64,000 nucleotides of DNA, taken from NCBI RefSeq assembly GCF_947498095.1, contig NZ_CANMJE010000003.1, positions 248,001 through 312,000 on the forward strand. The letters are read 5' to 3'. The notes under the pieces were generated by a model. It was not told where the DNA came from and ran no database searches. It saw nothing but the letters and a program-made list of their open reading frames with translations. This document shows positions 1 through 64,000 of this stretch, piece after piece; position 1 is the stretch's first letter; every line of letters starts with the position of its first letter. The translations under genes and the position numbers were made by a program. Source of the stretch: an uncultured Shimia sp. (GTDB lineage: Bacteria; Pseudomonadota; Alphaproteobacteria; Rhodobacterales; Rhodobacteraceae).

Positions 1-81
1 TGAGTTTATGACATTCCACTGTAGCATTGACGGTAAGGTGGGGCGCGATGCAAAGGACTCTGCCGTTTTGGGAGGATCCTG

Positions 82-1725
82 ATGACCTTGGTATTCCGCA
101 CGCTCACGCTGTGCCTGTGTGTTCTATTGACTTGCCCCCTGGCCACACTTGCGCAAACGGAAACCGAGACAACGTCCCGGTCGGCTGCAGACGATCCTGA
201 ATTTGCCCAACCAGTAGTATTTGAAGGCGAAGAATTGTTCACGGTGCGTGGGTCCTCCGCTCTTCCTGCAGACGAACGTGCCGAACAAATCTCCCAGCGT
301 ATTCTGGAGGTTGCTAAGTCCAGCACAGCCAAAATCGTCACGATGACCTCAAACGAGGTCGCAATCGGTATCGAGATCGTAGCAGATGGCCTGCTCGTGA
401 GTACGGCCACCCGCGCTGATGCCGAGTTGGAAAAGATGGACATGGCCGTGGTTGTCGATCTGCAATCAAATGCCATCTACGATGCGATCCTTAGGTATCG
501 GGAAAGCCGCACCGATGAGGCCATTGCGCAAAGCACAACAATGGCGCTGGTTTGGACTGCGGTCTTTGTAGGTTATTGCGCCGTTATCCTGTTTGTCCGG
601 AACAGGTTGCCCTCAGTGGTGGGAAGGATCGTGCGGCGCCGGTTCCACGCGGTTCAGGAAGCGACCAAAGAGATGGTGCAAAGCCAGGCGGTGGCGCGGC
701 TGGCTGAATACGTGATGCGCATGTTCCTGAACCTCATATTGTTTATCGGGTTTTATTACTTTTTGTCTTTTGTGTTGTTGGCCTTTCCTGAAACACGCCC
801 CATTGCATCGTTGCTGATCACCTATGTGACCGACCCGATCGTGAATCTGGGCAAAGGCGCGCTAAGCTATGTACCGAACCTGATTATCATCGGGATCATC
901 TCGTGGATCACCGCCTTTACAATTCGCGGCGTGCGCCTGTTCTTCGAGAACGTCGAACAGGGTACGATTGCCCTTAAGAATTTTGAGCCGCACTGGGTGT
1001 GGCCAACCTACTCACTCATTCGTCTGGCTCTGATCCTGATGGCGATCGTGCTGAGCTTTCCTTACATTCCCGGTTCAGACTCGGCGGCGTTTCAGGGGCT
1101 GACGATCTTTCTGGGTCTGATGGTCTCGCTGGGGTCAAACTCGGTGATTGCCAACTCGTTGGCGGGTCTGTTTGTGTTGTACAAACGCAGCATGAAGATC
1201 GGGGACCGCATTTTGGTCGGTGAGTTCTACGGGGACGTCATCCAGATCAAGTTGATGGAGACCTATCTGCGCACCGTAAAGAATGAGCTGGTCAGCATTC
1301 CAAATGCCAAGTTGTTGGCCTCGGAAGTTAAGAACTTCTCCGCCAAGCTGGATGGCAAGGGGCTGCTTTTGCACACCACGGTCGGGATTGGTTACGAAGA
1401 GCCGCGCGAAAAGATTGAAGCCATGCTGCTAGAAGCAGCGGCGCGCACGACCGGGCTTAAGAAAACGCCGGCGCCGTTTGTTTTAATGGAGGCGCTGGCG
1501 GATTATGCGATCAACTATCAGGTCAATGCCTTCACCACACGCGGCTCGTATTTGCCGCGCATGCTGAGTGATCTGCACAAGAACATTGTCGATGTGTTCA
1601 ATGAAAACGAAGTGCAGATCATGACCCCGTCTTACGAGATGGATACGCCCGAAGCCAAGATTGCAGAGACAGTTTGGCAGGGAGAGTTGGCGCCCAACGC
1701 CCGCTCAGACACTGAAGAGGCCTGA
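82..1725 (+). CDS. MscS-family mechanosensitive ion channel
   Basis: Predicted inner-membrane channel of the small-conductance mechanosensitive family, which opens under membrane tension to release solutes. The 547-residue protein starts with a signal-like hydrophobic stretch ending at LAQ (about residue 25), followed by a mainly hydrophilic N-terminal region to about residue 150. Several membrane segments follow at about 152-172, 214-240, 260-280 and 310-365. The pore and beta-domain signature (GLMVSLGSNSVIANSLAGL, then GDRILVGEFYGDV) lies near residues 340-390. It is longer than E. coli MscS (286 residues) and so belongs to the larger, extra-N-terminal class. A GGGAGG ribosome site precedes the ATG. 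It stands alone, with an intergenic palindrome between it and the next operon. Family assignment is firm; gating and ion preference cannot be read. Confidence 0.88.
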   Translation: MTLVFRTLTLCLCVLLTCPLATLAQTETETTSRSAADDPEFAQPVVFEGEELFTVRGSSALPADERAEQISQRILEVAKSSTAKIVTMTSNEVAIGIEIVADGLLVSTATRADAELEKMDMAVVVDLQSNAIYDAILRYRESRTDEAIAQSTTMALVWTAVFVGYCAVILFVRNRLPSVVGRIVRRRFHAVQEATKEMVQSQAVARLAEYVMRMFLNLILFIGFYYFLSFVLLAFPETRPIASLLITYVTDPIVNLGKGALSYVPNLIIIGIISWITAFTIRGVRLFFENVEQGTIALKNFEPHWVWPTYSLIRLALILMAIVLSFPYIPGSDSAAFQGLTIFLGLMVSLGSNSVIANSLAGLFVLYKRSMKIGDRILVGEFYGDVIQIKLMETYLRTVKNELVSIPNAKLLASEVKNFSAKLDGKGLLLHTTVGIGYEEPREKIEAMLLEAAARTTGLKKTPAPFVLMEALADYAINYQVNAFTTRGSYLPRMLSDLHKNIVDVFNENEVQIMTPSYEMDTPEAKIAETVWQGELAPNARSDTEEA

Positions 1726-1781
1726 TACAGGGGCGGCGACGGTCTGACGCGCCGTCATTTCGGAAACTGTTTGTACGCTGC

Positions 1782-1802
1782 AAATTTTACATAGTAAAAT
1801 TT
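1782..1802. promoter_or_regulatory. Perfect 9-3-9 palindrome before the beta-oxidation operon
   Basis: AAATTTTAC and GTAAAATTT are perfect inverted repeats around a 3-base centre, ending 58 bases before the ATG of the fadJ-like gene. The arms are A/T rich with no T-run after them, so a repressor or activator site is likelier than a terminator. The IclR gene at the end of the operon is one possible partner; this is inference. Confidence 0.45.
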
Positions 1803-1860
1803 CCCAAAGACCGGCGCCGAATCCGTGCACCGGACAGCAGACATGTTTCGGGAGGACATC

Positions 1861-3951
1861 ATGAGCGAACCGGTTCGCACGACAGTGGAAGACGGCATTG
1901 CCGTTATTGAGATCGACAACCCACCAGTAAACGCGTTGAGCCAAGCGGTTCGCCAGGGGTTAGTTGAGGCCGTTCAGGCGGCGGATGCGGACCCTGCGAT
2001 CAACGCCATCATGATCTATGGTGCTGGGCGCACCTTTATTGCCGGGGCGGATATCCGCGAGTTCGGCAAGCCGCCCCTGCCACCCAGCCTGCCGGATGTC
2101 ATCAACGATATCGAAGATGTGTCCACCCCGACCGTTTGCGCGTTGCATGGAACGGCGCTGGGCGGTGGATTGGAAACCGCATTGGGAACGCATTACCGTG
2201 TAGCGCTGGCGTCGGCGCGATTTGGATTGCCCGAAGTGAACCTGGGCATTCTGCCGGGCGCAGGTGGAACCCAGCGTCTGCCGCGGATCGTACCGATTGC
2301 CAAAGCGGTCAAGATGATCACAGGCGGTGGCATGATCGGTGCCAAGGAAGCTCTTGAGTTGGGCCTGATTGATGAGATTGTCGAGGGCGATGACGTTCGT
2401 GCTGCGGGTGTTGCGATGGCCAAGCGGTTGGTGGCCGAAGGCGCTTCGGCGCGTCCAACAAGTGCTCGCGCGGCCAACACCGTGTCTGCCGAGGATTTCG
2501 CGCAAATGATGGCGATGGTCTCAAAGAAAGCGCGCGGGCTGAAAGCTCCGATCAACTGCATGAAAGCCATTGAGGCCGCAATGACCCTGCCGTTTGAAGA
2601 GGGCATGACGCGTGAGCGTGAGCTGTTCACAGAACTGTTCACAGACCCCCAAAGCCCAGCAATGATCCACGCCTTTTTCAGCGAACGCGAAGTGGCCAAA
2701 ATTCCCGAAATGAAAACCGGCACGCCGCGTGACATTCGCAAAGTTGGCGTGGTTGGCGGCGGCACGATGGGTGCTGGCATTGCGACCTCGGCGCTGTTGG
2801 CGGGATTGGATGTGACTCTTGCCGAACGCGACACAGAGGCGGCCGAGAAGGCTGCGGCAACCGTCAGCAGCCATCTGGCCGGAGCCGTCAAAGTCGGCAA
2901 ACTTGCGCAGGCCAAATATGACGCGATCATGGGCGGCGCTTTCCGAACCACCACGGACTACGGCGACTTTGCCGATGCAGATCTGGTGATCGAGGCGGTT
3001 TTTGAGAGCATGGAGGTCAAAAAAGACGTCTTTGGTCAGCTCGACAAGATCTGCAAACCCGGCGCGATCCTTGCGTCGAACACCTCTTACCTGAATGTCG
3101 ATGACATCGCAGCAATGACCAGTCGGCCGCAAGATGTGATCGGCCTGCACTTTTTCTCTCCTGCGCATATGATGCGGCTGCTTGAGGTCGTGGTTGGGGC
3201 GAAAACCTCGCCTGACGTCGTTGCATCTGGCTTTGCGCTGGGCAAGCGGATGAAAAAGATCGCCGTGCGGTCCGGTGTTTGTGACGGGTTTATCGGCAAC
3301 CGCATTCTCAATGCCTATGCCCGGGCTATCAACGGCGCGGTTCTGGCGGGTGCCAGCCCCTATGATGTCGACCGGGCCATGCAAGAGTTCGGATTGGCGA
3401 TGGGCCTGTTCCGCGTGGCCGATCTGGCTGGATTGGACATTGGCTGGGCCAACCGCAAGCGCATGGCAGAAACACGCGATCCGCGCGAGCAGTACTCAGA
3501 GTTCGCGGACCGTATCTGTGAGCTGGGCCGCTTTGGTCGCAAGACGGGGCGCGGGTTTTACATTCATGACAAAGACAAAGGTGAGCTGCCTGACGACGAA
3601 GTGCTGGCAATCATCGCGAACGAGCGTGCTGACAAAGGCATCGCTGCGCGGGACATCAGCGATCAGGAGATCATCGACCGTTACATGGCCGCGATGATTA
3701 ACGAGGCCGCCAAGATTGTCGGTGAAGGCATTGCATTGCGCCCCCTCGACGTCGATATCACGCTGCTGAATGGCTATGGCTTTCCACGCTGGCGGGGTGG
3801 CCCGATGCACTACGCGGACGCAGTAGGACTTGAGAAGATTCTGAACGACATCAAGACTTTCGCGGAAGAAGACGACTATTTCTGGCAACCCGCCCCGCTG
3901 CTGGAGCAGTTGGTGGCCGAGGGCAAAACCTTTGCCTCATTGAACCGCTGA
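1861..3951 (+). CDS. Bifunctional enoyl-CoA hydratase / 3-hydroxyacyl-CoA dehydrogenase (FadB/FadJ/PimF type)
   Basis: Catalyses two successive beta-oxidation steps, hydration of 2-enoyl-CoA and NAD-dependent oxidation of the 3-hydroxyacyl-CoA. The 696-residue chain has an N-terminal crotonase domain (FIAGADIREFG near residue 60, GGGLETALG near 100, LPEVNLGILPGAGG near 125). An NAD-binding domain with GVVGGGTMGAGIA starts near residue 293, the dehydrogenase motif HFFSPAHMM is near 430, and a C-terminal 3HCDH domain closes the chain. I chose the ATG at 1861 because GGGAGGACATC precedes it; an upstream ATG at 1825 has no such site. It is first in a seven-gene co-directional operon with thiolase and two acyl-CoA dehydrogenases. 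This order recalls pimF of the pimeloyl-CoA operon, but chain-length preference is not visible. Confidence 0.92.
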   Translation: MSEPVRTTVEDGIAVIEIDNPPVNALSQAVRQGLVEAVQAADADPAINAIMIYGAGRTFIAGADIREFGKPPLPPSLPDVINDIEDVSTPTVCALHGTALGGGLETALGTHYRVALASARFGLPEVNLGILPGAGGTQRLPRIVPIAKAVKMITGGGMIGAKEALELGLIDEIVEGDDVRAAGVAMAKRLVAEGASARPTSARAANTVSAEDFAQMMAMVSKKARGLKAPINCMKAIEAAMTLPFEEGMTRERELFTELFTDPQSPAMIHAFFSEREVAKIPEMKTGTPRDIRKVGVVGGGTMGAGIATSALLAGLDVTLAERDTEAAEKAAATVSSHLAGAVKVGKLAQAKYDAIMGGAFRTTTDYGDFADADLVIEAVFESMEVKKDVFGQLDKICKPGAILASNTSYLNVDDIAAMTSRPQDVIGLHFFSPAHMMRLLEVVVGAKTSPDVVASGFALGKRMKKIAVRSGVCDGFIGNRILNAYARAINGAVLAGASPYDVDRAMQEFGLAMGLFRVADLAGLDIGWANRKRMAETRDPREQYSEFADRICELGRFGRKTGRGFYIHDKDKGELPDDEVLAIIANERADKGIAARDISDQEIIDRYMAAMINEAAKIVGEGIALRPLDVDITLLNGYGFPRWRGGPMHYADAVGLEKILNDIKTFAEEDDYFWQPAPLLEQLVAEGKTFASLNR

Positions 3952-3966
3952 ACAAGGAAACGCACC

Positions 3967-5142
3967 ATGAAACAAGCAGTTATTGTCTCCACCGCCCGCA
4001 CCGGGCTGGCGAAATCCTTTCGCGGGTCGTTCAACGCCACCCACGGCGCCACGATGGGTGGCCACGCGGTTGAGGCCGCTGTTCAGCGCGCCGGCCTTGA
4101 GGGGGGCGAGATTGAGGATTGCGTCATCGGTTGTGGCCTGCCCGAAGGTGAGACTGGCGCCAACATTGGCCGCCAGATCGCGATCCGCGCGGGCCTTCCG
4201 GTGACTGCCTCGGGCATGACCGTGAACCGGTTCTGTTCATCAGGCCTACAGGCGATCGCTTTGGCCGCCAATGCCATCACCCAAGAAGGCGCGGGCCCAA
4301 TGGTGGCGGGCGGCGTCGAAAGCATCTCGCTGGTGCAATCCAAGATGCGCCCGGCGCCAGATCCTTGGATTCTTGAGCACAAACCCGCGATCTACATGTC
4401 GATGATCGAAACTGCGGATATTGTGGCGCAGCGCTACGATATGGAGCGCGAATATCAGGACGAATATGCCCTGCGCAGCCAGCAGCTGATCGCCAAGGCG
4501 CAGGCTGAGGGTAAGTTCGACAATGAGATCGTGCCGATGCAGGCAACCATGGCTGTGAAGGACAAGGAAACCGGCGAGATCTCGATGAAAGAGGTCACCG
4601 TGGACCGCGATGAGTGCAACCGCCCAACCACTACGTTGGAAGGATTGGCGGGTCTTGACCCCGTACGTGGTCCCGGCAACCACATCACTGCCGGCAACGC
4701 CAGCCAGCTTTCTGATGGCGCCGCTGCCGTGGTGGTGATGGAGGCGGGTGAAGCAGAACGTCGGGGGCTGGAGCCTCTGGGTGCGTTCAAGGGCTTTGCC
4801 GTAGCTGGCTGTGAACCGGATGAGATGGGGATCGGACCGGTGTTTGCCGTGCCGCGCCTGCTGGAGCGTCATGGCCTGAAAGTCGATGACATCGATCTCT
4901 GGGAACTCAACGAAGCCTTTGCCAGCCAGTGTCTCTATAGCCGCGACCGTCTGGGCATTGATCCTGAGAAGTACAATGTGAACGGCGGCTCGATCGCCAT
5001 CGGTCACCCATTTGGCATGACCGGCGCGCGGATGACCGGGCACCTGATGCTGGAGGGGAAACGCCGTGGCGCCAAGCTGGGCGTCGTCACCATGTGCATC
5101 GGTGGCGGCATGGGGGCTGCGGGCCTGTTCGAGATTTTCTAG
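3967..5142 (+). CDS. Acetyl-CoA acyltransferase (thiolase, PimB-like)
   Basis: Thiolytic cleavage of 3-ketoacyl-CoA to acetyl-CoA and a shortened acyl-CoA. The 391-residue length is normal for thiolases. The catalytic set is intact: the nucleophilic Cys in [11 protein letters not shown] near residue 87, the His in GHPFGMTG near 345, and the second Cys in [10 protein letters not shown] close to the C-terminus. The gene begins 15 bases after the hydratase/dehydrogenase stop and is followed after 9 bases by an acyl-CoA dehydrogenase, so co-transcription is very likely. It provides the last step of the cycle encoded by this operon. Substrate length, or a preference for dicarboxyl-CoA, is inferred only from the pim-like gene order. 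Confidence 0.92.
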
Positions 5143-5151
5143 GAGGTCGGC

Positions 5152-6348
5152 ATGGATCTGAACTACACCGATGACCAGCAAGCCTTTCGCGCCGAAGTGC
5201 GCGAGTGGCTTGCCGAGACTTTGCCGCGTGAGATGTCGGAAAAGGTTCGGCTTGGCAAACGCCTGACCAAGCAGGACAGCGAGAGCTGGCACACCATGCT
5301 GAACACGCGTGGGTGGCTCGCGCCTAATTGGCCTCGTGAGTATGGCGGGGCAGAGTGGGACGCGGTTCAGCGCCAGATTTTCGAGGATGAATGCTGTCGC
5401 GCCCACGCGCCGCGCGTTGTGCCATTTGGCCTGTCGATGCTCGCGCCCGTGTTGATGGCTTTTGGCTCGGAAGAGCAGCGCCAGCGCTTTCTGCCGCGTA
5501 TTCTGAACGGCAAAGACTGGTGGTGTCAGGGCTATTCCGAGCCGGGCGCCGGGTCTGATTTGGCAGCCGTAAAAACACGCGCGGAACGGGAGGGCGATCA
5601 CTATGTGGTCAATGGCCAGAAGACATGGACCACGCTGGGTCAGCACGCCAACTGGATTTTCTGCCTCGTGCGGACCGATCCGGATGTGAAGAAGCAAGAG
5701 GGCATCTCTTTCTTGCTGATCGACATGACCACGCCGGGCATCACAGTGCGACCCATCGTACTGGTCGATGGCGGTGCCGAGGTGAACGAGGTGTTTTTTG
5801 ACAATGTGCGCGTGCCCGCCGAGAACCTTGTCGGCGAAGAAAACAAGGGCTGGACCTATGCCAAATATCTTCTGACGCATGAGCGCACGAACATTGCCGG
5901 GGTCGGCTTTTCCAACGCCGCGCTTGAGACCGTGAAAGAGGTTGCGTCCAAGGTGCAGGCAGGCGGTGCTCCACTGATCCAGAACCCACATTTTGCCGCC
6001 CGCTTGGCGCAGGTGGAGATTGACTTGATGGCGATGGCGACGACCAATCTGAGGGTGGTCTCAGCGGCAGCCAAGGGGCAGGCGCCTGGTGCGGAAAGCT
6101 CAATGCTCAAGGTCAAAGGCACGGTGATCCGACAGGAACTCACATCGCTTTTGCGCCGTGCGGTTGGACCGGACGCGCTGCCATTTCAAGCGGATTACCT
6201 TGAAGGCGGAGACAACGCCGAAATGATGGGGCCTGAACATGCGGCAACCTCTGCGCCGAGCTACTTCAACAATCGCAAGCTGTCGATCTTTGGCGGATCG
6301 AACGAAGTGCAGCGCACCATCATCACCAAAGCCATCATGGGACTGTAA
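5152..6348 (+). CDS. Acyl-CoA dehydrogenase, PimC-like large subunit
   Basis: FAD enzyme introducing the 2,3 double bond into an acyl-CoA. It has 398 residues with the usual three-part fold: an N-terminal helical domain, a middle beta domain with the flavin motif WWCQGYSEPGAGSDLA near residue 122 and KTWTTLGQHANW near 155, and a C-terminal helical domain ending in IFGGSNEVQRTI. A GGAGG site precedes the ATG. It is followed after 9 bases by a second, shorter acyl-CoA dehydrogenase. Such large/small pairs occur as pimC/pimD, where the two chains form a heteromeric pimeloyl-CoA dehydrogenase; that role is inferred from the pairing. Electrons would pass to ETF, which is not encoded in this window. 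Confidence 0.9.
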   Translation: MDLNYTDDQQAFRAEVREWLAETLPREMSEKVRLGKRLTKQDSESWHTMLNTRGWLAPNWPREYGGAEWDAVQRQIFEDECCRAHAPRVVPFGLSMLAPVLMAFGSEEQRQRFLPRILNGKDWWCQGYSEPGAGSDLAAVKTRAEREGDHYVVNGQKTWTTLGQHANWIFCLVRTDPDVKKQEGISFLLIDMTTPGITVRPIVLVDGGAEVNEVFFDNVRVPAENLVGEENKGWTYAKYLLTHERTNIAGVGFSNAALETVKEVASKVQAGGAPLIQNPHFAARLAQVEIDLMAMATTNLRVVSAAAKGQAPGAESSMLKVKGTVIRQELTSLLRRAVGPDALPFQADYLEGGDNAEMMGPEHAATSAPSYFNNRKLSIFGGSNEVQRTIITKAIMGL

Positions 6349-6357
6349 GGGGCGGAC

Positions 6358-7449
6358 ATGGATTTCAATCTGACAGACGAACGTCGCATGTTGCAGGACA
6401 GCCTTGGGCGGTTTCTGCAAGACAAATACAGCCACGAACACCGGCGCGGAGTGATCGCATCTGGCCTCCCATATGACGCAGAGGTTTATGCTGGCCTGGC
6501 TGAGTTGGGAGTGCTGGGTGCTCTGTTCACAGAAGAACAGGGTGGTTTTGGCGGCAAGGGTTTCGACATTTCAGTGGTCTTCGAGGAATTGGGGCGCGCT
6601 GGGGTGATCGAGCCGGTATTGCCAGCGGTGCTGGCCGGTGCCTTGCTGGGGGATTACGCCGATCTCATCGACGGGATCATCGGCGGAGAAACCATTGCTG
6701 CACTCGCCACTTCTGAGGCAGAGGCGCGGTATGATCTGAACCATGTGTCAACAAGCGCAAAGAATGGCGTTTTGAACGGCACCAAGGTGCATGTCTTGAA
6801 TGGGGCACAGGCCACACATCTGGTCGTCTCTGCCCGTGAAAGCGGAGAGGTGGCAGATGAAAGTGGTATTGCCCTTTTTGTTGTGACACCCGACGCCGAG
6901 GGCGTGACCCTTGTCGATCACGTCAACAACGACGGCACCTCTGGTGCGACGCTGATCCTTGAGAATGTGACTCCGATGGCGCGCCTCAACAGCAGCTACG
7001 AAGACCTTGAACGCGCAGTGGCCCATGCGATCTTGGCAGTTTCGGCTGAAGCCTTGGGTGCGATGGAAGCGGCCAAAGCTTTGACGCTCGACTATCTTAA
7101 GGAACGCAAACAGTTCGGCATCCCCATCGGCAAATTTCAGGCCCTACAGCACCGTATGGCGGATGTTTTGATCGAGGTTGAGCAAGCGCGCTCAGCTGTG
7201 ATCAATCTTGCAGGTCATCTTGAAGCAGACCGCACCACCCGCGAACGCCATGTTAGTGCGACCAAGAACTTGGTCGGGCGGGTCGGAGCCCTGGTGGTCG
7301 AAGAGGCGGTGCAGATGCACGGCGGCATTGGTATGACCGATGAATATGCGCTCTCGCACTTTGCCCGACGCATCACCATGATCGACCATTGGTTCGGCGA
7401 TGTGGATCATCACCTTGCGCGGTTTATCGCGCTTTCGGGGGCTGCATGA
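6358..7449 (+). CDS. Acyl-CoA dehydrogenase, PimD-like small subunit
   Basis: Second acyl-CoA dehydrogenase of the operon, 363 residues, shorter and more divergent than its upstream neighbour. The N-terminal half (LTDERRMLQDSLGRFL) and the C-terminal helical domain (ERKQFGIPIGKFQALQHRMAD and QMHGGIGMTDEYALSHFARR) are clear family signatures. The middle domain is weakly conserved, as is usual for the small partner of paired dehydrogenases. It starts 9 bases after the first dehydrogenase and its stop overlaps the thioesterase start by 4 bases (ATGA). A heteromer with the preceding subunit is the natural reading, but an independent enzyme with its own substrate remains possible. Confidence 0.88.
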   Translation: MDFNLTDERRMLQDSLGRFLQDKYSHEHRRGVIASGLPYDAEVYAGLAELGVLGALFTEEQGGFGGKGFDISVVFEELGRAGVIEPVLPAVLAGALLGDYADLIDGIIGGETIAALATSEAEARYDLNHVSTSAKNGVLNGTKVHVLNGAQATHLVVSARESGEVADESGIALFVVTPDAEGVTLVDHVNNDGTSGATLILENVTPMARLNSSYEDLERAVAHAILAVSAEALGAMEAAKALTLDYLKERKQFGIPIGKFQALQHRMADVLIEVEQARSAVINLAGHLEADRTTRERHVSATKNLVGRVGALVVEEAVQMHGGIGMTDEYALSHFARRITMIDHWFGDVDHHLARFIALSGAA

Positions 7450-7862
7450 CGGCACCTATCCGAAAGCCACTTCCTCTGGCAAAGCTGATCGGCTTTGCCG
7501 TCGAAGTCGATGGCGCCGCGCGCGAGGCGCATTGCGTGCTTAAGATGCAAGACGTGCATAGAAACCGTCACGGTGTGCTGCACGGTGGGATCATCTCGAC
7601 CTTGCTGGACACGGCGAGCGGCGTGACCGCCAGCCTGACCGTTGATGATCTGGGCCTCACACCTTTTACGACCGTGTCGCTGAACATCAACTTCATGGCT
7701 CCGGCAACTTCAGGAACCCTGCGCGCGACGGGCCGAGTGACCGGCGGGGGACGGAGCATGAGTTTTGTTGAAGCCGAGTTGGTCGACGAAAACGGCACGC
7801 GCATTGCGACCTCAACTGGTGTCTTCAAGCGGGTGCGCACCCAGCAAGAGGGCATGTCATGA
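7446..7862 (+). CDS. PaaI-family hotdog thioesterase
   Basis: Predicted acyl-CoA thioesterase of the hotdog fold, 138 residues, the family's usual length. The active-site region HGVLHGGIISTLLDTASG shows the HGG motif and the acidic residue of PaaI-type enzymes. I placed the start at 7446, where ATGA overlaps the stop of the preceding dehydrogenase. The longer in-frame start at 7389 would lie deep inside that gene. The gene overlaps the following crotonase by 4 bases. In a degradation operon such enzymes usually free CoA from dead-end or stalled thioesters; the actual substrate is not visible. Confidence 0.85.
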   Translation: MTAPIRKPLPLAKLIGFAVEVDGAAREAHCVLKMQDVHRNRHGVLHGGIISTLLDTASGVTASLTVDDLGLTPFTTVSLNINFMAPATSGTLRATGRVTGGGRSMSFVEAELVDENGTRIATSTGVFKRVRTQQEGMS

Positions 7863-8638
7863 ACAAGCACTGCCGCATAGATGTGGCGCAGGGCGTCATG
7901 ACGATCTGGAACTGCAATGCTGGCCAGCGCAACGCGCTGACGCCGGAGTACTATGCGGGTATCAATGCAGGTTTGGAGCGGGCAACGAATGACGCGGCGA
8001 TACATGCGGTCGTACTCGCCGGAGAAGGCGGGTTTTTCTGCTCAGGTGGGAACCTTAACGCGCTGAAACTGCGCCGCGAGCTCAGCATGCCGGATCGTCG
8101 GGCCAAAGTGGACGAGTTGCATGCCATTATCTTAGGGATTCGGGCCTGCCCCAAGCCGGTTATCGCCGCTGTTGAGGGCGGCGCGGCAGGCGCTGGACTG
8201 TCGCTGGCGATGGCTTGCGATCTGATCGTGGCGGGTGAGAGTGCCAAGTTCACTCTGGCCTATGTCAAAGCGGGCCTGACACCCGATGGCGGAGCAAGTT
8301 ACGCATTGATGCAGGCCATGCCGCGAGCGACCGTTGCCCGTATGGCGCTTTTGGGAACCCCTGTTGCGGCCGCGCGCATGTATGCACTGGGGGCAATCAG
8401 CGATCTCGTTGCTGATGACGCTGTCTTGGGGCACGCACGGGATCTGGCTCTGAAGCTGGGCGCAGGTCCTGAGCAGGCCATTGCCAACATCAAAAGTCTT
8501 TTGAACGCGGCGGAAACCTCGGATCTTGAGAGCCACCTGATCGCAGAGCGTGACGCTGTTTGTGACGCGCTTGGTGGTGACGAAGGGGCCGAGGGCATTG
8601 CTGCTTTTCTGGACAAGCGCAAACCGGTGTTTCGGTGA
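7859..8638 (+). CDS. Enoyl-CoA hydratase/isomerase family protein
   Basis: Crotonase-fold protein of 259 residues. The oxyanion-hole segments GGFFCSGGNLNAL (near residue 55) and AVEGGAAGAGLSLAMACD (near 102) are present. The first catalytic Glu of true hydratases is replaced in GLSLAMACD, and the second position reads GLTPDGGAS. This pattern is typical of PaaG/isomerase-type crotonases rather than classical enoyl-CoA hydratases, so isomerisation of an unsaturated acyl-CoA is the more likely activity. It overlaps the upstream thioesterase by 4 bases and abuts the downstream IclR gene with no gap, so it is part of the same transcript. Confidence 0.82.
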   Translation: MNKHCRIDVAQGVMTIWNCNAGQRNALTPEYYAGINAGLERATNDAAIHAVVLAGEGGFFCSGGNLNALKLRRELSMPDRRAKVDELHAIILGIRACPKPVIAAVEGGAAGAGLSLAMACDLIVAGESAKFTLAYVKAGLTPDGGASYALMQAMPRATVARMALLGTPVAAARMYALGAISDLVADDAVLGHARDLALKLGAGPEQAIANIKSLLNAAETSDLESHLIAERDAVCDALGGDEGAEGIAAFLDKRKPVFR

Positions 8639-9424
8639 ATGCCTGACGCGCAACGGGATATGCGATTTTCGTCGACACTGGCCCGTGGATTGGCCGTGTT
8701 GCGAGCCTTTCGACCCAGCGATGACGGGTTGGGAAATCAAGAGATTTCGCTGCGCACAGGTATCCCGAAACCAACTGTCTGCCGGTTGACCCACACGCTT
8801 TGTGCCGATGGGTATCTCACACAAGGCCGTCGCAATGAGAAATACCGTCTCGGCCCGTCGGCACTGGCCCTCGGGCAGATTGCGGGCGCGTCGTTTGAAT
8901 TTGTGGAAGACGCCAGCCCTGTGATGCAGGCCTTGGCAAACGCGAGCGACACGTTGGTCGGCATTGCCATCCAGGATGGCGATCAGATGTTGATGTGCAA
9001 AACCTGGACGCCGGATGATACCGGGCGCGATTGGATGGAAGTGGGGTATCGCATGCCGATTTTGTCCTCGTCCTCGGGGCGTGCCTATCTCGCGGAACTA
9101 AGACCCGAAGGCGTGATGGCTTTGAGCGAAGTGATTGGCGGCGACGTGGGCGCGACGGCCGAGCGAGCGCGGGGCGAAGCGCTTAAGGAAATTGCCGATG
9201 CTGGCTTTACCTGCGTGACCGGAGAGGCGCGCTACTCGCAAACCATCAATGCGGTTGCTGTTCCCTATTGGCCAGCAGGCATGGGTGCGCCGGTCGCGTT
9301 TCTGGCCGGTGCTGCAGCTAGCGCGGTAGATGCGCAGGATATGCGGACGCTGATTGGACCGGCGCTTGTAAAAGCTGTTGCACAGCTAAGATATGGCGAA
9401 ACATCATCCGTTTCTCGGCGATAA
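8639..9424 (+). CDS. IclR-family transcriptional regulator
   Basis: Regulator of 261 residues with the IclR layout: an N-terminal winged helix-turn-helix (LARGLAVLRAF and GIPKPTVCRLTHTL, residues about 13-60) and a C-terminal effector domain. The effector domain contains the usual GRAYLAEL segment near residue 143 and YSQTINAVAVP near 200. It starts on the base after the crotonase stop, so it is translated as the last gene of the beta-oxidation operon and probably controls it in response to an acid or its CoA ester. Candidate operators are the palindrome before the operon and the different palindrome just after this gene. Which one it binds cannot be decided by reading. Confidence 0.85.
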   Translation: MPDAQRDMRFSSTLARGLAVLRAFRPSDDGLGNQEISLRTGIPKPTVCRLTHTLCADGYLTQGRRNEKYRLGPSALALGQIAGASFEFVEDASPVMQALANASDTLVGIAIQDGDQMLMCKTWTPDDTGRDWMEVGYRMPILSSSSGRAYLAELRPEGVMALSEVIGGDVGATAERARGEALKEIADAGFTCVTGEARYSQTINAVAVPYWPAGMGAPVAFLAGAAASAVDAQDMRTLIGPALVKAVAQLRYGETSSVSRR

Positions 9425-9799
9425 CGCAAATAATTGATACCATTGGTATCAAAAATGATGATTTTTTGCAAAATCTGTTCTAGACTGCCACAATGCCTTG
9501 CCGCATCTCGCACCACATTGGCGCGCTTTCGCGGCTGGATAGTTGAAGGGGAGACGCCAGGGGATCTCAAAATCGCACGAAGCAAACAGGATTAGGCATT
9601 CAGACCTCAGGTGTCAGATTAGATCGATGCCCAAGGGTCTTTCTGACCAATTCTGCCCTGACCCATGGGCAGGGCTTCTCGCATTTTGGGCTTGGTTGGA
9701 ACAGAATCGAAACTGGGTTGGTATGGCGCAGAATTCTGGACTTATGATCGGCGGCCGTGAAAGGCTACACCGTAGGTCTGGCAGGGAGGACACCAGAGC
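9425..9799. other. Intergenic region upstream of soeA
   Basis: These 375 bases hold no convincing gene. A short open frame at 9543-9803 has a composition unlike a protein and no ribosome site. Visible elements are a 19-base palindrome near the left end, a small GCCCTG-N9-CAGGGC inverted repeat at 9655-9675, and a good ribosome site (GCAGGGAGGA, 9781-9790) before the GTG start of soeA. The length suggests a long leader or a distant promoter. Confidence 0.6.
9434..9452. promoter_or_regulatory. Palindromic operator-like site TGATAC-N5-GTATCA, copy 1
   Basis: TTGATACCATTGGTATCAA is a perfect inverted repeat. A near-identical site (16 of 19 positions) occurs at 57262-57280 upstream of pta and beside another IclR gene. 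The arms are A/T rich and no T-run follows, which argues against a terminator. It lies 347 bases before soeA and 9 bases after the IclR gene. Confidence 0.6.
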
Positions 9800-12628
9800 G
9801 TGACAAAGGTTGGAAAAATTGAGGCGCGGCCCTCACCGAAAGTATCGGACGAGGTGCGTCAAACCACTTGTTATATGTGTGCCTGCCGCTGCGGGATTAA
9901 CGTGCATTTGCAGGATGGCAAGGTCAAATACATCGAAGGTAACCGGGATCACCCGGTGAACAAGGGCGTGTTGTGCGCTAAGGGTTCCGCGGGGATCATG
10001 CAGCACTATTCGCCTGCGCGCCTCAAGGCACCGATGAAGCGGGTTGGCCCGCGTGGGTCTGGTGAGTTTGAGGAAATCAGCTGGGACGAGGCCTATGACA
10101 TGGCCGTTGGCTGGATGGGACCTTTGCGTGAGACGTCGCCTGAAAAGCTGGCGTTTTTCACCGGTCGTGACCAGTCGCAAAGCTTTACGAGCCTCTGGGC
10201 ACAGTCCTATGGCACGCCAAACTATGCCGCGCATGGTGGCTTTTGTTCGGTCAATATGGCGGCCGCTGGGATCTACACGATGGGCGGAGCGTTCTGGGAA
10301 TTTGGCCAACCCGACTGGGACCGCACCAAGCTGTTCATGATCTTTGGCGTCGCCGAAGACCACGATTCAAACCCCATCAAAGCGGGTATTGGCCGCATGA
10401 AGGCCAACGGCGGTAAGATCATTGGGGTGAACCCGATCCGCTCAGGATATAATGCCGTTGCGGACGAATGGATTGGCATCACGCCAGGCACAGATGGGTT
10501 GTTCATCCTGTCCATCATCCACGAATTGCTGCGCGCGGGCAAAGTCGATCTGAACTATCTCTGCCGCTACACCAATGCCGGTTTCCTCGTGTCTTCGGAT
10601 GAAGGGGCTGAGGATTTCGGCCTGTTCCTGCGTGGCGACGACGACAAAGCGCTGGTGTTGGACCGCGAAACCGGAAAGCCGGTGGCCTATGACACGCCGG
10701 GTACCACTCCGGATTTGGCAGGTCATCTGCGCCAAGGCGGACAAACCTATAGACCGGCCTTTCAGCTTTTGGCCGAGAAATACATGTCCGACGACTACAC
10801 GCCCGAAGCGGTGGCTGAACGTTGTGGCCTCACCCCCGAAAAAATTCGGGCCGTGGCCGCAGAACTGGCGCGTGTCGCGTTTGAAGAAGAGATCGTGCTG
10901 GATCAGCCCTGGACCGACTGGAAGGGTGAAAAGCACGACAAGATGATCGGGCGCCCGGTCAGCTTCCACTCGATGCGCGGAATTTCGGCCCATTCGAACG
11001 GGTTCCAGACCTGTCGTGCGCTGCACATCCTGCAAATCCTGTTGGGCAGCGTCGAAGTTCCGGGTGGTTTCCGATTCAAACCACCGTACCCCAAGCCCCC
11101 CGAGGCGCATCCGAAACCGCACTGCATTGATGAGCCCGGTCAACCTATTCCGGGACCGCATCTGGGGTACCCGATGGGGCCAGAAGATCTTTTGATCGAT
11201 GATGAGGGCAATCCCAAACGCATCGACAAGGCGTTCTCTTGGGAAAACCCGTTCTCGGTGCATGGCCTTATGCACATGGTAATCTCGAACGCCCACGCGG
11301 GTGATCCCTATAAGATCGACACGTTGTTCCTCTATATGGCGAACATGGCGTGGAACTCGTCGATGAACACATCCGAGGTGATGCGTATGCTCACCGACAA
11401 GGATGACAATGGCGACTATGTGATCCCGCACATCATTTACTCGGATGCCTATTCCTCCGAGATGGTCAGCTATGCCGACCTGATCCTGCCAGACACGACC
11501 TATCTGGAGCGGCATGACTGTATCTCGCTTCTGGATCGTCCGATTTGCGAGGCCGAGGCCGCAGCAGATGCGATCCGCTGGCCAGTGGTCGAACCTGATC
11601 GCAATGTGCGCGGCTTCCAATCAGCGCTGTGTGATCTTGGCGCCCGTCTGGGCCTGCCCGGTTGGGTTAATGAAGATGGCGGCCAGAAATATGCCGACTA
11701 TGCCGACTACATCGTCAACCACGAGCGTCGTCCCGGTGTTGGCCCGCTTTCGGGTTTCCGCGGCAAGGATGGCAAAGGCGTTGGCCGGGGCGAAGTGAAC
11801 CCAGAGCAGCTGGATCGCTACATTGAAAACGGTGGATTCTGGGTTGAGCATATCCCGGAGGACGCGCAGTTCTACAAACCGTGGAACGCGGGTTATCAGG
11901 ACTGGGCTGTCAAGATTGGCCTGTTCGACAAGCCGCAGCCTTATGTCTTCAACCTCTACCTTGAGCCGATGCGCAAAATGCAGCGCGCCGCCGAAGGCAT
12001 TGGCGACCGGCAGCCGCCTGAAAACATGCGCGAGCGCATCAAGGCGGCCTTTACGCCGTTGCCGGAATGGTATCAGCCGTTCGAAGATGCCGCTGTTAGC
12101 CATGATGAGTATCCGACCCACGCGCTGACCCAGCGTCCGATGCACATGTATCACTCGTGGGGGTCACAGAATGCCTGGCTGCGTCAGATCACCAATGTCA
12201 ATCGACTGTATATCCCTGGAAAGATTTGGGATGAACAATCCTTTGAAGAGGGCGACTGGGCCTATGTCACGTCTGTTCATGGCAAGATCAAAGTGCCGGT
12301 GGCGCGTATGGATGCGCTGAACCCCGACACGGTCTGGACATGGAACGCGATTGGTAAGAAACGCGGCGCATGGGGCCTGTCCGAGGACGCGCCCGAGGCG
12401 ACCAAGGGGTTCCTTTTGAACCATCTTATCAATGAGTTGCTGCCCGAAAAAGGGGACGGTCAACGCTGGGCCAATTCGGACCCTGTCACCGGTCAAGCCG
12501 CTTGGTTCGACCTGCGTGTCAGGATTGAAAAGGCACCGCCGGGCGGACCTTCGGAGCCTGCCCATGACGCTTTGAAATCACCTGTGGGACGCGGCCCGCA
12601 GGATGTGGCCTACGGGGAGGGCTTCTGA
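9800..12628 (+). CDS. soeA: Sulfite dehydrogenase molybdopterin subunit, SoeA-like
   Basis: Catalytic subunit of a cytoplasmic, membrane-anchored molybdoenzyme of the DMSO-reductase family, probably oxidising sulfite to sulfate. The 942-residue chain begins with the [4Fe-4S] pattern C-x2-C-x3-C-x27-C (Cys 24, 27, 31, 59) and has no twin-arginine signal, as in SoeA and unlike exported DmsA. The C-terminal molybdopterin dinucleotide-binding domain is recognisable (HMYHSWGSQNAWLRQI near residue 780). The start is GTG with a strong GCAGGGAGGA site. The next gene overlaps it by one base, giving the soeABC order. Polysulfide or tetrathionate reductase subunits share this architecture, so the substrate is inferred from length, missing Tat signal, gene order and aerobic marine context. 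Confidence 0.82.
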   Translation: MTKVGKIEARPSPKVSDEVRQTTCYMCACRCGINVHLQDGKVKYIEGNRDHPVNKGVLCAKGSAGIMQHYSPARLKAPMKRVGPRGSGEFEEISWDEAYDMAVGWMGPLRETSPEKLAFFTGRDQSQSFTSLWAQSYGTPNYAAHGGFCSVNMAAAGIYTMGGAFWEFGQPDWDRTKLFMIFGVAEDHDSNPIKAGIGRMKANGGKIIGVNPIRSGYNAVADEWIGITPGTDGLFILSIIHELLRAGKVDLNYLCRYTNAGFLVSSDEGAEDFGLFLRGDDDKALVLDRETGKPVAYDTPGTTPDLAGHLRQGGQTYRPAFQLLAEKYMSDDYTPEAVAERCGLTPEKIRAVAAELARVAFEEEIVLDQPWTDWKGEKHDKMIGRPVSFHSMRGISAHSNGFQTCRALHILQILLGSVEVPGGFRFKPPYPKPPEAHPKPHCIDEPGQPIPGPHLGYPMGPEDLLIDDEGNPKRIDKAFSWENPFSVHGLMHMVISNAHAGDPYKIDTLFLYMANMAWNSSMNTSEVMRMLTDKDDNGDYVIPHIIYSDAYSSEMVSYADLILPDTTYLERHDCISLLDRPICEAEAAADAIRWPVVEPDRNVRGFQSALCDLGARLGLPGWVNEDGGQKYADYADYIVNHERRPGVGPLSGFRGKDGKGVGRGEVNPEQLDRYIENGGFWVEHIPEDAQFYKPWNAGYQDWAVKIGLFDKPQPYVFNLYLEPMRKMQRAAEGIGDRQPPENMRERIKAAFTPLPEWYQPFEDAAVSHDEYPTHALTQRPMHMYHSWGSQNAWLRQITNVNRLYIPGKIWDEQSFEEGDWAYVTSVHGKIKVPVARMDALNPDTVWTWNAIGKKRGAWGLSEDAPEATKGFLLNHLINELLPEKGDGQRWANSDPVTGQAAWFDLRVRIEKAPPGGPSEPAHDALKSPVGRGPQDVAYGEGF

Positions 12629-13362
12629 TGACTGCACTGCCCGAAACCACTGAAAAGAAACTGGGACTGGTCATTGACCTGGACACCTGCGTTGGCTGTC
12701 ACGCTTGCGTGGTGAATTGCAAAGAGTGGAACACTTCGAACTACGGAGAGCCGCTGTCTGATATGGATGCTTACGGGGCGGAGCCCGAGGGTACATTTCT
12801 GAATCGTGTGCATTCCTATGAGGTGACCCCCGCGTCCGGATGTGCCCAGACCGTGCATTTCCCGAAATCCTGCCTGCATTGCGAAGACGCACCCTGCGTC
12901 ACCGTCTGCCCGACAGGCGCGAGCTACAAGCGGGTCGAGGATGGCATTGTGCTGGTCAACGAAAACGACTGCATGGGATGCGGCCTGTGCGCGTGGGCCT
13001 GTCCTTATGGCGCGCGCGAGTTAGACTCACTGGCTGGCATCATGAAAAAGTGCACGCTCTGCGTCGATCGTATCTACAACGAGAACCTGCCCGAAGAAGA
13101 CCGCGAGCCTGCCTGTGTGCGGACCTGTCCTGCCGGGGCGCGCCATTTTGGTGACCTTGGTGACCCGGACAGCGATGTGTCGCAACTGGTGGCAGAGCGG
13201 GGTGGTATGGACCTGATGCCCGAGATGGGCACCAAACCGGTGAACAAATATCTGCCACCGCGTGAGAAAGACACGTTGTTGGCCGACATGGCGCTGGCGC
13301 CGACATCCGAAGAGCCCAAGGGCTTTTTGAAATGGCTTGATAAAGCACTGGAGGCGCTCTGA
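12628..13362 (+). CDS. soeB: Sulfite dehydrogenase iron-sulfur subunit, SoeB-like
   Basis: Electron-transfer ferredoxin of 244 residues carrying 16 cysteines arranged for four [4Fe-4S] clusters. The groups are CVGCHACVVNC (from residue 18), CLHCEDAPCVTVCP (near 79), CMGCGLCAWACP (near 116), and CTLC followed by CVRTCP (near 140-170). It would pass electrons from the SoeA active site to the membrane subunit. Its ATG overlaps the soeA stop by one base and its stop overlaps the soeC ATG. There is no signal peptide, which matches a cytoplasmic catalytic side. The same family serves DmsB and NrfC, so the name rests on the operon. Confidence 0.85.
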   Translation: MTALPETTEKKLGLVIDLDTCVGCHACVVNCKEWNTSNYGEPLSDMDAYGAEPEGTFLNRVHSYEVTPASGCAQTVHFPKSCLHCEDAPCVTVCPTGASYKRVEDGIVLVNENDCMGCGLCAWACPYGARELDSLAGIMKKCTLCVDRIYNENLPEEDREPACVRTCPAGARHFGDLGDPDSDVSQLVAERGGMDLMPEMGTKPVNKYLPPREKDTLLADMALAPTSEEPKGFLKWLDKALEAL

Positions 13363-14234
13363 TGCATCCCGCACCTTCTGTTATCGTATTCACCACACTC
13401 AGCGGATTGGGCTTTGGCCTGTTGGCATTCCTTGGCCTGGGGATGCCGGATGTGACTGGGGGCGTGGCATTCTTGTTCTTTGCGCTCGGCTATGCGCTGG
13501 CGGTGGGCGGCCTTTTGGCGGCGACATTCCACCTAGGCAACAAAAAGAACGCGACCAAGGCGTTCAGCCAGTGGCGCACAAGCTGGCTTAGTCGCGAAGG
13601 CGTCGCCTCTGTCGCGGCACTTTTGGTCATGGCGCCCTTTGCAATTGGTCGGATTTTCCTGGGGGTCGATCTGACCGCGCTGGGTTGGATCGGGGCACTG
13701 CTGAGCCTTGGCACCGTTTTCACCACCTCGATGATCTATGCTCAACTGACCACCGTGCCCCGCTGGAACATGCGCTGGACACCAGTCTTGTTTCTGACCC
13801 ACGCACTGGCCGGGGGTGCTTTGCTTGCCGGTCAAATCACCGCTGCCGCGATCCTGTTGGCTGTATTGGGCCTGATTTTGATCCTGTCATGGCGTCAGGG
13901 CGATGCGCAGTTTGACGAAAGTGGCGCTTCGCTGGAAACAGCCACGGGGCTGGGGTCAATCGGAACCGTACGCCAGTTGGAGCCTCCGCATTCCGGTCAG
14001 AACTATCTCTTGAAAGAGATGGCCTATCAGGTGGGGCGCAAACACAGCGCCAAGCTGCGTGCGATTGCGTTGGGCTTGGGTGTGGTCCTGCCGGTTCTGT
14101 GTCTCACGGTTCTGCCATTCTCGCATATGATCGCATTGGTCGCCGTGCTTTCGCATATCGCCGGAGTGGCAGCAGGCCGCTGGCTTTTCTTTGCCGAGGC
14201 CAAGCATGTGGTCTCACTGTACTACGGACGCTGA
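13362..14234 (+). CDS. soeC: Sulfite dehydrogenase membrane anchor, SoeC/DmsC-like
   Basis: Integral membrane protein of 290 residues with about eight hydrophobic helices, matching the DmsC family that links cytoplasmic or periplasmic molybdoenzymes to the quinone pool. Conserved DmsC-like features include the early HLGNKKNATKAFSQWRTSWLSRE segment and the W-x-R-W-T motif in the middle. It would donate electrons from sulfite oxidation to ubiquinone. The gene starts at the soeB stop and ends 3 bases before the convergent multihaem cytochrome gene, so transcription of the two units collides here. Confidence 0.84.
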   Translation: MHPAPSVIVFTTLSGLGFGLLAFLGLGMPDVTGGVAFLFFALGYALAVGGLLAATFHLGNKKNATKAFSQWRTSWLSREGVASVAALLVMAPFAIGRIFLGVDLTALGWIGALLSLGTVFTTSMIYAQLTTVPRWNMRWTPVLFLTHALAGGALLAGQITAAAILLAVLGLILILSWRQGDAQFDESGASLETATGLGSIGTVRQLEPPHSGQNYLLKEMAYQVGRKHSAKLRAIALGLGVVLPVLCLTVLPFSHMIALVAVLSHIAGVAAGRWLFFAEAKHVVSLYYGR

Positions 14235-14237
14235 CCC

Positions 14238-16157
14238 TTAGGGTAATTGTGCCCTGAGTGACAACAGAAACTGATCTCCGGGATTGGCAGCCAGGGCCTC
14301 TGACAAGGCGGCCTTGGCAGCATCGGTTTCGCCGAGCGCTGCATTCAGCCGTATGATCATTGACCAAGCCTGAACCATCTGAGGGTCAAGACGCGCAGCC
14401 TCGCTAAATGCGGAAACCGCGTTTGGAAAGTTGCGTGTCGCAAGCGCCATACCACCCAATTGCATATGGGTTTCGGGGAAATCCATTTTTGTCTGCAGCG
14501 CTGTGCGCAAGTCTCCCATAGCCGCAGAAAAAGCTGGGCGATCCGCTTCGGGCAGCAGGTTCGGAGGCAGGCCAAGCATTTCGCGTACGGCAGAAATCCT
14601 TACCGCGCGCATGTCATCAGACAGAAGTGGCGCAAGTCTTTCAACGGCGGTTGCTGGCTCTGCCGCTCTTTGCAACGGAGCGGCCGTGGATCGGATAAGC
14701 GGCTCGGGATCAGTAAGAAGATGGGCCAACTCATCTGCCAAACGTGGCGAGGCATAGCCTTGCAACATCTCCAGCGCCGTTGCGCGCACGATTGCGGGCA
14801 GTTCGTTGTAAGCTGCCAAATCACGCAGGGCGGTCCCAACCTCTGGCGCGCCACTCTGGGCTTGGGCAAAAACGTCAGAGAAGTGCGTGCCGCGGTACTC
14901 CGACTGGGGATACCAGCGGTCTACCTGACGCGAGGCCCACTGTGGACTGCGATCGTTGTGACAATCGTTGCACGCGTTCGGGCTGCCGGTTCGGACTGTC
15001 AGGTCCGGGCGCGGAACGCGGAACGAATGGTCGCGACGCCCATCGATGCCCATGTAGACACGTTCGATCATGTGGCAGCTTTTGCACTCGGCGCCTTCTG
15101 TGCCCGCTTCGTGGAAATGGTGACTGGGGTCGTCATAAAGGGCCTTTTGCAGGGTCGGAAACTCTCCATTCCCGGATTCTGAGTGGCATTGTGTGCAAAC
15201 GGCGTTGCCGGTCTGCTCAAGGTCTGCGGCGTGAACATCATGGCAGTTTTTACAGGTTACGCCCTCGGCATACATTTTGGACTGCAGGAAGGATCCATAG
15301 ACATAGACCTCGTCCAGAATCTGACCGTCAGGGTGATAAAGGCCCGGGCGCAGCGTGGAGAGCCGGTAGGCGTCATGAAACGCCGTTCCCGGTTCCGGAG
15401 AGCCGCTCAGAAATGGTTCACGGCGTGAATGGCAGCTGGCACATTGCTGGATCAGCAATTCCTGTCCGCCATTGGCATAGTCCACGGTCAACCCGGTGTT
15501 GCCAGTGCCATCGCTGACCGCATTCGAGGCCTCTTGTGCCCAATCCACATGTGACGAACCGGGGCCGTGGCAGGCCTCGCACCCGACTCCAATTTCGGCT
15601 TGGGTGCTGGAATAGGTTCGCGTCACAGCATCATAATTACGTGTGTAATCGGTCGCGTGACATTCGGCGCAGCGGGCGTTCCACGTTTTGTATGGCCCGG
15701 TCCAGTGCAGCGCGTCCCCGGACTGCAGACCTTGATCCGGGTAGATGTGATACCATTCCTCTTTGACAGCATCCCAAGGCACGTCAAAGCTTTGCAATCG
15801 ACCCGGCGCTGTTTCCAGCGCGTATTGCTGCAGCGGTGCAATTCCAATCACATCTTTCACCGGATACTTTGTGCTGGCGCCATCAGGCCCGTCACTTTCG
15901 ATGAAATAGGCACCATCTTCTGTCGTAAAACGAGATGTCACGCCGTTTAGTGTGAACTCGGACCCCGAAAAGTCGCCCAAAACCATGCCTTCGTCGGGGC
16001 GAGTCCATGCAAGATCGTGATGCGAGCCACGCCAAGCCTCGGCTTCTTCCTCGTGGCAATCGATGCAGGTTTCACTGCCAACATACGTTGGACTGGCCAG
16101 CAAGACGGTTGGTATGAACAAAACTGCCAAGACAACAAGTACGCGTGCGTGAAACAT
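14238..16157 (-). CDS. Octahaem cytochrome c with HEAT/TPR-like C-terminus
   Basis: Periplasmic multihaem protein of 639 residues. An N-terminal signal peptide (hydrophobic to about residue 21, ending LLAS) is followed by eight CxxCH haem sites: CIDCH, CAECH, CEACH, CASCH, CKNCH, CTQCH, CKSCH and CNDCH, between about residues 31 and 370. The arrangement resembles cytochrome c554/c-prime-type domains. The C-terminal third is haem-free and helical, with HEAT-like segments (LADELAHLLTDPEPLIRSTA) and then TPR-like repeats (MALATRNFPNAVSAFSEAAR). It is convergent with soeABC and alone in its transcript. The role is unknown; electron transfer or reduction of an N or S oxyanion is plausible, with the repeats as a docking scaffold. 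Confidence 0.82.
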   Translation of the reverse strand: MFHARVLVVLAVLFIPTVLLASPTYVGSETCIDCHEEEAEAWRGSHHDLAWTRPDEGMVLGDFSGSEFTLNGVTSRFTTEDGAYFIESDGPDGASTKYPVKDVIGIAPLQQYALETAPGRLQSFDVPWDAVKEEWYHIYPDQGLQSGDALHWTGPYKTWNARCAECHATDYTRNYDAVTRTYSSTQAEIGVGCEACHGPGSSHVDWAQEASNAVSDGTGNTGLTVDYANGGQELLIQQCASCHSRREPFLSGSPEPGTAFHDAYRLSTLRPGLYHPDGQILDEVYVYGSFLQSKMYAEGVTCKNCHDVHAADLEQTGNAVCTQCHSESGNGEFPTLQKALYDDPSHHFHEAGTEGAECKSCHMIERVYMGIDGRRDHSFRVPRPDLTVRTGSPNACNDCHNDRSPQWASRQVDRWYPQSEYRGTHFSDVFAQAQSGAPEVGTALRDLAAYNELPAIVRATALEMLQGYASPRLADELAHLLTDPEPLIRSTAAPLQRAAEPATAVERLAPLLSDDMRAVRISAVREMLGLPPNLLPEADRPAFSAAMGDLRTALQTKMDFPETHMQLGGMALATRNFPNAVSAFSEAARLDPQMVQAWSMIIRLNAALGETDAAKAALSEALAANPGDQFLLSLRAQLP

Positions 16158-16338
16158 AAAGGCCCATCCGCAGTAAGAATTCAGGCTTCTATGTAGCGCG
16201 TTATTCCCGTCTGTCTCCAGCGAAATTCCTGTCTGGGTTGTTCAACTTTTTTTCTGGGCACTAATTCGCTCGTTTCTTTTGCGTTTTTCTGGGGCTGAGC
16301 TACATTGCGCTATAGGTTTATTAATAGGGAGTTTTTTG

Positions 16339-17925
16339 ATGAGGCCAATCTCACGACTAACAAAGGTATTCACGGTTGCCGTCTCAATGACGTTGATCGC
16401 GGTGCCGGTATTTGCAGATACGGACAAGCCAAACATTCTTGTGGTTTGGGGCGATGACGTCGGCCAGTCCAACATTTCCGCTTACACGATGGGAATGATG
16501 GGCTATCGCACGCCAAACATCGACCGGATCGCCGATGAGGGCATGATTTTTACCGATTATTATGGTGAGCAGTCCTGTACCGCTGGTCGCTCTTCCTACA
16601 TCATGGGGCAATCGGTGTTCCGCACAGGACTTTCCAAAGTTGGCTTGCCTGGTGCGAAAGAAGGCATGCAGGTCGAGGATCCCACCATTGCCGGGATGCT
16701 TAAGGCCGAAGGTTACATGACCGGCCAGTTCGGCAAGAATCACCTTGGTGATCGTGACGAACATCTCCCGACCAACCACGGTTTTGACGAGTTCTTCGGC
16801 AATCTGTACCACCTCAACGCAGAGGAAGAGCCGGAAAACGAAGACTATCCCGGTGATCTGCTGATGGCCGACGGCCGCACCTTCCGTGAAACCTTTGGTC
16901 CGCGCGGTGTGATCAAGTCATCGGCCGATGGCAGTATCGAAGACACTGGTCCTCTGACCAAAAAGCGCATGGAAACGGTGGACGACGAAACCGTGGCAGC
17001 CGCGGTTGATTTCATCAAGCGCGCCCATGAGCAGGGCAAACCCTTCTACGTCTGGTGGAGTGGGACACGCATGCACTTCCGTACGCATGTGCGGGACGAT
17101 ATGCGCGCAAAAGCCAACGAGATCGTGGGTCGCAATGTGGATGAATACACCGCGGGCATGATTGAGCATGACCTGCATATCGGTATCTTCCTTGATCTGT
17201 TGGACGAGTTGGGCATCGCGGACAACACCATCGTGCACTATTCGACCGACAATGGTCCGCACTACAACACCTGGCCTGATGCCGCGGCGACCCCGTTCTT
17301 TGGCGAGAAAAACACCAACTACGAAGGTGGATGGCGTGTGCCCTCGATGGTGCGCTGGCCCGGCCAGATTGCCGAAGGGTCGATCTCGAACGAGATCATG
17401 CACCATATGGACTGGTTGCCAACCTTGCTGGCCGCTGCCGGCAACGACACCATCAAAGACGATCTGATGAAAGGTGGCGTTCAGGCCATTGGACGCGAGT
17501 ACAAAGTGCATCTGGATGGCTACAATTTCCTGCCGCACCTGACGGGTGCCGAAGCCAAGGGTCCACGTGACGAGATCTTCTACTTCTCGGATGATGGCGA
17601 TCTCACCGCTCTGCGCTGGCGTGAGTGGAAGTTGATCTTCATGGAGCAGAAGGAATACAAGACCTTCCGCGCTTGGATGGAGCCCTTTACTCCGCTGCGC
17701 GTGCCGTTGATCTTCAACCTACGTCGTGATCCGTACGAGCGGGCTTACCAGACCTCCAACACCTACTATGACTGGCTGTTGGATCGCGCCTATCTCTTGG
17801 TGCCTGCGCAGGCTTATGTCGGTCAGTTCCTGGCCACTTTCCAAGAGTATCCGCCGCGTCAGAAAGCGGCGAGCTTCAGCCTGGAACAGGTCATGGATAA
17901 GCTTACGGCACCGACCCACAACTAA
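16339..17925 (+). CDS. Secreted arylsulfatase-family hydrolase
   Basis: Type I sulfatase of 528 residues that should release sulfate from an organic ester. The formylglycine signature CTAGR is at about residues 80-84 (the C-x-A-x-R variant), metal-binding Asp residues occur in WGDDVG near 38-42, and STDNGPHYN near 300 supplies the second metal site. An N-terminal signal peptide ends near VFA-DTD (residue 26), so the protein is probably periplasmic. I chose the ATG at 16339, preceded by TAGGGAG, over an upstream in-frame codon at 16279. A hairpin terminator follows the stop. Activity needs the formylglycine-generating enzyme, not seen in this window. The substrate is unknown. Confidence 0.86.
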   Translation: MRPISRLTKVFTVAVSMTLIAVPVFADTDKPNILVVWGDDVGQSNISAYTMGMMGYRTPNIDRIADEGMIFTDYYGEQSCTAGRSSYIMGQSVFRTGLSKVGLPGAKEGMQVEDPTIAGMLKAEGYMTGQFGKNHLGDRDEHLPTNHGFDEFFGNLYHLNAEEEPENEDYPGDLLMADGRTFRETFGPRGVIKSSADGSIEDTGPLTKKRMETVDDETVAAAVDFIKRAHEQGKPFYVWWSGTRMHFRTHVRDDMRAKANEIVGRNVDEYTAGMIEHDLHIGIFLDLLDELGIADNTIVHYSTDNGPHYNTWPDAAATPFFGEKNTNYEGGWRVPSMVRWPGQIAEGSISNEIMHHMDWLPTLLAAAGNDTIKDDLMKGGVQAIGREYKVHLDGYNFLPHLTGAEAKGPRDEIFYFSDDGDLTALRWREWKLIFMEQKEYKTFRAWMEPFTPLRVPLIFNLRRDPYERAYQTSNTYYDWLLDRAYLLVPAQAYVGQFLATFQEYPPRQKAASFSLEQVMDKLTAPTHN

Positions 17926-17945
17926 GGGTTCGCACAGTTGAACAG

Positions 17946-17976
17946 AAAATGGGCTGCCTGAGAGGCGGCCCATTTT
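17946..17976 (+). terminator. Intrinsic terminator after the sulfatase gene
   Basis: AAAATGGGCTGCC and GGCGGCCCATTTT pair over 13 positions with one G-T pair around a 5-base loop, followed by CAGTTTT. It sits 21 bases after the sulfatase stop. Confidence 0.75.
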
Positions 17977-18070
17977 CAGTTTTGGGGGCGCAGTGCGCGC
18001 GTCGTTTTGGTCTTTGACAATAATGATTTGGCCGGGCTTGATGGAGCCAAAAAAATGAAGGGACCCATAG

Positions 18071-18559
18071 ATGACAGATCGCTTTGCGACCCGCGCCGGA
18101 GAGGTGGAACTGGGATTTGATCCTGCGGATCACACTGACGCTGGCGTGCATTTCATTGGCGAGATTCACACGCCTTGGTCCGTTGGGGATTGCCCCAGAA
18201 ATGTGCGCGCGGCACGCGAGAGCGGAAAGGGCGCAGAGATCGTCCTAAAGCCAGATTTTGTCCCCGGACTTGAGGGGTTAGAGGTCGGGCAGGCGGTGAT
18301 TTTAATCTACTGGATGTACGCCGCCCGACGCGACCTGATCCGGCAATCGCCAAAACACGTCGAGGAAACGCGCGGGACATTTGCCCTTCGCTCCCCCGTA
18401 CGGCCCAATCCCTTGGCGATGTCTGCGGTGCGGATCACCGGCATTGATCTGGAGACGGGCAGGGTTGAGATTGATGCGATCGACTGTTTTGACGGTACGC
18501 CGCTCGTAGATATCAAGCCGTGGGTTGAAACGATCGACGTGCCACCAGTGTCCTGTTAA
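18071..18559 (+). CDS. TrmO/TsaA-type tRNA methyltransferase family protein
   Basis: Protein of 162 residues with the TsaA/VirR beta-barrel fold. In TrmO this fold N6-methylates threonylcarbamoyladenosine-37 of tRNA using S-adenosylmethionine. Family signatures visible are the N-terminal FIGEIHTPW near residue 28, the central RGTFALRSPVRPNPLAMS near 97-114, and the C-terminal DCFDGTPLVDIKPW near 137. An AGGGA site precedes the ATG. It is a single-gene unit between the sulfatase terminator and an ABC membrane protein. Roseobacter-type short homologues may act on other substrates, so TrmO function is likely but not certain. Confidence 0.78.
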   Translation: MTDRFATRAGEVELGFDPADHTDAGVHFIGEIHTPWSVGDCPRNVRAARESGKGAEIVLKPDFVPGLEGLEVGQAVILIYWMYAARRDLIRQSPKHVEETRGTFALRSPVRPNPLAMSAVRITGIDLETGRVEIDAIDCFDGTPLVDIKPWVETIDVPPVSC

Positions 18560-18724
18560 CCGCGTGGAGCTGGCGAGATCAAAAGATCAACCGGCTGCCA
18601 ACCTACCCATATTTCAAACAAGACAGACCAAACCACGTGCCAAGAACCGCAATTGGGGTGCCATGGTGCTTGCAGTGGTGCCTTAAGCGCATCACTATGA
18701 ACGCAAAGCCGATTGGATCCTGAT

Positions 18725-19672
18725 ATGCTGAAATTCTATGCAGCCATCTGGCGTGTCAGCGCGGGCCGCCAAGTTGTCTTGATAATACTGTCGTTGATTG
18801 TTGCCGCTTTGGCAGCCGCACCGCTAAACTTTCAAAGAGAAATTGTGAACGGCCTCACCGAGGCCACGGCAACGGCAGAAGACTTGATTTGGCTCTGCAT
18901 CGGTATGATGGCGGTGATCCTTCTGTCCCTATCCCTGAAATGGTTGATGGGGTTTCGCGCCAATATCCTTGGCGAGGATATCATCCGGTTTCTGCGGCGG
19001 TATATTTTCGGGGCGTATCTCAGAGCCGGGGCCAAGTCCGAGGATACCGGGCAATCAGCGGCAATGATCGCTGCCGAAGCTGAAGAGTTAGGTAAGTTCG
19101 TTGGCAGCGCCTTTTCCGAGCCAGTCGTACAATTGGGAACCTTGATAAGTGTGATTGGCTTCATTGCGTCCACGCAACCAAAGCTGGGCCTGATCGCTCT
19201 GTTGATCATTCTTCCTCAGGTGGTGATCGTTCTTTACACCCAATCGCGCGTGAATGCGTTGGTTTCGGCCCGTGTCAAGATTTTACGCAGGGCTACAGGG
19301 CATGTGACGGGCAGCGATGCGCGCGCCCTTGAAGAGCAGGTCCTGCAGGAGTTTGATGAGATCTATGACACCCGTCGCCGGGTGTTTCACTGGAAACTCT
19401 CCACCAAATTCCTGCTGAGTGCGATCAACGGGGCCGGAACGGTCGCGGTGCTCATGCTGGGCAGTGCGATGGTATTGCGCGATGTTACGGACGTCGGAAC
19501 CGTTGTGGCAGCCGTCATGGGGCTAAGCCGCCTGCAGGCGCCCACGGCGTTCCTCATCGCGTTCTACAGGCAGGTGAGCGCGACGCGTGTAAAATACGAA
19601 CTGTTGCGCGATGCCTTTCCCGAAGGTGATCGCCAAGCGGTCTTGGAAAAGCTGAGAAATCGCTCTGGCTAG
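18725..19672 (+). CDS. Orphan ABC-transporter transmembrane-domain protein
   Basis: Membrane protein of about 315 residues resembling only the transmembrane half of an exporter-type ABC protein. It has about five or six hydrophobic helices (residues about 14-35, 55-75, 135-155, 158-180, 235-260 and 265-290) and the long intracellular loops typical of the fold. No Walker A, signature or Walker B motif is present, and no separate ATPase gene is adjacent. The ATG at 18725 is preferred to a TTG at 18713. The chain ends naturally with a charged tail, so it is not simply cut by a frameshift here. The role is unknown; it may be a degenerate transporter or a partner of a distant ATPase. Confidence 0.65.
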   Translation: MLKFYAAIWRVSAGRQVVLIILSLIVAALAAAPLNFQREIVNGLTEATATAEDLIWLCIGMMAVILLSLSLKWLMGFRANILGEDIIRFLRRYIFGAYLRAGAKSEDTGQSAAMIAAEAEELGKFVGSAFSEPVVQLGTLISVIGFIASTQPKLGLIALLIILPQVVIVLYTQSRVNALVSARVKILRRATGHVTGSDARALEEQVLQEFDEIYDTRRRVFHWKLSTKFLLSAINGAGTVAVLMLGSAMVLRDVTDVGTVVAAVMGLSRLQAPTAFLIAFYRQVSATRVKYELLRDAFPEGDRQAVLEKLRNRSG

Positions 19673-19836
19673 GGCTCTCTTGTACTCAGAGATCAGCCGC
19701 AGACTGTTGGCTTCACAAAATCAAGGCGAACTTGCCTCTTTTACGTCGCGCCTGCGCATGATTGTATGACATCGACGCGATCTTTGACCGGATGTGATGC
19801 GTCACCAGCCGACACGCAATACAAGGACCCCACTGC

Positions 19837-20685
19837 ATGAAACTGATGCGATACGGTGATCGCTATGGCACCAAAACCCCCTGTATCCTTGACGCGGAAG
19901 GTGTCGCCCGAGATGCATCTGCCATCGCGGCAGACTATGCGCCGGACATTCTGACAGAAGAAGTGATTGCCGCGCTCACGTCGATAGACCCGACCAGTTT
20001 GCCAGTTGCCGACATTGCAGGGAAGCGGGTAGCCCCTCCGATCGCGCAGCCGCGTAACATCTATTGCATTGGCTTGAACTATTCCGATCATGCCGCCGAG
20101 GCGGGACTGCCGGTGCCGGATCAGCCGATCCTGTTCAACAAGTCCTCGGGCGCTTTCTGCGGGCCGAATGATGATATCCTTTACAGCCCCAAGATGGCCA
20201 AGCTGGATTGGGAAGTCGAGCTGGGTCTTGTCATTGGCAAGCGTGCGCTGAACATCTCCAAAGATGAAGCGCTGGATCATGTGCTTGGTTACACCCTGGT
20301 CAATGATGTCTCGGAACGCGCTTGGCAGATGGAACGAGGTGGACAGTGGTCCAAAGGCAAGTCTTTTCCGAATTTTTGCCCGACAGGCCCGTACCTGGTC
20401 AGCGGAGATGAAATCGGCGATGCACTTGGGCTGGACATGTGGCTGGACGTGAACGGGAACCGCATGCAGACCGGCAATACCGACACGATGATTTTTGATT
20501 GCGCGGCAATTGTCAGCTACCTGAGCGAGTTCATTCAGCTTGAGCCCGGAGACCTGATCTGTACCGGAACGCCTCCGGGTGTTGGTGCCGGCAAAGACCC
20601 GCAGGTCTTTTTGAACGTTGGGGATGAGGTGCATCTGGGCATTGAAGGCCTGGGCTCTCAAACACAGAAAGTCGTCGCACTATGA
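19837..20685 (+). CDS. Fumarylacetoacetate-hydrolase-family protein (2,4-diketo-3-deoxy acid hydrolase type)
   Basis: FAH-fold hydrolase/lyase of 282 residues. The core signatures are [16 protein letters not shown] near residue 73, the metal-binding E-x-E in [13 protein letters not shown] near 125, and [12 protein letters not shown] near 242. In non-phosphorylating L-fucose and pentose routes, an enzyme of this family hydrolyses the 2,4-diketo-3-deoxy sugar acid to pyruvate plus a hydroxy acid. That role fits the next two genes, an IlvD/Edd dehydratase and an SDR dehydrogenase, with which it overlaps (the dehydratase ATG lies within its stop). Ureidoglycolate lyase and other FAH activities share the fold, so substrate assignment rests on context. 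Confidence 0.8.
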
Positions 20686-22481
20686 CCAAGGATTCCGGTA
20701 TGAAACTCCGCTCGCAACACTGGTTCGATAACCCTGATAATCCGGGCATGACGGCGCTTTATATTGAACGCTATCTGAACTTTGGCATCACGCGCGAAGA
20801 GCTGCAGTCTGGTAAGCCGATTATCGGGATTGCCCAAACAGGGTCTGACCTTAGCCCCTGCAACCGTCACCATATCGAATTGGCAAAACGCGTGCGTGAC
20901 GGGATCACTGCGGCGGGTGGCATTTGTTTTGAGTTCCCGGTGCATCCCATTCAGGAAACCGGCAAACGCCCGACAGCAGCACTGGATCGCAACCTGGCCT
21001 ATCTTGGTTTGGTCGAAAGCCTCTATGGATACCCCATCGACGGCGTGGTTCTGACGATTGGATGTGACAAAACCACACCCGCGCTCTTGATGGCTGCGGC
21101 GACGGTCAACATTCCAGCGATTGCCTTGTCAGTCGGCCCAATGTTGAACGGTTGGCACAAGGGCAAGCGCGCCGGGTCAGGTACGGCGATCTGGCAGGCC
21201 CGAAAAGAGCTTGCCGCGGGCGACATTGACTATGACCAATTCATGGATGTCGCCACCGCGTCGGCGCCTTCGGTTGGCTATTGCAACACCATGGGCACCG
21301 CGAGCACGATGAATGCGCTGGCAGAAGCCTTGGGCATGCAATTGCCCGGCAGTGCGTCGATCCCGGCGCCCTATCGCGAACGCGGTCAAATCTCCTATGA
21401 GACGGGGCGCCGTATCGTTGAAATGGTGCATGAGGATTTGAAACCCTCTGATGTCATGACGCGCGAGGCCTTTGAGAACGCCATTGTCGCCAATTCCGCC
21501 ATCGGGGGCAGCACCAATGCGCCGATCCACCTGAACGCGGTTGCGTCACACTTTGGGATCGAATTGACCAACGATGATTGGCAAAAGGTCGGGCATCAAA
21601 TTCCGCTCTTGGCGAATGTGCAGCCTGCTGGTGACTACTTGTCTGAAGATTTCCATCAGGCAGGGGGGGTGCCGGGCGTTATGGCCGAGTTGATTGCCAA
21701 CAATGCCCTGCCGCATCCGCACGCCGTCACCGTAACCGGGACGTCCATGGGCGAGGTTTATGCCGGGGCCTCGGTCAGCAATGCAGATGTGATCAAACCC
21801 TATGCCGCGCCAATGAAAGAGGCCGCAGGGTTCCTTCACCTGCGTGGCAATCTATTTGACAGCGCAATTATGAAAACCTCGGTGATTTCAGAGGCGTTTC
21901 GCGCCCGATATCTCTCAAACCCGGAAGACCCTGAGGCCTTTGAAGGGCGCGTGATCGTCTTTGACGGTCCCGAAGACTATCACGACCGCATCGAAGACGA
22001 CGCGCTGAACATCGACGAAAGCTGCATTCTGGTGATCCGTGGCGCGGGCCCGATTGGCTATCCGGGCGGCGCCGAAGTGGTCAATATGCAGCCTCCGGCC
22101 AGCCTATTGAAAAAGGGTATAACCGAGCTTCCCTGCATCGGTGATGGCCGCCAATCTGGCACCTCGGGCAGCCCTTCGATCCTGAACGCAAGCCCCGAAG
22201 CGGCGGCCATGGGAGGACTTGCGTTGTTAAAGACAGGTGACAGGGTGCGCATAGATCTGAACAAGGGGCAGGCGGATATCCTGATTGGCGACACTGAATT
22301 GGCAGAGCGGCGTCAGGCTCTAATTGAGGCGGGCGGCTATGCCTATCCCGATCATCAAACACCGTGGCAGGAAATTCAGCGCGGTATCGTGGATCAATTT
22401 GACAAGGGTATGGTTCTGAAGCCCGCGGTCAAATATCAGAGGATCGCTCAAACCAAGGACTTGCCCCGTGACAACCACTAA
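20682..22481 (+). CDS. IlvD/Edd-family sugar-acid dehydratase
   Basis: Iron-sulfur dehydratase of 599 residues that converts an aldonic acid to the 2-keto-3-deoxy acid. Family cysteine motifs are seen in [14 protein letters not shown] (near residue 126), [20 protein letters not shown] (near 203) and [17 protein letters not shown] (near 485). Length and sequence style are those of the sugar-acid branch (arabinonate, xylonate or fuconate dehydratases) rather than dihydroxyacid dehydratase of isoleucine synthesis. The ATG at 20682 overlaps the FAH stop (ATGA); a second ATG six codons later is an alternative. It is followed by an overlapping SDR gene. The exact sugar acid is not determinable here. 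Confidence 0.84.
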
Positions 22482-23220
22482 CGCAGAGCGTCTGGCGGGC
22501 AAGGTCGCCGTTGTGACCGCTGCGGGTCAGGGGATCGGTCGCGCGGTTGCGGAGCGTCTGAAAGCCGAGGGGGCGCAGGTCTTTGCGACGGACCTGCAAG
22601 CGGATTTGCTGTCAGACGCTGAAGGCATGCAGACAGGTCAGTTGGATGCCACCGACCATGCGGCCGTGCAGGCGTATTTCGCGGGCTTTGAGCGCGTCGA
22701 CGTACTGGTGCATGCAGTAGGTTATGTTCATCAGGGTACAATTGAAGACTGCAGCCCCGAAGACTGGCGCCGGTCTATGAGCATCACGCTCGACAGCGCC
22801 TATAATGTGCTTGCTGCGGCCGTGCCGAAAATGCGCGGAGCTGGCGGCAGTATCGTGACGATTGCGTCGGTGGCCGGATCGATCAAGGGCCTGCCAAAAC
22901 GCGTGGCCTATGGTGCTGCCAAGGCAGGGGTCATTGGTCTGACCAAAGCTGTGGCTGCGGACTATGTAGCCGAAGGCTTGCGATGCAATGCGGTGTGTCC
23001 CGGCACCGTCGACACGCCTTCAATGCGCGAGCGCGTCACCGAGTTAACAGAACAATTCGGCAGCTATGAGAAGGCGTGGGAGTTCTTTATCAGCCGGCAG
23101 CCAACAGGTCGATTGGGAACAGCGGACGACGTGGCTGCGGCCGTAGCCTTTCTTGCCTCAGACGAATCCTTGCTATTTACCGGGCAGACCTTGCAGCCGG
23201 ATGGCGGCATTACGATTTGA
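22468..23220 (+). CDS. SDR dehydrogenase, 2-keto-3-deoxy-L-fuconate dehydrogenase-like
   Basis: Classical short-chain dehydrogenase of 250 residues with a GTG start inside the end of the dehydratase gene (14-base overlap). The NAD motif [10 protein letters not shown] is near residues 17-26, the catalytic Tyr/Lys in [13 protein letters not shown] is near 149-153, and the C-terminus ends in the usual DGG motif. The segment [15 protein letters not shown] and the [13 protein letters not shown] region are close in style to the DHRS6/2-keto-3-deoxy-fuconate dehydrogenase subgroup. Predicted role: oxidise C4 of the 2-keto-3-deoxy acid made by the dehydratase, giving the 2,4-diketo acid cleaved by the FAH hydrolase. 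Confidence 0.83.
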
Positions 23221-23241
23221 GGCCTGGTGCGAGATGGTCGC

Positions 23242-23916
23242 TCAGCCGTGGCTGTCGATTGATTGCGCAAAATCTATAAAGGTCTTTAAAGCTTCGGGGT
23301 CCGGCGCCACGCCGGTGAACCCCAAGAGATACCCCTCAAGCCGACCCATCCGGGTTTTCATCGACTCGCGCACTTCCAATGCGTGATAGCCCAACTGCAT
23401 GAAATAGATGATGCGTGCGCGGGTGTCCGACTCGTAGTCTGAATAGCCGTGGCGCTGGAACATGCGCACCACAGCTGCAATCCGCGCTGTGTCTGCCGCG
23501 TCAATGCGAAGGCGGACAGAGGTTTCACGTCTGGACCATTCGCGCACCGCGAAATCCAGCCCCTGATCAAACTGACTTGGATCAACGAAACAGCGAAAGA
23601 AATTGCAGGCAGCTTCAGTGATGTTAAGTGCAGGCAGTTCAGTATTGGTGATGATCAACTGGGTATTGCGTTGCTCCCAATCATCCAGCAGCGCCTCGAG
23701 CAAATGTTTGCGGCTCTTGAAATACCAGTAAAAGCTGGACCGAGAGACGCCCAGTCGCTCACCCAAGGTCAACACTTTAACCTCGCCGACGCCATCATTG
23801 ACCAAGGCATCTCGGGCCACGTTCAGCCAGTCTTCGCGCGTGACTTTGACATGGCCGTGCAATGGGGCCTTGTCCGGATCGTCGCGGTGCAGAACAGGAT
23901 TTGCGCGTTTGTTCAT
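23242..23916 (-). CDS. TetR-family regulator of the DMGDH/MttB operon
   Basis: Regulator of 224 residues with an N-terminal helix-turn-helix (TLGERLGVSRSSFYWYFKSRKHLLEALL, residues about 49-76), typical of TetR repressors, and a helical ligand domain. A short basic extension (NKRANPVLHRDD) precedes the domain. It is the third gene of a minus-strand operon after the dimethylglycine-dehydrogenase-like and MttB-like genes, starting 1 base after the latter's stop. Two 18-base palindromes before that operon are the obvious binding sites, implying autoregulation. The ligand may be a methylated amine or betaine; this is inference. Confidence 0.83.
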   Translation of the reverse strand: MNKRANPVLHRDDPDKAPLHGHVKVTREDWLNVARDALVNDGVGEVKVLTLGERLGVSRSSFYWYFKSRKHLLEALLDDWEQRNTQLIITNTELPALNITEAACNFFRCFVDPSQFDQGLDFAVREWSRRETSVRLRIDAADTARIAAVVRMFQRHGYSDYESDTRARIIYFMQLGYHALEVRESMKTRMGRLEGYLLGFTGVAPDPEALKTFIDFAQSIDSHG

Positions 23917-23917
23917 G

Positions 23918-25465
23918 TCAGCTTTCGGGTGGCGCGCCGCCCTCGGCGCTCCGTTTGGCGATAAAATCTTGCAGAGATGCTAGTTTTTCTCCGTCTATCC
24001 CAAGGTCGGGCGTGCTGGCAACGATGTCTTTCCAGACCTCTGTTGCGCGGGTAGACGCATCCTTGGCGCCGCGTTCTGTCCATGTGCCGAAATTGGCATA
24101 GTCATGCACGACCGGTTCATAAAACTCGGTGTTGTAACGTGCCATAGTTTGCGGCGCCGAAAAGAAATGGCCGCTCGGGTCGACGGCGCTGAGTGCACTG
24201 TCAAAACCGATCTCATCCTCGCCGGCCTTCGCGCCCGCGCAGAGTTCCGCCACCATGTTCAGCACTTCGGCATCCGTCACCAGTTTTTCGTAAGACACGG
24301 TAAGGCCACCTTCGAGCCATCCGGCAGAATGGATGATCACGGTGGCACCCGCCATCAGGCACCCCCAAAGACCGAATTGGTTCTCGTTGGCGGCCTGCAC
24401 ATCGTTGCTGGTTGAGGCCGACCCTGCCGCCGAACGCCATGGCAGGCCGATATGTCGTGCCAGCTGTCCCGCCGCGAGCGAGGCCTGAAAATGCGCGGGT
24501 GTTCCAAAGGCGGGTGAGCCGGTTTTCATGTCCACGTTTGATGTAAACGTTCCATAACACACCGGTGCACCGGGATTGGTGAGCTGCGTCAAGGTGATCG
24601 CCGCGAGCGCCTCGGCATGGCTGAGCGTGATCGAGCCGGCCACGGTGATTGGCGCCATTGCCCCCATGAGCGTGAAGGGGGTTACAATCGACATTTGCCC
24701 ATGTCGGGCGAAATCAATCAGGCCTTGGGCCATCGGAATGTCCAACGTGCGCGGGCTGTTGGTGTTGATGATCGTGTAGCAGTGCGGCCCTGCCTGAAAC
24801 GCCTCATCCGACAGCCCACGGAAATCCCGGACCATCTCGAAGCAATCCATCACCTGCGGCGTGCCACGGGAAAAGACAAAAGGGAACTTGTCGCTGTGTG
24901 TCACCTGTGCCTCGGTCGTGAAGTAATGGCGCAAGTGCGGCGCGACGTCCTGGGGCTCGACTTGCGGCGAGATCATCTGGAAGACGTCAAAGTGATGGGT
25001 CAGTTTCAGGTATTCGATGTAGTCGCGCGCGGAACCGGGGCGGCGGCCCCGCTCCAGATCCGTCGCGTTGGGTGCGCCAGCCCCCGCCTGAAACACGAGA
25101 CTGCCCAGTTCCAGAACAAAATCCCGTTGGGAGTTGCCCGCATGACAATGGATCGACTTGGGTGCCGAAGTGATGGCAGCCTCGACCATGTCGCGGCCAA
25201 TCCAGACCATTTCGCTGTCTTCATCGACACGCGCGCCGCCTTTGGCGAATAGCGTACGCGCCTCGGGCAACAGCACCTTCATTCCCAACTCTTCCAACGT
25301 GCGCAGCGCTGTCTCATGCATCTGGGCAATCCGGTCCGCCGGAAACACATCCATTGGTGGAAACAGATTGCGCAACTGACGGTAGTTCACGTCGCGTTTG
25401 GGTGCCTCAGAGGGGCCGCGCCCACGTCGTCGCCTACCGCTGCGTGCGGGTTCATCCATGCTCAT
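23918..25465 (-). CDS. MttB-superfamily (trimethylamine methyltransferase-like) protein without pyrrolysine
   Basis: Protein of 515 residues belonging to the MttB/MtgB superfamily, whose characterised members demethylate trimethylamine, glycine betaine or related quaternary amines onto a corrinoid protein. Family segments include MHETALRTLEELGMKV near residue 50, ITLTQLTNPGAPVCYGTF near 290 and GSASTSNDVQAANE near 340. There is no in-frame TAG, so it is a non-pyrrolysine member. A basic RRRRGRG stretch lies at the N-terminus. It sits between a dimethylglycine-dehydrogenase-like gene (3-base gap) and tetR. No corrinoid protein or reactivase gene is in the window, so the methyl acceptor is unknown. 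Confidence 0.82.
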   Translation of the reverse strand: MSMDEPARSGRRRRGRGPSEAPKRDVNYRQLRNLFPPMDVFPADRIAQMHETALRTLEELGMKVLLPEARTLFAKGGARVDEDSEMVWIGRDMVEAAITSAPKSIHCHAGNSQRDFVLELGSLVFQAGAGAPNATDLERGRRPGSARDYIEYLKLTHHFDVFQMISPQVEPQDVAPHLRHYFTTEAQVTHSDKFPFVFSRGTPQVMDCFEMVRDFRGLSDEAFQAGPHCYTIINTNSPRTLDIPMAQGLIDFARHGQMSIVTPFTLMGAMAPITVAGSITLSHAEALAAITLTQLTNPGAPVCYGTFTSNVDMKTGSPAFGTPAHFQASLAAGQLARHIGLPWRSAAGSASTSNDVQAANENQFGLWGCLMAGATVIIHSAGWLEGGLTVSYEKLVTDAEVLNMVAELCAGAKAGEDEIGFDSALSAVDPSGHFFSAPQTMARYNTEFYEPVVHDYANFGTWTERGAKDASTRATEVWKDIVASTPDLGIDGEKLASLQDFIAKRSAEGGAPPES

Positions 25466-25468
25466 GAA

Positions 25469-27877
25469 CTACCCTCTCATTGCCTTGCCCTGTGGATCAT
25501 AGGGAGACGCTGCAATGACTTTGGCTGGGCGTTCCTCTCCAACGATATGCACGCTCAACTCAGTGCCTTCTTGCGCGACAGCGCGGTCAATCATGGCCAT
25601 TGCCAGTGATTTACCCGTTGTATGGCCATAGCCGCCTGAGGTCACAAATCCGACGCGCTGATCGCCATTCCAAACTGGTTCATACCCGCTGGCATCGGCG
25701 TCAGAGGCATCGATCTCCATAGTAACGACCAGCTGATCTGGCCCGTTTCCATCACGTTCCTGTATCGCCGCGCTACGGCCGACAAAGTCGCCCTTCTGCC
25801 AATCAATCCAGCGATCCATGCCGGTTTGCCCGGCTGTGTAGCCTTGGGTGAACTCGGCGCTCCAGATACCGAAACTCTTTTCAAGTCGTAGGCTGAGCAG
25901 AGCGTTAAAGCCGACCTCTTTGATGCCCAGATCAGCGCCCGCCTGAAGCAGTGTTTCGCGCAATGTGATGTGTTCTGCAGCGGAGCAATGGATTTCGTAT
26001 CCAAGCTCTCCGGTGACTGACAGGCGCCCCACTTTGCCGCGGATCAGGCCGATGTCAAAGGTTCCGCATCCCATAAACGGCAGGTCGCCAATGGCGCCTT
26101 CCGTCAGTTTTTCCATCACTTTCAGGCTATTCGGCCCCGACAAGCTAAAGCCGACTGTTGCATCACCAATGTCGCGCAACGTGACGCCATCCGCCATGTG
26201 ATCGTTGAACCAGCGCATGTGCCATTCACGCAGGTAGTAGCTGCCCATGATCCACCATGTGCCGTCGCCCCAGTTGAACACCGTCAGGTCGCCCTTCATG
26301 CGTCCCTCTTCGGACAGCATCAGGGCAAGTCGTGCGCGTCCGGGGGCGGGCAGTTTCGAGGCCATGATTTTGTTCAGCCATGCTTCTGCCCCTTTGCCCG
26401 AAACCTCGAAGCGCGAAAAGCCTGAGATATCCAGCAGCCCAACAGAGTTGCGCACCGCTTTGCATTCCTCGGCCACAATCTCGAGCGCGTTTGAGCGTTT
26501 CAGCGTGTGGCCCTCAATGAAATCTTCGGATGGGGCAAAATACAGGGGCACTTCCAGGCCCCAGGATGCACCCCAGCGACAACCAGCAGCGGTCATGTCC
26601 GAGTAGGCCGGTGCCATTTTCAAGGGACGCCCGGCGGGCAGTTGTTCGTTGGGATAGGTCATTACAAAGCGGCGTGAATAGAATTGGCCGGTGGTTTCCT
26701 TGATGTAGCGTTTGTTTTGCGCATAGTCGCCATAGCGGGCCACATCCATACAGAAGACATCCGCTTCGGGTTCGCCGTGGATCATCCATTCGGCCAGCGA
26801 TTTGCCAACGCCGCCCCCTTGGAGGAAGCCAGCCATCACGCCGCATGCCGTCCAGTAACCGCGTTTCCCCGGAACGGGGCCGACAAGCGGGTTGCCGTCG
26901 GGCGAGAAGGTGAATGCACCGTTGACCCAGGTCTTGATGCCAACGTTTTCAAGCGCCGGATAGCGATCATAGGCGCACATCAATTCGTTTTCGATCCGGT
27001 CGGTCTGTTCCTTGAACAACTCCTGACCATAATCCCAAGGTGCCCCGTCCATGGCCCAATGCTCATGGTTCAGCTCGTAAATGCCGACCATCAGGCCTTT
27101 TTGGTCCTGACGAGTATAGGTAAACCCTTCAAGGTCCACGGTCATTGGCACCTCAAAATCCAGCGCTTCGATTTCGGGCACGCTCTCCGTGACAAAGTAG
27201 TGGTGTTTGAGTGGGCTCACCGGCAATTCAATGCCTGCCATACGTCCCAGTTGCTTAGCCCAAAGGCCACCCGCATTCACGACATGGTCGCAGGTGACGG
27301 TGCCTTGTTCGGTGACCAGCTTCCAACCGTCGGGCGTTTGATGAAGTTCCAGAACACGGTTGCGCAACACGACATCGGCGCCGCGTTTCTTCGCTGCCGT
27401 TGCATAGGCCACCACGGTTGATGTTGTGTCGAGATACCCTTCGCGATCTGCCCACATCCCGCCAAGTATGCCCTTGGTCGACATGGCCGGGTTCAGCTGC
27501 CCCGCTTCCTCGGGAGTAACAAGGCGACAATCGTCAATGCCGATGGACTGAAACGTGCGATAAGCCGATTGCAGCCATTCCCAGCGCTCAGGAGTGCCGG
27601 CAAGTGTCAGTCCGCCTGTCATATGCAGGTTGATGTCTTGCCCTGACTCTTCCTGAACGTCGGACAACAGATCAATGGTATAGGCTTGCAACGCGGCCAT
27701 GTTTGGATCGGCGTTCAGTGCATGAATGCCTCCGGCCGCATGCCATGATGAGCCACAGGCGTACTCGCCGCGTTCAATCAGACAAACGTCCGTCCAGCCG
27801 AATTTCGCCAAGTGGTACAACACCGAGGCGCCGACAACGCCGCCCCCGATCACAACGGCACGATAGTGCGATTTCAT
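25469..27877 (-). CDS. Dimethylglycine/sarcosine dehydrogenase-family FAD enzyme with GcvT domain
   Basis: Large flavoprotein of 802 residues. The N-terminal FAD-binding domain has GGGVVGASVLYHL (near residue 11) and the covalent-flavin region SSWHAAGG, with His at about 46 as in dimethylglycine dehydrogenase. The C-terminal half is a folate-binding GcvT-like domain (from about 430), with LLDISGFSRFEVSGKGAEAWL near 470 and GELGYEIHC near 630. It should oxidatively demethylate an N-methylated glycine derivative and load the C1 unit on tetrahydrofolate. A GGGGAG site precedes the ATG. It leads the operon continuing with mttB-like and tetR genes, and two palindromes lie just upstream. Confidence 0.85.
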   Translation of the reverse strand: MKSHYRAVVIGGGVVGASVLYHLAKFGWTDVCLIERGEYACGSSWHAAGGIHALNADPNMAALQAYTIDLLSDVQEESGQDINLHMTGGLTLAGTPERWEWLQSAYRTFQSIGIDDCRLVTPEEAGQLNPAMSTKGILGGMWADREGYLDTTSTVVAYATAAKKRGADVVLRNRVLELHQTPDGWKLVTEQGTVTCDHVVNAGGLWAKQLGRMAGIELPVSPLKHHYFVTESVPEIEALDFEVPMTVDLEGFTYTRQDQKGLMVGIYELNHEHWAMDGAPWDYGQELFKEQTDRIENELMCAYDRYPALENVGIKTWVNGAFTFSPDGNPLVGPVPGKRGYWTACGVMAGFLQGGGVGKSLAEWMIHGEPEADVFCMDVARYGDYAQNKRYIKETTGQFYSRRFVMTYPNEQLPAGRPLKMAPAYSDMTAAGCRWGASWGLEVPLYFAPSEDFIEGHTLKRSNALEIVAEECKAVRNSVGLLDISGFSRFEVSGKGAEAWLNKIMASKLPAPGRARLALMLSEEGRMKGDLTVFNWGDGTWWIMGSYYLREWHMRWFNDHMADGVTLRDIGDATVGFSLSGPNSLKVMEKLTEGAIGDLPFMGCGTFDIGLIRGKVGRLSVTGELGYEIHCSAAEHITLRETLLQAGADLGIKEVGFNALLSLRLEKSFGIWSAEFTQGYTAGQTGMDRWIDWQKGDFVGRSAAIQERDGNGPDQLVVTMEIDASDADASGYEPVWNGDQRVGFVTSGGYGHTTGKSLAMAMIDRAVAQEGTELSVHIVGEERPAKVIAASPYDPQGKAMRG

Positions 27878-27937
27878 GATGTTTCTCCCCGAAAGTATGG
27901 CTGATGAGAAGCAGCAAAAGCCGACTCATCACAAGCA

Positions 27938-27955
27938 TTGGACATTTCTGTCTAA
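27938..27955. promoter_or_regulatory. TetR-type operator, copy 1
   Basis: TTGGACA-TTTC-TGTCTAA is an 18-base palindrome with one mismatch per arm pair. It lies 61 bases upstream of the dehydrogenase ATG and has the same layout as the next site, 32 bases away. Confidence 0.6.
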
Positions 27956-27969
27956 TTGTATGGAAGGGC

Positions 27970-27987
27970 CTGGACAGTCTTGTCCAG
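27970..27987. promoter_or_regulatory. TetR-type operator, copy 2
   Basis: CTGGACA-GTCT-TGTCCAG is a perfect 7-4-7 palindrome sharing the TGGACA-N4-TGTCCA core with the site at 27938. The centre-to-centre spacing is 32 bases, about three helical turns. Confidence 0.62.
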
Positions 27988-28029
27988 AATTTTTTTCTCG
28001 CTGGTTTGGGCGGTCTAAACTAAAGTTGC

Positions 28030-28251
28030 GTGAATGGTGACGCCACCTTGAAAATTTGGCGGCCTCGAAAACAGCTGGACTTGTGGTCAATGCCCGAAGC
28101 TTTAGAAGCGCATCTGGGGCGTCAATGCCGGAAAGAGCACCGGGCGCCTGACGATTTTGTCGCGCCGACCTTGTTTCTTGCGTCTATGGCGAGCCGTATG
28201 ATGACGGGGCATTGTGTGGCTGTTGATGGCGGCGTTGTGGTTTCGGGATAG
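28030..28251 (+). pseudogene. C-terminal remnant of a short-chain dehydrogenase
   Basis: A 73-codon open frame whose last 50 residues (from about EALEAHLGRQC to the end) match the end of an SDR enzyme. It includes the FLASMASRMMTGHCVAVDGG segment that closes the cofactor-binding fold. The Rossmann motif, catalytic Tyr/Lys and about 200 upstream residues are missing, and no ribosome site is visible. The stop lies 9 bases before the kinase ATG, as if the SDR gene had once been the upstream operon partner of dgoK. Probably the scar of a deletion. Confidence 0.7.
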
Positions 28252-28260
28252 GTGACAAGC

Positions 28261-29154
28261 ATGAAAGCAGATTGGATTGCGGTGGATTGGGGCACTTCAC
28301 GCCTGCGCGCTTGGGCAATGCAGGGCGAAACCGTTCTGGCCGAGGCCAGCTCGACAAATGGGATGGGACGCCTTTCACAAGACGCTTTTGAACCTGCGCT
28401 TTTGAACCTTGTCGAAGATTGGCTGGAAGGCGGCCCCATAGACGTTGTGGCTTGCGGCATGGTCGGTGCTCGACAGGGGTGGGTTGAAGCGCCTTATAGT
28501 GCGGTGCCTGTCTCGCCTTTTCCGGAACGGTTGTTCCAGGTGCAGGGCACGGACCCGCGGCTGCGGGTGTATGTTGTGCCGGGCTTGAAACAAGAACGGC
28601 CTGCCGATGCGATGCGCGGAGAGGAAACCCAAGTCGCTGGTTTCCTCGCGCGCCATGAAAACTGGGATGGCGTCGTTTGTTTGCCGGGGATCCATACCAA
28701 ATGGGCGCACGTCAGTGCCAATGAAGTGGTGAGTTTTCAAACATTTATGACGGGCGAAATGTTTGATCTCTTGTCCGAAGCTTCAGTCTTGCGCCATTCG
28801 GTTGGCGAGGGGGGGGATCAGGAAGCATTCGTTGATGCGCTTGGGGATAGCATGTCGCGCCCAGAAAGCTTGGCGGCACGCCTGTTTGGGCTCAGGGCGC
28901 AGGATCTCTTACACGGACAGTCCAAGGCAACGGCACGGGCGCGTTTGTCGGGGTATTTGATTGGCGCAGAACTGGCCGCGGCCCGCCCCTATTGGCTGGG
29001 CCAGAAAGTGGCTTTAATTGGTGCGTCCGGATTGGCTGGCCACTATGCTGCGGCACTTAAGCTGCAAGGCGTTCCGGCGCAGGTATTCGAGCGTGATGAG
29101 ATGACCCTTGCGGGATTGGCCGCTGCGCATGCCAGTCTGGTAGATCGAAAATAA
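28261..29154 (+). CDS. dgoK: 2-dehydro-3-deoxygalactonokinase
   Basis: Kinase of 297 residues that phosphorylates 2-keto-3-deoxygalactonate at C6 in the De Ley-Doudoroff pathway. The N-terminal ATPase motif WIAVDWGTSRLRAWAM (residues about 4-19), GMVGARQGWVEAPY near 66 and the LPGIHTKWAHV segment near 138 are characteristic. I chose the ATG at 28261 rather than a GTG three codons earlier. The aldolase gene dgoA, normally next to it, is absent here and only the SDR remnant lies upstream. The kinase may therefore work with genes elsewhere or be a relic of a larger galactonate operon. Confidence 0.86.
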   Translation: MKADWIAVDWGTSRLRAWAMQGETVLAEASSTNGMGRLSQDAFEPALLNLVEDWLEGGPIDVVACGMVGARQGWVEAPYSAVPVSPFPERLFQVQGTDPRLRVYVVPGLKQERPADAMRGEETQVAGFLARHENWDGVVCLPGIHTKWAHVSANEVVSFQTFMTGEMFDLLSEASVLRHSVGEGGDQEAFVDALGDSMSRPESLAARLFGLRAQDLLHGQSKATARARLSGYLIGAELAAARPYWLGQKVALIGASGLAGHYAAALKLQGVPAQVFERDEMTLAGLAAAHASLVDRK

Positions 29155-29229
29155 GAAGAGATCTGTTGCTTGTTATTCTCCGGAACACTAGCCCAATGCT
29201 CAGAAGGTGGAGAGGCCGGTACGCTTGGC

Positions 29230-30285
29230 TTAGGCGTAAAGTGACCCGGTGCGGGTTTTCAGGAACATCTCCAAGGGGATGTCTTCCTGTTTCAGAAATC
29301 CGCGATCCGACAACAGCCCATCGCGCACCATCTCGATGACGGCAACAACCGAGGCAGACGTCGTCCACGAGATGGCCGTCCGCATCTGGCCGGCAATCTC
29401 AATTGGGCGATAGGCGCGCACAAATTCTTCGCGGTGCAAACGCCCGGCGATTTCGCCTTCCGAGGCGACGTGGATGTACACCACGTCATTGTCCGTGGGG
29501 GGCTTGGCATTGACCAAAATGTCTCCGGCCTCTTCTTTGCGGTCGCGCATCAAAAGCTCATGAAAGAAGAAGTTCATCAGATTGGCGTGACCGGGGTAAC
29601 GCATTGTTTTATAGTCGATATTATCGACGGATCCGAGGTATGTGTCACACATGGTGCCCAAGCCCCCTGACGTGGTGAAGGCTTCGAGTTTCATGCCATC
29701 GATATAGAGCGTTTCCAGCCACTCCATCGGTGAGACCCATTTTTGCACGCCCCCTTCGATCACTTCGCAATCGTTTAGGTATTCATTCACGACCCCATCT
29801 GGTGACCAGTTGAACGCATAGCCCATCAGCCCCGTTGGATTCTGGGGCAGGGCACCAACGCGCATGCGGCACGATCGGCAATGGTCGAAATCGGCAATCT
29901 GCTTGGCACCTACGATTCCCACAAAGCCCGGCGCCAGACCGCATTGCGGCGCCATGACACCCTTGGCCGTCTTGCTCAGCTCAAGAATGGCTTGGGTGGT
30001 CGGGACGTCTTCGGTCAGGTCGAAATAGTGAATACCTGCTGCATGCGCGGTCTGCGCCACGGCAATGTTCAAGTGGTAAGGCAAACAGGACAACACCCCG
30101 TCATGTTTGGCAAACAATGCGGCCAAAGCGGATTGATCTGTCACGTCAGTCGACAAAACTGGAAACGGCATCTCTTCGCGGGGCGCATGTAAATCATGTC
30201 CCGTGACATCAAAACCGGACTCGTGCAGCAGGCGTGCGGCCAGAGCCCCGACCTTACCCAGGCCGAGAATAGCAATCTTTTTCAT
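29230..30285 (-). CDS. Saccharopine dehydrogenase-family protein (lysine catabolism)
   Basis: NAD(P)-dependent enzyme of 351 residues with an N-terminal Rossmann motif (ILGLGKVGALAARLL, near residue 4) and the saccharopine-dehydrogenase C-terminal domain (GLAPGFVGIVGAKQ near 137, TSGGLGTMCDTY near 213). In the saccharopine route it would release glutamate and 2-aminoadipate semialdehyde. I chose the ATG at 30285, with AAGGAT before it, over an upstream codon. It starts 10 bases after the aminoadipate-semialdehyde dehydrogenase stop, and an Lrp-type regulator is divergent to that gene. This fits a lysine degradation operon, although a lysine-ketoglutarate reductase gene is not visible. Confidence 0.8.
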   Translation of the reverse strand: MKKIAILGLGKVGALAARLLHESGFDVTGHDLHAPREEMPFPVLSTDVTDQSALAALFAKHDGVLSCLPYHLNIAVAQTAHAAGIHYFDLTEDVPTTQAILELSKTAKGVMAPQCGLAPGFVGIVGAKQIADFDHCRSCRMRVGALPQNPTGLMGYAFNWSPDGVVNEYLNDCEVIEGGVQKWVSPMEWLETLYIDGMKLEAFTTSGGLGTMCDTYLGSVDNIDYKTMRYPGHANLMNFFFHELLMRDRKEEAGDILVNAKPPTDNDVVYIHVASEGEIAGRLHREEFVRAYRPIEIAGQMRTAISWTTSASVVAVIEMVRDGLLSDRGFLKQEDIPLEMFLKTRTGSLYA

Positions 30286-30295
30286 GTGTTTATCC

Positions 30296-31819
30296 TTAGA
30301 TGTCAAACTTGATGCCTTGCGCGAGAGGCAATTCGCGCGAGTAGTTCACGGTGTTGGTTTGACGGCGCATGTAACCTTTCCAGGCGTCCGAGCCGCTTTC
30401 GCGTCCGCCGCCGGTTTCTTTCTCTCCGCCGAACGCACCGCCAATCTCTGCACCCGAAGGGCCGATGTTCACATTGGCAATGCCACAGTCCGAGCCTTCG
30501 GCTGACAAGAAGGTTTCAGTCTCGCGGACATCGGTAGAAAAGATGCAGGAACTCAGCCCCTGCGGAACGGCGTTTTGCAGTGCAATCGCCTCGTCCAGTG
30601 TGTCGTATTTGACGACATATAGGATCGGCGCAAAGGTTTCGTGATGCATGATGGCTGTTTGTGCAGGCATCTCGACAATGGCCGGGTGCACATAGGCCGC
30701 GTTGGGATGCGTCGCACCCAAGGCTTGCTGGCCACCATGCACAGTACCACCCTCGGCGGACGCGGTCTCAAGCGCACTGATCATCGCCGTCAGCGCTTGT
30801 GTGTCGATCAACGGGCCGACCAACGCGCCATCGCTCAGCGGGTCGCCAATTGGAAGGGTTTCATAGGCTTTGATCAGGCGCGGGATCAGCGCGTCATAAA
30901 CGTCATTGTGCACGATCAGGCGGCGCAGTGTGGTGCAGCGTTGACCGGCGGTACCAACGGCGGAAAACACAATCGCGCGCAAGGCCATTTCCAGATCCGC
31001 AGACGGGGCCACGATCATGGCGTTGTTGCCGCCAAGTTCGAGAATGTTCCGGCCCAGACGGTCTGCCATGTCACGCGCCACGTTGCGCCCCATCGGCACG
31101 GACCCTGTGGCAGAAATGATCGCCACATCCGTGGAAGCGGTCATGGCTTGCCCAAGGTCACGTTCACCAATCAGCGTCTGAATGAGGCCCTTGGGCGCAT
31201 CGTCGCCAAACTTGTGCATGACGGTTTCGCAGATTTTCTGCACAGCCAAAGCGGTCAGCGGGGTTTTCTCGGAAGGTTTCCACAGGACTGGATCACCGCA
31301 GACAAGCGCCAGCGCTGCGTTCCAGCACCACGGGGCGACAGGAAAGTTGAACGCGGTGATGACACCGCAGGTGCCCATTGGATGCCAGGTTTCACGCATC
31401 GAATGACCGGGGCGTTCCGAGGCAATGGTCAAGCCATAAAGCTGGCGGGAAAGACCAACGGCAAAGTCGCAGATGTCGATCATCTCTTGTACTTCGCCCA
31501 GACCTTCTTGATAGATTTTACCGCATTCCAGCGTCACGAGCCGTCCGAGATTTTCCTTTTCGGCGCGCAATTCTTCACCCAACAGGCGGACCAGTTCACC
31601 GCGGCGGGGTGCCGGGACTTTGCGCCAAGAATGGAACGCGTCTTTGGCGCTGGCGATCATCGTTTGCGCGTCGGCGACGCTGTGCATCTTGAGGGCCGCA
31701 ATCTCGCTGCCGTCCACAGGCGTCGTGACCACCAGCTCACCGCCTTGGGTGTCGGCATCGGTCAGGCCGCAATTGGATAGGATTTTGCGAAAGTCGTGTG
31801 CGGAGGGGGCTGCGGTCAT
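30296..31819 (-). CDS. L-aminoadipate-semialdehyde dehydrogenase (ALDH7/antiquitin type)
   Basis: Aldehyde dehydrogenase of 507 residues. The ALDH7 signatures are the VTLECGKIYQEGLGEVQEMID segment (near residue 95), FNFPVAPWCWNAALALVCG (near 150), the Glu in LELGGNNAMIV (near 260) and the catalytic Cys in GTAGQRCTTLRR (near 295). This family oxidises 2-aminoadipate-6-semialdehyde to 2-aminoadipate. The ATG at 31819 starts MTAAPSAHDF; a longer form would run into the divergent promoter region. It precedes the saccharopine-dehydrogenase-like gene, and both are probably controlled by the divergent Lrp gene. Confidence 0.85.
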   Translation of the reverse strand: MTAAPSAHDFRKILSNCGLTDADTQGGELVVTTPVDGSEIAALKMHSVADAQTMIASAKDAFHSWRKVPAPRRGELVRLLGEELRAEKENLGRLVTLECGKIYQEGLGEVQEMIDICDFAVGLSRQLYGLTIASERPGHSMRETWHPMGTCGVITAFNFPVAPWCWNAALALVCGDPVLWKPSEKTPLTALAVQKICETVMHKFGDDAPKGLIQTLIGERDLGQAMTASTDVAIISATGSVPMGRNVARDMADRLGRNILELGGNNAMIVAPSADLEMALRAIVFSAVGTAGQRCTTLRRLIVHNDVYDALIPRLIKAYETLPIGDPLSDGALVGPLIDTQALTAMISALETASAEGGTVHGGQQALGATHPNAAYVHPAIVEMPAQTAIMHHETFAPILYVVKYDTLDEAIALQNAVPQGLSSCIFSTDVRETETFLSAEGSDCGIANVNIGPSGAEIGGAFGGEKETGGGRESGSDAWKGYMRRQTNTVNYSRELPLAQGIKFDI

Positions 31820-31951
31820 GGGGGCGTTCCTTGGGTGTCCGAATTTGATGAGCCAAGTGTTCTCTGCAGAAGCGTCAATCAAAATGCTAATTTTTCTATC
31901 AATTCGGGAAATTTATGTCATTTAGGGAAAGTGCGATGTAGGGAGGGACGC

Positions 31952-32398
31952 ATGGACGATCTGGATCATCGACTATTGCAATTGTTGACCAAAGACGCGC
32001 GAACGTCGGTCACGGATCTATCTGTTGATTTGGGTGTGTCGCGTGGCACGGTTCAAAACCGCATCGACAAACTTTTGCACACACGCGTGATTCAGCGGTT
32101 CACCGTCGAGTTGGGATCGTCAGAAGACGATCATCAGGTCAGTGCGTTGACCATGATCCGACTTAAGGCCGACGATGGTAAAGTCACCATCGCGGCGCTC
32201 AAGCGTATTGAGGAAATATTTGAAATACATACGCTTAGCGGGAATTTTGATATGGTGGTCGAAGTTCGCAGCGCCTCGTTGAAGAGGCTGGAAAAGACAC
32301 TGGATCGAATCCGCTCATTACCAGATGTTGCCGAAACTCAGAGCCACATCAAACTGTCTACGATCAGCAGCCGTAAAACCGAGCTTCGTCGCAAGTGA
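31952..32398 (+). CDS. Lrp/AsnC-family regulator
   Basis: Regulator of 148 residues with an N-terminal helix-turn-helix (LTKDARTSVTDLSVDLGVSRGTVQNRI, about residues 11-37) and a C-terminal RAM ligand domain containing IHTLSGNFDMVVEV near residue 92. A GGGAGGGA site directs the ATG at 31952. It is divergent from the aminoadipate-semialdehyde dehydrogenase gene with 132 bases between starts, an A/T-rich stretch that probably contains both promoters. Lysine or a catabolite is the natural candidate effector. Confidence 0.85.
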   Translation: MDDLDHRLLQLLTKDARTSVTDLSVDLGVSRGTVQNRIDKLLHTRVIQRFTVELGSSEDDHQVSALTMIRLKADDGKVTIAALKRIEEIFEIHTLSGNFDMVVEVRSASLKRLEKTLDRIRSLPDVAETQSHIKLSTISSRKTELRRK

Positions 32399-32460
32399 CT
32401 GTCGGTCTCACCGCGCAAAGACTGCACGGTGAGCCAATGTCCTAACGATACTGGGCGTAT

Positions 32461-33981
32461 CTAGTGCCCTTCACCCGGTGCCGGATACTGCATGCGGTGC
32501 AACACGTCGTCCCATGATACGTGATTGCGCACAAACTCATTAGCCTCATCGCGTGGAGGCGCATAGTCCCACGAGGTCATCTTACCTTTGACCATCGCCG
32601 CGTGTACGGCACGTCGTTGCTTCTGCGTCGCCAGCACGTCCGCTCTTACTTGTTCTGCATCCCAGTAATTCTCGGCTTCCTGTGCGAACTCGGATGCCAG
32701 CGCTGCATGTTCGGGATCTGTTGCCAGATTGACCTGTTCCAACGGATCGTCATGAACATTGAAAAGTTGCGGTGGGTCGACCTCGCAGTGGATGTATTTA
32801 TGGGCGCCTCTTCGGATCATCAGAATGGGATGAGACGCCATTTCGGCACAGTATTCGGCATAGGTGGTGCGATCTCCGGCGGCCTCACCTTTGGCCATCG
32901 CCCAAAGACTTTCGCCGCCAACCGGCATGCCCATCTCTGGCGCGTCCTGTCCCGTCGAGGCGGCTATGTCGACGAATGTCGGCAACAAATCAACCAATGA
33001 GACCGGTGCATCCTGCGTGCCCGTGGCAACGCCGGGGCCACACATAATCAATGGCACGCGCGCCGAGTGTTCAAAGAAGTTCATTTTGTACCAAAGACCG
33101 CGCTCGCCCAGCATGTCGCCGTGGTCGGCTGTGACAATGACGATGGTATTGTCGAACAGGTCGGCCTCTTTCAAGGTTTGCACAATGCGCCCGACGTTGC
33201 TGTCAAAGTAACTTGTGTTGGCGTAATAGCCATGCCGCGCATTGCGGATGTCCTCATCGGACAAATCAGCCTTATCCGCCTCGATCCCAGCGCGCAGGCG
33301 TTGCGTATGTGGGTCATCCCCCGGTCCGGTGCTGGGCATGTCGATGTCATCCGGGTCATAGAGGTTCCAGAATTCCGGTCGTGCGACATAGGGGTCATGG
33401 GGATGGATCAGGCTGACCAGCATCGCAAAGGGGGCAGTTTTCTGCATGGCGTATTCAAAGATGCGACGTCGGGCCAGAAACGTGACCTCTTCGTCGTATT
33501 CATACTGAAACGTCGTCATGGCCTGACCGGCTTGGCGCACCGCGTCCATGTTGTGATACCAGTGGTCGATCCGCTCGTCGGGTTGTTCCCAGTCCGGGGT
33601 CCAGGCGTGATCTGAGGGGTAGATGTCTGTGGTCAGACGCTCTTCGAAACCATGCATTTGATCGGGGCCGACGAAATGCATCTTGCCGGACAGGCACGTG
33701 CGGTATCCCATCTGGCGCAGGTAGTGCGCGAAAGTGGGGATCGAGGCCTTGAATTCGGCGCCGTTGTCGTAGCCGGCGATCTGGCTCACCTGTTGACCTG
33801 ACATAAAAGAAAATCGCGACGGGGCGCAGAGGGGTGAGTTGCAATAAGCCGCGTCAAAGCGCATGCCCGACTGGGCCAAGGCGTCCATGTTCGGGGTTTG
33901 CACAAGCGGGTGGCCATAGGTGCCGGTAAATTGCGGCGCCAGTTGATCGGCCATGATGATGACGATGTTGGGTTGTGTCAT
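32461..33981 (-). CDS. betC: Choline-sulfatase
   Basis: Cytoplasmic type I sulfatase of 506 residues hydrolysing choline-O-sulfate to choline and sulfate. The formylglycine signature LCAPSR (Cys at about residue 52) lies in the choline-sulfatase-specific context YCNSPLCAPSRFSFMSG. The N-terminal metal site is NIVIIMADQ, the second is VTADHGDMLGERGLW near 280, and the C-terminus carries the extra domain typical of BetC (WDYAPPRDE and NEFVRNHVSWDD). There is no signal peptide. It is a single gene convergent with the Lrp gene. Choline would feed the betaine/dimethylglycine route, of which one step may lie at 25.5-27.9 kb. Confidence 0.88.
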   Translation of the reverse strand: MTQPNIVIIMADQLAPQFTGTYGHPLVQTPNMDALAQSGMRFDAAYCNSPLCAPSRFSFMSGQQVSQIAGYDNGAEFKASIPTFAHYLRQMGYRTCLSGKMHFVGPDQMHGFEERLTTDIYPSDHAWTPDWEQPDERIDHWYHNMDAVRQAGQAMTTFQYEYDEEVTFLARRRIFEYAMQKTAPFAMLVSLIHPHDPYVARPEFWNLYDPDDIDMPSTGPGDDPHTQRLRAGIEADKADLSDEDIRNARHGYYANTSYFDSNVGRIVQTLKEADLFDNTIVIVTADHGDMLGERGLWYKMNFFEHSARVPLIMCGPGVATGTQDAPVSLVDLLPTFVDIAASTGQDAPEMGMPVGGESLWAMAKGEAAGDRTTYAEYCAEMASHPILMIRRGAHKYIHCEVDPPQLFNVHDDPLEQVNLATDPEHAALASEFAQEAENYWDAEQVRADVLATQKQRRAVHAAMVKGKMTSWDYAPPRDEANEFVRNHVSWDDVLHRMQYPAPGEGH

Positions 33982-34286
33982 AAGACAGACTCCTGAGTTT
34001 GTTGGGAAAATCTACTCAGAAGCCTCCCGGAGGGGGCTGGTATTGCATGCGTTTTTTGTGCGTGCACATCATTTCATCAAAGCCTGACATCCAGTTTTGA
34101 TCCGCGCTGGATCACGTCAAAAACTCTGTCTTGCTTGCCTCAATCCGTCAAGAAAAGACTGCAAACGCGTCCAGGTCCGGGATTTACACAGTTCTAGAAA
34201 ACTCTGACGGCAGCGCCGTTTTGTACTGTTTTGTGTATGGTTCTTTGGCGTCGACGCACAATATTACGCGCCAACGCCAGAGAGCC
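33982..34286. other. Intergenic region upstream of betC
   Basis: These 305 bases between the betC start and the end of the next minus-strand gene hold no supported gene. A plus-strand frame at 34131-34490 runs antisense into the dehydrogenase gene and looks spurious. The region should contain the betC promoter. A GC-rich imperfect inverted repeat at about 34022-34039 and the palindrome at 34098-34114 are the only structures seen. Confidence 0.5.
34098..34114. promoter_or_regulatory. Palindrome TGATCC-N5-GGATCA upstream of betC
   Basis: A perfect 6-5-6 inverted repeat about 117 bases before the betC start on the minus strand. Its size suits a dimeric regulator, but it could be chance. Confidence 0.35.
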
Positions 34287-35249
34287 TTATTCAGCGGCGC
34301 GGGCAGAGCCTTGGGGGATCACTTCATATCCCGGTTCTTCTGGCTCATCATCCAGCATTTCGGGTGGAAAACCGGGCGCGCGAATGTCGAGACCGGTGGC
34401 GTCCTCCAGACGTTTGATGATGTTGGGCGACAACTCGCGGTCGCCATAGCGTGCAATGCCATCGTCAAAGATGTCGACGATCAGCGGTGAAACCTCGAGC
34501 GGTACATTGTTGCGGTCTGCGACTTCCTGAAACAGGCCGACGTCCTTTTTGACGAGATCCATGGTGAAAGAAATGTCGCGCGAGCCGTTCAGGATGACCT
34601 GACTTTCGGTGACATGGCTGAACGAGTTGCCCGAAGAGATTTTGATCGCCTCGTAGGTGGTGTTGAGGTCCATGCCGGCGGCCTTGGCGGTGACCAGCGC
34701 CTCGGCATTGGCAACCAGATGCACGGTAGCAAGGTAATTGGTCACCACTTTCAGGATCGAGGCCGATCCCAACTCGCCGGTGTGGAGGATGCGCCGCCCC
34801 ATTGTGGTGAGGAAGGGTAGAATGCGCTCGAACGTGGCGCGGTCACAACCTGCGAAGATCGCAATGTTGCCGGTGTCGGCCCGGTGGCATCCGCCAGAGA
34901 CTGGACAGTCAACGGCAGCACCGCCGCGTTCCATGACCATAGCTCCCAGGCGTTTCACTTCGGCCTCATCCGTGGTGGACATCTCCATCCAGATTTTGCC
35001 GGTGGTCACTTCGGGCAGCATCTCTTGCATGACCGCGTCCGAAGCGGCAGGCGAGGGCAGGCAGGTGATAACCGCATCGCAGTCGCGCATCAGCTGGGCG
35101 GGGCCGTCCGCTTTCTTGGCGCCCTTGGCGACAAAAGCCTCGACCAGATCATCGTTCAGGTCGTGCACGGTGAGGTCAATGCCGTTGCGCAAAAGCGATC
35201 CGGACAGTTTGTGGCCGACATTGCCGAGGCCGATGAAACCAACTTTCAT
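34287..35249 (-). CDS. NAD(P)-dependent beta-hydroxyacid dehydrogenase
   Basis: Enzyme of 320 residues in the 3-hydroxyisobutyrate / tartronate-semialdehyde reductase family. The N-terminal cofactor motif GFIGLGNVGHKLSG is at about residues 4-17, the substrate signature DCPVSGG is near 123, and the catalytic Lys lies in KVVTNYLATVHLVANAEAL near 172. I chose the ATG at 35249, preceded by AGGAGA; an upstream in-frame extension has no family similarity. It is divergent from a LysR gene (126-base gap), which probably regulates it. Substrate not determined. Confidence 0.82.
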   Translation of the reverse strand: MKVGFIGLGNVGHKLSGSLLRNGIDLTVHDLNDDLVEAFVAKGAKKADGPAQLMRDCDAVITCLPSPAASDAVMQEMLPEVTTGKIWMEMSTTDEAEVKRLGAMVMERGGAAVDCPVSGGCHRADTGNIAIFAGCDRATFERILPFLTTMGRRILHTGELGSASILKVVTNYLATVHLVANAEALVTAKAAGMDLNTTYEAIKISSGNSFSHVTESQVILNGSRDISFTMDLVKKDVGLFQEVADRNNVPLEVSPLIVDIFDDGIARYGDRELSPNIIKRLEDATGLDIRAPGFPPEMLDDEPEEPGYEVIPQGSARAAE

Positions 35250-35374
35250 GTGATGTTCTCCTGATGGTGGCCTGCAAGGCCTCATGGATTGTTCTTCATA
35301 AGAAATAGAGAGGTGACACAATGAAAGTAAAACGAGTAATAATTGCGATAAGCACAAAGAAAATTTGGTGATAC

Positions 35375-36250
35375 ATGAGCAAGCTGCCCAATTTGATCTG
35401 GCTCCGGTCGTTTGAAAGCGCGGCCCGGCATTTGAGTTTCACCCAAGCGGCAGAAGAACTGGGCATCACGCAGACTGCGCTGAGCCTGCATGTGCGCTCT
35501 CTTGAGGCCTCGTTAGGGTGCAAACTGTTCACCCGCCAAGCCCGCAATCTGACATTGACCGAAGTTGGGCAGGCCTATGCGTTTTCGTTGCGCCGGTCGC
35601 TCGGTGACATTGCCCTCAGCACGACCAGCCTGTTTGGCGCGAAAGGCGCGCAGGTGTTGACGGTCAGGGTGCCGATTTCCACGGCCGCCTTGTGGCTGGC
35701 ACCGCGCTTGCCGCAGTTTGCCGAGCGTCATCCGGGCATTTCCGTGCGGATTGTGTCCAACATCTGGGCGGAATCCATCGACCAACAGGAGGTAGATGTT
35801 GAAATTCGGTTGGGACGGGGCGGTTGGACGGGCGTGGCCTATAAGAAAATCTCAACTGAGTGCATTGTGCCAATTTCGCGTGACAGCAACGCGGGGCAAA
35901 ACGGCGCTGACCTTTTGAGTGCGGCCCCCTTGGTGCAAATTCTTGGGTATGAGGACATGTCGCAACTATACCTGAGCGCGCATGATCTGGTGCCATCGTC
36001 GCGCGTGCCGACCTATACCGTGGACACGACCATTGCGGCGATCGACATCGTTGCCGCCGGAGGGGGATGTGCTGTGGTGTTGGAGCGGTTTGCCGACTAC
36101 GTCATTTCCAGCGGGCGGCCTATTGCCAAGATCGGCGCTCCGATCCCGATTGCCCAAAGTCATTACTTGGTTGGCGTGTCGCCACCCGAGGTCAATGACA
36201 CGGCCAAGCAACTGTTTGAGGCCTGGCTGGAAGAGATCTTTGAGGATTAG
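35375..36250 (+). CDS. LysR-family regulator, divergent from the dehydrogenase
   Basis: LysR-type protein of 291 residues (GcvA-like subgroup) with an N-terminal helix-turn-helix (FTQAAEELGITQTALSLHVRSLE, about residues 22-44) and a periplasmic-binding-like effector domain (LTVRVPISTAALWLAPRLPQF near 95). It is divergent from the beta-hydroxyacid dehydrogenase, the usual LysR arrangement with its target. Its stop overlaps the stop of the convergent second LysR gene by 3 bases. Confidence 0.83.
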   Translation: MSKLPNLIWLRSFESAARHLSFTQAAEELGITQTALSLHVRSLEASLGCKLFTRQARNLTLTEVGQAYAFSLRRSLGDIALSTTSLFGAKGAQVLTVRVPISTAALWLAPRLPQFAERHPGISVRIVSNIWAESIDQQEVDVEIRLGRGGWTGVAYKKISTECIVPISRDSNAGQNGADLLSAAPLVQILGYEDMSQLYLSAHDLVPSSRVPTYTVDTTIAAIDIVAAGGGCAVVLERFADYVISSGRPIAKIGAPIPIAQSHYLVGVSPPEVNDTAKQLFEAWLEEIFED

Positions 36251-37149
36251 AAGAACCGCTCGTAGAGGGAAACCTCTTCCAGCAACCAATCGCGAAAGGC
36301 GCGTTCCGGCTCACTCAGGCGGTCTTCTGGGGACGAGACGAGGTAATAGTTGGCCTTGGCTGAGAGTTTTCGGGCGAAAGGCTGGATTAGATCGCCGCTG
36401 AGAAAGGTTTGCGGGGCATAATAGTTGTCCGAGATCGCAAACCCCAACCCATTGCGTGCGATGGCCAAGGCGTCATGAGTGGACCCCGCATAGATGTGTT
36501 GCCGTGCATCAATCTGTGGTGCCCCTGCAGCGGTGAACCACTTGGCCCACGCCTCGCCTTCGTCGCTGTGAATGAGCGTGCTGTTTCTGAGATCGCGGAC
36601 ATCGTGGGTGTGCCGCAACCCTTCGTAACCCGGAGCGCAGACGGGAAACATCTGGCATTCAATCAGCGGTACAACCTGGTGGCCAGGAAACTGCGCTTCT
36701 TCGAAAACGATGGCCATCTGAGTTTTCAGGTCAAGCGGTTGCATGCCGGGCAGCCAAAGCGTGCGGCGAAATTGCAGCGTCGGATGCGCCGTCAGAAAGT
36801 TTGGCAAGCGTTGCGCCAGCCAAAGCGCAATAAACGAAGAGGGCATGGCAACCGTCAGCGTGCCTTCGGTTTCCTGCGCGCCGATGTTTTGAACGGCCGA
36901 GGAAATGTCGCGCAGTGCGCCCTGCAATGGGGCCAAAAGGGCATGCGCCTTGGATGAAATCGCAATGCGGCGCCCGGTTCGATCAAACAGCTGTGTTCCC
37001 AGCGCCTCTTCGAGATTGCGGATTTGGTGGCTCACGGCGCTGCGCGTTACCCCCAGTTCCTGCGCCGCCGCGCTGAGGTTCTGATGCCGGGCGGCGACCT
37101 CAAAGGTTTCAAGCGCCTTGAGGGGGATCCATCGGTTGTTGATTTTCAT
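36247..37149 (-). CDS. LysR-family regulator, divergent from the amidohydrolase
   Basis: LysR-type regulator of 300 residues of the GcvA-like subgroup. The helix-turn-helix is NLSAAAQELGVTRSAVSHQIRNLEEALG (about residues 24-51), and the effector domain begins near residue 95 with LTVAMPSSFIALWLAQRLPNF. It resembles the convergent neighbour in layout, so the two may be related copies. It is divergent from the amidohydrolase/CobW operon with a 120-base A/T-rich region between them, and is the likely regulator of that operon. Confidence 0.83.
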   Translation of the reverse strand: MKINNRWIPLKALETFEVAARHQNLSAAAQELGVTRSAVSHQIRNLEEALGTQLFDRTGRRIAISSKAHALLAPLQGALRDISSAVQNIGAQETEGTLTVAMPSSFIALWLAQRLPNFLTAHPTLQFRRTLWLPGMQPLDLKTQMAIVFEEAQFPGHQVVPLIECQMFPVCAPGYEGLRHTHDVRDLRNSTLIHSDEGEAWAKWFTAAGAPQIDARQHIYAGSTHDALAIARNGLGFAISDNYYAPQTFLSGDLIQPFARKLSAKANYYLVSSPEDRLSEPERAFRDWLLEEVSLYERFF

Positions 37150-37269
37150 AATGGCACTCTTGTCAAATTTTTCTCACCTAATTGATGGAAAAAATACCAT
37201 TTTCAACAAAAAAATCATCGTTAAAGTGTCGATTGGTTGGAAAGATATATCACAAGCGGGATGGATCAC

Positions 37270-39006
37270 ATGAGCACACATTACTCAACGAACGCGCCCG
37301 ATGGGCTGCCGGGCGCCGAATTGGTGTTGACCAATGGGCGCATTTACACGGTCGATCCTGAACGCCCCTGGGTCGAGGCGGTCGCCATTCGCCGTGGCCG
37401 TTTCATGGCGATTGGCAACCATGACGAGGTGGCCGCTCATATCGAGAGCTACACCAAGGTACACGATCTGAACGGCGCCTTTGCGATGCCGGGTCTTTAT
37501 GACATGCACACCCATCCGGATTTGGCCTTGGGGCCGAAGTATTCGGATTATCTGGATGTGGGGCTGGAGACGCCAACCGCCCAAGAGGTTAAAGACGCCG
37601 TCCTGAACTACGCCGCGGCGCATCCCGGCGACGGTTGGATCTTCGGCAAGCATTTTGTGCACTACAACCTGCGCAAAGTGGGCATTGAGCCGGGGCGTGA
37701 GTGGCTGGACAGCTTCATCCCTGATCGGCCTGTGGCAATCATGGACCGCATGTGGGGCAGCTGCATGGCGAACTCAAAGGCGCTTGAGTTGGCAGGGGTC
37801 GACAAAAACACGCAAGATCCCAACAACGGCTATATCGTGCGCGACAATATCACTGGCGAACCGAACGGCATTCTGGTCGATGGCGCCTATGCCCTGATTA
37901 TGGCTGCAATGCCGCCGCCTCCAACCGAGGCCTTGATGCGGGCCTATGAGGAAGGCGCCCGGTTCCAATCAAGCCGGGGCGTTGTGGCGACCAAATATGT
38001 GCATGTGTGTGAGCAGCGATTGGAAGCCTTGCGTCGGGTTGATTTGGCAGGGCGTCTGCCCCTGCGCGTTGAGGCCGCAATCAGCTGGCAAGATGACATT
38101 TTCCCGGTGCGTCGGCGTTGGGAGCTCTTGGCGGGCGAGCGGCACTACTATCGCTCGGCACGCATCAATGCCAACGCGGTGAAGTTCCATTTTGACGGCA
38201 CCTCTGAGCCGCGCACATCTTTTCTGTTGTCGCCCTGGCCGAATGAAAAAGACTGGCGCGGGGCGTTGAACCTGACGCCAGAGCATATTGCCGACATGGT
38301 GACCGATATGGATCGCAAGCGTATCCGGGTGATTGCGCATTGTACGGGTGATGGGTCGTCGGACATCTTCTTGGACGCGGTCGCCGAATGTCGCCGCCGA
38401 AACGGTCCGGGTATGCGCCACCAATGTGCGCACACGACCCTCTTGGACGAGGCGAACCTCGCGCGGTTTGCCGAGCTTGACGTGATTGCCGAGTTCTCTC
38501 CGGTCAGCTGGTATCCTTCGAACTTTACATATGGCGCGCGCTCGACGCTCGGAGACCGCATGCCCGAGATTTTCAACGTGCGCGGCGTGATGGATGCAGG
38601 AGGCGTGACGGTGATGGGTACCGACTGGCCCGTCAGCAGCATTGATCCTTGGATCGGGTTTGAAACATTGGCCACCCGTCAGAACCCCTTTGGTGAGATG
38701 GAAGGTCAATTGGGCCAGCCTATCACTATGGAAGAAACCATTCGCATGCTGACGATCAACGGGGCTTGGGCGATGGGGATCGAGGGCAGCTCAGGTTCAA
38801 TCTCGGTTGGTAAGACAGCGGATATGATCGTGCTGGATCAGAATATTCTGGACGGTGATCCGCATGGGCGCGTTCACAAGACCGAGGTAGAATTCACCAT
38901 GATCGAAGGCGAGGTTGTGCATGATCCAAATGGCTGGATGGCTGGCAGTGACTTTGAGTCGACGCTGAAGACGCCCGTGCCGAACTTTCGCCCGGTGGAA
39001 CTGTGA
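37270..39006 (+). CDS. Amidohydrolase family protein (YtcJ-like)
   Basis: Predicted metal-dependent hydrolase of about 578 residues in the Amidohydro_3/YtcJ group. The metal site MHTHPD is near residue 79, the C-terminal Asp site is in VMGTDWPVSS near 455, and the NGAWAMGIEGSSGSISVGKTADMIVLD tail is typical. GCGGGA before the ATG at 37270 supports that start; an ATG at 37261 and a TTG at 37237 are alternatives. No signal peptide is seen. It is followed by a CobW-type GTPase overlapping by one base, suggesting a metal-supply link. The substrate (amide, imide or formamide bond) is unknown. Confidence 0.8.
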   Translation: MSTHYSTNAPDGLPGAELVLTNGRIYTVDPERPWVEAVAIRRGRFMAIGNHDEVAAHIESYTKVHDLNGAFAMPGLYDMHTHPDLALGPKYSDYLDVGLETPTAQEVKDAVLNYAAAHPGDGWIFGKHFVHYNLRKVGIEPGREWLDSFIPDRPVAIMDRMWGSCMANSKALELAGVDKNTQDPNNGYIVRDNITGEPNGILVDGAYALIMAAMPPPPTEALMRAYEEGARFQSSRGVVATKYVHVCEQRLEALRRVDLAGRLPLRVEAAISWQDDIFPVRRRWELLAGERHYYRSARINANAVKFHFDGTSEPRTSFLLSPWPNEKDWRGALNLTPEHIADMVTDMDRKRIRVIAHCTGDGSSDIFLDAVAECRRRNGPGMRHQCAHTTLLDEANLARFAELDVIAEFSPVSWYPSNFTYGARSTLGDRMPEIFNVRGVMDAGGVTVMGTDWPVSSIDPWIGFETLATRQNPFGEMEGQLGQPITMEETIRMLTINGAWAMGIEGSSGSISVGKTADMIVLDQNILDGDPHGRVHKTEVEFTMIEGEVVHDPNGWMAGSDFESTLKTPVPNFRPVEL

Positions 39007-39941
39007 TGCGGGTACCTGTCACAATCGTCGCGGGATTTCTGGGTGCCGGAAAAACCACGCTTATCAATCAGTTGCTGCAAGGTGACCATGGCTTGAATAT
39101 CACCGTGCTGGTCAATGACTTTGGCGCTGTGAACATTGATGCCGAGTTAATCGCCAAGCGTCAGCGGGATGTGATGGAGCTGTCCAACGGGTGTGTGTGC
39201 TGCTCGATCCAAGGCGATCTGGTAGTGCAATTGGAAGAGCTGTTCAGGTCAGACGAGCCGCCCGAATACCTGTTGATCGAGGCCAGTGGTGTGTCACAAC
39301 CCGGACGGATTGCGGCAGTGTTTGGCTATCCTCAATTGCGGGAACACGCCCGGCTGGATGCTGTGGTGACATTGGTGGATGCCGCCAACACTGCAGAGCT
39401 GGCCAGGAACAGTGCTGATTTGGTGCAAAGCCAGATTGAAGCGGCGGATATCATCGTGCTGACAAAGACTGATCTTGCGGGACAGTCTGAGGTGTCGAAG
39501 CTGCGAAAGGACTGGTTGTTACCAGACCAGCCAGTATTTGAGGCGATCGACGGGCGCGTCCCGGCTGAGGTATTGCTGGATGTCGGACGTGGCGACGAAA
39601 CTCGCGATCTGTCCCATACCGCTAACCCGGGATTGTCCTTTGCGAGCGCGAGTTGGACGTCAAAGACGCCTGTGCCCTATGCCCAGTTCAAAACGGTTTT
39701 GAAATCCCTGCCTCTGTCCGTCTATCGCGCTAAGGGTGTGCTGTATTGCGCCGACTTTCCGATAGAGCGAATCGCCTTTCAAAAGGTCGGTGCGCGGGTT
39801 GCGTTTCAACGCCTTGGCGCATGGCCCGACGCACCGCGCACGCAGATTGTAGGGATTGGGGATGGCAGCGCCTTTGACGCCGAGCAGTTTTCGACCATGC
39901 TGGACGCCGGTTTGCTGTCAGCCCCTTCGCTGCCCGCCTGA
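39006..39941 (+). CDS. CobW/COG0523-family GTP-binding metallochaperone
   Basis: GTPase of 311 residues. The Walker A motif GFLGAGKTT lies at about residues 10-18, the metal-binding CVCC motif near 61-64, the EASGVSQPGRI segment near 93, and the guanine-specificity motif TKTDLAG near 153. COG0523 proteins deliver metals (Zn, Co or Fe) to partner enzymes. Its start overlaps the stop of the metal-dependent amidohydrolase gene by one base, so that enzyme is a plausible client. The C-terminal CobW domain is complete, and a NagA remnant begins right at its 3' end in another frame. Confidence 0.84.
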   Translation: MRVPVTIVAGFLGAGKTTLINQLLQGDHGLNITVLVNDFGAVNIDAELIAKRQRDVMELSNGCVCCSIQGDLVVQLEELFRSDEPPEYLLIEASGVSQPGRIAAVFGYPQLREHARLDAVVTLVDAANTAELARNSADLVQSQIEAADIIVLTKTDLAGQSEVSKLRKDWLLPDQPVFEAIDGRVPAEVLLDVGRGDETRDLSHTANPGLSFASASWTSKTPVPYAQFKTVLKSLPLSVYRAKGVLYCADFPIERIAFQKVGARVAFQRLGAWPDAPRTQIVGIGDGSAFDAEQFSTMLDAGLLSAPSLPA

Positions 39942-40161
39942 CACTGGAGGACGGCACGCTTGCTGGGGCGGATTTGGGCCTGACAACGGCCCTGCGCGTA
40001 CTTGGCGAAACACTGGACGTCCCCCCCCCGCCACGCTGTTGCCCTATGCTACAACTATCCCCGCCAATCTGATCGGCTTTCGCGAGGATCGGACACTTCT
40101 GTCGCAGATGATCCGTGTTAAGGCGGAATTCTCAAGTGTGGCACCGATTGATCCCTGTTAA
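39935..40161 (+). pseudogene. Frameshifted C-terminal fragment of N-acetylglucosamine-6-phosphate deacetylase (nagA)
   Basis: In one frame from 39935 the translation RLTLEDGTLAGADLGLTT matches the C-terminal NagA segment around the DGTLAG motif. After a run of nine C (40021-40029) the similarity continues in another frame as PATLLPYATTIPANLIGF, equivalent to the 'TPARLLGL' region of NagA, and ends at TAA. Seven or ten C would restore the frame. The first roughly 300 codons of nagA are missing; the cobW-like gene occupies the preceding DNA. This is a deletion scar with a further frameshift, lying directly before tupB. Confidence 0.7.
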
Positions 40162-40234
40162 ACCCGTCTGATCGACCTTGTAGGCCCACGCATCAGGGTT
40201 CAGACAGAGTGTATCAAAGAGGGGTTGCCAGCAT

Positions 40235-40939
40235 ATGGGTGATTTGTGGGACGGTTTGTCCCAAGCCTTTTTCCTGCTCGTGACGCTGGATGCCGATCTG
40301 GTTGAGATCACCCTGCGTTCGCTGAGGGTGACGCTGACGGCGCTTGTCATTGCGACGGTGATCGCGCTGCCGCTTGGGGCTTTACTGGCTGTGCGCCGGT
40401 TTCGCATGCGCCGCTTTGTGATTGCGGTGATGAATGCCCTGATGGGATTACCGCCTGTCGTTGTGGGCCTGATCGTTTACCTGATGCTCAGCCGATCCGG
40501 GCCCTTTGGGGTTTTTGGGCTGTTGTTCACGCCCACGGCCATGATCGTCGCGCAGGTGATCATCATCGTGCCGCTGATTGCCTCGATCGCGCATCAGGCG
40601 CTGCGCGAGTTGTGGTCGGACTATCATGACCTGCTGCTTTCATTGAACACGAATCATGTTCAACGCATGTCAGCGCTGTTGTGGGACGGGCGTCGGGCGC
40701 TTTTAACGGCATCCCTTGCCGGATTTGGCCGTGCGATTGGCGAGGTTGGCGCGATCATGGTGGTCGGCGGCAACATCGACCATCACACACGTGTCCTAAC
40801 GACAGCGATTGCACTGGAAACCGGCAAAGGTGATTTCGCCTTGGCACTGGCGCTTGGGTTTGTGCTGATCGGATTGGCCATCGCAGTCAATCTGGCAATC
40901 CACTGGTTGACCCAAACCGAGCGGGAGGGACGCTGGTGA
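40235..40939 (+). CDS. tupB: Tungstate ABC transporter permease
   Basis: Inner-membrane permease of 234 residues with about five membrane helices and the binding-protein-dependent permease signature RAIGEVGAIMVVGGNI near residue 168, which contacts the ATPase. The ITLRSLRVTLTALVIATVIALPLGALLA opening and GLPPVVVGLIVYLMLSRSGPFG segment are typical of TupB. It overlaps tupC by 4 bases (GTGA). The order here is B-C-A. Tungstate specificity is inferred from TupA downstream. Confidence 0.86.
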   Translation: MGDLWDGLSQAFFLLVTLDADLVEITLRSLRVTLTALVIATVIALPLGALLAVRRFRMRRFVIAVMNALMGLPPVVVGLIVYLMLSRSGPFGVFGLLFTPTAMIVAQVIIIVPLIASIAHQALRELWSDYHDLLLSLNTNHVQRMSALLWDGRRALLTASLAGFGRAIGEVGAIMVVGGNIDHHTRVLTTAIALETGKGDFALALALGFVLIGLAIAVNLAIHWLTQTEREGRW

Positions 40940-41649
40940 GTGCACTGTTTCCTCTGATCGTCGAAGCTGCGGTGACACGACGCCATGGCAAAGTTTTGGT
41001 GGGTCCGGTTGATCTGACACTGGACGCCGGGGGCGCGACGATCGTCATTGGGCCAAACGGGGCGGGCAAGACATCCCTGTTGCGGATGTTGCACGGCATT
41101 GCGCGGTTGCACTCCGGTCGGATTGAGTGGGCCTGTGATCAGGACACAGCCCGGGCGCGTCAAGCCTTTGTGTTTCAGACCCCTGTCATGTTGCGACGGA
41201 CGGTTCAGGACAATCTGGCCTATCCGTTGCGGCTGATTGGAATGCGACGCACCGAGTCCCGCGCCAAAGCTGCTGAGATGGCGGCCCGCATTGGTCTGGA
41301 AGAGGCGCTGGGCCGCCCGGCGACTGTGCTGTCCGGAGGTGAGCGCCAAAAGCTCGCACTGGGTCGCGCTTTGATCCGGTCACCCGATTTGCTGTTTTTG
41401 GATGAGCCTTGCGCATCGCTGGATGGGCGCGCCATGCGGGAAGTCGAAGACATTCTGACCACTGCCGTTCGCGATGGCACCCGGCTGATTATGTCGACCC
41501 ACAACATGGGGCAGGCCAAAAGGCTTGCCAGCGACGTGGTGTTTCTGCTGGGCGGAAAAATCCATGAACAGGGCGACGCCAAAAGTTTTTTTGAGACCCC
41601 AAGCACTGCGCAAGCCCGCGCGTTTTTGAAAGGAGACATCGTCGAATGA
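40936..41649 (+). CDS. tupC: Tungstate ABC transporter ATP-binding protein
   Basis: ATPase of 237 residues with Walker A GPNGAGKTS near residue 38, signature LSGGERQKLALGRAL near 132, Walker B DLLFLDEP near 152 and the switch His in STHNMGQ. GTG start, 4-base overlap with tupB; its end overlaps tupA by 4 bases. It powers import by the TupB channel. It lacks the C-terminal MOP domain found in ModC, which supports a Tup rather than Mod assignment. Confidence 0.87.
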   Translation: MSALFPLIVEAAVTRRHGKVLVGPVDLTLDAGGATIVIGPNGAGKTSLLRMLHGIARLHSGRIEWACDQDTARARQAFVFQTPVMLRRTVQDNLAYPLRLIGMRRTESRAKAAEMAARIGLEEALGRPATVLSGGERQKLALGRALIRSPDLLFLDEPCASLDGRAMREVEDILTTAVRDGTRLIMSTHNMGQAKRLASDVVFLLGGKIHEQGDAKSFFETPSTAQARAFLKGDIVE

Positions 41650-42449
41650 AATCCCTGTTAGGTATGTTGAGCATCGTTGTTGCTATGATGTCGCCGGCCG
41701 CGGCAGAGCAGATGAAACTGGCGGTGACAACCTCGTTTCACAATTCCGGCCTGTCCGACGTTCTTTTGCCGGAAATTCAAAAAGACTTGGGGCTTGAGGT
41801 GCAGCTGCTGGTTGTTGGTACCGGACAGGCTTTGAGGCTTGGTGAGGCTGGCGACGTCGACGCCATTCTGGTGCACTCGCGCATGGCCGAAGAGGCGTTC
41901 ATTGCGGCTGGGTTTGGCACCCATCGGCGCGAGATCATGTACAACGACTTTGTGGTCATCGGGCCGAAATCGGACGCGGCCGCCGTGGGGATCGCCCAGA
42001 ACGCCAGCGATGCACTGCAAAAGATTGCAGGCGCCAAGGCCCCCTTTGTCAGCCGTGGAGATGACAGCGGCACCCATAAGAAGGAACTGAGCCTTTGGGC
42101 CAAGGCCGGGCTGGACGTCGATGGTTTTGGGGATTGGTACCGTGCGGTCGGCGCAGGGATGGGGGCAGCACTGAACACAGCTTCGGGCATGAACGCCTAC
42201 ATCATGAGTGACCGCGCCAGTTGGCTGAACTTTGGCAACAAGGGCGATCTGGCGTTGCTGTTCGCAGGCGATCCGGTTTTGTTCAACCAATATGCCTATA
42301 TCCCGGTGAACCCGGCGCGGCATGATCACGTCAGAAACGATCTGGCGCTTCAGCTTGAGGCGTGGCTGGTTTCGGACGCTGCACAGGCCCTGATTGACGG
42401 GTATCAGATCAACGGTGAGACGCTGTTTGTGTTTAACGCGGTGCCGTAA
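41646..42449 (+). CDS. tupA: Tungstate-binding periplasmic protein
   Basis: Substrate-binding protein of 267 residues with a signal peptide (cleavage near AAA-EQ, residue 21). The TupA oxyanion motif AVTTSFHNSGL begins the mature protein, followed by VVGTGQALRLGEAGDVDAILVHS and SRGDDSGTHKKE, all characteristic. It binds tungstate, possibly molybdate too, for TupBC. The ATG overlaps the tupC stop. Tungstate or molybdate import could serve molybdopterin enzymes such as SoeA, but no direct link is visible. Confidence 0.88.
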   Translation: MKSLLGMLSIVVAMMSPAAAEQMKLAVTTSFHNSGLSDVLLPEIQKDLGLEVQLLVVGTGQALRLGEAGDVDAILVHSRMAEEAFIAAGFGTHRREIMYNDFVVIGPKSDAAAVGIAQNASDALQKIAGAKAPFVSRGDDSGTHKKELSLWAKAGLDVDGFGDWYRAVGAGMGAALNTASGMNAYIMSDRASWLNFGNKGDLALLFAGDPVLFNQYAYIPVNPARHDHVRNDLALQLEAWLVSDAAQALIDGYQINGETLFVFNAVP

Positions 42450-42463
42450 GCACGCGCGCCTGC

Positions 42464-43273
42464 CTATCCGTCGTTTGGACGCACCCGGGCAGCGGTCCTG
42501 TTTGCAAAGGCTTCCAGCCGGGCGCGCGCGTCAGGCTGGGTGTTGACGATGCCGCCGACAAAAGCCTCGGCATAGGCCGCATCCATGCCGGACATGTTGT
42601 TCATATGGCTGACCGCCGAGCAGATCGCAAAGTTGGTCAGCGGCAGGTTCTGCGCCACTTTTGAGGCAAGCTCCATCGCCTTGTCCATGCTGGAGCCTTC
42701 GACCAAGTACTGCGCCAGTCCCAGGTCAACAGCCTCTTGTCCCTGATAGACGCGGCCCGTCAGAACCATGTCGATCATGCGATATTTGCCGATCATGTCG
42801 CTGACGCGAATGGTGGCGCCACCACCGGTAAAGATGCCGCGTTGGCCCTCGGGCAGGGCGAAATAGGTGGTGTCATCCATCACGCGTACGTGGGCGGCGC
42901 TGGCCAATTCCAAGCCACCTCCGACGACGGCCCCCTTAAGCGCGGCGATGATCGGCACCCCGCCGTATTCCATCTTGTTAAAGGCCTCGTGCCAGCGCAG
43001 GCAGACATGCATGAAATCGTCGGCGCTGCGGTCAGCTTTCCAGTGTTCAACCAGGTCAAGACCTGCACAGAAGTGGTCGCCTGCGCCAGCCAGCACCACG
43101 GCCTTGACCCCGGCAATCCGTGCGCCGCTGAAAAAGCGGATCAGCTCTTCGATGGTGACCACGTCCAGCGCATTGCGCTTTTCCGGGCGGTTCAGAGACA
43201 GAACGTAAAGGCCGTTATCATGCGCGGTGAGCGCGAGGCGTTCATAGGTGTCAGGGTTCACAACATCGTTCAT
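42464..43273 (-). CDS. Enoyl-CoA hydratase/isomerase family protein
   Basis: Crotonase-fold protein of 269 residues. The oxyanion segments [13 protein letters not shown] (near residue 66) and [18 protein letters not shown] (near 112) are intact. Both catalytic Glu positions of true hydratases are present, in GLELA and in LPEGQRGIF. It is a single minus-strand gene between tupA and the stress-protein gene, close to the aromatic island. A role in CoA-dependent side-chain shortening of hydroxycinnamates is possible but unproved. Confidence 0.78.
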
Positions 43274-43509
43274 GGTCGGGTCCTTTTGGCAGGCGCTTTT
43301 TTGGGGGTGGCACTTCTTCTGTGCGCCACTCTTTCAGGATGTCGGACCAATGAACAGCGCGACGGGGCGTCGTTTGGACGAAACGGACGTGGACATGAGG
43401 GCGTTCGGCTGGGGGCGTAAAATGGCCCGTTGGCCACTCGGGTCTGATGCAGCCCACATGCCTGCGGCCTGCATCCTTTTCGTGACGAAGCGGTGTCTTC
43501 TACCGCTTG

Positions 43510-44328
43510 TCAGTGCGACATGAACACGGGCACAGGAGAGTCCTTCATGATGTCGGTCGTCACGCCACCAAAGAAGTCATGGCTGAACTTGCTGTGCTCA
43601 TAGGCGCCCATCACGATGAGCTCGGCGCCAACTTCATCCATGGTGTTCAAAACGGTTTGGCCAACCGATTTCTTGCGCGGACGCTCGGCGAATTCGGCGT
43701 TGATCCCGTGACGCTCGAGGTTCAGCAAGACACGGTCGATGCCCTCGGGCGCTTTTGAGCCAACGCTGAGGAGCGTAACCTTGGCCTTGTTCTCAAGGAT
43801 CGGCATGGCATCGCCCAAGGCCCTAGCAGCTGCGCGTTTTCCATCCCAGGCCACGATGGCGTGTTTTGCCAGTCCTTCGCTTTTGTAAGCATTTGGGACA
43901 ATCAGAACCGGGCGGCCACTTTGCAGGGCCAAGGTGTCAGGGTTGGCTGCTAGGTGTACATCGCCGGCATCCGAGGTCTGCACACCCGTCACCACCAGAT
44001 CAAAGCTGCGGGCAAATTCGCTGAGCATCAGATTGCTGTCTTCTTCAAGCTCCACAAAGTCTGAGCGATCACGGTAGCCTGCGCGTTCGGCTTCGAGGTA
44101 AAAGCGTTTCCCCATGTTTTCCACGCGTTCCTGATCTGCGGCACGGATCTGTTCAATCACGTCACGGGGCAACTGTCCGCCAAAACGGGTCTGAATTGTG
44201 GGCGCGCTGTGGGGCACAACACCGGTCAACCAACCATCGTGATATTTGGCGATCTTGATTGCATAGCGCAAACCACTCAGGCGCGCTTCTTCACCGCTAT
44301 AGGCGCATAGAATGTTGCGAGTCGTCAT
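43510..44328 (-). CDS. Universal stress protein, two tandem Usp domains
   Basis: Usp-family protein of 272 residues formed by two Usp domains (about 1-140 and 150-272). The second domain ends with the nucleotide-binding motif GAYEHSKFSHDFFGGVT near residue 245, related to the G-x2-G-x9-G-S/T signature. I chose the ATG at 44328, where TTGGAG precedes it; the in-frame TTG at 44340 overlaps that site. It is a single gene next to the lig operon terminator. Role: cytoplasmic stress tolerance, details unknown. Confidence 0.83.
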   Translation of the reverse strand: MTTRNILCAYSGEEARLSGLRYAIKIAKYHDGWLTGVVPHSAPTIQTRFGGQLPRDVIEQIRAADQERVENMGKRFYLEAERAGYRDRSDFVELEEDSNLMLSEFARSFDLVVTGVQTSDAGDVHLAANPDTLALQSGRPVLIVPNAYKSEGLAKHAIVAWDGKRAAARALGDAMPILENKAKVTLLSVGSKAPEGIDRVLLNLERHGINAEFAERPRKKSVGQTVLNTMDEVGAELIVMGAYEHSKFSHDFFGGVTTDIMKDSPVPVFMSH

Positions 44329-44447
44329 ATCTGTCTCCAATAGGTTAATTTGTTTACTTGTTTCGACATTAAGTGAATGCGTTACCGTTCGTAATTGATC
44401 TTAAGCAAGTTGGTAACATTTGATGTGGCGTTACGATGAAACAAAAA

Positions 44448-44475
44448 AACAGAGCGTTGTTTCCAGCGCTCTGTT
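44448..44475 (-). terminator. Intrinsic terminator of the minus-strand ligABC operon
   Basis: On the minus strand AACAGAGCG pairs with CGCTCTGTT around a 10-base loop and is followed by a run of T. It lies 25 bases after the ligC stop. Confidence 0.85.
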
Positions 44476-44500
44476 CAAAAAGTGTCAGTGGGTGAGCTGT

Positions 44501-45448
44501 TTAACTCGCGAATGATCGTTCGATTTTATCAAGAGTTTCCATCGCACCCAGAACATCGGCGACGGCACCATTGGGCTGGCGACCTTCTTGAATGGCCGAG
44601 ATGAACTCTCGATCAATCAGTTCGATGCCGTTGTTGGACACGGCGACATCTGACAGGTCGATCTGGTTCTCATAGCCGTCATAAAGATCGTCATAGCGCG
44701 CGATATAGGTGCCTTCATCGCAAATGTAGCGGAAGAAAGTCCCCAGCGGGCCGTCGTTATTAAAGCTCAGAGACAAGGTGCAAATCGCGCCCGAAGGCAC
44801 TTTCATCCCGATCGTCATATCCATTGCGATGCCAAGGTCAGGGTGATGTGGTCCTTGCAGGCCGAATGCCTCAGAGCAAGTCTGGCCGGTCTGATACTGG
44901 AACAGGTCCACCGTGTGACAGGCGTGGTGCCACAAAAGGTGGTCCGTCCACGAGCGCGGCTCGCCCTTGGCGTTCATGTTGGAGCGGCGGAAGAAATAGG
45001 TCTGTACGTCCATTTGCTGAATGTTCAGCTCTCCGGCTTCGATCTTGTTGTGAATCCACTGGTGACTGGGATTGAAACGGCGAACCTGACCGGCCATGGC
45101 GACCAGACCGGTTTCCTGTTGCACGCGTACAATTTCCTGGCTGTCGGCCAACGTGTCAGCCATCGGAATTTCCACCAGCACATGTTTGCCAGCCTTCATG
45201 CAGGCAATCGCCTGTTCGGCATGCAACTGGGTTGGGGTCGACAGGATCACCGCGTCCACATCGTCGCGAGCGAGGCAGTCTTCAAGCGTTGTGGCCGCGT
45301 GTGGCACTCCACGTTCAGCGGCAAACGCGTCGATCTTGGCCTTGGTGGGGCCCATGACCGAGGTGACGGTAACGCCATCGATCTGGGCGAGGGCGTCCAT
45401 GTGTTTCATGCCAAAGGCGCCATAAGCACCGGCTACGCAAATCCGCAT
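44501..45448 (-). CDS. ligC: 4-carboxy-2-hydroxymuconate-6-semialdehyde dehydrogenase
   Basis: Gfo/Idh/MocA-family dehydrogenase of 315 residues that oxidises the ring-cleavage product of protocatechuate (as its hemiacetal) to 2-pyrone-4,6-dicarboxylate using NADP. The LigC-specific stretches VQTYFFRRSNMNAKGEPRSW (residues about 144-163), LLWHHACHTVDLF and LSLSFNNDGPLGTFFRYICD are nearly unchanged from characterised LigC proteins as I recall them. The N-terminal cofactor motif is VAGAYGAFGMKH. It is the third gene of ligA-ligB-ligC, beginning 14 bases after ligB and ending in a clear terminator. Confidence 0.92.
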   Translation of the reverse strand: MRICVAGAYGAFGMKHMDALAQIDGVTVTSVMGPTKAKIDAFAAERGVPHAATTLEDCLARDDVDAVILSTPTQLHAEQAIACMKAGKHVLVEIPMADTLADSQEIVRVQQETGLVAMAGQVRRFNPSHQWIHNKIEAGELNIQQMDVQTYFFRRSNMNAKGEPRSWTDHLLWHHACHTVDLFQYQTGQTCSEAFGLQGPHHPDLGIAMDMTIGMKVPSGAICTLSLSFNNDGPLGTFFRYICDEGTYIARYDDLYDGYENQIDLSDVAVSNNGIELIDREFISAIQEGRQPNGAVADVLGAMETLDKIERSFAS

Positions 45449-45462
45449 GGTATTGTCCTTTG

Positions 45463-46706
<1,244 letters not shown>

Positions 46707-46861
46707 GTCTTGTCCTTCAGGGCAGTCACGAAATGATCGGCCAGTACTCCGAGCTGTCATGTGGCATTTGGGAAAACAGTGTTCGGCGCAATCAGGTATT
46801 TTTACAAGCTAACGGCCATACGCCGGGATGGGAAATTGAATGCGGGGGGCAGATATAAGTT

Positions 46862-48082
46862 TTACGTATAAGGTGTGGTCGCCGCCGCACGCACAAGGTC
46901 CAGAAAACGGGCCTGCGTCGGCGTTGGCATCCAGCCGTCTCGCGTGGTGACCCCGATGCCTCTGAGGCTTGAGGGCAGGGCAATATCCAGCGGCACCATA
47001 AGGCCCTCTGCGCGTTCAATTGCGATCTGATGGCGTGACATGATGGTCACGTAATCTCCGCGTGCCAGAAGACCGCGTATCAACACCAGCGAGCTTGAAA
47101 CGACCCGCACAGGCGTGTTGTCTAGACCACCAATTCCAAGCCTGCGATAGAGATAAGACCCGGACGGCGTGGTCCTGGGCGGGGCGATCCATGGGAATTG
47201 CATCGCGTCTTTCAGAGTGAGGTTGTTGCGTCCAGCCAAAGGATGCTGTGGCCCGGCCACAATAGCCAGTGGGTCATCAAACAGGGTTTCCTGCAGGACG
47301 TCGTCGCTGGGCGCAGGGTCACGCATGGCGCCGATCAGAAAATCGAGATCACCGTAACGAAGACTGCGCAGCAATTCGTCATAGGGGCCCTCGACCGTAC
47401 GTATTTGAACGCCTGCATTCTCTTTCATGAGATCGTGAATGGACTGTGGCAGTATGGATGTGCGCGACAGGGGCATTGAGCCAACCGTAATGCGCGTGCT
47501 GTCCTGTCCGCGCGACAGGGTGATCTCATCATAGCCTTGCTGCAACTCTGCGGCGGCGATCTTGACGCTGCGGGCAAAGTCCTCGGCGGCCTGTGTCAGA
47601 TCAACGCCCTTGCGGGACATGGTGTAAAAGGTCACGCCGGCCAGCTTTTCCAGATCGCGGGCTGCTCGATGAACCGAGGGCTGGGCAATTCCAACTTTTC
47701 GAGCGGCGAGGCTGAAGCTGCCGGTTTCCCAGATCGCGATCAGGGCGCGAAGCTGGCTGGCCGAGATTTTGTGCAAAAATGAGGTGTCTGCACCGCGTGA
47801 CTTTGCCTTGGCCGACTGCGTGGCCTGGCGTGAGCCACTCTCCAGATGGTCAAACATGCGCTGGACTCGGGTTAAAAAAACCTGTCCTGCCGATGTCGCG
47901 AACATGCCTTCGGCACGGCGGTCAAACAGGCTAAGTTCAAGGCGGCTTTCAAGGCCGCCAATAGCCTGGGTCACCGCTGGCTGGCTTAGATGCACATGGG
48001 CAGCCGCGGCACTCACGCTTTGGCGCTCTGCGACTTCCTTGAATGCCCTTAGATGGCGAAGATTCGGAAATTCCACTGTCAT
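46862..48082 (-). CDS. LysR-type regulator with two N-terminal helix-turn-helix domains
   Basis: Regulator of 406 residues, about 100 longer than ordinary LysR proteins, because the DNA-binding domain is duplicated. The first domain (residues about 7-80) contains QSVSAAAAHVHLSQPAVTQA. The second (about 106-180) contains GSFSLAARKVGIAQPSVHRA. A Ser/Lys/Ala-rich linker joins them, and one effector-binding domain follows from about residue 190. It is divergent from the galB-ligK operon across 160 bases and precedes ligABC on its own strand, so it probably controls the protocatechuate pathway in response to an intermediate. Confidence 0.86.
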   Translation of the reverse strand: MTVEFPNLRHLRAFKEVAERQSVSAAAAHVHLSQPAVTQAIGGLESRLELSLFDRRAEGMFATSAGQVFLTRVQRMFDHLESGSRQATQSAKAKSRGADTSFLHKISASQLRALIAIWETGSFSLAARKVGIAQPSVHRAARDLEKLAGVTFYTMSRKGVDLTQAAEDFARSVKIAAAELQQGYDEITLSRGQDSTRITVGSMPLSRTSILPQSIHDLMKENAGVQIRTVEGPYDELLRSLRYGDLDFLIGAMRDPAPSDDVLQETLFDDPLAIVAGPQHPLAGRNNLTLKDAMQFPWIAPPRTTPSGSYLYRRLGIGGLDNTPVRVVSSSLVLIRGLLARGDYVTIMSRHQIAIERAEGLMVPLDIALPSSLRGIGVTTRDGWMPTPTQARFLDLVRAAATTPYT

Positions 48083-48242
48083 TTCATAGGCTCAGGCACG
48101 AATTTGAAGTTCCTTGAGAGCATACCTATAGCAATATTTTATATCCTTTCACACCCTTTGAAATGGCAGACTCAGGGCGACTGCACCTACACCTGATGCC
48201 GATCCCTCGTGTGCATCCAGATCAAACAGATGGAGTTTCAGA

Positions 48243-48980
48243 ATGTCCGCCAAGAAAACTGCCCTCGTCATCAGCGCCCATGCGGCTGACTTTGTCTGGC
48301 GCGCAGGAGGGGCCATCGCCCTGCATCAAGAGCAGGGGTATGACGTCACGGTGGCTTGTCTATCTTTTGGGGAACGTGGCGAAAGCGCCAAGCTCTGGAA
48401 GCAAGAGGGCATGACGCTGGAACGTGTAAAAGAGGCCCGCAAAGACGAGGCCCAGAATGCCGCTGTGGCCTTGGGTGTCAGTGATGTGCGGTTCCTTGAT
48501 CTGGGCGACTATCCCCTCCGACTGGACCGCGATGCACAGGACCAGATGGTCGACATCATCCGCGAAGTTCAGCCCAAGTGGATGATGTCGCACTCGCGCT
48601 GGGATCCCTATAACACGGACCATATGAACACGACCCAGTTCGCGTTGGAATGTCGGATGATCGCACAGGCCTGGGGCCACAATCCGGGGCAAAAGGTGCT
48701 GGGTGCACCGCAGCTATACCTGTTTGAGCCGCACCAGACCGAGCAGATGGGCTGGAAGCCCAATGTCTTTCTCGACATCACGTCGGTTTGGGACAAAAAG
48801 CGGGCCGCGATCGAATGCATGCAAGGGCAAGAGCATCTGTGGAATTTCTACACCAACGTCGCTGAGAACCGGGGCAACCATTTACGCCGCAACTCGGGTG
48901 GTATGGCTGGTGGTCGCAAGGCTGAGTACGCCGAAGGATTCGAGATGATCTTTCCCCAGACCGTGGATGAGTTGGTATGA
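48243..48980 (+). CDS. galB: 4-oxalomesaconate hydratase, PIG-L/GalB type
   Basis: PIG-L-fold zinc hydrolase-like enzyme of 245 residues. In this pathway GalB hydrates 4-oxalomesaconate to 4-carboxy-4-hydroxy-2-oxoadipate. The metal motif [11 protein letters not shown] is at about residues 12-22, with a further His in [18 protein letters not shown] near 118-135. It is the first gene of a six-gene plus-strand operon, overlapping the aldolase gene by 4 bases. This PIG-L type replaces the LigJ-type (amidohydrolase-fold) hydratase of Sphingobium, so the pathway is of mixed Lig/Gal type. Confidence 0.87.
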
Positions 48981-49669
48981 GTTACGCAGTTGGCACAACA
49001 GGCGTTGTCGTTCAGAACATTGCGCGCGCCGAACAGTCCGTGATCGATGGGCTGGCAGAATGTGGCGTCGCGACGGTGCACGAAGCGCAGGGCCGCAAAG
49101 GTCTGTTGGCCGATTACCTGCGCCCGATCTATCCCGGTGCGCGGGTTGCGGCGAGTGCTGTGACGATCCTTGCGCCTCCGTGTGACAACTGGATGCTGCA
49201 TGTGGCGATTGAGCAGCTGCAGGCTGGTGATATTCTGGTGCTGGGCACGACCACGCCATCGAATGCCGGCTATTTTGGCGATCTTCTGGCGACCTCGGCA
49301 AAGGCGCGGGGATGCAAGGGGCTGATCATTGACGCAGGTGTGCGGGACGTGCGCGACCTGCAACAGATGGATTTTCCGGTTTGGTCCAAGGCTGTCCATG
49401 CCCAAGGCACCATCAAGGAAACGCTGGGCAGTGTGAACATTCCTGTGGTCTGCGCCGAAGAGCTGATCAATCCGGGCGACATCATTGTTGCAGACGATGA
49501 CGGGGTCTGTGTGGTGCGCCGCGAAGAGGCGGCGGAGGTTCTGGAAAAGGCTCGCGCCCGCGAAGCCAATGAAACCGCGAAACGCGCACGGTTCGAAGCC
49601 GGGGAGCTGGGACTGGACATCTACGACATGCGCGGACGTCTGGCCGAAAAGGGTTTGAAGTATGTCTAA
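48977..49669 (+). CDS. ligK: 4-carboxy-4-hydroxy-2-oxoadipate aldolase (LigK/GalC type)
   Basis: RraA-fold class II aldolase of 230 residues that cleaves 4-carboxy-4-hydroxy-2-oxoadipate into pyruvate and oxaloacetate. Signature segments include [14 protein letters not shown] near residue 30, [27 protein letters not shown] near 98-124 (Arg and Asp of the metal/pyruvate site) and [13 protein letters not shown] near 133. ATG overlaps the galB stop by 4 bases and its end overlaps the next gene by 8 bases. It completes the 4,5-cleavage route. Confidence 0.9.
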
Positions 49670-50705
49670 CGGCATTCGGGCCATGTGGATTCGGGGAGGC
49701 ACGTCGAAAGGCGGCTATTTCCTTGCATCTGATTTGCCCGACGACCGGGACGCAGCGCTTCTGAGCATCATGGGAAGCCCTGACATCCGTCAAATTGATG
49801 GGATGGGGGGGGCTGATCCGCTGACCTCAAAAGTGGCGGTGGTGCAAAAGTCGGAGCGTGAGGGCGTCGATGTGGACTACCTGTTCCTACAGGTGTTTGT
49901 GGATCAGCCGATCGTGACGGATGCGCAGAATTGCGGAAATATTCTGGCAGGCGTTGGCCCTTTTGCGATTGAGCGGGGATTGGTGGTGGCGCGGGATGAG
50001 GAGACCCCCGTCACGATTTACATGGAGAACACCGGTCAGATTGCGACCGCTATTGTGCAAACGCCCGGTGGGCACGTGACGTATCAGGGCGATGCGCAGA
50101 TTGACGGAGCCCCCGGCACATCAGCGCCGATCCCGATCGCGTTCAAGGACACGGCGGGCAGTTCCTGCGGGGCGCTTTTACCGACGGGCAACGTTGTTGA
50201 TGTGATAAACGGCGTTGAAGTGACCATGATCGACAACGGTATGCCTTGTGTGGTGATGCGGGCCGAGGACATGGGGATTTTTGGTGATGAAACGCCGGAG
50301 GACCTCGAAGAGAACGCCGATTTACGGGCCAAACTTGAGGTGATCCGCCTGACCTGTGGTCCGATGATGAACCTTGGTGATGTGACCAAAAAGTCGGTGC
50401 CAAAGATGACAATGGTGTCGGCGTCAAGAAAAGGCGGTGCCATCGCAACCCGCACGTTTATCCCGCATCGCTGCCACAAGACCATTGGCGTTCTGGGGGC
50501 GGTCAGCGTGGCCACCGCCTGTTTGCTCAAAGGTTCGGTTGCTTACGATCTGGCTGACAAGGGCGCTGGCGCCAAACGGGATCTGAAGATTGAACACCCA
50601 ACGGGCGAGATGACGGTTGTGGCAAAGCTAGAGGGCAAGAGTGTTGCCTCGGCGGCGATCCTGCGGACCGCGCGCAAATTGATGGACGGAGAGGTGTTTC
50701 CATGA
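49662..50705 (+). CDS. galD: 4-oxalomesaconate tautomerase/isomerase (GalD/LigU type, PrpF fold)
   Basis: PrpF-fold isomerase of 347 residues (two diaminopimelate-epimerase-like halves). [21 protein letters not shown] opens the protein, and [19 protein letters not shown] (near residue 87) carries the conserved Cys region. GalD and LigU interconvert isomers of 4-oxalomesaconate so the hydratase can act. It overlaps ligK by 8 bases and ligI by 4 bases. The exact isomerisation (keto-enol or allylic) differs between characterised homologues and cannot be chosen by reading. Confidence 0.87.
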
Positions 50706-51592
50706 GCAACGACGCACAGATGATGGACGCTGATTGGCTGGAATTTCATCCCGATCCTAAGAGGCCCGACTTTGTGTTGCCTGAAGGGGCGGTGGATGCG
50801 CATTGCCATGTGTTCGGCCCAAGCTCCGAGTTTCCCTTTGCGTCCGAGCGCAAGTACACGCCCTGCAATGCGGGCAAAGAGAAGCTGTTTGAACTGCGTG
50901 ATTTTCTAGGGTTCTCTCGCAATGTGATTGTGCAGGCGACCTGCCATGGCAAAGACAACCGCGCGATGGTAGATGCCTGCCGGACTGCCGGTGATCTGGC
51001 GCGGGGCGTGGCCTCGGTCGGAGCTGACATCACGCGGGACGAATTGGCCGAGATGCATGAAGCGGGCGTGCGCGGTGTGCGGTTCAACTTTGTCAAACGG
51101 CTGGTGGATGCAACGCCGAAAGAGGTCTTTGTCGGCATTGCGGATAAGATTCAGGAGTTTGGTTGGTCTATCGTTGTTTACTTTGAAGCGGCCGATCTTG
51201 AAGAACTAGAACCTTTTCTGAAGAATTTGCCCGGTATCATCGTGGTTGATCACATGGGGCGCCCGGATGTCACGAAGGGCGTCGATCACGCGGATTTTGC
51301 CCGGTTCATCAAGTTGATGGACGACAATGAGAACATCTGGACGAAGGTGACCTGCCCTGAGCGGTTGACCGTAGCCGGGGCGCCCTATGATGATGTGATC
51401 CCTTTCTATCAGACCATTGTCGACCGGTTTGAAGATCGGGTGCTCTGGGGCACGGACTGGCCACATCCCAATATGAAATCGCACATGCCCGATGATGGGG
51501 CCTTGGTCGATTACATCCCAAAAATCGCGCGAACGCCTGAGCAGCAACGCAAGTTGCTCGTGGACAACCCAATGCGTTTGTACTGGACGTAA
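50702..51592 (+). CDS. ligI: 2-pyrone-4,6-dicarboxylate hydrolase
   Basis: Amidohydrolase-superfamily lactonase of 296 residues opening 2-pyrone-4,6-dicarboxylate to 4-oxalomesaconate. The metal-site motif VDAHCHVFGP (residues about 31-40), substrate region ASERKYTPC near 50, VVDHMGRPDVTKG near 182 and the terminal Asp in WGTDWPHPN near 250 are LigI hallmarks. It receives the LigC product. ATG overlaps the galD stop; the second ligA copy follows after 15 bases. Confidence 0.92.
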   Translation: MSNDAQMMDADWLEFHPDPKRPDFVLPEGAVDAHCHVFGPSSEFPFASERKYTPCNAGKEKLFELRDFLGFSRNVIVQATCHGKDNRAMVDACRTAGDLARGVASVGADITRDELAEMHEAGVRGVRFNFVKRLVDATPKEVFVGIADKIQEFGWSIVVYFEAADLEELEPFLKNLPGIIVVDHMGRPDVTKGVDHADFARFIKLMDDNENIWTKVTCPERLTVAGAPYDDVIPFYQTIVDRFEDRVLWGTDWPHPNMKSHMPDDGALVDYIPKIARTPEQQRKLLVDNPMRLYWT

Positions 51593-51607
51593 CAGAGGAG
51601 AGAGCCG

Positions 51608-51967
51608 ATGCATGACATGCCCGGTCACGACTATCATATCGATATTCCAGGCACGACGATCTTTGACGGCAAGATGGCCATGAAAGGCTATGCGCTGAAC
51701 AAGATGTGCTATTCGTTCAACAAGGCGGTCAACCGTGATGCCTTTAGGGACGATCCTGAAACCTACATGAACGACTACAATCTGACCGAGGCGCAAAAAG
51801 ACGCGATCCGGTCGAGCAATATTCTGGCCATGATCGAAGAGGGTGGGAACATCTATTACCTCGCCAAGCTGGCCGGGATTTTCAAACTGGGTGTGCAGGA
51901 TGTGGGTGGTTTGCAAACGGGCCGTACCACGGAAGAGTTCAAAGAATTCCTGTTGAGTCAGGCGTAG
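51608..51967 (+). CDS. Protocatechuate 4,5-dioxygenase alpha subunit, copy 2
   Basis: LigA-like small subunit of 119 residues. IPGTTIFDGKMAMKGYALNK (residues about 13-32) and GGNIYYLAKLAGIFKLGVQD mark the family, but the sequence differs clearly from copy 1 and lacks the EGNRSKSEW-type tail. A GAGGAGAG site precedes the ATG. It is followed after 13 bases by the second catalytic subunit. The divergence suggests a partner for a related substrate such as gallate or a methoxylated catechol acid. Confidence 0.86.
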   Translation: MHDMPGHDYHIDIPGTTIFDGKMAMKGYALNKMCYSFNKAVNRDAFRDDPETYMNDYNLTEAQKDAIRSSNILAMIEEGGNIYYLAKLAGIFKLGVQDVGGLQTGRTTEEFKEFLLSQA

Positions 51968-51980
51968 GGAGAAGAAAGCT

Positions 51981-52826
51981 ATGGCAAAGATTCTCGGTGG
52001 CATTACCACGTCGCACATCCCCGCCGTGGGCAATGCAATTCAACAGGAACTCTATGACGATCCCTATTGGAAACCGTTTTTTGACGGCTATCCGAAGGTT
52101 CACGAATGGATCAAGGCGAACAAACCCGACTATGTGGTGAATATCTATAATGACCACGGATTGGGGTTCTTTCTGGACCAGATGCCGACATTCGCGATTG
52201 GCGCGGCCCATGAGTACAAGAACGAAGACGAAGGCTGGGGCCTGCCCGAACTGCCGCCGTTTCCCGGTGCGCCTGAGCTGAGCTGGCATATCATTGAAAG
52301 CATGGTGGCGGATGAGTTCGACATTACCTCATGCCAGGAACTGCCGGTGGATCATGGATTTGTTGTGCCGATGCAGCTGTTCTGGCCCGGCGCCCCGAAC
52401 AATCCGGACATGCCGCGCGCGGTGCCAATCTCAGCCAACACCGTGCAGCACCCGATCCCGACGCTGAAGCGCGCGTTGAATTTTGGCAAGGCGCTGAGGA
52501 AGGCCATCGAAAGCTTTCCAGAAGATGCCAAAGTTGTCGTGCTTGGCACCGGTGGTCTGTCGCACCAGTTGGACGGTGAACGGGCCGGGTTCATCAACAA
52601 GGAGTTTGATGAATACTGCCTGAACAATATCGCCCATAACCCGGAAGAGCTGACCAAGATCACCCGGATGGAATTGGTCGAAAAAGCCGGCGCGCAGGGT
52701 ACCGAGTTTTTGATGTGGATGATGATGCGCGGAGCGCTGGGTGACAATGTGACCGAGCTGACGCGTAATTATCACATTCCGATTTCCAATACCGGGGCCG
52801 GGACGCTGTTGTTGGAGTGTGCCTAG
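51981..52826 (+). CDS. Protocatechuate 4,5-dioxygenase beta subunit family, copy 2
   Basis: LigB-family extradiol dioxygenase subunit of 281 residues. The iron and acid-base residues are present (TTSHIPAVG, YNDHGLGFF, PVDHGFVVP, TGGLSHQLD, and Glu in GTEFLMW). Many substrate-pocket stretches differ from copy 1: DEGWGLPELPPFPG replaces [14 protein letters not shown], and NAIQQELYDDPYW replaces the copy 1 wording. It is last in the galB operon and its stop overlaps the convergent araC-type gene by 4 bases. It may act on protocatechuate under different conditions or on another substrate. Confidence 0.86.
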   Translation: MAKILGGITTSHIPAVGNAIQQELYDDPYWKPFFDGYPKVHEWIKANKPDYVVNIYNDHGLGFFLDQMPTFAIGAAHEYKNEDEGWGLPELPPFPGAPELSWHIIESMVADEFDITSCQELPVDHGFVVPMQLFWPGAPNNPDMPRAVPISANTVQHPIPTLKRALNFGKALRKAIESFPEDAKVVVLGTGGLSHQLDGERAGFINKEFDEYCLNNIAHNPEELTKITRMELVEKAGAQGTEFLMWMMMRGALGDNVTELTRNYHIPISNTGAGTLLLECA

Positions 52827-53665
52827 GTCTCGAGAGCGAGACGGAAATCGCGGGGTGACTGTCCGGTCGCCCGCCGAAAGACTCGGCTGAAATAGGCCGG
52901 GTCGGTATATCCCAGTTGATAGGCAATCTCGGAGATCGTCAGGTTCGAAAAGGCCAAGTGACGACGGGCTTCTCGGATCAATCGGGCCTCGATTGCAGCA
53001 GAGGCCGATTGGCCGGTTGCCTGTCGCATTATCCGGCTGAGATGGGTGGGCGTGACAGCCAGAAGATCGGCGTATTCGGCGACCCCCAGATGCTCAAGAT
53101 GATGTTTTTCCAAGTAGGCTTCAAAACGTCGTTGCAAGCCGTGATCTGCACGGGCAGCCGTCGGAGTATGCGCCGAAAGAGCGCGTGCAACCAAACCTGC
53201 CAAGACGCCTGACAATGTGCGCAATATGTGGGCGCGGGCGAAGCTTCGGGTTGGGTATTCACGAAATACCGCCTGTACCATCTGTTTGATTTCTGGCGTG
53301 AAGCGCACAATAGAAGCGCTATTGAGCAAGGGACGCAAGCCTTCTCCGTCGCGCAGACTCTCTTCCAGAAGCTCGGAGGCCAACGTCACGACCCAGCCTT
53401 GTGTGCCGGGCTCAAACGAAAACCCATGCACAACTCCCATCGGCATGTTCACCAGATACCCAGCGGTGATGGGATGCTGCTTGTCTTCGATCTGTGCTAG
53501 GCCGCGTCCTGTGTCGATCAGCAGGAACTGGTGTAAGCGGGCATGGCGATGGGCTTTAAATTCCCAGTCATGCACCAGCGAGCGGGCCTCGATTGTCTCG
53601 CAGTGGACAACGTCTGGCAAATCTCTGCTTTCGCCGAACAGGTTGAAGTTCTCGATCTCGCTCAT
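52823..53665 (-). CDS. pobR: AraC-family regulator, PobR-like
   Basis: Regulator of 280 residues with an N-terminal cupin effector domain (HRHARLHQFLLIDTGRG near residue 40) and a C-terminal double helix-turn-helix (GVAEYADLLAVTPTHLSRIMRQATGQS near 193; FSNLTISEIAYQLGYTDPAYFSRVFRRATG near 240). Divergent from pobA with about 90 bases between starts, the standard arrangement for a 4-hydroxybenzoate-responsive activator. I favour the ATG at 53665 (MSEIENFNLFGE), which matches the usual N-terminus; an ATG at 53701 overlaps the promoter region. Confidence 0.82.
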   Translation of the reverse strand: MSEIENFNLFGESRDLPDVVHCETIEARSLVHDWEFKAHRHARLHQFLLIDTGRGLAQIEDKQHPITAGYLVNMPMGVVHGFSFEPGTQGWVVTLASELLEESLRDGEGLRPLLNSASIVRFTPEIKQMVQAVFREYPTRSFARAHILRTLSGVLAGLVARALSAHTPTAARADHGLQRRFEAYLEKHHLEHLGVAEYADLLAVTPTHLSRIMRQATGQSASAAIEARLIREARRHLAFSNLTISEIAYQLGYTDPAYFSRVFRRATGQSPRDFRLALET

Positions 53666-53754
53666 GTTCGATTTGTACCAGAGATGGCGTGAAATATCCA
53701 TTCACTTGTTATCTGATTGCCCCCAGACTGATCTCAACTCAGGAGGATTGCGCC

Positions 53755-54933
53755 ATGACCATGAAAACCAAAGTCGGCATTATCGGGGGCGGCCCGTCGG
53801 GGCTGATGCTGAGCCAGTTGCTCGATCTGAAAGGCATCGACAACATCGTGTTGGAAAAACACAGCCGCGAATATGTTCTGGGCCGCATTCGTGCTGGCGT
53901 TCTGGAACACGGGTTTGCCGAACTGATGCGCGAGGCAAATTGCGGCGAGCGCATGGATGCCGAGGGCGAGATCCACGATGGGTTCTATATCGCTGAGGGT
54001 GGTGAGAAACGTCGCGTTGATCTGGCAGGTCACACTGGAGGCAACTCGGTTGTGGTTTACGGCCAGACGGAACTGACCCGCGACCTTTATGATGCGCGTG
54101 AGAAGATGGGGGGCAACGTCATTCACAACGTGGATGATGTGAAATTGTTCGATCTGAAGTCGGACGCGCCCTACATCACCTATCGCAGTGGGGATGACAT
54201 TATCCGCATCGATTGTGACTATGTGATTGGCGCCGACGGGTTCCACGGTGTGAGCCGCAAGTCGATCCCATCGGATGTGTTGCGGGAGTACGAAAAACTC
54301 TATCCATTTGGTTGGCTCGGGGTGCTGAGCCGCACCAAGCCCGTTTCGCCCGAGCTGATCTATGCCAAGAGCGACCGCGGCTTCGCGCTATGCTCGCTGC
54401 GCAGTCAAGTTCTTAGCCGCTATTACATTCAAGTTCCGCTGACAGATACGGTTGAAGACTGGTCGGACGAGGCTTTTTGGACCGAGCTTAAAGCCCGCCT
54501 GCCAAAAGACGTTGCCGATGGGTTGGAAACGGGTGACTCGATCGAGAAAAGCATCGCACCCTTGCGCAGTTTCGTGGCCGAGCCGATGCGCTATGGCAAC
54601 TTGTTCCTGGCGGGCGACGCTGCCCATATCGTGCCGCCCACCGGCGCACGGGGTCTGAACTCGGCGGCCAGCGATATCTACTACCTCTACCACGCGATGG
54701 TGGACCATTATCAGAACGGCGACGACACGGGCCTCGAAAACTATAGCGAGAAAGCTCTGGCGCGGATTTGGAAAGCGCAGCGGTTCAGCTGGTGGATGAC
54801 CACGCTGCTGCATACTTTCCCGGACAACATTGACTATGACAACAAGCTGCAACAGACCGATCTGGAGTACTTGTTCTCTTCCGAAGCGGCGCTGACGTCG
54901 CTGGCCGAAAACTATGTTGGGCTTCCCTTCTAA
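53755..54933 (+). CDS. pobA: 4-hydroxybenzoate 3-monooxygenase
   Basis: FAD-dependent hydroxylase of 392 residues converting 4-hydroxybenzoate to protocatechuate with NADPH and oxygen. The FAD motif GIIGGGPSGLMLSQLL is at about residues 8-23, RIRAGVLEHG near 42-51, CDYVIGADGFHGVSR near 152 and the second FAD motif LFLAGDAAHIVPPTGARGLN near 280-299. AGGAGG lies 9 bases before the ATG at 53755. The length matches characterised PobA (about 394). It feeds the 4,5-cleavage pathway to its left, and a strong terminator follows. Confidence 0.95.
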   Translation: MTMKTKVGIIGGGPSGLMLSQLLDLKGIDNIVLEKHSREYVLGRIRAGVLEHGFAELMREANCGERMDAEGEIHDGFYIAEGGEKRRVDLAGHTGGNSVVVYGQTELTRDLYDAREKMGGNVIHNVDDVKLFDLKSDAPYITYRSGDDIIRIDCDYVIGADGFHGVSRKSIPSDVLREYEKLYPFGWLGVLSRTKPVSPELIYAKSDRGFALCSLRSQVLSRYYIQVPLTDTVEDWSDEAFWTELKARLPKDVADGLETGDSIEKSIAPLRSFVAEPMRYGNLFLAGDAAHIVPPTGARGLNSAASDIYYLYHAMVDHYQNGDDTGLENYSEKALARIWKAQRFSWWMTTLLHTFPDNIDYDNKLQQTDLEYLFSSEAALTSLAENYVGLPF

Positions 54934-54953
54934 CACTCACGGAAATCCAATGA

Positions 54954-54979
54954 AAAAGGGGGCCGATTGGCCCCCTTTT
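54954..54979. terminator. Bidirectional terminator between pobA and the aldo/keto reductase gene
   Basis: AAAAGGGGGCC and GGCCCCCTTTT form a perfect 11-base stem with a 4-base loop. It has T on the plus side and, because of the A-run, also on the minus side. It sits between two convergent genes. Confidence 0.9.
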
Positions 54980-54985
54980 GTTTGT

Positions 54986-55975
54986 TCAGCAATAGCGTTC
55001 AGGTCCGGCCCATTGGCCAACTGAATACCGGTCTCCATGCGCCCAACCAACGGGAAGAACGGTTTCGATCCGGGCGATCTCTTCTGCGCTGAGGCCAATC
55101 TCGGCGCCCCATGCGACCTCTTTCAAGTGATCGACGCTGCGGGTGCCGGGGATGGGATGGATGTGGAGGCCCTGATGCAGCAACCATGCAATCGCGACAG
55201 AGGCAGCAGGATACCCCATGTCCGCCGCAAGCGCGCAGAATTTGGCATTGTAGGCTAGGTTGGCGCTGATGTTAGGTTCTTGGAAGCGCGGGTTGTTTTT
55301 CATCCAGTCGAACGTCTGAGCCGTCTCGGCGCTATGCGGGCGGTCGGTCAGAAGGGCCCGGCCAACCGGCGAGAAGGCAACGAGCGAAGCGCCGATCTCT
55401 TTACAGGTCTGCAGCAATCCCAACTCGGGCGAGCGTACCGAAAGCGAATACTCGGATTGCACGGCCGCGATGGGGTGAACGGCGTGTGCGCGGCGCAGGG
55501 ACGAGGGTGCAATTTCTGAAAAGCCGATGGCCTTGACCTTGCCTGCTTTGACGAAGCTCGCCAGCGTTTCCGTGACTTCTTCAATCTCAAAGCGGGTGTC
55601 GCGGCGGTGGACATAGTAGAGGTCAATCTCCTCGACGCCCAAACGACTTAGACTGGCGTCCAGTGCCTCTTGCAGATGGGCGGAGTCATTGTTCAGACGT
55701 TGGTCGGGGTCACGGGTGATCGCGCCTTTTGTGGCGATGGTAAACGGGCTGGAGCCGCCGCGTTTTTTCAGCCAATCACCGATGATGGTTTCAGATTTCC
55801 CCATGCCATAGGCGTTCGCGGTGTCGATGTGAGTAATGCCAAGATCGACGCAGGCATCCAAAATGCGCATGGATCCCTCTTGGGTCGCCGGACCGTAGAA
55901 ATTTGTGAAAGACATGGCCCCATAGCCGATGGCGCTGACCATTGGCCCGTTTTGGCCCAATTGACGTTTTTGCAT
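54986..55975 (-). CDS. Aldo/keto reductase
   Basis: NADPH-dependent oxidoreductase of 329 residues with the TIM-barrel AKR layout: DTANAYGMGKSE (catalytic Asp/Tyr, near residue 51), the Lys in ATKGAI near 82, YYVHRRD near 121 and the cofactor-binding end IPGTRSVDHLKE near 275. Single minus-strand gene ending at the shared terminator. The substrate is unknown; the location beside pobA does not by itself imply an aromatic aldehyde. Confidence 0.85.
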   Translation of the reverse strand: MQKRQLGQNGPMVSAIGYGAMSFTNFYGPATQEGSMRILDACVDLGITHIDTANAYGMGKSETIIGDWLKKRGGSSPFTIATKGAITRDPDQRLNNDSAHLQEALDASLSRLGVEEIDLYYVHRRDTRFEIEEVTETLASFVKAGKVKAIGFSEIAPSSLRRAHAVHPIAAVQSEYSLSVRSPELGLLQTCKEIGASLVAFSPVGRALLTDRPHSAETAQTFDWMKNNPRFQEPNISANLAYNAKFCALAADMGYPAASVAIAWLLHQGLHIHPIPGTRSVDHLKEVAWGAEIGLSAEEIARIETVLPVGWAHGDRYSVGQWAGPERYC

Positions 55976-56076
55976 TCCTGTTCGCCCCGATAGTCGTTGT
56001 TCGGATCGCCCGTATGGGGCGGTTACGACATCATTTCAGGAATGCGAATTAGAAGAAAGCGGCAATTGCGATTGGG

Positions 56077-57084
56077 CTATTCTTCCAGGGCTTCGGCCTG
56101 TGCGGCGGTCACGGCGACCATATGCATGACATCCTCGGCGGAACACCCGCGGGACAGATCATTGGCTGGTTTTGCAAGACCCTGAAGCACCGGGCCGATG
56201 GCAGCTGCGCCGCCGATCCTTTGGGCGATCTTGTAAGCAATGTTGCCACTTTCGAGGTTGGGGAACACAAATATGTTGGCATCCCCGCCAAGCGGCGAGT
56301 CGCTGGCCTTGGCGGCGGCCACATCCGGCACAAACGCCGCATCAAACTGCAACTCACCATCGATCATCAGGTCAGGGGCTGCCGCCTTGGCGATTTCCGT
56401 CGCTTTGACCACCTTGGACACAGCCGCATGCGAGGCACTGCCGCGCGTTGAGAAAGACAGCATCGCAACGCGGGCTTTTTCGGTGGTCAGGGCCTCAAAC
56501 GAGCTGGCTGAGGCCAAGGCAATTTGCGCCATTTCTTCGGCGTTCGGATCGACGACAAGACCGCTATCGGCAAAGATATAGGCACCCTTTTTGGCGTGGT
56601 GTGATTCACAAAACAGCATCAGGAAAAAGCTCGAGACCATGCTTGCCCCAGGCGCAACGCCGATCACTTGGATCGCCGTGCGCACGATCTCTGCCGTTGT
56701 TGCGACCGCGCCGCCGACGGTGCCATCTGCATGACCCGCCTTAACCAACAAAGCCGCATAGACATGCGGTTGGGTTACAGCACGCAAAGCCTTTTCCAGC
56801 GTCATCCCTTTGTGTTTTCGCAACTCGTAATAGAGGACAGCCAATTCATCGTGATGCGGGGATGTGGCGGGGTCATGAATTTCGATCCCGTCATCTGGTT
56901 CCGCCTTGAGCAGTGAAAACTGCAGCTTTACGGTCAATTCTTCGCCCACAAGGATGATTTTCGCGATCCCCCTTTTGCGGACTTCCAATGCGGCTTCGAC
57001 GATGCGTGGATCGGTGCCTTCGCTGAGTACGATTGTTTTCTGAGACCGGGCCGCGTTGCGCAACAGGGTTTCCAGCGGTTTCAT
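56077..57084 (-). CDS. pta: Phosphate acetyltransferase
   Basis: Short-form Pta of 335 residues interconverting acetyl phosphate and acetyl-CoA. Family stretches are IVLSEGTDPRIVEAA near residue 18, HADGTVGGAVATTAEIVRTA near 118, SFFLMLFCES near 152 and the C-terminal GDANIFVFPNLESGNIAYKIAQRIGGAAAIGPVLQGL. No acetate kinase gene is adjacent. In sulfonate degradation Pta handles acetyl phosphate released by Xsc, and this gene shares an upstream palindrome with soeA, which would suit that role. Otherwise it is a housekeeping Pta. Confidence 0.9.
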   Translation of the reverse strand: MKPLETLLRNAARSQKTIVLSEGTDPRIVEAALEVRKRGIAKIILVGEELTVKLQFSLLKAEPDDGIEIHDPATSPHHDELAVLYYELRKHKGMTLEKALRAVTQPHVYAALLVKAGHADGTVGGAVATTAEIVRTAIQVIGVAPGASMVSSFFLMLFCESHHAKKGAYIFADSGLVVDPNAEEMAQIALASASSFEALTTEKARVAMLSFSTRGSASHAAVSKVVKATEIAKAAAPDLMIDGELQFDAAFVPDVAAAKASDSPLGGDANIFVFPNLESGNIAYKIAQRIGGAAAIGPVLQGLAKPANDLSRGCSAEDVMHMVAVTAAQAEALEE

Positions 57085-57509
57085 CGTCGATCTCCTCGGC
57101 TAAGCGACAGTCAGTCGCTCCTAATTACGTCAATCCGGTTTTGCGGCTAGGGCCAAGCATTTATCCAGGTTAGGTCCAAATTGTCCCACCGCTGCCCAAT
57201 GGCGTTGGTTTAAGGCTTTGTTCCCACTAAGCCAATCAATAATACACGAAATAGACAATAAATGATACATTTGGTATCAATAATGTGGATTAGTTGTTCT
57301 TTGTGCATTTCCCAAACACCGTGGCAGTTCTTGTTTTTCTAAAACTCTGGCGCTGACAACAACAGCCGGGCCGCAACAAAACGGTGTGGATATGTGCCCA
57401 TGTTGAAACAAGGGAACACCCGGAGAAATCTGGCAAATCACGTGTTGATCCTCTCGACCTAGGATAGGGCCACGGGGTAGAGTGCCGCAGACTTAACGGT
57501 AGGGCAGAT
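57085..57509. other. Intergenic region between pta and an IclR gene
   Basis: 425 bases between divergent genes, without a supported gene. It holds the second copy of the TGATAC-N5-GTATCA palindrome at 57262-57280, in an A/T-rich stretch (about 57230-57310) suitable for promoters. The part nearer the IclR gene is unremarkable. Confidence 0.6.
57262..57280. promoter_or_regulatory. Palindromic operator-like site TGATAC-N5-GTATCA, copy 2
   Basis: ATGATACATTTGGTATCAA, 16 of 19 positions identical to the site at 9434-9452. It lies 178 bases before pta and 230 bases before the IclR gene on the other side. Confidence 0.6.
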
Positions 57510-58286
57510 ATGACCGACAGCGACAACAAAGACGGGAACATTCCAACCAACCTGCGTTTGCTGATGGTTCTTGAGGCCATGGCCGAAGCCGGAGTTCCTG
57601 TGACCCCCACCGAGGTTAACCATGACCTCGGCTTGCCCAAGCCAACGATACATCGCCTTTTTTCCACGCTTGAGGCCGAAGGTTTCATTCAGCGAGAAAT
57701 CGATGGGCGCGGGTATTCGCCGGGTCTGAGGCTTCGGAAAATGTCGGCCGGCATCCTGTCGTCTCTTCGTATCCGGACCTCGCGGGTCGCGATCTTGAAC
57801 AAACTGGCGGACGACGTGGGCGAGACCTGCAACATCGCACTGCCCGACCGCGACGCAATGGTTTATATCGACCGGGTCGAAACCAAGTGGCCATTGCGAA
57901 TCCAATTGCCTGTTGGGACGCGCGTGCCCTTTTACTGCACGGCCAGTGGCAAAATGTATCTCAGCAGCCTGGATCGGCGACACCTCAGGAATTATGCAAA
58001 CTCGGTTAAGTTCGAAGCCAAGACACCCAACACGATCACATCTCCGGAGCGTCTTATTGAAGAAGCCCTGAAAGTACGCGAACGCGGATATTCGGTGGAT
58101 AACAGTGAATTCATGGAGGGCATGGTCGCGGTTGCGGTGCCGATCGTTGATGGTCACGGGCGGCTGGTCTCGACATTGTCAGTTCACGCCCCCGATCAAC
58201 GCCTGATGCTCGAAGAAGCCGAGAGCCACGTGGATACCTTGAAAGCCGCAGCAGAGCAGCTTTCAAGTTTGTTGAACGACGTCTGA
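57510..58286 (+). CDS. IclR-family transcriptional regulator
   Basis: Regulator of 258 residues: winged helix-turn-helix at the N-terminus (PTEVNHDLGLPKPTIHRLFSTLEAEGFI, about residues 32-59) and an IclR effector domain (CNIALPDRDAMVYIDRVET near 110, YCTASGKMYLSSL near 145, EFMEGMVAVAVPIVD near 203). Divergent from pta and facing the broken tryptophanase gene tail to tail (6-base gap). Candidate binding site is the palindrome at 57262-57280, 230 bases upstream. The effector is unknown. Confidence 0.85.
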   Translation: MTDSDNKDGNIPTNLRLLMVLEAMAEAGVPVTPTEVNHDLGLPKPTIHRLFSTLEAEGFIQREIDGRGYSPGLRLRKMSAGILSSLRIRTSRVAILNKLADDVGETCNIALPDRDAMVYIDRVETKWPLRIQLPVGTRVPFYCTASGKMYLSSLDRRHLRNYANSVKFEAKTPNTITSPERLIEEALKVRERGYSVDNSEFMEGMVAVAVPIVDGHGRLVSTLSVHAPDQRLMLEEAESHVDTLKAAAEQLSSLLNDV

Positions 58287-58292
58287 GACCGT

Positions 58293-59657
58293 TTAGTCGG
58301 GTTCAAACTGGCACGTAAAGTGGCGCATCAGGTTGGGTTGCCGTGTGATGCGAAACCCTTTCAGAGCGCCTCGGATCCGGGTCAGTTCCTCGAAGACTTC
58401 GACAATATAGTCCGCATGGGACTGTGTGTAGGTTCGTCGAGGAATGGCCAGTCTGACCAGATCCATAGCAGCGGCCCGTTCTGAGCCATCCGGTTGCTGA
58501 CCGAACATCACAGTTCCAATCTCACAGCTTCGGATACCGCCCATCTCATAAAGTGCCACCGCCAGCGCCTGGCCGGGATACTGAAGCGGGTCGATGTGCG
58601 ACAGCCAGGCCCGCGCGTCGATAAAGACCGCATGACCACCCGCCGGTTTGACGACCGGCACACCCATTTGGTCCAATTGCTCTGATATATAGGCGTTGGT
58701 CCGGATGCGGTACCGCAGATAATCTTCGTCGATAATCTCGCTCAGCCCCTGCGCCAGCGCTTCGAGGTCGCGACCAGAGAGGCCGCCATAAGTTGGAAAG
58801 CCTTCGGTGCGGATCAGGTGATTGCGCGCCTGTTCGGCGAGCGCTGCATCGTTGAGCGCTAACCAGCCGCCGATGTTGCCAAAGGCATCTTTTTTGGCGC
58901 TCATGGTCATGCCGTCGGCCTCCGCAAAACAATCCCGCACGATGTCGGGGATACTGCGATCTTGTTGCCCGGGCTCACGATCCTTGATGAACCACGCGTT
59001 CTAAGCAAAGCGGCATCCATCAATAAAGAAGGGCTTGTCAAACTTGCGCGCCAAAGCTGCTGTGCCTTGGATGTTTTCAAGGCTCACCGGCTGTCCGCCA
59101 CCTGCATTGTTGGTGATGGTCAACATCACGCATGGCACGCTGTCGCCGTGCTTGGTCAGGTAGGCTTCGAGTTTTTCGAGATCCATATTGCCCTTGAACG
59201 GATGCATATTGGCCGGATCATGACCTTCCTTGATCACAAGGTCATGGCCTTCGGCGCCAGAGGCTTCGATATTGCCACGGGTCGTGTCGAAGTGCGTGTT
59301 GTTGGGGATGTTGCGCCCCGTGCCGCCGAACATCGAGAACAGGATTGCCTCGGCGGCGCGCCCTTGGTGAGTGGGGATGATGTGGTTGAACGGCATGAGG
59401 TTTTTGACCGCCGCTTCAAAGCGATAGAAGGATGGAGAACCAGCATAACTCTCGTCGCCACGCATGACGGCAGACCACTGCGCCGCGCTCATTGCGCCAG
59501 TACCGCTATCAGTCAAGAGGTCGATCAGCACGTCGTCGGAGTGCAGCGCGAACAGGTTGTAGTGGGCATCTCGGATCAGCTTTTTCCGCTCTTCGCGAGT
59601 GGTCATACGGATCGGTTCTACGGATTTGATGCGAAAGGGTTCGATGATTGTTTTCAT
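58293..59657 (-). pseudogene. tnaA: Tryptophanase/tyrosine phenol-lyase family gene interrupted by an in-frame TAG
   Basis: Read through, this gives a 454-residue PLP-dependent beta-eliminating lyase close to TnaA and TPL. Before the stop: EPFRIKSVEPIRMTTREER, LLTDSGTGAMS, MRGDESYAGSPSFY and IPTHQGRAAE. After it: NAWFIKDREPG, then MTMSAKKDAF with the PLP Lys, EGFPTYGGLSGRD and LAIPRRTYTQSH. Codon 219 (59001-59003) is TAG where relatives have Glu in the R-F-A-E-N-A motif, a single-base change from GAG. Frame and all other landmarks are intact, so inactivation looks recent, or it is a sequence error. AGGAG precedes the ATG at 59657. Confidence 0.85.
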
Positions 59658-59826
59658 CACAGGGCTCCTGAATTCGGCCCCATAGGATTCGCGGCAACGA
59701 TTACACGAAGGAGCCGATGCGCTGCGGTTGTCCCAAGCGGACCGCGCTCAGCGCCCATTCGTTGCGCCTGTAACTTTTCAGGAAATGTCAGGGGCGTCAA
59801 AGGACAAGTTGTCGCTCTGACGAGGG

Positions 59827-60600
59827 TTACTTTTCGACCAGCGCCAAAACCCGCAAAGGGCTGCCTGTGCCGTTGCGAATTTTTAATGGGGGGGCGATCA
59901 GGATCGCACCTGTGGCAGGCAATTGGTCAAGGTTGGCAAGGCATTGCAGGCCCAGTTTGCCCGCGCCGTGCAGGATAAAGTGTGCAGGATAGGGGGGCGT
60001 GTAATGCGCGCCTTGTCCAGCGTCTGTGCCGACCGTTTCTGTGCCAAAGCCACGAATGTTGCGTTCTTCGGCCAGCAAGCGCATGGCGTCGGGGGTGGGG
60101 CCGGGAGAGTGTGGCCCGTCTTCGCGCATGTTCAGGTAGTCCGCGCCGCGCCGTTTGGACCAATCGGTGCGCATCAGAACCCAGGCGTCTTCGGGGATAC
60201 GGCCATGCTCCGCTTCCCAGGCTTCGATAATCTCGGGCGTCAGTTCAAAATCGTCGTCCTGTGCAGATCCTTCTGAACAGTCGATCACCACGACCGGGCC
60301 AACGAGTTTTTCCGCCGGGATCTCGTCCACAGCACCATTTGGCACATCGCGGCCCGAAATCCAGTGAACGGGGGCGTCAAAGTGGGTGCCTGTGTGTTCG
60401 GACATAGAGATATTGTGCCACTTCCATGCCGGTCCGCGATGGTCATAAGCGCTGACCTCTTCCATGCGAAAGCGGGCGCATTGGCCGAACTCGGGTGGCA
60501 GGATGATGACCGGGAAATCGGGATCGAGCGTGTGGGTCAGATCAACGATCTCGACCTCGCCCGAGGCCATGCGCTGTGTCAGGTCGGTAAGCGTGCTCAT
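59827..60600 (-). CDS. Cyclase-family (kynurenine formamidase-like) hydrolase
   Basis: Metal-dependent hydrolase of 257 residues of the cyclase/KynB family. The signature HTGTHFDAPVHW (residues about 69-80) supplies metal ligands, IVDLTHTLDPDFP opens the fold, and RGFGTETVGTDAG near 183 is also conserved. It overlaps the DUF35-SDR gene by 4 bases (ATGA) as the last gene of the minus-strand CoA operon, and the broken tryptophanase lies 169 bases downstream. KynB activity would need a tryptophan-catabolic context that is not otherwise visible, so a lactonase or amidase role within the CoA operon is equally possible. Confidence 0.78.
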   Translation of the reverse strand: MSTLTDLTQRMASGEVEIVDLTHTLDPDFPVIILPPEFGQCARFRMEEVSAYDHRGPAWKWHNISMSEHTGTHFDAPVHWISGRDVPNGAVDEIPAEKLVGPVVVIDCSEGSAQDDDFELTPEIIEAWEAEHGRIPEDAWVLMRTDWSKRRGADYLNMREDGPHSPGPTPDAMRLLAEERNIRGFGTETVGTDAGQGAHYTPPYPAHFILHGAGKLGLQCLANLDQLPATGAILIAPPLKIRNGTGSPLRVLALVEK

Positions 60601-61850
60601 CCCTGCTGTCCCTTTGTCATTTCTCGCTCAAGAATTTTGGGGCCCGCGCGGAAGCGTTCGATCATGTCTTTTGCCACGTCGCCGCAATAGACATCTTCCA
60701 GCCCATCCTTCAGCCCTTGCACAACTGACCGTGCAACGGCGGGCGGCAGAACCTTCGGTGGGGGCAATTCCTGATGCCAGTCGTCCTCGGTCGGGCCGAC
60801 AAAGACGTTCATGACGCGCAATCCTGAGGCGCGGAAGTCATTGCGCAGGTTTTGACTGAGCGAATATGCGGCGGCGTTGGAGGCGGAAAAACAGCCGTAG
60901 TCGGCAGAGTTCACCAACGCGTAGGCCGAGAGAATATTGACCCAAGCCACGGCGGAATTCACGCCGTCGGCCGTGCGCGAACACATGCCTGGCCCAAAAG
61001 CCTGAGCCAGTCGCATGAGGCCAAAGTAATTCACTTCCATCTCGTCCTGGGCAAAGCCCACGTCACCACGGGCCATCGCGCCGCCGGGGCGGACAAATTG
61101 AGCGTTGTTGATGAGAATATCGAGCTTGCCGCCGATCTCGCCTGCGAGTTCCTTTACCGAGGTTGTGTCAGTGACGTCCAGCGCCATGATCTCGACCCCG
61201 GGAATGGCGGTGAGTGCGTCGCGCTGGGGATTGGGGAGCCATGATTCAGCCTCACCGACAAAGATCATCGTGGCGCCTGCGTCGTGCAGAGCCTTAGCCA
61301 GTGTTGGCGCATTAGGGTTGCGCGCGTCGGTGATCAGGACGCGGCGGTGTTTCGGATCGGAGGACATGGCGCGCAATTCGGGGTCGTCTTCCATATCGGG
61401 TGTCCTTTGTTCAGGCAGGGCCATCATGACGCCTTGGCCGGAGCGGTCCAGCCGGTTCGACAGGATCACGCGGGATTTAGGGGCGACGTCGCCGTGAACG
61501 TGGCAGATGATCGTCGGGCCGGCGTCGAGTTGCACCGAGCCGAGCCGCCACGGCGCGCGTTCGCGAAAGTAGAGATTGGTAGAGGTGCGCACAGTGGATT
61601 CCGCCAGCAGGGTGCCTGTGGGGGAGATGTCTTTCCATGGCAGATCGACCGACAGGCATTTGCAGCAGGCGTCGCGAGGCGGGTATTGCACGGTGCCGCA
61701 CTCGGCGCAGGTTTGCAGCATGAAACGGCCTTCGGCGGCGGCCGCGGTGAGGCCAAGCGTGGCACGGGACCGCACGCCGGGGGGCGAGGTTGGCGTGAGG
61801 CTGCGTTTCAGCGGGTTCTTTTTGGGCGGTGGTGTCAGCGGCGTGGTCAT
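60597..61850 (-). CDS. DUF35 zinc-ribbon/OB-fold protein fused to a degenerate SDR domain
   Basis: Two-domain protein of 417 residues. The N-terminal part (about 1-150) is a DUF35 unit with zinc ribbon C-x2-C-x10-C-x2-C (CAECGTVQYPPRDACCKC, about residues 47-64) and an OB-fold. The C-terminal part (about 165-400) has SDR-like secondary structure and the NNAQ motif (DILINNAQFVRPGGAM). The glycine-rich cofactor loop is replaced by ITDARNPNAP, and the YxxxK catalytic pair reads FSASN, so oxidoreductase activity is doubtful. It overlaps the thiolase-like gene upstream and the cyclase gene downstream by 4 bases each. DUF35 proteins are obligate partners of thiolase-fold aldolases; this one is probably the same. 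Confidence 0.8.
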   Translation of the reverse strand: MTTPLTPPPKKNPLKRSLTPTSPPGVRSRATLGLTAAAAEGRFMLQTCAECGTVQYPPRDACCKCLSVDLPWKDISPTGTLLAESTVRTSTNLYFRERAPWRLGSVQLDAGPTIICHVHGDVAPKSRVILSNRLDRSGQGVMMALPEQRTPDMEDDPELRAMSSDPKHRRVLITDARNPNAPTLAKALHDAGATMIFVGEAESWLPNPQRDALTAIPGVEIMALDVTDTTSVKELAGEIGGKLDILINNAQFVRPGGAMARGDVGFAQDEMEVNYFGLMRLAQAFGPGMCSRTADGVNSAVAWVNILSAYALVNSADYGCFSASNAAAYSLSQNLRNDFRASGLRVMNVFVGPTEDDWHQELPPPKVLPPAVARSVVQGLKDGLEDVYCGDVAKDMIERFRAGPKILEREMTKGQQG

Positions 61851-63022
61851 GCGGCACCGCCTTTCAGGATCGCGGCACTTGAACAGACGCCCCGGTCATA
61901 ATTGATCATGCCAAAACCTGAAACCATGGCGCGGGTGGCGCCTGCAACTTGGGTTGGCCCTGCAAATCCTGTCACCTGTCTGATGGCCTCGACAAGGCCG
62001 ATAAAGCCGCCAGCCGCCCCGGCTTGACCGGCGCTAAGCTGGCCGCCAGAGGTGTTATGAGGGAAGTTTCCGGTGATGGTGAGATCGTGGTTGCGCACGA
62101 AGTCGGGGGCGCCGCCCTTGGAGCAAAAACCAAGGTCCTCGATCTGCATCATCGAGATGACGGGGTAATCGTCATAAGTCTGCAAAAGGTCGATGTCTGT
62201 GGGCGCGCACTGGGCTTGGTTGTAAAGCTCGTCAATGTCGACCGTCCAGCCGCCGCGCAGTTGGATGGGGTCACTGGCGTGGGCATTGTGGCGTTCGATG
62301 GCGCCCTCGATAGTGGCATAGCGCAGGCCGCGTTTTTGTGCTTCGTCCACGGTCATGACCAGAAAGGCCTCGGACCCCGCGCAGGGCATGACACAATCAA
62401 ACAGCGCGATAGGGTCAGCGATGGGGCGGGCATCAATGTATTGCTGCAGCGTCAGGGGTTTCTTCATCAAAGCCCCGGGGTTCTTCAGGGCATTATCGCG
62501 TTGGGCGACCGCGATACGGCCAAAATCTTCGCGGGTGGCGCCGTACTCGTGCATGTAACGGTCTGTCAGCAATGCAAAATTCGCGTTGGGGCCGCCAAAG
62601 CCATAAGGATAAGACGCGTCCATTGCGAAGCGCGAAAAAGACGAGAGCAGCGCGCGGAAGCTGTCGATGTGGTTGGTGTCGCCCGAGACGCAGGCAACAA
62701 TGTCGGCATCGCCGGATTGCACCGCGCGGGCGGCCTTGCGCAGCGAGATCACACCAGACGCGCCACCCATGGGAATGTGGTCCAGCCAGCGGGGGCTGAG
62801 GCCGAGGTGCTGGGTCAGGCCGACGGCGGTGTCGGGAAAAAGCGTGAAACTGGCCACGGAAAACCCATCAAGATCGGCCGGTTTCAAGCCCGCAGCATCC
62901 AACGATCCACGCAGCGCGCGGGCGATCCACCAATGGGCGGTTTCAATCGAATAGCGCTGATAGGGGATCGACACTGGCGCAACCAGTGCCACGCCCTCGT
63001 ATGATTGCCGGGGTCTGGTCAC
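61847..63022 (-). CDS. Thiolase-superfamily protein lacking the acyl-accepting cysteine (Ltp2/SCP-x-like)
   Basis: Thiolase-fold protein of 391 residues with a GTG start that overlaps the acyl-CoA synthetase stop (GTGA); a longer frame upstream lacks similarity. The position of the nucleophilic Cys in ordinary thiolases reads MGGASGVISLRKAARAV, so the Cys is absent. The C-terminal FPHNTSGGQLSAGQAGAAGG segment is typical of SCP-x/Ltp2-type members. Proteins of this subgroup with a DUF35 partner carry out retro-aldol cleavage of 3-hydroxyacyl-CoAs in steroid side-chain degradation. The next gene encodes a DUF35 protein, so aldolase rather than thiolase activity is inferred. Confidence 0.8.
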   Translation of the reverse strand: MTRPRQSYEGVALVAPVSIPYQRYSIETAHWWIARALRGSLDAAGLKPADLDGFSVASFTLFPDTAVGLTQHLGLSPRWLDHIPMGGASGVISLRKAARAVQSGDADIVACVSGDTNHIDSFRALLSSFSRFAMDASYPYGFGGPNANFALLTDRYMHEYGATREDFGRIAVAQRDNALKNPGALMKKPLTLQQYIDARPIADPIALFDCVMPCAGSEAFLVMTVDEAQKRGLRYATIEGAIERHNAHASDPIQLRGGWTVDIDELYNQAQCAPTDIDLLQTYDDYPVISMMQIEDLGFCSKGGAPDFVRNHDLTITGNFPHNTSGGQLSAGQAGAAGGFIGLVEAIRQVTGFAGPTQVAGATRAMVSGFGMINYDRGVCSSAAILKGGAA

Positions 63023-64000
63023 GCAACTTGCCTTTTCTTCAGGTGGAGTGTGTTGACAGTTGCGGGATCGGTCAAGAGGGCTGCGGCCATCGCTTTGAGG
63101 TCGGCGCGCTGGATTTTCTGTGTTGAGGTCAGCGGCAAGGCGTCGACAAAGGCGACATAGCCCGGCACTTTGTAATAGGCCATTTGCTCCAGCGCCCAAG
63201 TCACGATCTCTTCAGCCTTGGCCGACGACGGGTTGGCGACAGTCAGACAGGCGAACACTTCGTCTCCGCGTACAAGGTCAGGCACAGGGGCGACAGCGGC
63301 GGCGGCGATATCGGGGTGGCGCATGAGGATGGATTCAACCTCGACCGCCGCGATGTTCTCGCCAGAGCGGCGGATCACGTTTTTCTTGCGGTCGACGAAA
63401 AAGACGAAACCGTCGGCATCGGCGCGAACAACGTCACCAGTGTGGAACCAGCCGTTTTCCCAAGCCTCATCGGTGGCCTCTGGGTTCTTGTAGTATTCGC
63501 TGAAGAAGCCAAGACGCGGGCTGTCGCCCTTGCGGCGGACGAGGAGTTCGCCAGGGTCGCCGGGGGTAACCTCAACGCCTGCGTCGTCGATGATCGAGAC
63601 GTCGAGCCAGTCGGGGACTTGCCCTAGAGCGGATTGGCCGATGAGGCGGTCGTGGGTGTGGTTTGAGATCACTGCGCCTGCACCGGTCTCGGTCATGGCC
63701 CAGGCCTCCATCAGGGGGAAGCCGTAGCGATCCTCAAAGGCCCCGTGCAGTTTGGGATCAACACCTGCTCCAAAGCCAAAACGGACGGTGTGGTCGGTGT
63801 CCGTAGGGGCTGAGTCCATGCCCATCAGCATTGAGGGCATGACACCGAGGTAGTGCAGGCAAGTGGCGCGGCTATCTTTGACGTCTTGCCACCAGCTGCG
63901 GGGATGGAAACGGTCGAGGGCTGTGAGACAACCGCCGACGGTGACCATCGCCATAAAGGAATAGGCCATGGCGTTCATGTGGAAGATCGGCAGGGGCGTG
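63019..64000 (-). CDS. Acyl-CoA synthetase (AMP-forming), 3' part, cut by the window edge
   Basis: C-terminal 327 residues of an adenylate-forming enzyme; the gene continues beyond the right end. Visible motifs are the partial core TPLPIFHMNAMAYS, the acyl/AMP-binding EAWAMTETGAG, the ATP-binding GWFHTGDVVRADADGFVFFVDRKKNVIRRSGENIAAVEVE region and the catalytic Lys in LPLTSTQKIQRADL near the end. It should activate a carboxylic acid to its CoA ester for the downstream thiolase-like/DUF35 pair, with which it is translationally coupled (4-base overlap). Substrate not determinable. Confidence 0.88.
   Translation of the reverse strand, partial: TPLPIFHMNAMAYSFMAMVTVGGCLTALDRFHPRSWWQDVKDSRATCLHYLGVMPSMLMGMDSAPTDTDHTVRFGFGAGVDPKLHGAFEDRYGFPLMEAWAMTETGAGAVISNHTHDRLIGQSALGQVPDWLDVSIIDDAGVEVTPGDPGELLVRRKGDSPRLGFFSEYYKNPEATDEAWENGWFHTGDVVRADADGFVFFVDRKKNVIRRSGENIAAVEVESILMRHPDIAAAAVAPVPDLVRGDEVFACLTVANPSSAKAEEIVTWALEQMAYYKVPGYVAFVDALPLTSTQKIQRADLKAMAAALLTDPATVNTLHLKKRQVA

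Follow-up and report, generated by a model that had tools for sequence, protein, structure and literature searches.

The window analysed here is a 64,000 nt stretch of the genome of an uncultured Shimia sp. (contig NZ_CANMJE010000003.1, positions 248,001 to 312,000; G000:C3:248001-312000), and its right-hand end carries four genes on the minus strand, referred to here as iadF, iadG, iadH and iadI. iadF (63019..64000) encodes the C-terminal 326 of the 541 aa of an AMP-forming acyl-CoA synthetase (Pfam AMP-binding and AMP-binding_C). The full 541 aa ORF runs past the window edge to L002:12644, equivalent to window coordinate 64644, where L002 is the locus of the same genome that provided the upstream DNA and whose positions plus 52000 give window positions. 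iadG (61847..63022) encodes a 391 aa thiolase-fold protein (Thiolase_C_1), proposed below to be a retro-aldolase subunit, whose best solved relative is CtSal (9MYR); its most likely start is the GTG at 63022, overlapping the ligase stop, rather than the TTG at 63199. iadH (60597..61850) encodes a DUF35 protein, comprising a zinc ribbon (zf-ChsH2) and an OB fold (OB_ChsH2_C), fused to a catalytically dead SDR domain (adh_short), and iadI (59827..60600) encodes a cyclase-family hydrolase (Pfam Cyclase) that matches isatin hydrolase A (5NNB). A preliminary description of this DNA had assigned the four genes to the synthetase, thiolase-fold, DUF35 and cyclase classes, each of which is backed by Pfam, and had called them translationally coupled, in agreement with the 4-nt overlaps that join them; the interval it gave for the operon, 60597-64000, holds three of the genes, with the cyclase lying just to its left.

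The operon continues to the right, where the same description had placed its remainder. Beyond the rest of iadF lie a gene for a Rieske beta subunit (Ring_hydroxyl_B), a single 778 aa ORF comprising a reductase and a Rieske alpha subunit, and a MarR gene, such that the whole operon reads MarR, reductase-Rieske alpha, beta, ligase F, G, H and I. All five junctions from Rieske alpha through to the cyclase are 4-nt overlaps, either ATGA or GTGA. Further upstream, and in the opposite direction to the operon, are a second MarR gene and an intact SDR gene (L002:16946-17683), which may be iadJ.

The best solved match of the Rieske alpha protein was 9O71 (1.7e-166), which is IadDE of Variovorax paradoxus CL014 (PMC12633357); it was followed by 7YLS (8e-166), listed merely as a Rieske protein, and, far behind, by biphenyl dioxygenase (8e-39). 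Two genomes that share one genus, G636 and G958, encode an IadD that is 94% identical to 9O71 in the gene order C-D-E-F-G-H-I-J, and their G and H proteins are 63% and 53% identical, respectively, to those of the window. Based on the match to 9O71 and the gene order and identities in these two genomes, the window operon is identified by sequence as the known iad operon for degradation of the auxin IAA, with IadD and IadE Rieske orthologues, the order C-D-E-F-G-H-I and a MarR regulator. The iad locus of V. paradoxus CL014 (PMC12633357, PMC9613470, PMC10374108) shares with it the C to I order and adjoining MarR regulators, along with orthologous Rieske alpha, F, G, H and I proteins. The two loci differ in that the reductase and Rieske alpha form one ORF in the window operon (as they do in 2 of 73 loci), in that the possible iadJ runs divergently upstream of the window operon but follows iadI in Variovorax, and in that the published roles of G and H are unlike those proposed here. 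The preliminary description had foreseen a substrate outside the steroid cases, which fits this operon, but had missed both the known iad locus and the dead SDR domain fused to the DUF35.

IadI of the window matched isatin hydrolase A (5NNB) at 1.4e-158, an enzyme for which a structure with isatinate has been solved and activity on isatin assayed (PMC6117287). The cyclase of the iad operon of Roseibium (Labrenzia) aggregatum IAM 12614 (L085) aligns to 5NNB over 257 of 257 residues with no mismatch; this gene belongs to the same operon type as iadI, and the window protein is 85.2% identical to it over 257 aa, with like motifs and no notable difference. The motifs in question, GLQC, WxW and HTGTHFDAP, all occur in the window IadI and were present in 95, 93 and 96, respectively, of the operon cyclases from the 98 of 110 loci covered by these counts; the meaning of the WxW pocket and of GLQC in isatin hydrolase A has been described (PMC6117287). 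Kynurenine formamidase was rejected as an identity for the cyclase, with a TIGR03035 score of 34 bits against a cut-off of 223 and a far better match to isatin hydrolase A. With IadI identified by sequence as an isatin hydrolase, the preceding step should deliver isatin, which is most likely the product of G and H; an action of the cyclase on a cleavage product, as suggested in the preliminary description, is consistent with this.

IadG was most similar, among solved proteins, to CtSal (9MYR, 174 bits), TcLtp2 (6OK1, 150 bits) and 4U4E (143 bits), with true thiolases scoring lower (7YVY, 115 bits; 6ESQ, 103 bits; benzoylsuccinyl-CoA thiolase, 101 bits). In an alignment of 110 related rows (108 distinct, including the window's own copy), the position of the nucleophilic Cys was occupied by Gly87 in every row, bearing out the earlier observation of Gly in place of the acyl-accepting residue. 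Equally invariant were Y283-D-D-Y286 at the thiolase HDCF position, and Gln328 and Gln333, with Gln replacing the His of the thiolase GHP motif; thiolases in the same alignment had Cys, HD-A/C-F and GH at these positions. Neither the nucleophilic Cys nor the GHP His was found in any of the 110 rows. A tree of 44 rows placed 22 IadG rows in a single clade (100/100), joined with an uncharacterised YDDF clade (98/95), with Sal and Ltp2 nearby and the Cys-thiolases apart (100/99). Sal and Ltp2 were represented by just two rows each, their branching order (82/63) being uncertain, and the tree left out L178, L179, L182 and L186, which yielded no alignment, as well as L183, which is the window's own copy. 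A catalytic Cys elsewhere in the active site, or a place among biosynthetic thiolases without DUF35 contact, had been named in the preliminary description as speaking against an aldolase; all 110 rows lack the Cys and the tree sets the Cys-thiolases in a separate group, and IadG was accordingly rejected as a thiolase. A structure prediction for IadG from 7 sequences reached a pLDDT of 46.

When mapped by alignment on CtSal, IadG retains Gly89, Arg216, Tyr302, Tyr305, Gln347 and Gln352. The Sal-Shy(DUF35) bile-acid aldolase of Comamonas testosteroni (PMC12329534) has in common with IadG-IadH the thiolase fold, Gly for Cys, the Tyr base in YDxY, two Gln residues and a DUF35 partner (a putative one for IadG) fused to another domain. 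They differ in that Cys304, the essential catalytic acid of CtSal (PMC12329534), corresponds to Asp285 in IadG, and in that neither oxyanion-hole residue, Gln161 or Gly391, is retained, the aligned positions being Pro145 and Met372; furthermore, the partner domain is a dead SDR in IadH but a MaoC hydratase in Shy, and the substrate of IadG-IadH would be a non-steroid. The Ltp2-ChsH2(DUF35) aldolase of Thermomonospora curvata (6OK1) likewise shares the thiolase fold, Gly for Cys, the first Tyr of its YDHF motif and a DUF35 partner, presumed to be IadH in the case of IadG, whereas IadG has YDDY for YDHF and Gln333 for Tyr344, the Ltp2 acid. Given this different catalytic acid, IadG falls outside both Sal and Ltp2 when strictly defined, and IadG-IadH probably works like these aldolases whilst belonging to neither. 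No precedent for a Cys-to-Asp exchange of the acid was found in the literature searched.

The zinc ribbon noted earlier beside the thiolase-like protein was confirmed, in that IadH contains zf-ChsH2 and OB_ChsH2_C domains (DUF35, at about residues 36-150) and all 102 distinct proteins of full length had the four zinc Cys (CCCC). These derive from 103 full-length rows out of 110 loci, with L038, L039, L055, L077, L099, L100 and L156 omitted as cut or DUF35-only. The DUF35 part resembles TcChsH2 of the Ltp2 complex (6ok1_B, E 7.9e-5), and a DUF35 gene adjoins iadG in 109 of 110 loci, with none in the stretch fetched for L156. The second domain, of about 250 aa (about residues 165-410), has an SDR fold; a model from 8 sequences had a pLDDT of 62.7, with the SDR part alone usable, and this predicted structure matched 5u4s (Z 27.1, rmsd 2.6, 232 aligned), in a comparison whose fold list barely probes the DUF35 part. 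The catalytic Tyr and Lys were both present in only 1 of 102 sequences and the glycine motif (TGx3GxG, three glycines) in 0 of 102, with Phe321 and Asn325 at the Tyr-x3-Lys site of the window protein; IadH was hence rejected as a working dehydrogenase. Both features were intact in 80 of 80 separate SDRs located within 6 kb of iadG (from 82 rows with at least 40% identity to an intact SDR). The mean frequency of the top residue was 0.69 in the dead SDR domain and 0.68 in the DUF35 part, and conservation at this level suggests that the SDR domain is kept for a purpose other than oxidoreduction.

In Variovorax, conversion of IAA to DOAA (dioxindole-3-acetic acid) has been published, and F, G, H and I are each needed, as C10H9NO4 (dioxindole-3-acetate) accumulates when any one of them is deleted; C8H7NO2 builds up without IadI and in a strain carrying iadCDEFGH and JK2, and C8H7NO3, C7H7NO and anthranilate (C7H7NO2) were detected (PMC12633357). 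Isatin itself is absent from the list of compounds building up without IadI in that preprint, and was reported in 2022 (PMC9613470). We propose that IadCDE, the Rieske oxygenase, and a dehydrogenase would convert IAA to DOAA, which IadF would activate to DOAA-CoA, and that IadG, acting with the IadH DUF35 domain, would then break the bond between C3 and its CH2 in a retro-aldol step that yields isatin and acetyl-CoA. Tyr283 would remove the proton from the tertiary C3 hydroxyl, so that C3 departs as the isatin ketone, and Asp285, flanked by Gln328 and Gln333, would reprotonate the acetyl-CoA enolate. The SDR domain of IadH would act as a conserved non-catalytic scaffold, and IadI would convert isatin to isatinate. 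The formulae balance, in that C10H9NO4 equals C8H5NO2 (isatin) plus C2H4O2, and onward, isatin plus H2O gives C8H7NO3, loss of CO2 gives C7H7NO, and anthranilate, C7H7NO2, follows.

We consider this account, in which an iad operon employs a G-H retro-aldolase on DOAA-CoA ahead of IadI, to be likely. The assignment draws on sequence and pathway chemistry, which together predict DOAA-CoA as the substrate, a retro-aldol cleavage, a complex of G with H, and base and acid functions for Tyr283 and Asp285, respectively. The earlier suggestion of an acid activated to its CoA ester and cleaved by an Ltp2/ChsH2-like retro-aldolase fits all of these findings, with the context pointing to DOAA as the acid and isatin as the product of a presumptive activity. 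Points that count against it are Pro145 and Met372 at the oxyanion-hole sites, Asp in place of the Cys essential in CtSal, and the accumulation of C8H7NO2 (PMC12633357). This compound, dioxindole, has two H more than isatin, and we have to assume that it is isatin reduced by other enzymes.

iadG was identified in 16 of 198 genomes of the window's own family, its own genome counted, and the best 80 of 554 confirmed places in a scan of named genomes, most of which carry the same cassette, included Phaeobacter, Ruegeria, Sulfitobacter, Roseibium, Paracoccus, Hoeflea, Nitratireductor and Aromatoleum. With a match required within 6 kb of iadG, both H and I accompanied it in all 82 loci for which the flanks were long enough, every locus having been retrieved through similarity to IadG or IadH, and a ligase of at least 45% identity was found in 71. 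A Rieske alpha of at least 40% identity was missing from the fetched stretch in 10 of the 82 (L046 and L088 have theirs further out than 6 kb, hence this figure), and loci without one instead neighbour genes for molybdenum-hydroxylase subunits (L034, L036), Asp/Glu-racemase-family proteins (L033, L139) or a two-flavin-domain protein (L140). The trio of aldolase, DUF35 protein and isatin hydrolase seems to travel with isatin and not with any one oxygenase. These same loci, some with other oxidases or CoA enzymes, could also indicate that G-H is a retro-aldolase whose natural substrate here is another indole or aromatic 3-hydroxyacyl-CoA. This is unlikely, however, as the window operon does contain Rieske genes, with an alpha subunit that matches IadD, and the isatin hydrolase A motifs GLQC and WxW are kept, DOAA-CoA being a substrate that would yield isatin.

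Still less probable is the assignment made from annotation in the 2025 preprint (PMC12633357), by which a ketothiolase (IadG) and an alcohol dehydrogenase (IadH) act with IadF to remove the acetyl side chain reductively, giving C8H7NO2. The build-up of this compound when iadI is deleted, and in the strain carrying iadCDEFGH and JK2, is in its favour, but IadG throughout lacks the Cys, the HD motif and the GHP His of thiolases, and the SDR site of IadH has decayed. A tertiary beta-hydroxyl, such as that of DOAA-CoA, cannot be oxidised to a beta-ketoacyl-CoA, and with this group on its beta carbon DOAA-CoA would leave a thiolase without a substrate. That IadG is non-catalytic, with the side chain cut by IadH or IadI, is hardly credible, for although IadH is likewise essential in Variovorax (PMC12633357), the active-site residues invariant throughout are those of IadG, the site of the IadH SDR domain is lost, and the known activity of IadI is isatin hydrolysis.

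The iad operon and the class of thiolase-fold aldolases are both already known. In the literature searched, comprising open-licence papers only, neither a designation of IadG or IadH as an aldolase nor a YDDY site with a dead-SDR partner was found, and the step that removes the acetyl arm of auxin had no demonstrated enzyme, its latest assignment being by annotation (PMC12633357). Should IadG-IadH prove to be an aldolase, it would fill this gap in the pathway, the carbon balance would close through isatin, and the enzyme list for engineered auxin-degrading inoculants would be corrected. The thiolase-fold aldolases would then also extend beyond steroids, to a branch that uses another catalytic acid and pairs with a pseudoenzyme. 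More speculatively, and with rather less confidence than in the reaction itself, IadG-IadH might represent a third catalytic class among the thiolase-fold retro-aldolases, characterised by a Tyr-Asp pair (YDDY/YDDF) and acting on aromatic and heterocyclic acyl-CoAs, in which a dead SDR was co-opted as a scaffold for handing reactive isatin from the aldolase on to isatin hydrolase. The fused SDR domain may be dispensable in some lineages, as a stand-alone DUF35 occurs at locus L039.

The proposed retro-aldolase IadG-IadH and isatin hydrolase IadI were encoded without Rieske oxygenase genes in the stretches fetched around loci L033, L034, L036, L139, L140, L141 and L168, where neighbouring genes encoded a molybdenum hydroxylase, Asp/Glu-racemase-family or two-flavin-domain proteins, possibly representing other inflows to isatin. 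A sister clade of IadG, bearing the motif YDDF with Gly replacing Cys, was represented at L188 (7137-9570), L189 (7159-9551) and L190 (6872-10845), where the gene had an enoyl-CoA hydratase-like gene on one side and a small DUF35 gene on the other, a CoA ligase being encoded close by; this clade is probably another, uncharacterised aldolase system.

Past the right edge of the window, the IadC reductase and IadD Rieske alpha subunit were encoded by a single minus-strand ORF of 778 aa (L002, the same-genome stretch, 13117-15453), an arrangement shared among 73 comparable loci only with L059, the other 71 having separate ORFs. Relatives of iadG (73-85% identity) were also plasmid-borne in Roseibium, Labrenzia and Sulfitobacter (plasmid records H1-H22), hence the marine iad genes may be exchanged among replicons.

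Immediately downstream of the iad operon lies a minus-strand beta-eliminating lyase gene (window 58293-59660), presumably of the tryptophanase or tyrosine phenol-lyase type, which is split by a single in-frame stop, with both halves matching Pfam Beta_elim_lyase; the stop may reflect a pseudogene, a sequencing error or readthrough. Nearby genes encode an IclR-family regulator (57510-58286), which scored under the PcaR/PcaU cut-off, a 4-hydroxybenzoate 3-monooxygenase (53689-54933) and a phosphate acetyltransferase (56077-57084), which could use the acetyl-CoA that the proposed retro-aldol cleavage would yield.
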